Virus record (IMG/VR): IMGVR_UViG_3300032048_000021
Span: 1-22,001 of that record
Length of the DNA: 22,001 nt
Direction: 5' to 3' (one strand)
Origin: a virus
Shown here: positions 1 to 22,001 of the stretch, piece after piece
How positions within the stretch are numbered: the first letter of the stretch is position 1
How the letters are laid out: every line of letters starts with the position of its first letter
Notes under the pieces: model-generated
Told to the model about the DNA's origin: nothing
Seen by the model: only the letters and a program-made list of their open reading frames with translations
Database searches by the model: none
Made by a program: the position numbers and the translations under genes

Positions 1-57
1 CAAAAGAAAAAGTTTTTCGGTGAAATCGAGAAGGAGTGGAAATCCGAAGATGAATAA
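1..57 (+). CDS. C-terminal end of an upstream gene (possibly portal protein gp20), partial
   Basis: Frame 1 is open from the window edge to a TAA at 55-57 and encodes only 18 residues, ending KEWKSEDE. The stop overlaps the ATG of the next gene at 50, a translational-coupling arrangement common in this genome. In T4 the gene before the 67/68/21/22/23 head cluster is the portal protein gene 20, so this may be the portal C-terminus. That identification rests only on gene order. The visible residues are too few to recognise a family. Confidence 0.5.
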   Translation, partial: QKKKFFGEIEKEWKSEDE

Positions 58-346
58 ACTTCAACAAGATGTTGTTGATTTTTTGATACCTATCGAAAAG
101 AAAATGGGTCTAGTTGAGGCTACTATAACTGTTAAAAATTTCGACCACAGTGAGTATAAGAATACTGGTGGCCCTAAAGCAGTCAAAAAACTGAAGTTGA
201 AGTATAAAGTCAGTCAAGGTAAAGGATTTATGGGAAGCGATTTAGCCACATTTACTGGACAAGAAAAAGACTTAGTTGCTTATGCACAGAAGTATTTGGG
301 TGCTGATGGTAAAACGCTTAAAGACGTTCAAAAGGAGTTGAACTAA
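50..346 (+). CDS. Small head-cluster protein, unknown function (98 aa)
   Basis: I do not recognise this family. The frame could open at a GTG at 20, but the ATG at 50 is preferred. It overlaps the preceding stop (ATGAATAA) and has AAGGAG at 31-36 upstream, though 13 nt is a long spacing. The protein is Lys-rich and probably soluble. Its first 20 residues (KLQ-V-FL-P-KK-G pattern) match the start of the gene at 762, which suggests the two are paralogues. It lies between the putative portal end and the prohead protease, where T4 encodes the prohead-core proteins gp67 and gp68, so a role in prohead assembly is possible. No sequence similarity to those proteins is visible. Confidence 0.7.
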   Translation: MNKLQQDVVDFLIPIEKKMGLVEATITVKNFDHSEYKNTGGPKAVKKLKLKYKVSQGKGFMGSDLATFTGQEKDLVAYAQKYLGADGKTLKDVQKELN

Positions 347-759
347 TGAAAACAGGTGACCATCAATTTTTGAATCCTTTGGCTCCTTCTTCTATGAAAC
401 CTTTGGTTGAAAAATTCAAAGGCTTTAAGATTCATCTTTCCTGGGATGATAAAAAATGGAATTCGTATAGTTACAATGAAAAGGACATTGATGAGTTTAT
501 TGACGATGGTTGGAAAAAGTGGCAGGATTCTGATAATCTTCCTAAATGGTTATTGGCGGCAATTATGTTCGAGATGGATAAGAGCAAATTTACTTCAGGT
601 GTAATTAAAGCATATGAAACGGTTATGCAGAGAATCAAAGATGGGAAACTTAAAGAAATTAAGATAACCCCACCGAAGCCAATATATAAAGATGTGCATC
701 CATCGTTAATTACGACTCGTGATAGGATGCAAAGACTAGACCCTAAATACTGGAAATAA
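346..759 (+). CDS. Hypothetical head-cluster protein (137 aa)
   Basis: The ATG overlaps the stop of the previous gene (TAATG), and the AAGGAG at 331-336 lies inside that gene with 9-nt spacing, so the two are probably translationally coupled. The protein is rich in Lys, Trp and Tyr, for example W-D-D-K-K-W around residues 33-38 and W-K-K-W around 56-59. It has no membrane segment and ends in a basic RLDPKYWK tail. I do not recognise a domain. Its place before gp21 suggests a virion or prohead component. It separates two small genes with similar N-termini without resembling either. Confidence 0.7.
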   Translation: MKTGDHQFLNPLAPSSMKPLVEKFKGFKIHLSWDDKKWNSYSYNEKDIDEFIDDGWKKWQDSDNLPKWLLAAIMFEMDKSKFTSGVIKAYETVMQRIKDGKLKEIKITPPKPIYKDVHPSLITTRDRMQRLDPKYWK

Positions 760-761
760 AA

Positions 762-1007
762 ATGAAAGAAGATAAATTTAAACTTCAAAAAGAAACTGTT
801 GAATTTCTAAAGCCAACATCAAAGAAACTTGGAGAAAGTACGGAATTTAAAGGTAGTAAATCCGTATCAATAACCAGATTCAGTGGTGGTAATAAGGGAA
901 TGATGATTCAACTGACTGACAAGAAACGTGGCAATATTCAGATGCCAGTTCAAGAAGCAGTTATACTTGGTAGAGCATTACAGAATAAAGATTTAATGAA
1001 GGCTTAA
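762..1007 (+). CDS. Small head-cluster protein, likely paralogue of the gene at 50 (81 aa)
   Basis: The gene begins two bases after the previous stop and lacks a clear Shine-Dalgarno sequence, so it may depend on coupled re-initiation. Residues 5-24 share the pattern KLQ...V.FL.P..KK.G with the start of the gene at 50. After that the two diverge. The rest is basic with a Gly/Met-rich middle (FSGGNKGMMIQL), and no domain is recognised. Its position again corresponds to the gp67/gp68 prohead-core slot of T4, but that assignment cannot be made from sequence. Confidence 0.65.
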   Translation: MKEDKFKLQKETVEFLKPTSKKLGESTEFKGSKSVSITRFSGGNKGMMIQLTDKKRGNIQMPVQEAVILGRALQNKDLMKA

Positions 1008-1012
1008 ATGAA

Positions 1013-1618
1013 ATGAGTCTGGTTAAATTCTCTGAATATTTTGACGAGGCAGTTGAAATAGGCAATGGTGAAGCCATTGTTGAGTGGACTGAAGAAGGAT
1101 GGAACTCTCTGACGATTGCTGAACGGGCTGAATTAGAAGCCGAAGCAATCACAGGTTGGGCTATGTGGCATATTGGTCCATTAGATAAAGATTTTGATGG
1201 CGAATTAGACCCTGATGATGAAAAGTATACGGGAAGATTTGTAGCATATGAAGGGGCCTCTGCTATAAGTGAATATATTGATACAATCAATGAGGCTGCC
1301 TGTGATGCGTGTGGGGAAGACCCTTGCGTGTGTGACCCAGATGTTTCTGAAGAAATTACTCCAGAAATGTGGCTGGAGAAATACAAAGCGAGAAACACAC
1401 AGCAACGCAGAAAGACACAGAAGAACAAAGACAGAATGAAGTTTAAAAATCGTGGTGCTAAGTTAAAGGCCAAGATTAACCGTAAAAAGGGTGGTAATAA
1501 AGTAAAACGAATCAAATTAAGAAAGAAGTGGATGCGTATTAACAAGTCTAAAATTAAGAACGCACACAAAGTTTATGGTGGCAAGGTTCATTCCAAGTTC
1601 ACTAAGAAGAAAAAATAG
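1013..1618 (+). CDS. Acidic/Cys-motif protein with very basic C-terminal tail, possible prohead core or DNA-associated protein (201 aa)
   Basis: The protein has three visible parts. Residues 1-95 are acidic (WTEEGW, LDPDDEKY). Residues about 96-108 carry a Cys cluster, CDACGEDPCVC, with two CxxC pairs that could bind a metal. Residues from about 125 to the end form a long Lys/Arg-rich tail finishing FTKKKK. It sits directly upstream of the prohead protease, the position of T4 gene 68. A basic tail would suit contact with scaffold or DNA, but this is inference. The start at 1013 is preferred because the overlapping ATG at 1008 hits a stop after one codon. GAAGG at 998-1002 is a plausible ribosome-binding site. 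It could instead be an unrelated accessory protein. Confidence 0.7.
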   Translation: MSLVKFSEYFDEAVEIGNGEAIVEWTEEGWNSLTIAERAELEAEAITGWAMWHIGPLDKDFDGELDPDDEKYTGRFVAYEGASAISEYIDTINEAACDACGEDPCVCDPDVSEEITPEMWLEKYKARNTQQRRKTQKNKDRMKFKNRGAKLKAKINRKKGGNKVKRIKLRKKWMRINKSKIKNAHKVYGGKVHSKFTKKKK

Positions 1619-1627
1619 GAGAGAATA

Positions 1628-2272
1628 ATGAGACTAATCTCGGAAATTAATGAATCTGTTACATATGTGACAGAGGCAAATGGAAAAGACCTATACATCG
1701 AGGGAGTATTCCTCCAGGCGGACGTAAAGAATCGTAATGGCAGACTATATCCAGGTCCCATTATGCAGAAAGAAGTCAAGCGTTATACTAAGGAGTACAT
1801 CGACAAGAAACGTGCATTCGGTGAATTAGGGCATCCAGAGGGACCGACTATCAATTTAGATAGGGTATCTCATATGATTACTGAACTGAAGCAAGATGGT
1901 AGTAACTATCTCGGCAAAGCGAAAGTCACTGATACCCCTCACGGAAACATTGTCAAGAACCTTATCAAAGAGGGAGCCCAACTTGGTGTCTCATCTCGTG
2001 GTATGGGTACGCTTAAAGCGAACAAAAAAGGAATTCAGGAAGTACAAGGTGATTTTTATCTTGCTACGGCCGCGGATATAGTCGCAGACCCTTCTGCACC
2101 CGACGCCTTTGTAAATGGTGTTATGGAAGGCAGAGAGTGGATATGGGAAAACGGAGCAATCAAAGAACAAGAGATTGCTGAATTACACAAAAAAATTGAG
2201 AAATTGTCAGGTAAAAAGCGACTTACCTCGCTGGAAGCAACGATTTTTGAAGATTTTGTAAGTAGGTTGTAG
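1628..2272 (+). CDS. 21: Prohead core protease gp21
   Basis: This is the T4 gp21-type prohead maturation protease, a serine protease with a herpesvirus-protease-like fold. In this family it cleaves scaffold, capsid and core proteins after L/I-x-E motifs before DNA packaging. The 214-residue protein is close to the T4 length. It contains the family signatures N-R-N-G-R-x-Y (about 35-41), GELGHP with the likely catalytic His69, GVSSRGMG with the likely nucleophile at Ser122/123, and the acidic DIVADPSAPDAF block at 150-161. The start has GGAG at 1618-1621 with 6-nt spacing. It lies immediately upstream of scaffold and capsid genes, as in T4. A possible self-cleavage motif (IFE|D) occurs near the C-terminus. 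Confidence 0.95.
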   Translation: MRLISEINESVTYVTEANGKDLYIEGVFLQADVKNRNGRLYPGPIMQKEVKRYTKEYIDKKRAFGELGHPEGPTINLDRVSHMITELKQDGSNYLGKAKVTDTPHGNIVKNLIKEGAQLGVSSRGMGTLKANKKGIQEVQGDFYLATAADIVADPSAPDAFVNGVMEGREWIWENGAIKEQEIAELHKKIEKLSGKKRLTSLEATIFEDFVSRL

Positions 2273-2312
2273 GAATCAGTATGATTCCATCGACTGTTAA
2301 AGTAATTAGTTT

Positions 2313-2320
2313 TATAAATA
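2313..2320 (+). promoter_or_regulatory. T4-type late promoter (TATAAATA) upstream of gp22
   Basis: An exact TATAAATA lies in the 109-bp gap between gp21 and gp22. In T4-like phages this octamer, at about -13 to -6, is read by RNA polymerase carrying gp55. Transcription would start near 2326 and give a leader of about 55 nt before gp22. A weaker variant, TATAAACT, occurs at 2336. No sigma-70 -35 box is visible. gp23 has no exact octamer of its own and probably shares this transcript. Confidence 0.75.
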
Positions 2321-2381
2321 ATAGTAATTAGAATTTATAAACTAATTTTAATGATTAATCAATTGGATTAGGAGAACCCTG

Positions 2382-3527
2382 ATGAAGTTAAAAACAGAAA
2401 CTGGCGAATTGTTGGTTTTGGACGAAGAGCAAAAAGTCTGGAAAGGCGATAGCGATAAGTCCGATACTTCTATAACAGTGTCAGAGGCTGATGAACTTTT
2501 AGAGAAAGGGGACCTGGAAATGGTTGCTGACTCATCTGAAATTACTGAAGCCGATGTCTCAGAAGCCGAAGAGCCTAAGGCCACACCTTTGAAGAAGAAG
2601 AAGAAAAAGGTTGATGGTTCTGGTGAAGTTGAAGTTGTCGAGGACGATGATGAAGATGACGACAAAGACGAATCTAAGAAAGCCAAGTCTACGGACGAAG
2701 CGGACGGCGATGAAGCGGATGAAGATGAAGATGACGAAGTAGAAGAGAAAACCAAAACTGCCAAGACTAAAAAGGAAGAAGTTGAAATTGAAGTCGATGT
2801 GACCGATGATGTTAACGCATTGTTTGATGGTCAAGATTTGACTGAAGATTTCAAGGCACGTACTACACTTGTATTTGAAACTGCGGTGAAAGCCAAAGTC
2901 AAGGAAAACTTGAAGTCTATCGAAGAGAAGATGGAAGAGAACTTGGCTAAACAGACTGCCGATACACTTGCTGATATTACAGAGAAACTAGATGGTTACT
3001 TAGACTATATGGTTACCGAGTATATTGAGGAAAATGTACACGCAATTGAACACAAGCAGAAAAACGAAATCCTAGAGGGTTTTGTTAGTGGTATGCAGAA
3101 GTTGTTTGCCGAGCATTACATTGAAATCCCTAACGAGAAGTACAATGTAATTGACGAGCAGGCTAAGGAGATTAAAGACCTTAAGGGCGACCTTGATGCA
3201 GAGATGAATAAAAACATTGAAGCAAAGGGGCAACTAGCCGATGCGACCGCTGAAAAGATTTTCAGAGATGTTACAGAAGATTTAACCGAAACACAAAAGG
3301 CAAAGATGAAAACACTTGCTGATGGTGTTGAATTTGATGATGCTAAGACTTATGCTGAAAAACTTAACACTTTGAAGGAGACTTACTTTCCCTCAGAGGC
3401 GGAGAAAGAAGAAGTAATTGCAACGGAGGGCTCAAGCGATTCCTCTGACGGAGTGATGACTGATGCAATGAAGAAGGTTATGGCTTCACTTTCACAATCA
3501 AGGGAACCAAGCATTTTAGGTGCTTAA
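2382..3527 (+). CDS. 22: Prohead scaffolding core protein gp22
   Basis: This is the main internal scaffold of the prohead, degraded by gp21 during maturation. The call rests on position between gp21 and gp23 and on composition. Residues about 40-130 are strongly acidic and Lys-rich with runs of Asp/Glu. Residues about 145-345 look helical and coiled-coil-like (KAKVKENLKSIEEKMEENL), followed by a flexible Ser-rich C-terminus. At 381 residues it is longer than T4 gp22, mainly through the low-complexity acidic region. Several L/I-x-E motifs (for example ITE|A and LTE|D) are candidate gp21 sites. GGAG at 2371-2374 supports the start. Confidence 0.88.
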   Translation: MKLKTETGELLVLDEEQKVWKGDSDKSDTSITVSEADELLEKGDLEMVADSSEITEADVSEAEEPKATPLKKKKKKVDGSGEVEVVEDDDEDDDKDESKKAKSTDEADGDEADEDEDDEVEEKTKTAKTKKEEVEIEVDVTDDVNALFDGQDLTEDFKARTTLVFETAVKAKVKENLKSIEEKMEENLAKQTADTLADITEKLDGYLDYMVTEYIEENVHAIEHKQKNEILEGFVSGMQKLFAEHYIEIPNEKYNVIDEQAKEIKDLKGDLDAEMNKNIEAKGQLADATAEKIFRDVTEDLTETQKAKMKTLADGVEFDDAKTYAEKLNTLKETYFPSEAEKEEVIATEGSSDSSDGVMTDAMKKVMASLSQSREPSILGA

Positions 3528-3562
3528 CCATCATTTATATTTAATAATAGGAGAAACAGAAA

Positions 3563-4756
3563 ATGTTTTTATCAGAAGAAATTAAAGATAAGTGGCAGCC
3601 AGTTATGGAGCACGAGGATTTACCAAAAATCCAAGATGCAACCAAACGTGCAATTACACTTCGTCTTTTAGAAAACCAAGAAAAGGCTTTGCAAGAAGCC
3701 AACGTTACTGGTGCTAACGTAGATAACTGGGACCCGATTCTTATCAGTCTCGTTAGACGTACTATGCCTCAGTTAATGGCTTATGATACTATTGGCGTTC
3801 AGCCGATGTCTGGTCCTACTGGACTTATCTTCGCTATGAAATCACACTACACTGGCGAAGCCAGCACGGGTGCTGAAGCGTTAACCACGGCTGCTGGTCA
3901 GCCTGATGTTGACTTTTCAGGTGATGACGCTAATACCCAAAATCAATACACTACTGCTGAAGGTGAGGCTCTAGGTGGCTTCGTTGCCGGTGGCGGTGCA
4001 TTCAAAGAGATGTCTTTCTCAATCGAGAAATCCAGCGTTACTGCTGAAACTCGTGCGTTGAAAGCCAAATATTCTTTGGAATTAGCACAAGACCTTAAAG
4101 CAATCCACGGACTGGATGCAGAATCAGAATTGTCAAATATTCTATCTGCTGAAATCCTTGCTGAAATCAACCGTGAAGTTATTGAGTTAATTTTATCTCA
4201 AGCAACTCCGGGTGCTACAGCAGGCGTTGCCAACGCAGGTACTTTTGATGTCGCTGATGCAGTTGACAACAGAGGCGCACGTTGGGGTGGTGAGCGTTAC
4301 AAATCACTTTTGATTCAGATTAATCGTGAAGCGAATCTTATCGCTAAAACGACTGGTCGTGGCAAAGGTAACTGGATACTATGTAGTCCAGACGTTGCGT
4401 CTGCACTAGATATGGTAGCCGGTCTTGCTGTCCCTAATATGGACATCGGGGCAAATCAGCCTGACATTTCACAGAATGTGTTTGCAGGTACTCTTGGTGG
4501 AAAATACAAAGTATTTATCGACCAGTTTGCTGCCGCTGACTCTGTAACCGTTGGTTACAAAGGAAGCAATATGTATGATGCAGGGCTTTTCTACTGTCCA
4601 TACGTTCCACTTCAGTTGATGAAATCAATTGGTGAGGAAGACTTCCAGCCGCGTCTTGGCTTCAAGACTCGTTATGGGCTTACTCATAACCCATTTGCTT
4701 CTGGTACAGCCGCACAGAATCCTTACTTCCGTAAGTTTGCTGTAGCGAATCTGTAA
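3563..4756 (+). CDS. 23: Major capsid protein gp23
   Basis: This is the precursor of the major head protein. The N-terminus (KDKWQPV...LP.I....R..I...LLENQEK) and core match T4 gp23 throughout: VRRTMPQLMAYD, GVQPMSGPTG, KAKYSLELAQDLKAIHG, EINREV, RGARWGGE, VFAGTLGGKYKVFIDQ, FKTRYGL and the terminal NPYFRKFAV. It has only 397 residues, against 521 in T4. The shortening is mainly in two places: the propeptide end and the stretch between FAMK (about 91-94) and FKEMSFSIEK (about 148-157), where T4 carries an extra inserted domain. A likely gp21 cleavage site is LQE|A after Glu45. AGGAG at 3548-3552 precedes the start. Confidence 0.97.
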   Translation: MFLSEEIKDKWQPVMEHEDLPKIQDATKRAITLRLLENQEKALQEANVTGANVDNWDPILISLVRRTMPQLMAYDTIGVQPMSGPTGLIFAMKSHYTGEASTGAEALTTAAGQPDVDFSGDDANTQNQYTTAEGEALGGFVAGGGAFKEMSFSIEKSSVTAETRALKAKYSLELAQDLKAIHGLDAESELSNILSAEILAEINREVIELILSQATPGATAGVANAGTFDVADAVDNRGARWGGERYKSLLIQINREANLIAKTTGRGKGNWILCSPDVASALDMVAGLAVPNMDIGANQPDISQNVFAGTLGGKYKVFIDQFAAADSVTVGYKGSNMYDAGLFYCPYVPLQLMKSIGEEDFQPRLGFKTRYGLTHNPFASGTAAQNPYFRKFAVANL

Positions 4757-4801
4757 TAGCAGATGAAAAAATAGATTTCCTTTTATAGGGAAACCGATAC
4801 T

Positions 4802-4837
4802 AAAGCCACTGCCTTCGGGTAGTGGCTTTTTATTTTT
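4802..4837 (+). terminator. Rho-independent terminator after gp23
   Basis: A 12-bp stem (4802-4813 with 4818-4829, one G-U pair) closes on a TTCG tetraloop and is followed by a T-rich tract (4827-4837). It lies 45 bp after the capsid stop and would end the abundant late head transcript. Confidence 0.92.
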
Positions 4838-4839
4838 AA

Positions 4840-5046
4840 ATGAAGAACCCGTTTACAAGACATCCACACGAGGTGGACGAGGGCTATTTCCAGCACTTGC
4901 TTTCAGCATTTCGGTATAGCGCCACTTTCCTGTTGCTCTTCTTTGTAGCGTTTGTCCACGGTATATTTCCGTTCTTGTTTCGCAAGACCTCTAGTGAAAT
5001 CGTATCTCAACTGGCCAAACATATCGAAAGTAGAGAGGTTGTATAA
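4840..5046 (+). CDS. DUF6356 family small membrane protein (68 aa)
   Basis: The opening MKNPFTRHPHEVDEGYFQH followed by a hydrophobic stretch (about 28-48, with F-V-H-G-I-F-P-F-L-F) and KTSSE matches what I recall of DUF6356, a short uncharacterised family in proteobacteria and some phages. One membrane-associated helix is likely. The ATG is three bases beyond the terminator T-tract and has no visible Shine-Dalgarno sequence or close promoter, so how it is expressed is unclear. Read-through of the terminator or an upstream late transcript is possible. The stop overlaps the late promoter at 5042. Function is unknown. Confidence 0.7.
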   Translation: MKNPFTRHPHEVDEGYFQHLLSAFRYSATFLLLFFVAFVHGIFPFLFRKTSSEIVSQLAKHIESREVV

Positions 5047-5049
5047 ATA
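5042..5049 (+). promoter_or_regulatory. T4-type late promoter (TATAAATA) abutting the tail-tube-like gene
   Basis: An exact TATAAATA overlaps the stop codon of the preceding gene. With the T4 late-promoter geometry (octamer at -13 to -6), +1 falls at 5055, the first base of the next ATG. The transcript would therefore be leaderless. The nearest Shine-Dalgarno-like sequence (AGAGAGG, about 5031-5037) lies upstream of that start site. Confidence 0.6.
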
Positions 5050-5054
5050 GTAGT

Positions 5055-5564
5055 ATGGCACACGAGACTAGAATAAATCCAACAAAAATCAATCTGGCGA
5101 AAAGCACAAACTATCGCTTGAATATTCACGTTCTTCCAGAGACACAATTCTGGTTGACCACGTGTAATCTCCCGACCTTGTCTACAAACGAGGTTATGAT
5201 ACCTGACCCAGCCCTTGGGAACAGATATCTACCAACGAATACACAACAAGTCGCACCGATGACGGTCACATTCCTTGTGGATGAGGACTATTCCAATTAT
5301 ATGGAAATCATTGGCTTGATGCACAAAGCGGCTGGCCCAGATATGTCTAAGAGATATAAAGAAGGGGAAACTATGGTTTCCACTGGAAGTCTGCATATTC
5401 TCTCAAACAACAAAAATGTCTCGGATGTCGTATTCACTTTCCACAATCTATTTCCTACTATTCTAGGAGAACTCCAGATGACCAACGAGTCCACAGAGCC
5501 GTTGCTCACTGATTTGACATTACAATATGATTATATGACGTATCAGACTGGGAAACCACTCTAA
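5055..5564 (+). CDS. gp19-like tail tube or tube-fold protein
   Basis: The 169-residue protein has the look of the T4 gp19/gp54 tube-fold group: a beta-rich N-terminus (YRLNIHVLP, FWLTTCNLP), a proline/glycine turn region, and a V-D-E-D-Y-x-N-Y-x-E-I segment (about 75-85) typical of phage tube proteins, followed by a loop with GP. The length is close to T4 gp19 (163 aa). However, gp19 normally lies upstream of gp20, outside this window. This may therefore be a second tube-like protein, such as a baseplate-tube initiator (gp54-like) or tail-terminator component. A late promoter abuts the start. Confidence 0.6.
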   Translation: MAHETRINPTKINLAKSTNYRLNIHVLPETQFWLTTCNLPTLSTNEVMIPDPALGNRYLPTNTQQVAPMTVTFLVDEDYSNYMEIIGLMHKAAGPDMSKRYKEGETMVSTGSLHILSNNKNVSDVVFTFHNLFPTILGELQMTNESTEPLLTDLTLQYDYMTYQTGKPL

Positions 5565-5568
5565 AACC

Positions 5569-5593
5569 GTACTTTTTTCTTAGAAATAAGTAC
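5569..5593 (+). other. Imperfect hairpin after the tail-tube-like gene
   Basis: GTACTT and AAGTAC enclose an inner TTTC/GAAA stem with a TTA loop. This gives ten base pairs with one T-T mismatch. No T-tract follows on the + strand, so it is a weak terminator or a 3'-end protecting structure just ahead of the uvsY promoter. Confidence 0.45.
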
Positions 5594-5601
5594 AAAATCG
5601 C

Positions 5602-5630
5602 TTGACATTTGATGTGATATAGTATATAAT
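5602..5630 (+). promoter_or_regulatory. Sigma-70-type promoter for uvsY
   Basis: Perfect TTGACA (5602-5607) and TATAAT (5625-5630) boxes are separated by 17 bp. The predicted start, seven bases after the -10 box, is at or within two bases of the uvsY ATG at 5637. The mRNA should be leaderless or nearly so. Confidence 0.88.
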
Positions 5631-5636
5631 GGTCCT

Positions 5637-6047
5637 ATGAAAATAGAAGAATTAGAGCAATCCGTAGAAAAAGACCTATACATAGACGAAACCGTTCTCG
5701 CACGGGAATCCCTTTCGACTCCTCTCAAGCATAATAAGTATCTGAAGATGCTATTGAGGGAGAGGCTGAAGTTGAAGAAACTGCGAAACGAACTCTATAA
5801 GGTATCCTTGGGTAGAACGAACTATTACAATGGTTCGGACCCAGACCCATTCGAGTATGTCCTGAAGGAACGAGAGGTCAAAGAATATGTACGTGTTGAC
5901 CCAACCGTGGTGGAGGCGGAAGCCAAAGTCACTCTACAAGAAGAGATGGTGAAATACCTTGAGGAAATATGTAAGATGTTTGAGAAGCGTGGATTCGCTA
6001 TCAAAAATGCTATTGACTTTATGAAGTTTACTCAAGGAGAATTCTAG
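5637..6047 (+). CDS. uvsY: UvsY recombination mediator
   Basis: UvsY helps load the phage recombinase UvsX onto gp32-coated single-stranded DNA during recombination-dependent replication and repair. The 136 residues match the T4 protein (137 aa) from the first codon: M-(K/R)-(I/L)-E-(E/D)-L...KD(L/V)(Y/F)ID.T, the central R-x-x-Y-Y-x-G segment, and the C-terminal K(R/S)RGFAIK..ID...F. The N-terminal match fixes the start at 5637, although the promoter leaves essentially no leader. It is followed closely by uvsW. UvsX itself is not in the window. Confidence 0.93.
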   Translation: MKIEELEQSVEKDLYIDETVLARESLSTPLKHNKYLKMLLRERLKLKKLRNELYKVSLGRTNYYNGSDPDPFEYVLKEREVKEYVRVDPTVVEAEAKVTLQEEMVKYLEEICKMFEKRGFAIKNAIDFMKFTQGEF

Positions 6048-6051
6048 GGTT

Positions 6052-7536
6052 GTGACAGATATTGTTGTACATCAAAAGGATGATGTATATCTGAACATTG
6101 AATGCGAGGCTGGCCTTGCACACGATTTGTCGGATTTTTTCACCTTTAGAGTTCCCGGCTATAAGTTTATGCCAGCATATCGCTCACGAGCGTGGGATGG
6201 CAAGATACGCCTATTTAATGCCTTCGGTGGTGAACTGTATGTTGGGTTATTGCCGTATGTTGTCGAATTCGCTGAACGTAGAGATTTAACGATACAAGTT
6301 CCACCTTTGGTCGCTCAAACGACTATTGAGGAAACTGTCGAATTTTTTAGTGGTCTTGACCCTCACGTGGCAGGCGAGAAGATTGTACCATACGATTTTC
6401 AGGTGTCCTCTGTACATCACGGAATCAACCATAAGCGGGCTTTGATGATATCGCCCACTTCTTCTGGTAAGTCTCTGATGATATACGCACTGGTCAATTG
6501 GTATCTGTATCATATTGGTGAACTGCGAAAAATATTGATTGTGGTGCCGACCACGTCACTAGTAGAGCAATTGTACAAGGATTTTGAGGACTATACGACT
6601 GGTTCGGAGTGTGAATATACCGCCGATATGGCGCATAGAATATACTCCGGGAAAGAAAAAATTACTGACAAGCGTGTGGTTATTACCACGTGGCAGTCTA
6701 TATACAAACTAAAGAAAGATTGGTTCAAACAATTTGGTGCTGTAATCGGAGACGAAGCACATAATTTTAAGGCCAAATCGCTTACTTCCATTCTGACAAA
6801 AATGACAGAGTGTGAATATAAGTTCGGATTTACTGGTACCCTGGACGGTACCCAAACACACAAGTTAGTTCTTGAGGGTCTATTTGGTCCCATACACAAA
6901 GTTACGACAAGCAAAGAACTGATGGACAAGGAAACGATTGCTAAGTTACATATCGAAGCGGTCACCTTGGGATATACAGATGAAGAAAAGAAAGAAGTGA
7001 AGCAGATGATTTATGCGGATGAAGTAAACTTCCTTATAAATCATCCGAAACGGAATAAGTTTATTTGTGATTTGGCATTGTCCAGAGAAACGAATACGCT
7101 TGTACTTTACCAATACGTAGAAAAACACGGTAAGAAATTGTTCGAGGCTATAAAGACCAAGGACCCTAAACGACCAGTATTTTTTGTGTCTGGTGAAATT
7201 AAAACAGAAATACGGGAGGAGATACGTGCAATTACAGAAAAGTCTACAAACGCTATTATCGTGGCTAGTTACGGCACTTTTTCTACTGGTATTAATATCA
7301 GGAACCTTCATAATATTATCTTTGGTCATCCTGCTAAGTCTAGGATTAGGAATCTTCAGTCTATCGGCCGTGTCCTTAGAAAAGATGAAGGAAAGATTAG
7401 AGCAACGCTATTTGACATAAGTGATGATTTGAGTTGGAAGAAACACAAGAATTTTTCGCTACGCCATTTCTTTGAACGAGTCAAAATATACAATAGCGAG
7501 AAATTCGATTATAAATTAAGGAGCATAAAATTATGA
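6052..7536 (+). CDS. uvsW: UvsW RNA-DNA / Holliday-junction helicase
   Basis: UvsW is an SF2 helicase that remodels R-loops, stalled forks and branched recombination intermediates in T4. The 494-residue protein starts with the UvsW N-terminal domain (PGYKFMPAYR.R.WDGKIRLF, about 35-55). Helicase motifs follow: PTSSGKS (Walker A, 135-141), DEAH (234-237), GFTGTLDGT (about 259-267), ASYGTFSTGIN and QSIGRVLRK (motif VI). GTG at 6052 is chosen because the next in-frame Met lies inside the conserved N-terminal domain. AAGGAG at about 6034-6039 lies 12 nt upstream within uvsY. Its stop overlaps the next ATG (ATGA). Confidence 0.95.
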   Translation: MTDIVVHQKDDVYLNIECEAGLAHDLSDFFTFRVPGYKFMPAYRSRAWDGKIRLFNAFGGELYVGLLPYVVEFAERRDLTIQVPPLVAQTTIEETVEFFSGLDPHVAGEKIVPYDFQVSSVHHGINHKRALMISPTSSGKSLMIYALVNWYLYHIGELRKILIVVPTTSLVEQLYKDFEDYTTGSECEYTADMAHRIYSGKEKITDKRVVITTWQSIYKLKKDWFKQFGAVIGDEAHNFKAKSLTSILTKMTECEYKFGFTGTLDGTQTHKLVLEGLFGPIHKVTTSKELMDKETIAKLHIEAVTLGYTDEEKKEVKQMIYADEVNFLINHPKRNKFICDLALSRETNTLVLYQYVEKHGKKLFEAIKTKDPKRPVFFVSGEIKTEIREEIRAITEKSTNAIIVASYGTFSTGINIRNLHNIIFGHPAKSRIRNLQSIGRVLRKDEGKIRATLFDISDDLSWKKHKNFSLRHFFERVKIYNSEKFDYKLRSIKL

Positions 7537-7877
7537 GTGAAGCAAACGGAAAAGATTTTAAGTCATATAAGGGAGTTGTCCATCTCAAACACACTGGTAC
7601 AGAATTGATTACCGATGTCGTATCGCTATCGGAGGAGGGGAATTTCGTGACGGTGAAGAATCCCTGCTATCTTCAGTCTATGGCCACGGAGGAGGGGAAG
7701 AGCCAAATGGCCCTGGTCCCGTTTCTGATGACCACAAAGGAGGATTCCGTACATTTACCCCTAGGAGACATACTTTTCATCTCGGAATGTCGCCAGGACG
7801 TTGCGGAACAGCATACGCAAATGTTCTCATCCGTTATCCTGCCGAAAACTGGTAGCAAAAGCAAAATAATTATGTAA
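7533..7877 (+). CDS. Small Sm-like (LSm-fold) candidate protein (114 aa)
   Basis: It is translationally coupled to uvsW through an ATGA overlap. The segment HLKHTGTELITDVVSLSEEG followed by FVTVKNPCYLQ (about 17-47) looks like the strand pattern of Sm/LSm folds: a ligand-binding loop, 'E-x-I-x-D-V', then 'V-x-V-K-N-P'. The protein then has ALVPFLM and ends with a Gln/Phe-rich helix (AEQHTQMFSSVI). From memory, similar small proteins occur in marine T4-like phages. The fold assignment is tentative and no catalytic residues are seen. It lies directly upstream of the structured RNA region. Confidence 0.5.
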   Translation: MSEANGKDFKSYKGVVHLKHTGTELITDVVSLSEEGNFVTVKNPCYLQSMATEEGKSQMALVPFLMTTKEDSVHLPLGDILFISECRQDVAEQHTQMFSSVILPKTGSKSKIIM

Positions 7878-7894
7878 AAAGATGGTTTTTGGGG

Positions 7895-7924
7895 TTGACA
7901 GCGTATATATAAAAATGCTATAAT
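7895..7924 (+). promoter_or_regulatory. Sigma-70-type promoter driving the non-coding RNA region
   Basis: TTGACA (7895-7900) and TATAAT (7919-7924) are 18 bp apart, with transcription expected near 7931. No open reading frame of note follows for about 640 bp. The 19 bases ending in the -35 box differ at one position from the same stretch at the CobS promoter (15732-15750). Confidence 0.85.
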
Positions 7925-8231
7925 GTCTATTAACATTTGTACATATGGCCACCGTGAGCCAATCACGGATTCCACCTGAAACGAGAAACTCAGGAAGTAG
8001 CCTTTGGTGAAGTGAGCAGACTATAATATTCGACACACTGAATTGAGGTCTGTGTATTGATGTCCCGTACAAGGACTAGATATGCGAAAGTAATCCGGTC
8101 AGGACACACCATATATTGGTCCAGTCCACTAGAGAAGAGTGAATCGACACTCTGTGGCCACCAGGAATAAGTCTTTTTGACTTCGGTAACCTGGCTCTAT
8201 AGTATAGTTGTATCTCCTCTCCTCAACCTAC

Positions 8232-8369
8232 TTGAACTTGACTATTTCTAGTGTATCTAAATACTTAATATACCTAAATGATGGAAACTGCGAAAGGACG
8301 AAGTCCTTGAGCAATTCTGTGACGAGCGAAGCGAGGAACAGAATGAACCAAATGAAGTTGAACTTGACT
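8232..8369 (+). repeat. 12-bp direct repeat inside the structured RNA region
   Basis: TTGAACTTGACT occurs at 8232-8243 and 8358-8369. The copies flank the segment holding the 8289-8313 and 8314-8344 hairpins. They cannot pair with each other. They may reflect duplication or two equivalent binding or pairing sites. Confidence 0.75.
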
Positions 8370-8423
8370 GATATCCTTTAAGCGTTTGACACCGCTGGAT
8401 AACCACACCTTGATGTTTTCCGA

Positions 8424-8442
8424 CTACATTTGGCCAGTGTAG
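8424..8442 (+). other. Hairpin with 9-nt palindromic loop (kissing-loop candidate)
   Basis: CTACA (8424-8428) pairs with TGTAG (8438-8442) and displays a nine-base loop whose central six bases, TGGCCA (8431-8436), are self-complementary. Two bases flank the palindrome on the 5' side and one on the 3' side, the same arrangement as the HIV-1 dimerisation-initiation loop. A second hairpin, 8442-8454, follows directly and shares one G. Confidence 0.6.
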
Positions 8443-8513
8443 GTGACTCTCACCCTACGGGTTCGAGGGCTCACTCCGTTCGCCTATTCCATTAAAATAA
8501 ATACATAAAAGAC

Positions 8514-8542
8514 TTGACTTTGCTGGTCTTTCCGTGTATAAT
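8514..8542 (+). promoter_or_regulatory. Sigma-70-type promoter for gp55-gp47
   Basis: TTGACT (8514-8519) and TATAAT (8537-8542) are 17 bp apart. The predicted start near 8549 gives a leader of about 27 nt before gp55. Confidence 0.85.
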
Positions 8543-8575
8543 AGTACGTAATATTAACTCGAAATGGAATAGATT

Positions 8576-9226
8576 ATGGCCACAACTAAGAGAAACATCA
8601 AACGGCGTTCAACCGAGATTCACGAACCAGTTGATAAAGACAACACGAACCACTATATCAACAACAAAGAATTCCTGAGAGCATTGGTTGAATATCAGGA
8701 AGACATTGTAAACTGCGAAAAAGCAGGAAAACCCAAACCCTACGTCACTGAATACATTGCTATGTGTTTCCTACAGATAGCACAGAGATTATCCTACCGA
8801 CCCAATTTCATTAACTATACATATAAAGATGATATGATATCAGACGGTCTGGAGAATTGTCTTGCGTATATGCACAATTTCAATCCCGAAAAGAGTACGA
8901 ATCCTTTTGCATATTTTACACAGATAATATACTACGCATTCCTAAGGCGGATTCAAAAGGAAAAGAAACAACAGTACGTCAAGTATAAATATTTTGACCA
9001 GAAGGCTGGATTTGAGCAACTGGATGCACTACAAGAACACGATAAAGAGTCCTTCGATTTCATCAATGAGCGAGGCTCTGTCGATTTTCATACCCATATA
9101 AAGGAGTTCATTGACGATATGGAAAGAAAAGAGAAGGAAAAGAAGTCCAAGCGAGAACTGAAGAAAGCAGAGAAAGAAGCCAAACAGACGGAAACCAAGA
9201 ATAATCTTGAGTTCTTTTACCAATGA
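8576..9226 (+). CDS. 55: Late-transcription sigma factor gp55
   Basis: gp55 replaces the host sigma factor and directs RNA polymerase to TATAAATA late promoters, activated by the DNA-loaded clamp gp45. The 216-residue protein matches T4 gp55 (185 aa) in YINNKEFLRAL, IAMCFLQIAQRLS, the DDMISDGLENC..YMHNF core (region-2-like) and NPFAYFTQIIYYAFLRRIQKEKK. A Lys/Glu-rich linker (about 178-205) follows, then NNLEFFYQ, equivalent to the T4 clamp-binding tail SLDFLYE. The extra length is in the basic N-terminus and linker. Start-site support is weak (GGAA at about 8565). The stop overlaps the gp47 start. Confidence 0.94.
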   Translation: MATTKRNIKRRSTEIHEPVDKDNTNHYINNKEFLRALVEYQEDIVNCEKAGKPKPYVTEYIAMCFLQIAQRLSYRPNFINYTYKDDMISDGLENCLAYMHNFNPEKSTNPFAYFTQIIYYAFLRRIQKEKKQQYVKYKYFDQKAGFEQLDALQEHDKESFDFINERGSVDFHTHIKEFIDDMERKEKEKKSKRELKKAEKEAKQTETKNNLEFFYQ

Positions 9227-10275
9227 AAGTAGCCATTATAACAGACACGCACTTCGGTGCAAGGTCCGACAGTCTAGCATTCGCCAATTATTTCTACAAT
9301 TTCTGGACGAATACATTCTTTCCTTATGTGAAAGAACACAATATCAAGACAATCATTCATATGGGTGACTTGATGGATAGGCGGAAGTATGTCAACTACG
9401 ATACTCTTGACCGAATGAGGAAAGAGTTTATCGGTCCAATCATAGAACAAGGTATCACTATGCACACCATTGTGGGCAACCACGATACCTATTTTAAGAA
9501 TACATCTGCCCTTAATTCAGTCGAGCAACTATTCGACATCGCAGGAATACCGAACAACGATACGTTCCATACACCAGTTGTGGGTCATAGTAATCCAACA
9601 ACTGTTAAACTACCAGATGGATATAAGTGTGACTTGATTCCTTGGATTAATGACGACAACGAAGAAGAAGTTCACCGATTCATCAACAAAACTAAGAGTC
9701 AAGTTTGTTTCGGACACTTTGATTTGGAAGGATTTGAGATGATGAAAGGAGTTAAATCGGCGTACCATTCACGGTCACCGAGATTTCTCGATAAGTATGA
9801 TACAGTATATACTGGTCATTTTCATACCCGCAACGACAACGGACATATCTATTATCTTGGAAACACATATGAGATAACGTGGAACGACTATAACGACCAA
9901 CGAGGGTTTCACATTTTTGACACAGAATCTTTACAGTGCGATTTCGTGCCTAACCCATATAAGATGCACAACAAGATAATCTATAATGACACCCCGATTG
10001 ATGCTTCCGAATATGAGAACCAGATTGTCAAGGTCATCGTAGACAAAAAGGAAGACATCGAACTATTTACCGATACCATTGAGGCATTGGAAAAATCGTG
10101 TGAGTTGATTAATATCATCGAGGACCACGGACTATTATCCTCTAGTCAAATTGAGTTTGAAACAGAAGATACCATCACCACGTTGGAAAAGTACGTGGAT
10201 GAATTGAGTATAGATAATAGTAAGCAAGTGAAAAAGATACTCCACGAAGTGTACGTGGAAGCATTATCAATATAG
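9223..10275 (+). CDS. 47: gp47 recombination endonuclease subunit (Mre11/SbcD-like)
   Basis: gp47 is the nuclease subunit of the gp46/gp47 complex, which resects double-strand ends for recombination-dependent replication and host DNA breakdown. Metallophosphoesterase motifs are clear: DTHFG (8-12), GDLMDRR (48-54), GNHD (85-88), the later GHFD (about 164-167) and GHFHTR. At 350 residues it is about the T4 length (339 aa). It overlaps gp55 by ATGA and is separated from gp46 by one small gene with its own ribosome-binding site. Confidence 0.95.
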   Translation: MKVAIITDTHFGARSDSLAFANYFYNFWTNTFFPYVKEHNIKTIIHMGDLMDRRKYVNYDTLDRMRKEFIGPIIEQGITMHTIVGNHDTYFKNTSALNSVEQLFDIAGIPNNDTFHTPVVGHSNPTTVKLPDGYKCDLIPWINDDNEEEVHRFINKTKSQVCFGHFDLEGFEMMKGVKSAYHSRSPRFLDKYDTVYTGHFHTRNDNGHIYYLGNTYEITWNDYNDQRGFHIFDTESLQCDFVPNPYKMHNKIIYNDTPIDASEYENQIVKVIVDKKEDIELFTDTIEALEKSCELINIIEDHGLLSSSQIEFETEDTITTLEKYVDELSIDNSKQVKKILHEVYVEALSI

Positions 10276-10284
10276 GAGATAATT

Positions 10285-10443
10285 ATGACGAAAGCAAAAC
10301 CAACAGACGGGCCTACTATCACGGCCGAGGATAAGGCAATATTAAAAATGCCCATCGATAAAAACACATTAGCAGGAACCGCAAAGGCCATACTAGAAAA
10401 AACATTAAAGAATCCGAGGGTTGACAAGCAAGACAAATCCTGA
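10285..10443 (+). CDS. Small hypothetical protein between gp47 and gp46 (52 aa)
   Basis: ATG at 10285 follows AGGAG (10274-10278) with ideal spacing, which makes this short frame a likely gene. The product is Lys-rich and soluble: MTKAKPTDGPTITAEDKAIL, then a helical stretch ending KQDKS. I do not recognise it. T4 also has a small gene (47.1) here, but similarity is not evident. It contains copy 1 of the CTACTATCACGGCC repeat, reading TITA. Its last codons carry the -35 box of the gp46 promoter. Confidence 0.7.
   Translation: MTKAKPTDGPTITAEDKAILKMPIDKNTLAGTAKAILEKTLKNPRVDKQDKS
10313..10332 (+). repeat. CTACTATCACGGCC repeat, copy 1
   Basis: This 14-mer recurs at 15555 and 17470, always read as TITA. 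Copy 1 shares two additional 5' bases (GC) with copy 2. It shares the following GAGGAT with copy 3, where a 3-bp GCC is inserted between the two parts. Confidence 0.8.
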
Positions 10444-10449
10444 TATAAT
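10421..10449 (+). promoter_or_regulatory. Sigma-70-type promoter for gp46
   Basis: Perfect TTGACA (10421-10426) and TATAAT (10444-10449) boxes with a 17-bp spacer. The -35 box lies in the 3' end of the 52-residue gene. Transcription would start near 10456 and give gp46 a transcript separate from gp47. Confidence 0.87.
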
Positions 10450-10484
10450 AGAGTCTTATGTTTTATTTCCTAGTGAGGTCTTAA

Positions 10485-12155
10485 TTGATTAAGTTTAAAG
10501 CCGTACGTTACAAAAATTTTCTGTCTACTGGTAATAAAGTAACAGAAATCATTATAGACGATACTCGCACTACCCTAATGATTGGGACCAACGGTGCAGG
10601 TAAGTCTACATTTCTGGATGCCATATCTTTTGGCCTCTTTGGCAAACCTTTTCGCAAAGTCAAACTTGGGCAACTCGTCAATTCTATCAATATGAAGAAT
10701 TGTGAAGTTGACCTTGAGTTTGATGTCGGTGGAAAAGAATATGTAATTAAGCGTGGACTCAAGCCCGCAAAGTTTGAGATATATGTCAATGGTTCAATGA
10801 ATGACCAAATGGCAAATGCGAGAGACAGCCAAGATTATTTGGAACGATATGTTCTACGTATGAATGAGCGGTCTTTCCGTCAGATTGTCGTCCTTGGTTC
10901 AGGTTCATTTGTACCGTTTATGAGGCTCGGAGCGGGCGACCGCAGGTCCATTATCGAAGAACTTCTTGATATTCAAATCTTCTCGGTTATGAATGACCTT
11001 GTCAAGACTCGAATAAGCGACAATAAGGATAATTTGGTTGAGTGCGAACACCAAATAGAATTATTAGACCAGAGTATAAAACTCCAAGAGGAGCACCTCA
11101 AATCTATTCAAGATAACAATGAGGATGCCGTTCGAGAAAAGCAAAAGGAGTTAGACCAGTGTGAATCCCAAATTACACAACTGAATGCCGAGATAGCAGG
11201 TTACCGAGAAAAGATACAAGACTATAAGAGTAAGCAATCAAAATACCAGAAACTGTCAGATTTCAAATCCAAGATATCGTCAAAGAAAAATCACATATGT
11301 GGACAGATAAAATTGGTTACTGAAAATTCAGAATGCCCAGAATGTACTCAAGAAATATCTGAAGAGCATAAAGAAAAAGTGTCCAAGAAGTTGGGTTTGA
11401 AGAATGACGAATTAGATTCCGCTATTACGGACATCGATGGACAAATGTTAGAGGTTGCCAAGCGAATAAATGAAGTAGAAGATATTCTCACCAAGATTTC
11501 AGAGAAGAGCAATAGCATATCTGGAATTGAGGAATATTCAGGCAGAATTAAAAAACGCCTAACAGAGAGCATCGACCAACTTGATGATATCGGACCCAAC
11601 ATTTTAGCAAAAGCAAAGGAAGACCTAGACGATTGTCGGAATACCAAATATGATATTCAAGACAAGAAGCACCATCTGAATACTGTACAGGAACTTCTGA
11701 AGGATTCTGGTATCAAGACGGTTATTATCCGAAACTATCTTCCTCTGATAAACCAACTAATCAACAAGTATCTATCCGCTCTTAACTTCTACATTAACTT
11801 TGAATTGGACGAGGCATTCAACGAGACAATCAAGAGCCGAGGCCGAGATGCTTTTCAGTACGGGTCATTTTCTGAAGGCGAGAAACTCCGTATAGATTTG
11901 GCTCTGCTATTCACGTGGCGTGAAGTAGCGAAATTGAAATCCAGCGTAGCAACGAACCTCTTGGTTCTTGACGAAATTTTCGATAGCAGTCTAGATTCCA
12001 CTGGAGTCGAGGACTTCTTGGGAATTCTGAATTCTCTAGGAGACGATACACACGCATTTGTGATTTCCCATAAGGGAGACCAGATTCTAGACAAGTTTGG
12101 CCGTGTGATTTCAGTCGAAAAAGAGCAAAATTTCTCGAAAATAGTGACAAATTAG
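10485..12155 (+). CDS. 46: gp46 recombination endonuclease subunit (Rad50/SbcC-like ATPase)
   Basis: gp46 is the ATPase and DNA-tethering partner of gp47. Visible elements are the Walker A GTNGAGKS (34-41), a long coiled coil (about 180-400), a zinc hook CPEC at 284-287 at its apex, the ABC signature FSEGEK (about 462-467) and Walker B LLVLDEIFD with Asp496/Glu497. The length, 556 residues, is close to T4 (560). Translation starts at TTG 10485. An in-frame TAA lies immediately upstream, GAGG is at 10475-10478, and the protein matches T4 from the first residues, so the rare TTG start is well supported. Confidence 0.96.
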   Translation: MIKFKAVRYKNFLSTGNKVTEIIIDDTRTTLMIGTNGAGKSTFLDAISFGLFGKPFRKVKLGQLVNSINMKNCEVDLEFDVGGKEYVIKRGLKPAKFEIYVNGSMNDQMANARDSQDYLERYVLRMNERSFRQIVVLGSGSFVPFMRLGAGDRRSIIEELLDIQIFSVMNDLVKTRISDNKDNLVECEHQIELLDQSIKLQEEHLKSIQDNNEDAVREKQKELDQCESQITQLNAEIAGYREKIQDYKSKQSKYQKLSDFKSKISSKKNHICGQIKLVTENSECPECTQEISEEHKEKVSKKLGLKNDELDSAITDIDGQMLEVAKRINEVEDILTKISEKSNSISGIEEYSGRIKKRLTESIDQLDDIGPNILAKAKEDLDDCRNTKYDIQDKKHHLNTVQELLKDSGIKTVIIRNYLPLINQLINKYLSALNFYINFELDEAFNETIKSRGRDAFQYGSFSEGEKLRIDLALLFTWREVAKLKSSVATNLLVLDEIFDSSLDSTGVEDFLGILNSLGDDTHAFVISHKGDQILDKFGRVISVEKEQNFSKIVTN

Positions 12156-12185
12156 TCACAGGAGACAATAAAAATGAAATAAATT

Positions 12186-12240
12186 CCATATTTTTTCTTT
12201 TATTCAGTAAAATCAATGACTTACGAGCCATAAAATATGG
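12186..12240 (+). repeat. 9-bp perfect inverted repeat in the gp46-VWA intergenic gap
   Basis: CCATATTTT (12186-12194) pairs with AAAATATGG (12232-12240). The 37-bp interior contains a TTTTA/TAAAA stem. A smaller hairpin (GTGAC/GTCAC, 12144-12159) spans the gp46 stop. The larger repeat ends 9 bp before the next -35 box. It may be a weak terminator or a binding site. Confidence 0.55.
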
Positions 12241-12245
12241 CGAAA

Positions 12246-12278
12246 TTGGTTGACAACCAAGTGGCCTTAGCGTATAAT
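12246..12278 (+). promoter_or_regulatory. Sigma-70-type promoter with palindrome over the -35 box, driving the VWA protease-like gene
   Basis: TTGACA (12250-12255) and TATAAT (12273-12278) are 17 bp apart, with a predicted start near 12285. The -35 box sits inside a perfect palindrome, TTGGTTGACAACCAA (12246-12260), which could be an operator. AGAGGG (about 12310-12315) precedes the gene. Confidence 0.85.
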
Positions 12279-12317
12279 ATATATTGTAAGTTGAGATAAA
12301 AACTAAAAAGAGGGAAA

Positions 12318-14615
12318 ATGACTAATACAGTTTCTACAGTAAATATTGAGAGCAAAAATGTTCTAGCCAGATTAATGGCTACCGAGAATATTCACGTAGA
12401 GCATAAAAAAGTAGCGACCGCATCATTCGATGTTAAGGGTCGCCGTTTGGTGTTACCACTTTGGAAAGATATGACTAATACGATGTATGAAGGTCTTATC
12501 GGTCACGAAGTTGGTCACGCTCTTTATACTCCCCACGAAGAGTGGGCAGAATTTGCCAAAACTAATCCTCATTTAAAAGATTACGCTAACATCTTAGAAG
12601 ATGCCCGAATTGAGCGTAAAATGAAAATCAAATATCCCGGAATGAAGAAAACTTTCTTCTCAATGTATGATGCCTTGAGTCAGAGGGATTTCTTCGGTAC
12701 CCAACATCGTGAACTCGCAGATTACGGGTTCGCAGACCGTTTAAATTTACATTTCAAATTAGGCGTTTTAGCGAATGTTCCTTTCTCTGATGAAGAGAAA
12801 GCCTTTGCTGACCGAGTTTTGAAGGCAGAAACTTTCAAAGACATTCTTGACCTTACTACTGAACTTGGTGAGATTGCTGAAAAAGAAGCCGAAACTAATA
12901 TGGATGATATGGGGTTCTCACTTGACGACCTTGATGCCGACTCTATTGAAGAGAATGACGCGGAGTCAAATAGTGATATGCCTTCGTCACCGCCACCAGC
13001 ACCTGATTCAGACGACCAGGAAAACCAGGAAGACTCTGATGAAGATGCTGAGGGTGATGATGATGAAAATCCTTCAACTGGTTATTCTAACAAGCCTGTT
13101 GATGAAGAAAAATCCGAAGAAAATGAATTAGACACCAAAGACCTTGAGGCTGATTTCAACGCCGAGGGTGCTGATGGTGTTGAGTCTCCCGATTTCAAAC
13201 CAGGTCCCCCGAAGCCTGAAACACAATCTGCTTGGGACCGTGCGATGGAAGAAATGAATGACGAAGAGGCAAAAGAGCCAGTTTATCTTGACCTGCCTAA
13301 AGTCAATTACAAAAATGCTATCGTACCTTGGAAAGAAACTTTTGAAGATTTAAATAATCACTGGTCTCTTCCTGAGAGTTTCACTGGTTATCGTTGGGGT
13401 ACTAATGATAAAAAAGACCCCGAATGGAAATTCAAAGAAGAGGCAGAATTTCGAGTTTGGAAAAAAGACACTTCTCAGGTTGTTAACTATATGGTTAAAG
13501 AATTTGAGATGAAACAGGCCGCAACTGCATATCGCCGAACTTCAGTTTCAAAATCTGGTGTTCTTGATATGAATAAACTTCACAAGTACAAAACTGACGA
13601 AGATATTTTCAAACGTGTTGCCGCGGTCAAAGATGGCCGTAATCACGCTCTGATGATGTTTGTTGACTGGTCTGGTTCAATGTCTGGTAAGATGGAAGCC
13701 ACCGTGAAACAAACTTTGACTTTAGTTATGTTCGCACGTAAAGTTGGTATTCCTTACCGTGTTTATTCCTTCTCTAACTCCGGCGGGTTGTGTGACAATC
13801 TTAAAAACTTTTATGAAAAGTCTGAAAATCACAATACCCACTTGATGCTCCAGCGTTTGGGAATGCACGAATATTTCAATGAGAAAATGTCTGGTCGTGA
13901 ATTCAATGCACAGTTAAAGAACCTTGTGTTCCTCGGCAAGAGCCTTGACTACTCTGGTCTAGTTGCTCCCGAAGGGCACGGTATGAGTTCTACTCCGTTG
14001 AATGAGGCGATTATCGCCGCCCACGATATGATTGGCGATTTCAAAACTGAAACTGGTAAAGAAAAAATCAATGCGATTTTCCTCACTGATGGTGGCGCCG
14101 ACTCTTGTCGCAACTATTGGGACGTTGATGAAAATGAAGAAAAACATATTTATGGGTCATACGGTTACCGTGATAAAAAATATATGGTTCTCCGTGATTC
14201 AAAAACTAAGCGTATTATCTACAGTAGCGGTCAAGGGTCCAACAAATTGGGTATGACCTCTTCTCTTCTAGATAATCTCGGAAAACGCCACAAAATCAAT
14301 GTGATTGGTTTTCATATCACCGAGCGCCGTGTTATTAATCAGCAAATCCATTACAGTGTTGGTTATGAAAAGGGCGATGATTTGAAAAGGTTCTGCACCA
14401 AGAACGGTTATGTTCCAATTTCTAATCAAGGCTATGATACTTACTTTTTGATAAATGATAAGAACCTTGATAAAGAGGCCACTTTCGATGATGCAGACCA
14501 TAATCCTGATGGGTCCGTTGCGAAGGGTAAATTACGCACCCAGTTCCGTAAATTTACTTCTGCCCGTAAAGTTAATAAAATGATGCTGAATGAATTTGTG
14601 AGTATCGTTGCTTAA
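12318..14615 (+). CDS. VWA-domain protein with HExxH metalloprotease-like N-terminus (CobT-like partner of a MoxR/CobS ATPase)
   Basis: The 765-residue protein has three parts. Residues 1-200 contain HEVGH (63-67), a zincin-type zinc motif, followed by NILEDARIER (91-100), whose acidic residues could supply a third ligand. Residues about 200-300 form an acidic linker. Residues about 440-640 form a von Willebrand A domain with MIDAS residues D450-x-S452-x-S454, Thr559 and Asp591 (LTDGG). CobT-like proteins pair a VWA domain with a CobS/MoxR AAA+ ATPase, and such an ATPase lies 1.2 kb downstream. Proteolysis or metal-dependent remodelling is inferred, and the target is unknown. Cobalamin synthesis looks unlikely, because no other cob gene is present. 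Confidence 0.85.
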   Translation: MTNTVSTVNIESKNVLARLMATENIHVEHKKVATASFDVKGRRLVLPLWKDMTNTMYEGLIGHEVGHALYTPHEEWAEFAKTNPHLKDYANILEDARIERKMKIKYPGMKKTFFSMYDALSQRDFFGTQHRELADYGFADRLNLHFKLGVLANVPFSDEEKAFADRVLKAETFKDILDLTTELGEIAEKEAETNMDDMGFSLDDLDADSIEENDAESNSDMPSSPPPAPDSDDQENQEDSDEDAEGDDDENPSTGYSNKPVDEEKSEENELDTKDLEADFNAEGADGVESPDFKPGPPKPETQSAWDRAMEEMNDEEAKEPVYLDLPKVNYKNAIVPWKETFEDLNNHWSLPESFTGYRWGTNDKKDPEWKFKEEAEFRVWKKDTSQVVNYMVKEFEMKQAATAYRRTSVSKSGVLDMNKLHKYKTDEDIFKRVAAVKDGRNHALMMFVDWSGSMSGKMEATVKQTLTLVMFARKVGIPYRVYSFSNSGGLCDNLKNFYEKSENHNTHLMLQRLGMHEYFNEKMSGREFNAQLKNLVFLGKSLDYSGLVAPEGHGMSSTPLNEAIIAAHDMIGDFKTETGKEKINAIFLTDGGADSCRNYWDVDENEEKHIYGSYGYRDKKYMVLRDSKTKRIIYSSGQGSNKLGMTSSLLDNLGKRHKINVIGFHITERRVINQQIHYSVGYEKGDDLKRFCTKNGYVPISNQGYDTYFLINDKNLDKEATFDDADHNPDGSVAKGKLRTQFRKFTSARKVNKMMLNEFVSIVA

Positions 14616-14629
14616 AGAGAGGAAAAAAT

Positions 14630-14710
14630 ATGAATAATATATTGGTGATATCCCTAACAATAGTAAATTCAATCATTTGGATTTATGCCAGTTTGGCCGT
14701 TTTTGCTTGA
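14630..14710 (+). CDS. 26-residue single-span membrane peptide
   Basis: ATG at 14630 follows GAGAGG (14617-14622) at good spacing, immediately after the VWA gene. The product is almost entirely hydrophobic (ILVISLTIVNSIIWIYASL), consistent with one membrane helix. Its stop codon overlaps the -35 box of the next promoter. The function is unknown. A chance frame cannot be excluded, but the ribosome-binding site and composition argue for a real microprotein. Confidence 0.55.
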   Translation: MNNILVISLTIVNSIIWIYASLAVFA

Positions 14711-14734
14711 CACCGCCCGCCAATTTGATATAAT
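14707..14734 (+). promoter_or_regulatory. Sigma-70-type promoter for the small-gene cluster
   Basis: Perfect TTGACA (14707-14712) and TATAAT (14729-14734) boxes with a 16-bp spacer. The expected start (about 14741) is only about three bases before the ATG at 14744. Confidence 0.8.
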
Positions 14735-14743
14735 GGTTATATT

Positions 14744-14932
14744 ATGAGAAACGAATTGAAAATGAAAATGACACTTCCCGATGATATGGAGATTCCCGAA
14801 AATAATAGGGACCTTTCATCTATGCGAAATGTCCGCTGGTTGCTTAGAAACTTGGCGGTACGCAACTCGACCCATCCGTGTTTTAAAACGGTGATGAAAA
14901 ATTTAACAAACTTAGCAAAGGAGAATCTATGA
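14744..14932 (+). CDS. Small hypothetical protein (62 aa)
   Basis: I do not recognise it. The protein starts with a Met/Lys-rich stretch and has an Arg-rich middle (RNVRWLLRNLAVRN) likely to be helical and basic. It overlaps the next gene by four bases (ATGA). In-frame ATGs at 14762 and 14768 are alternative starts, since the first ATG has almost no room for a leader after the promoter. No convincing Shine-Dalgarno sequence precedes any of them. Confidence 0.55.
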   Translation: MRNELKMKMTLPDDMEIPENNRDLSSMRNVRWLLRNLAVRNSTHPCFKTVMKNLTNLAKENL

Positions 14933-15207
14933 CAGAATCAATACACTGTTGCCATCCACCAGAAACTGTAAACTTTTTGAATACGTTCAAATCGCCTGCA
15001 AACGAAACATCGGAATTCAAAGGAATTCCTTTGGACTTACAAGCAAAGGTCCTGAAATTGTTACCGAGTAAAAATCGCAGAATCAAATATCGCGGAACCT
15101 CAAAACCAGGTTACTGCCGACCACAATCGAATACTATTAAGTACCACGCCGACACATTCGCTATCTATTATGATAACAATGTGAATTTAAACCTAGGGAG
15201 TTTGTAG
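14929..15207 (+). CDS. Hypothetical protein (92 aa)
   Basis: A strong AAGGAG (14917-14922) precedes the ATG, which overlaps the previous stop. The protein has an N-terminal Cys/His cluster (HCCHPP, 6-11) and a basic central region (KNRRIKYRG). A single later Cys makes zinc binding conceivable but not demonstrable. No domain is recognised. It belongs to a run of four tightly packed small genes between the VWA and CobS-like genes. Confidence 0.65.
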   Translation: MTESIHCCHPPETVNFLNTFKSPANETSEFKGIPLDLQAKVLKLLPSKNRRIKYRGTSKPGYCRPQSNTIKYHADTFAIYYDNNVNLNLGSL

Positions 15208-15366
15208 ATGGAAAAGTTTTATTTTGTACGTGTAACGGATAAGTCTGGATGGACAAATGAGTGGGTTATGCTCACGAAGGACCAGGCGAATCATATATAC
15301 TCCGAGCAAGTTGAAAAACACGGAGTCCACAATACTACAACCGGGAGATTTCATAATGGGGCATAG
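15208..15366 (+). CDS. Small hypothetical protein (52 aa)
   Basis: ATG directly follows the previous TAG, with GGGAG at 15196-15200. The product begins MEKFYFVRVTDKSGWTNEWV and has a central helix with Gln/Glu/His. It is aromatic-rich at the N-terminus, suggesting a small beta-hairpin domain. It overlaps the next gene by 11 bases. I do not recognise it. Confidence 0.6.
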   Translation: MEKFYFVRVTDKSGWTNEWVMLTKDQANHIYSEQVEKHGVHNTTTGRFHNGA

Positions 15367-15685
15367 TCGAATACTACCACCCACCAGATTTGCCAAGGCG
15401 GACAAAGTCCTTGACCACGAAGGAAATGAAGGTATCGTCACTGAGGTTTTTGTGTCATATCCTGCACGAGATAATTTTGCAGACTGGACCAAACCTGCAA
15501 TTCACTATCAAGTAACATTTTTTGACAGGTCTCGGACTCATAAAGTCAACCTGCCTACTATCACGGCCACCAGTCTCCACCTTGAGGGAGAACTAACGGA
15601 TTCAGTCCAGACACAATTACCCTTTACGAATGATAATCCACTCTCCACGAGCGATACCGATGAGTGGTCATTCCGTAATATGTAG
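15356..15685 (+). CDS. Hypothetical small beta-rich protein (109 aa)
   Basis: The frame extends upstream to 15257, but the ATG at 15356 is preferred. GGGAG lies at 15343-15347, and an upstream start would overlap the preceding gene by more than 100 bases. The segment ADKVLDHEGNEGIVTEVF looks like the start of a KOW/SH3-like barrel ('D-x-V-x-x-x-x-G-x-x-G-x-V'). This is a weak resemblance. It contains copy 2 of the TITA repeat (LPTITAT). The C-terminal third is Ser/Thr-rich and probably flexible. Confidence 0.6.
   Translation: MGHSRILPPTRFAKADKVLDHEGNEGIVTEVFVSYPARDNFADWTKPAIHYQVTFFDRSRTHKVNLPTITATSLHLEGELTDSVQTQLPFTNDNPLSTSDTDEWSFRNM
15555..15568 (+). repeat. CTACTATCACGGCC repeat, copy 2
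   Basis: It is identical to the copies at 10313 and 17470 and in the same reading frame (TITA). Together with copy 1 the match extends to 16 bp, with GC on the 5' side. Confidence 0.8.
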
Positions 15686-15744
15686 TAAAAATACAACAAA
15701 ATGACTAAATATAAAAAAATATGGAATTAATATGGTTTTAGGGG

Positions 15745-15773
15745 TTGACATATACCGAAAACCAGCGTATAAT
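15745..15773 (+). promoter_or_regulatory. Sigma-70-type promoter for the CobS-like gene
   Basis: Perfect TTGACA (15745-15750) and TATAAT (15768-15773), 17-bp spacer, start near 15780. The upstream 13 bases repeat those of the non-coding RNA promoter with one mismatch. Confidence 0.88.
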
Positions 15774-15820
15774 ATGTACTGTTGAATGAGAAAATATTTA
15801 AATTATGTTAAGGAGTGAAA

Positions 15821-17059
15821 ATGTCAAATAAAAGAGTAACAGTTAATGAGTTTTGTGCCGCAACAAAAGAGATGTTTGGTACAACTGATGTCACAAAGGC
15901 AAATATGGAGGCCGTTTCTGCGACCTACAAAATTTGTATTCCTTCCAAGTGTAAGTACGCTGAAAAGATTTCAGAAAATCCTGTAGTGCGCCGCCTACCG
16001 GTCACTGAGGAAGTTTCTGCACCTTCGAAAGTTGTTGCTGAAACAATTATGAAAACGCCAGTTGCACCAGCCGCGGTTACTGAAACTTCGGTTGTGATGC
16101 CAAGTCCAGTGTCCGAACGAACTTCGGCCGCTACACTCGATGCTTCAATTAGTTTTATTCCTAAAGTAGACACGGCGTTTGTACCGTGGGGAAATATTGC
16201 TGATATCAAGCGAATCCTAAAAAGTCGATTATTCTTCCCAGTTTATTTAACTGGTATGTCTGGTAACGGTAAAACATTCGGTATCGAACAAACCTGTGCT
16301 ATGCTCGGGCGTGAAATGATTCGTGTGAACTTTACCGCCGAAACAGATGAAGATGATTTATTTGGTGGCTTCCGCCTTGTGAATGGCGAGACAGTGTTTC
16401 AATACGGACCTGTGGTTGAGGCGATGATGCGTGGGGCAGTTTTATTGCTTGACGAAATCGACCTCGGTTCCCACAAGATAATGGCTCTTCAGTCAGTTCT
16501 TGAAGGCAAGGGTTACTTCATTAAGAAACGTGCCGAATGGGTAGAACCTGCAGAAGGGTTCACAATCATTGCTACTGCTAACACAAAAGGCAAGGGCTCT
16601 GATGATGGTCGTTTCATCGGTACCAACGTACTGAATGAGGCTTTCCTTGACCGATTTTCTGTTACGATGTATCAGCCTTATCCTACCGAGGCAATCGAGA
16701 AAAAAATTCTCGTGAAGGCTGCCGAGGGATTCGGAATCGAATCAGAAGCACTTGGGAAATTTATCCCTAACCTCACAATGTGGGGCGATATCATCCGTAA
16801 AACTTTTGAAGAGGGTGGGGTTGATGAAATAGTTTCAACTCGCCGTTTGGTTGATATCTTGAAATCGTTTTCAATCTTTGCTGACCGCGGTAAAGCCATT
16901 AAGATGGCAATCGAGCGTTTCGATGATGAAACCCGTGAATCGTTTATGTCTCTTTACGAGAAAATCGATTCCGGTGTTGGTCTTGAAGATTGTGCGACTG
17001 AAGTTCCTGAAGAGGTCAAAATCGAAGAGGTTGATGTCGATAGTGACGAAACTCTGTAA
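15821..17059 (+). CDS. CobS-like / MoxR-type AAA+ ATPase
   Basis: The 412-residue protein has a unique N-terminus (1-60), a Pro/Ala/Val/Thr-rich linker (60-105) and an AAA+ core. The core shows Walker A GMSGNGKT (145-152), the 'ETDEDDLFGGF' loop typical of MoxR/CobS, Walker B LLLDEID (208-214), sensor-1 Asn254 and an arginine-finger candidate FLDRF (R279). Cyanophages carry relatives annotated cobS. Here the nearby VWA protein suggests a MoxR-VWA chaperone or protease-activation pair. ATG 15821 is chosen over GTG 15815, because AGGAG at 15811-15815 is properly spaced only for the ATG. A terminator follows. Confidence 0.88.
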   Translation: MSNKRVTVNEFCAATKEMFGTTDVTKANMEAVSATYKICIPSKCKYAEKISENPVVRRLPVTEEVSAPSKVVAETIMKTPVAPAAVTETSVVMPSPVSERTSAATLDASISFIPKVDTAFVPWGNIADIKRILKSRLFFPVYLTGMSGNGKTFGIEQTCAMLGREMIRVNFTAETDEDDLFGGFRLVNGETVFQYGPVVEAMMRGAVLLLDEIDLGSHKIMALQSVLEGKGYFIKKRAEWVEPAEGFTIIATANTKGKGSDDGRFIGTNVLNEAFLDRFSVTMYQPYPTEAIEKKILVKAAEGFGIESEALGKFIPNLTMWGDIIRKTFEEGGVDEIVSTRRLVDILKSFSIFADRGKAIKMAIERFDDETRESFMSLYEKIDSGVGLEDCATEVPEEVKIEEVDVDSDETL

Positions 17060-17101
17060 AGAATAACTCCGTGGGGCAGTTTGAGTCCCCTCATTCAACA
17101 C

Positions 17102-17140
17102 CCTCGGCCCAGTACCTCTTTTCTGGGTCGGGGACTTTTT
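17102..17140 (+). terminator. Rho-independent terminator after the CobS-like gene
   Basis: An 11-bp GC-rich stem (17102-17112 with 17123-17133, two G-U pairs) is followed by ACTTTTT. A smaller GGGG/CCCC hairpin (about 17074-17092) precedes it. Confidence 0.9.
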
Positions 17141-17165
17141 ATAATTATAATGAGGAGCATTTGAA

Positions 17166-17582
17166 TTGAGTGTAAAAGAAAAACCAAAAGATGATTTTGC
17201 TTGGAGATATGGAGAGGGTCCCGTATTGGAAGAGTTGTTGGAACATCTAAAATCAACATACAAATCCCATTATACCAACGACCAAAACGACATCCAAACA
17301 ATCGATGTATTTGCATATAGAGGAACACTTGCAACAACCTCTATCGATAACGCCATAAAATATTTGATGCGTTACGGAAAGAAAAATGGCAAGAACGAAT
17401 TAGACCTTATTAAAGCGATTCATTATCTGATTTTGGCCATAGCCTTTGAACGAAAACAGGCTGACCTGGCTACTATCACGGCCGCCGAGGATGCCCGTCT
17501 GGAATTGGCAAACTCAAAATATGGCCGAGCAGTTGAAACCGTACCTTCATTGAAGGGAATCTTAAAGGGAAATATAGAATAA
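17166..17582 (+). CDS. DUF3310-like protein (138 aa)
   Basis: The segment IDNAIKYLMRYGKKNGKNELDLIKAIHYL (residues about 59-88; here split as NAIKYLMRYGKK and DLIKAIHYL) has the pattern of DUF3310, a small phage family sometimes linked to nucleotide kinases ('NAIKYI-R-G-K...DL-KA--YL'). The biochemical role is unknown. The start is TTG at 17166. GAGGAG at 17152-17157 is correctly spaced, and no ATG or in-frame GTG serves as well. The C-terminal part carries copy 3 of the TITA repeat (LATITAAED). No close promoter is seen, so it may be read from an upstream transcript passing the terminator or from a weak local start. Confidence 0.7.
   Translation: MSVKEKPKDDFAWRYGEGPVLEELLEHLKSTYKSHYTNDQNDIQTIDVFAYRGTLATTSIDNAIKYLMRYGKKNGKNELDLIKAIHYLILAIAFERKQADLATITAAEDARLELANSKYGRAVETVPSLKGILKGNIE
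17470..17492 (+). repeat. CTACTATCACGGCC repeat, copy 3
   Basis: The identical 14-mer at 17470-17483 is followed by GCC and then GAGGAT. Apart from that 3-bp insertion it matches copy 1 over 20 bases, again reading TITA. Confidence 0.8.
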
Positions 17583-17941
17583 TGGAAATTTTTGGAGCAA
17601 TTGCAGGATTATTTTTAGCAGTTTCCAATCCTCAGTGGTTCGATAAGGGACCATATGAGTATGTCAACACGTATACAACCATTGAGCAATGCCAAACGGC
17701 CGCCGCCAAGGGTGATATATGTACAACCGAAATTCCAATTCAGCAGTATCGAAAAGTTCGGCAGACCAAAGATTACAATGGTTATGGCGAAAATACGGCC
17801 GACTTGGTATGGATGGAATGTGACCACGCCCTCGGATGTTACAATAAGCCGGGAGTACACACGAAGCGAAACAATGGCCTGAAATATGGCAGAACGTCTT
17901 TAGTATTTAATCCACAGGATGACCCAGATTCTTTCAAATAA
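17582..17941 (+). CDS. Probable exported hypothetical protein (119 aa)
   Basis: The ATG overlaps the previous stop (TAATG). The first about 15 residues (MEIFGAIAGLFLAVS) form a short hydrophobic segment resembling a signal or anchor without a basic n-region. The remainder is polar, has four Cys (around residues 37, 47, 80 and 86) that could form disulphides outside the cytoplasm, and ends PQDDPDSFK. No family is recognised. A periplasmic or envelope role is inferred only from this layout. Confidence 0.6.
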   Translation: MEIFGAIAGLFLAVSNPQWFDKGPYEYVNTYTTIEQCQTAAAKGDICTTEIPIQQYRKVRQTKDYNGYGENTADLVWMECDHALGCYNKPGVHTKRNNGLKYGRTSLVFNPQDDPDSFK

Positions 17942-17944
17942 GGG

Positions 17945-17973
17945 TTGACAGATGTGGCAGTTTCGTGTATAAT
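17945..17973 (+). promoter_or_regulatory. Sigma-70-type promoter for the clamp operon
   Basis: Perfect TTGACA (17945-17950) and TATAAT (17968-17973) with a 17-bp spacer. The start near 17980 gives a 27-nt leader containing GGAG (17994-17997) before gp45. Confidence 0.9.
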
Positions 17974-18006
17974 AGTCATTAATAAAATTGAATGGAGAAG
18001 TATATT

Positions 18007-18702
18007 ATGAAGTTAAGTGAACACACGCTTGAGGTACTAAAGAATTTTGCCTCAATCAATCAATCGATTCTCTTTACAGAGGGAAACGAATTGAACACCG
18101 TATCTGTACAAAAGAACGTCTTGGGTTCTGCTAAAGTGGCCGAGACATTTAAATCTTCCAACGGTGAAGATTTTGCGTTATATGACCTTAACGAATTTCT
18201 TTCTACCGTGTCATTGTTTGATGACCCAGAAATCGAATTCGGTGAGCAATTTGCCACGATTAAGGATACGAATTCTGTAACTCATTATTGGTTCGCCGAT
18301 AAAGAGATTATCGTATATCCCACCTCAAAGATTGAGATGCCATCGACCGAAGTTAAATTCAGATTGACCGCTGGCACCTTAGACAAACTTCAACGAGCAA
18401 CTGGCACACTAGCAGTTCCTGATTTGGTAATCCGAAGAGGCAAGAACGACCCAAGCAAAGTCGTTGCCGAAGTCCTTGATAAGAGGAACGATACTTCAAA
18501 TACCTTCAGTGTTGAAGTGGGCGATTATATTGGTGGTGAAACCGATACCGAATTCAAATTTTACTTTTTGACTGAACGTATGAAGATGCTACCTGGAGAT
18601 TATGATGTTGAGATTTCTTCCAAGAAGATTTCTAAACTCACATCTACGGATGGTAAACTAACTTACTGGATTGCCTTAGAACAGGATTCAACTTATGAGT
18701 AA
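18007..18702 (+). CDS. 45: DNA polymerase sliding clamp gp45
   Basis: gp45 is the trimeric clamp that tethers the phage polymerase and activates late transcription through gp55. The 231-residue protein matches T4 gp45 (228 aa): MKLS..T...LKNFA.IN at the start, A(L/I)YDLN(E/G)FL, and the end YWIALEQDSTYE. An ATG at 17992 is in frame, but it overlaps the ribosome-binding site GGAG, and the T4-like protein begins at 18007. The last bases overlap the gp44 start. Confidence 0.95.
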   Translation: MKLSEHTLEVLKNFASINQSILFTEGNELNTVSVQKNVLGSAKVAETFKSSNGEDFALYDLNEFLSTVSLFDDPEIEFGEQFATIKDTNSVTHYWFADKEIIVYPTSKIEMPSTEVKFRLTAGTLDKLQRATGTLAVPDLVIRRGKNDPSKVVAEVLDKRNDTSNTFSVEVGDYIGGETDTEFKFYFLTERMKMLPGDYDVEISSKKISKLTSTDGKLTYWIALEQDSTYE

Positions 18703-19636
18703 AGATTTTCTGTGGGTAGAAAAATATCGCCCTAAGAAAATTGACGAATGTATCCTGACAGATTCTTTGAAAGATACATTTCGAGAGTTTTTGTCGAACG
18801 GCGATATGCCAAATCTTTTGTTGAGTGGCTCTGCAGGAACGGGTAAGACAACCGTTGCTAGGGCTCTTTGCGAAGAACTTGGTTATACTACGTTGGTTAT
18901 CAATGGGTCGCTTGATAGAAATATCGACACCTTGAGGAACGATATATCCACCTTTGCTTCCACTGTCTCTTTTGATGGTGGGAAGAAGTGTGTTATATTA
19001 GACGAAGCAGATTACCTTAATCCACAATCGTTTCAGCCCGCCCTACGTGGCTTTATAGAGCATTTTTCCAAGAACGTGCGGTTCATCTTAACCTGTAATT
19101 TCAAGGATAAGATTATCGAACCGATTCACTCTCGCACCACGCTTATAGATTTCAGAGTCGGCAAGAAAGAATTGCCACCGCTGATGGGCGAGTTTATGAA
19201 TCGCATTATAAGTATTCTTGGAAACGAAGGTGTAAAGATTGAAAGTAAGCCTGCCCTGGCCGAATTAATCAAACGCCACTTTCCTGATATGCGGAGAACT
19301 CTGAATGAACTTCAGAGATATTCTGCCGGCGGTGTTGTTGATAATGGCATCCTTGCACGAATAGGCGAAGCCAATATCGATAGTCTGATGAAGATGTTAA
19401 AAGACAAAGACTTTAGTGGTATGAGACAATGGGTAGTTGAGCATATTGATACCGACCCAGTTGCCATTTATCGCCAGATTTATGAGCAAATGCACAATTT
19501 TATGGCACCAAGTAGTGTCCCTCAAGTAGTCTTGCTTATTGCAGACTATCAATATAAACAGGCATTCGTTCAGGATGCCGAAATTAACTTAGTCGCTTTC
19601 TTAACAGAAGTGATGGTAGAGGTGGAATGGGAATGA
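18695..19636 (+). CDS. 44: Clamp loader large subunit gp44
   Basis: gp44 is the AAA+ ATPase subunit of the gp44/gp62 clamp loader. Motifs are FLWVEKYRPKKIDECI (5-20), Walker A GSAGTGKT (45-52), Walker B VILDEADYL with DEAD at 103-106, sensor-1 TCN (about 133-135) and the SRC-type HSR (145-147). The length, 313 residues, fits T4 (319). It overlaps gp45 by 8 bases and the next gene by ATGA, so the operon is translationally coupled. Confidence 0.96.
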   Translation: MSKDFLWVEKYRPKKIDECILTDSLKDTFREFLSNGDMPNLLLSGSAGTGKTTVARALCEELGYTTLVINGSLDRNIDTLRNDISTFASTVSFDGGKKCVILDEADYLNPQSFQPALRGFIEHFSKNVRFILTCNFKDKIIEPIHSRTTLIDFRVGKKELPPLMGEFMNRIISILGNEGVKIESKPALAELIKRHFPDMRRTLNELQRYSAGGVVDNGILARIGEANIDSLMKMLKDKDFSGMRQWVVEHIDTDPVAIYRQIYEQMHNFMAPSSVPQVVLLIADYQYKQAFVQDAEINLVAFLTEVMVEVEWE

Positions 19637-19959
19637 GTGTTGACGAAAAAATAGATAAGTGGTTAGATGATAGAGGCATTACAGAGAACGGAAAGGTAAT
19701 GGGTCAAGCAATTAAGACGTTAGAAGAAACGACCGAACTCCTTGACGCTATCAACCATAACAATTGCGAAGAGATTATGGATGCCATCGGAGACATATAT
19801 GTAACTTTGCGAGGCGTTTGTAAAGTGAGAGGGATTTCATTTGACAAATGTGTTGAAGGAGCGTATAATGAGATTAAAGACCGAAGAGGATATCTGTCCT
19901 CTGGCGGCACATTTGTGAAGGAGACTAAAAATGAAGAACGTATTCCCAGTCGTAACTGA
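19633..19959 (+). CDS. MazG-like nucleotide pyrophosphohydrolase (108 aa)
   Basis: The protein has the all-alpha NTP-pyrophosphatase metal-binding pattern: LEETTEL (30-36, EExxE) and EEIMDAIGD (46-54, ExxD plus D54), followed by the typical C-terminal YNEIKDRRGYLSSGGTFVKE. Such enzymes hydrolyse NTPs or dNTPs to monophosphates. In phages they may alter nucleotide pools or alarmone levels. ATG 19633 (ATGA overlap with gp44) is preferred over the in-frame ATG at 19627. It is placed between gp44 and gp62, which are adjacent in T4. Confidence 0.85.
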   Translation: MSVDEKIDKWLDDRGITENGKVMGQAIKTLEETTELLDAINHNNCEEIMDAIGDIYVTLRGVCKVRGISFDKCVEGAYNEIKDRRGYLSSGGTFVKETKNEERIPSRN

Positions 19960-20320
19960 AAAGAAAGCAAGAAAGATTGCCGCGAGAGGTGGCAAGGTAG
20001 TATTTGTACACGTTAAAGCCACTTGCCCAATATGTGATATTTTTCTACCAGATGTATTGAAACCTATCGCAGATGATGACAAGTATGCCGAAATTGAATT
20101 TTATCAAATCAACGAAGCACTGACATTTCCAGTTGGAGCCCATCCAGTAACATACTTTTTTAGAGATGGTTGGTGTGTTCAACATCCAGCAGGACAAGCA
20201 CCAAAAGAGACTGTTGAGAATTTACTCGACACTATCTTTCTGGGAAAAGTAGCACCATTACAGAAACCACCAATTTTAGAAATAAATACAAACGCACCAT
20301 TTGAAAAACAAAAACAATAG
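19931..20320 (+). CDS. Thioredoxin-like protein with CPIC motif (129 aa)
   Basis: A thioredoxin fold is suggested by VVFVHVKATCPICDIFLP, with redox motif CPIC at 32-35 replacing the usual WCGPC, by the strand IEFYQINEA, and by a cis-Pro candidate AHPVTYFF (P72) followed by DGW. It could reduce disulphides, for example in a phage reductase, but the partner is unknown. AAGGAG at 19918-19923 supports the start. The gene overlaps MazG by 29 bases. The C-terminal 25 residues are polar and probably unstructured. Confidence 0.8.
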   Translation: MKNVFPVVTEKKARKIAARGGKVVFVHVKATCPICDIFLPDVLKPIADDDKYAEIEFYQINEALTFPVGAHPVTYFFRDGWCVQHPAGQAPKETVENLLDTIFLGKVAPLQKPPILEINTNAPFEKQKQ

Positions 20321-20330
20321 AGGTACCATT

Positions 20331-20495
20331 ATGTTAAAGATTTTAGGATTCATAATAATAATTTCAGCGATTACCTTCACCTTTGGGTGTTCAGAAATAA
20401 CAACCATTTTTGAAGAGAAAAAGGCTGAACAAGAACAAGTAGAAGATATGGGTATATGGGCAGAAGATAAACCAGTTGACACTGAAACAAAATAA
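20331..20495 (+). CDS. Small predicted lipoprotein (54 aa)
   Basis: A hydrophobic signal (LKILGFIIIISAITF) ends in TFGC-S, a lipobox-like site with Cys19, followed by a short acidic tail (EEKKAEQEQVED). ATG 20331 with GAGG at 20320-20323 is preferred over a TTG at 20301. The small size and acidic periplasmic tail resemble superinfection-exclusion or outer-membrane lipoproteins of phages, though a spanin component is possible. The lipobox is atypical (Phe at -2). Confidence 0.65.
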   Translation: MLKILGFIIIISAITFTFGCSEITTIFEEKKAEQEQVEDMGIWAEDKPVDTETK

Positions 20496-20914
20496 TGCCA
20501 GACCTGTTTAAAGAACTTCTGCCCGATATCAACTACGGTCATAAGAATTTGATACGTACGGGTGATATGGATGAGGGCGAGTATGGTGGAAAATGTTTCA
20601 TCATTAATCGTGCTTTGTCTATGAATGTTGACACGGTTTTGTACGCAAATGAAATGAATATCCACTATCAGTTAGACCCTTTACTTCAGTATGACTATTT
20701 TATAAATAGTCTTAGGAAGAAGAAACGCTGGTCTAAATGGGCCAAATCGACTGGACCATCAGCGAATCTTGAACTCATCAAAGAGTATTACAATTATAAT
20801 GAACAAAGGGCACGAGAAGTCTTAGACCTTCTCACCGAATCAGAAATTGAGGAAATACGCCTCAGATTCTCAAAGGGCGGTACTGATAATGCAACCACAA
20901 GGAAGACACAATGA
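20495..20914 (+). CDS. 62: Clamp loader small subunit gp62
   Basis: The segment FIINRALSMNVDTVLYANEMN...LDPLLQYDYF with IN(S)LRKKKRWSKWAK, followed by IKEYYNYN..RAREVL.LL, corresponds to the marine T4-like form of gp62, the non-ATPase partner of gp44. At 139 residues it is shorter than T4 gp62 (187 aa). The ATG overlaps the lipoprotein stop. It is followed by RegA, as in T4, but is separated from gp44 by three small genes. Confidence 0.85.
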   Translation: MPDLFKELLPDINYGHKNLIRTGDMDEGEYGGKCFIINRALSMNVDTVLYANEMNIHYQLDPLLQYDYFINSLRKKKRWSKWAKSTGPSANLELIKEYYNYNEQRAREVLDLLTESEIEEIRLRFSKGGTDNATTRKTQ

Positions 20915-21317
20915 AGAAATTGTAGATTGGAAACCCTCGGATATGGTAGAGATTACCTTTAAAGAGGATGATGATTTTCTGAAGATTAAAGAGACTCTCA
21001 CTCGAATGGGAGTAGCATCAAACAGAGATAAAATCCTTTACCAATCCACGCACATTCTTCATAAGCAAGGACAGTATTATATTGTCCACTTTAAAGAACT
21101 ATTTGCCCTAGATGGGAAGCCGACTAACTTAACAAAGGTCGACATAGAAAGACGAAACGCAATAATTAATCTCCTTCAAGAATGGAGTTTATTGACGATT
21201 GTGAAGAAAGAAGAATTAACACCTATGGGAAATGTCGGACAATTTAAAATTATATCGTTTAAAGAAAAGCCTGATTGGCAACTAATACCAAAGTACAATA
21301 TAGGTGTTAAATATTAG
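20889..21317 (+). CDS. regA: RegA translational repressor
   Basis: RegA binds the start regions of early phage mRNAs and blocks translation, including its own in T4. The match to T4 RegA is strong: (M)VEIT..(E/K)..DFLK(I/V)KETLTRMG(V/I)A.N.DK(I/V)LYQS.HIL.K.G.YYIVHFKE and the end W(Q/K)L(I/V)PKY.IG. T4 begins at the MVEIT equivalent (20943). The ATG at 20889, inside the end of gp62, adds 18 residues and has AAAGGG at 20872-20877, while 20943 lacks a clear ribosome-binding site. The start is therefore uncertain. Confidence 0.92.
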   Translation: MQPQGRHNEEIVDWKPSDMVEITFKEDDDFLKIKETLTRMGVASNRDKILYQSTHILHKQGQYYIVHFKELFALDGKPTNLTKVDIERRNAIINLLQEWSLLTIVKKEELTPMGNVGQFKIISFKEKPDWQLIPKYNIGVKY

Positions 21318-21339
21318 ACGATAAATTGAGGAATATATT

Positions 21340-22001
21340 ATGAGTGAAAAGTTTGAGAAGATATGGTCGATACCGCATAATGACATATTAAAATGTGTGA
21401 TGGATGGGCCAGATAATTTTCTGAGGTATGATACTACTGACGGTGACGATGAAACCTTCTTCTATAACATTATCTCCAATGCAGACCAGTCCTTTCGGGA
21501 CGAAATTGACGATATATATTTTGCCAAAGATTTCCACTATAAATTCGCTGGAACTAATAGGCGATATGGTGATGTTATGGGCAAGAACGCTACTGACTTC
21601 CAAATAGATAAACTATTTGAGATACAAAAGAAATGGGGCATTCCAGCCTCGCTGACACTTAATCAAGAAACACACCCCACCGAAATTCTAATAGACCCAG
21701 CAATCAAAAAACAATTTGTCAATTTTATTGGTGAATTTTATGAGCGTGGTCTAAGAGTTTGTACCATCAGTAATATACACTTGATGGGAACTGGAATTCT
21801 ACAGAAGAATTTTCCAGAAATGAATTGGAAAAATACTGTTAATCATATTGTAGGCAATTGCCAGCAAATGGTTGACCTACACGTTCTTGGTTACAACTAC
21901 ATTCAACTTGATAGACAACTCAATAGGAATATGTCTAATCTAAGACGTATGTCCAAATTGGCAAGAAATAGGGGAATTAAAACTTTTCTCTTAGCATCCG
22001 A
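21340..22001 (+). CDS. Unidentified protein, possibly U32-peptidase-like TIM barrel (partial, runs off the window)
   Basis: ATG 21340 has GAGG at 21328-21331. At least 220 codons are open to the window edge. After a polar N-terminus come barrel-like strand and helix alternations: IPASLTLNQE, GLRVCTISN, LGYNYIQLDRQLNR and RGIKTFLLASE. The order 'asparagine loop, long-distance Leu-Gly, strand, (R/E)xLxRN helix, strand ending in E' recalls U32 peptidase/UbiU-like or radical-SAM-like barrels. No Cys cluster is visible in this part, so an Fe-S site would have to lie beyond the edge. In T4 the next gene is DNA polymerase 43, which this is not. Confidence 0.55.
   Translation, partial: MSEKFEKIWSIPHNDILKCVMDGPDNFLRYDTTDGDDETFFYNIISNADQSFRDEIDDIYFAKDFHYKFAGTNRRYGDVMGKNATDFQIDKLFEIQKKWGIPASLTLNQETHPTEILIDPAIKKQFVNFIGEFYERGLRVCTISNIHLMGTGILQKNFPEMNWKNTVNHIVGNCQQMVDLHVLGYNYIQLDRQLNRNMSNLRRMSKLARNRGIKTFLLAS

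Follow-up and report, generated by a model that had tools for sequence, protein, structure and literature searches.

A conserved, pseudoknotted non-coding RNA next to the late sigma factor gene of uncultured T4-like phages

Abstract

A 698-nucleotide gap in the genome of an uncultured T4-like myovirus encodes a conserved structured RNA. The RNA has a secondary structure with pseudoknots that is supported by covariation, conserved promoters, a single copy per phage contig and no open reading frame, and in some relatives it occupies other genomic positions. The evidence from sequence comparison favours its assignment to a new class of phage-encoded ornate RNAs that is absent from Rfam 15. From the window sequence alone, this gap had been proposed to hold a large structured non-coding RNA driven by a strong promoter of its own; the homologues, the covariation and the conserved promoters now support this proposal.

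Results and discussion

The gap upstream of gp55 does not encode a protein

The analysed stretch of DNA, referred to here as the window, is 22,001 nucleotides (22 kb) long and originates from an uncultured T4-like myovirus, the gp23 of which is 53% identical to those of pelagiphage HTVC008M and Methylophilales phage Melnitz. The gap spans positions 7878–8575, between the preceding open reading frame, which stops at 7877, and gp55, which begins at 8576. The profile match of gp55 (Table 1) bears out the expectation that the gap lies just before the gene of the late sigma factor. No plausible gene was found in the gap on either strand. The gap was originally described as the only geneless stretch, which holds for the interior of the window; positions 21608–22001 also lack a listed complete open reading frame, but they form the window edge. 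No open reading frame is conserved among 37 homologous cores of the RNA: a single frame in a single core is open throughout, and the lengths of the cores are spread evenly across the three mod-3 classes. Therefore, the interval is not coding.

Relatives share an eleven-helix core

Relatives were collected from IMG/VR, where a scan with the gp55 protein identified 80 loci and a scan with the Sm-like protein encoded upstream of the gap identified seven more. The order uvsW – Sm-like gene – gap – gp55 is kept in more than 50 of these loci, most of the gaps can be aligned to that of the window as DNA, and conservation of the gap extends to at least 41 distinct relatives. Additional copies were obtained from DNA-pattern scans of the core; the collections searched consist mostly of fragments. 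Nine pattern hits (L091, L093, L100, L105, L106, L107, L109, L112 and L120) were recognized as chance matches upon sequence inspection, and five others (L147, L155, L159, L165 and L170) were rejected because they did not match the covariance model. This model, R1, was built from the core and recovers 47 of the 47 collected copies with E ≤ 1.5e-26, a count that includes the training sequences, which match by construction. Each long phage contig (61–124 kb) contains a single copy of the RNA.

The minimum free energy of the single-sequence fold of positions 7926–8516 is −161 kcal/mol (z = −2.44), and one of 100 shuffled sequences folds as well. Because this is only mildly unusual, counts of hairpins alone are weak evidence and would not settle whether the RNA is structured. 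The small advantage over shuffled sequences would suit a decayed gene or the chance folding of a spacer; however, such an origin is refuted by the conservation and covariation of the pairs, and we give it practically no weight. The structure of 48 nested pairs was derived by hand on an alignment of 31 cores (A1), in which 97.4% of the cells are paired and 31 pairs have changes on both sides, in 240 cells. By contrast, when the partners were slid by one to three columns as a control, 29–38% of the cells were paired and 5–10 pairs had changes on both sides. In 43 distinct sequences, standard pairs occupy 98.6% of the 2,175 cells of a set of 52 pairs, and 37 of the 52 pairs contain compensatory changes, compared to 32–39% paired cells and 6–10 pairs with compensatory changes in the slid controls. 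Fitch parsimony on the 48 nested pairs of 31 sequences counts 90 double-compensatory events, as opposed to 1–7 in the slid controls, on a tree that was built from the RNA sequences themselves. The excess of compensatory changes over the controls, together with the lack of a coding signal, identifies a structured non-coding RNA rather than a decayed gene. The covarying helices differ in part from the perfect hairpins listed in the original prediction, and the hairpins of the 3′ part are clade-specific.

Table 1 Features of the RNA locus in the window
Feature	Positions	Strand	Basis or remark
Sm/LSm-like protein, divergent T4-GC139 ('methylamine utilization') family, phrog_471/phrog_527	7533–7877	+	AlphaFold, Foldseek, profile search, PHROGs
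Sigma70 promoter of the RNA, early-type, TTGACA-18-TATAAT, TG before −10	7895–7924	+	Consensus match, 12/12
5′ H-type pseudoknot (UGGC 7946–7949/GCCA 7958–7961; CCGUGA 7952–7957/UCACGG 7963–7968)	7946–7968	+	Window clade only
Conserved core, 11 helices	7971–8200	+	Covariance model R1, covariation counts, parsimony count
P1	7975–7979/7990–7994	+	
P2	8000–8002/8006–8008	+	
P3	8016–8021/8048–8053	+	
P4	8028–8031/8040–8043	+	
P5	8054–8057/8082–8085	+	
P6	8062–8065/8073–8076	+	
Core pseudoknot, GGUC/GGCC, crosses P10	8097–8100/8156–8159	+	Unbiased mutual-information scan of R1 alignment
P7	8102–8105/8124–8127	+	
P7a	8108–8110/8118–8120	+	
P10, encloses P8 and P9	8130–8134/8195–8199	+	
P8	8136–8140/8149–8153	+	
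P9	8161–8165/8190–8194	+	
Variable hairpin-rich 3′ domain, reaching to the next promoter	8201–8513	+	Core-end-to-promoter distances, motif
Second sigma70 promoter, TTGACT-17-TATAAT, gives gp55 its own start	8514–8542	+	Consensus match, 11/12
gp55, late sigma factor	8576–9226	+	phrog_234, E = 8.9e-60

Pseudoknots and the variable 3′ domain

The pseudoknot of the core can form in all 43 distinct sequences. Two of its four pairs contain compensatory changes (17 and 7 cells), with G-C replaced by U-A, A-U and C-G. Three rows of the alignment lack the letters of P3–P6, which suggests that some lineages can do without this arm. The cores of L034, L036 and L041 are shortened and have much lower R1 scores of 100–109 bits. 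In the window, AGTGAGC of the core (8011–8017) is complementary to GCTCACT (8469–8475) near the 3′ end of the RNA, and similar complements are present in several relatives and absent from others.

In relatives that have the 5′ pseudoknot, its stems are exchanged as units: UAUCC/GGAUA, UGAGG/CCUCA and UAACC/GGUUA for one stem, and CUGUG/CACAG, GUCUAG/CUAGAC and CCUCG/CGAGG for the other. The 3′ domain is far less constant, with 147–585 nucleotides separating the end of the core from the next promoter in relatives. In L111, it is reduced to almost nothing, and the core is followed directly by the gp55 promoter. With so little conservation in this domain, the functional RNA can be assigned only an approximate length. 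In the window and in two long phage contigs, the motif CGAAGYGAG/CTCRCTTCG is confined to the RNA region; a third long contig does not contain it. Conserved long-range pairing within the 3′ domain was considered; it is strong only in some clades, and therefore no such pairing is claimed for the window. In the 3′ domains of L027, L032, L042 and L044, two separate hairpins contain complements of 12–20 nucleotides (TCTAACGAACGAAGTGAGTT of L042 is an example); a long-range or kissing interaction between them could form and would be specific to these clades.

The RNA and gp55 have separate promoters

The near-consensus promoter that was predicted at the start of the interval matches the sigma70 consensus completely, and the start of the transcript is predicted from it near position 7931. 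Both this promoter and that of gp55 are present in 39 of the 41 distinct homologous intergenic regions, with the gp55-proximal one retained in all 41, and the distance between the two varies from 398 to 858 nucleotides among relatives. A search for a terminator between the RNA and gp55 found none that was convincing. Since the RNA is located just upstream of gp55 in most of the phages and is not followed by a clear intrinsic terminator, transcription may read through into gp55.

Near-perfect sigma70 promoters occur at nine positions of the window (5602, 7895, 8514, 10421, 12250, 14707, 15745, 17945 and 19841), in each case on the + strand, and each of two long relatives contains 16. The sequence TATAAATA, which we take to be the T4 late-promoter consensus, is located upstream of the RNA in nine of 37 leaders, including those of L111, L095 and L121, in several cases within about 15 nucleotides of the core. 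Its position suggests that some lineages also transcribe the RNA late, together with gp55.

The RNA is probably not a leader of gp55

The RNA could be a cis-acting leader, that is, a riboregulator or long 5′ untranslated region that controls gp55 by read-through from the upstream promoter. Such a role would agree with its position in nearly all relatives, where it immediately precedes gp55 on the same strand, and with L111, in which the core ends about 60 nucleotides before gp55. However, the near-consensus promoter between the RNA and gp55 is never missing from the distinct regions compared, and two copies of the RNA are not followed by gp55 at all. In L167, the RNA is positioned between gp23 and a gp19-like gene, 1.2 kb upstream of uvsW, and has the promoter TTGACT...TATACT; the gene after the RNA is read from its position as encoding a gp19-like tail-tube protein. 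In L095, the RNA is antisense to its neighbours and has its own sigma70-like promoter sequence. Conversely, phages Melnitz and Syn19 (Kyanoviridae) share the gene order uvsW – GC139 – gp55 with the window, but they have only a short spacer in place of the RNA. The RNA is also absent from T4, KVP40, S-PM2, HTVC008M, Cr30, phiM12 and ICP1. The alternative positions in L167 and L095, the minimal form in L111, the single copies, and the phages without the RNA speak for an RNA that acts in trans and against a leader of gp55. Judged from these comparisons, the RNA is probably a separate trans-acting unit, and we regard control of gp55 in cis as improbable.

The gene adjoining the interval on its other side had been called Sm-like, and its product has a predicted Sm/LSm fold (AlphaFold pLDDT of 84) with 3BY7, an Sm/LSm-like protein, as the best Foldseek fold match and as a profile match (E = 6e-9). 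Nevertheless, proteins of the T4-GC139 family are also encoded by phages without the RNA, and the neighbourhood is therefore not evidence of a dedicated partner. The Sm-like protein is a weak partner candidate, and probably not one dedicated to the RNA.

A copy of the RNA in a methanotroph assembly

Blastn searches of isolate phages with the window interval, and likewise with divergent copies, produced no real match, and no copy was detected in a plasmid search. R1 did identify a full core (183.5 bits) in contig JAPYOW010000051.1 of a metagenome-assembled genome (MAG) named Methylococcaceae (L121:62-300, − strand), at the contig end and downstream of glmS; beyond this copy, roughly a thousand sampled proteobacterial genomes yielded none. 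The copy is preceded by the T4-late-type TATAAATA and not by a sigma70 site. The similarity of the MAG to its sister genomes stops at the stop codon of glmS. Two short open reading frames with weak recombinase- or HTH-like matches are located near the copy. A search of the MAG with UvsW returned only a weak helicase match, and one with Gp23 returned none, with the Gp23 control also silent. The copy may be part of an island responding to infection by a T4-like phage, or it may be a misassembly.

A small mobile element or phage satellite travelling between T4-like phages and islands in bacteria, with the RNA serving the element rather than the phage, would account for the existence of at least three phage positions and one bacterial position beside glmS, as well as for the breakpoint at the glmS stop codon and the late-type promoter of the bacterial copy. 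However, the phage copies lack terminal repeats and a dedicated mobility gene, the RNA is present in single copy with stable synteny in more than 40 relatives, and the bacterial copy, being at a contig end, could result from mis-assembly. A mobile element is thus a very improbable explanation.

Proposed role of the RNA

The reading we favour, with moderate confidence, is that of a trans-acting structured RNA whose early synthesis starts at its own sigma70 promoter and does not depend on gp55, and which acts as a folded object. The RNA would be about 230–560 nucleotides long and would comprise the 5′ pseudoknot in the clade of the window, the universal eleven-helix core with its pseudoknot, and the variable hairpin domain at the 3′ end. 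Host RNA polymerase would carry out this early synthesis, and the compact pseudoknotted fold would make the RNA stable. By analogy with GOLLD and ROOL, which are suspected of acting as folded ribonucleoprotein or oligomer objects during takeover, it may, as a ribonucleoprotein or RNA oligomer, engage a macromolecule of either the host or the phage and serve as a scaffold or decoy.

A more specific possibility is that the RNA is a decoy, sponge or anti-defence RNA that titrates a particular host RNA-binding protein, ribonuclease or defence ribonucleoprotein by mimicking its RNA. The strong early-type promoter and the highly invariant unpaired segments speak for such a function, and the patchy presence and shifting positions of the RNA in T4-like phages would fit an optional factor of takeover or counter-defence. 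However, the RNA does not resemble any known host RNA in Rfam, and a decoy overlaps with the folded trans-acting object favoured above, from which it differs only in its greater specificity. We consider the decoy unlikely. More tentatively than the favoured reading itself, it is possible that the RNA represents a new class of RNA machine: an early, pseudoknotted, trans-acting ribonucleoprotein or RNA-only assembly that redirects host transcription, translation or defence and moves within T4-like genomes, perhaps also into phage-responsive islands of methanotrophs.

To our knowledge, there are only a few large structured phage RNAs, and the function of none of them is settled. The new class has dozens of members, a comparative structure that is precisely defined and a minimal form, the core of about 215 nucleotides, that is suited to biochemistry. 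T4-like phages with and without the RNA but with equal gene order offer a clear comparison, and the role of ornate phage RNAs becomes testable in an abundant group of marine phages.

Comparison with known phage RNAs

No description of the RNA was found in the open-access literature. At gathering score, no family of Rfam 15, GOLLD and ROOL included, is present in the window or in 29 homologous loci, in agreement with the original prediction, which could not align the interval to either. At E ≤ 10, positions 7860–8600 have no meaningful match to Rfam, and none to GOLLD, ROOL, group I or II introns, RNase P RNA, tmRNA or 6S RNA. ARAGORN detected neither a tRNA nor a tmRNA in the window, and three long RNA-bearing contigs of 78–124 kb, which may be incomplete, contain no tRNA genes.

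An approximately 800-nucleotide non-coding transcript of phage ICP1, encoded between gp139 and gp140, is also derived from an Orf-less interval; it is reported to be the most abundant transcript of that phage, the genome of which has no tRNAs (PMC7567579). It is comparable to the RNA described here in size, ornate fold and phage context. However, the genome of ICP1 has no match to R1. GOLLD is a large ornate phage-encoded non-coding RNA with a pseudoknotted or multi-helix fold and without a settled function (PMC12286853; PMC7567579), which the RNA described here resembles in its size, ornate fold, phage setting and non-coding nature. By contrast, the universal region of GOLLD is at its 3′ end and the 5′ region is less conserved, whereas here it is the 5′ and middle core that all copies share, with a variable 3′ part. 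GOLLD often occurs with tRNA genes, which are not found near the RNA described here, and it assembles into a homo-oligomeric nanocage. ROOL has a complex pseudoknotted fold, a phage context and likewise no settled function (PMC12286853). The RNA shares with it the size range, the phage context and pseudoknots, one in the core and a clade-specific one at the 5′ end, a trait that is not specific to ROOL. It differs in its lack of a covariance-model match, in its location away from the tRNA islands near which ROOL is found, and in host range, since it comes from uncultured marine T4-like phages. Of the two possibilities raised originally, a divergent GOLLD or ROOL or a new class, the absence of an Rfam match, the differing layout and the lack of tRNA genes nearby disfavour the former and support the latter. 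Because the sequence model, the conserved end and the association with tRNA genes all differ, the RNA is best regarded as a new class of the kind that GOLLD and ROOL already represent.
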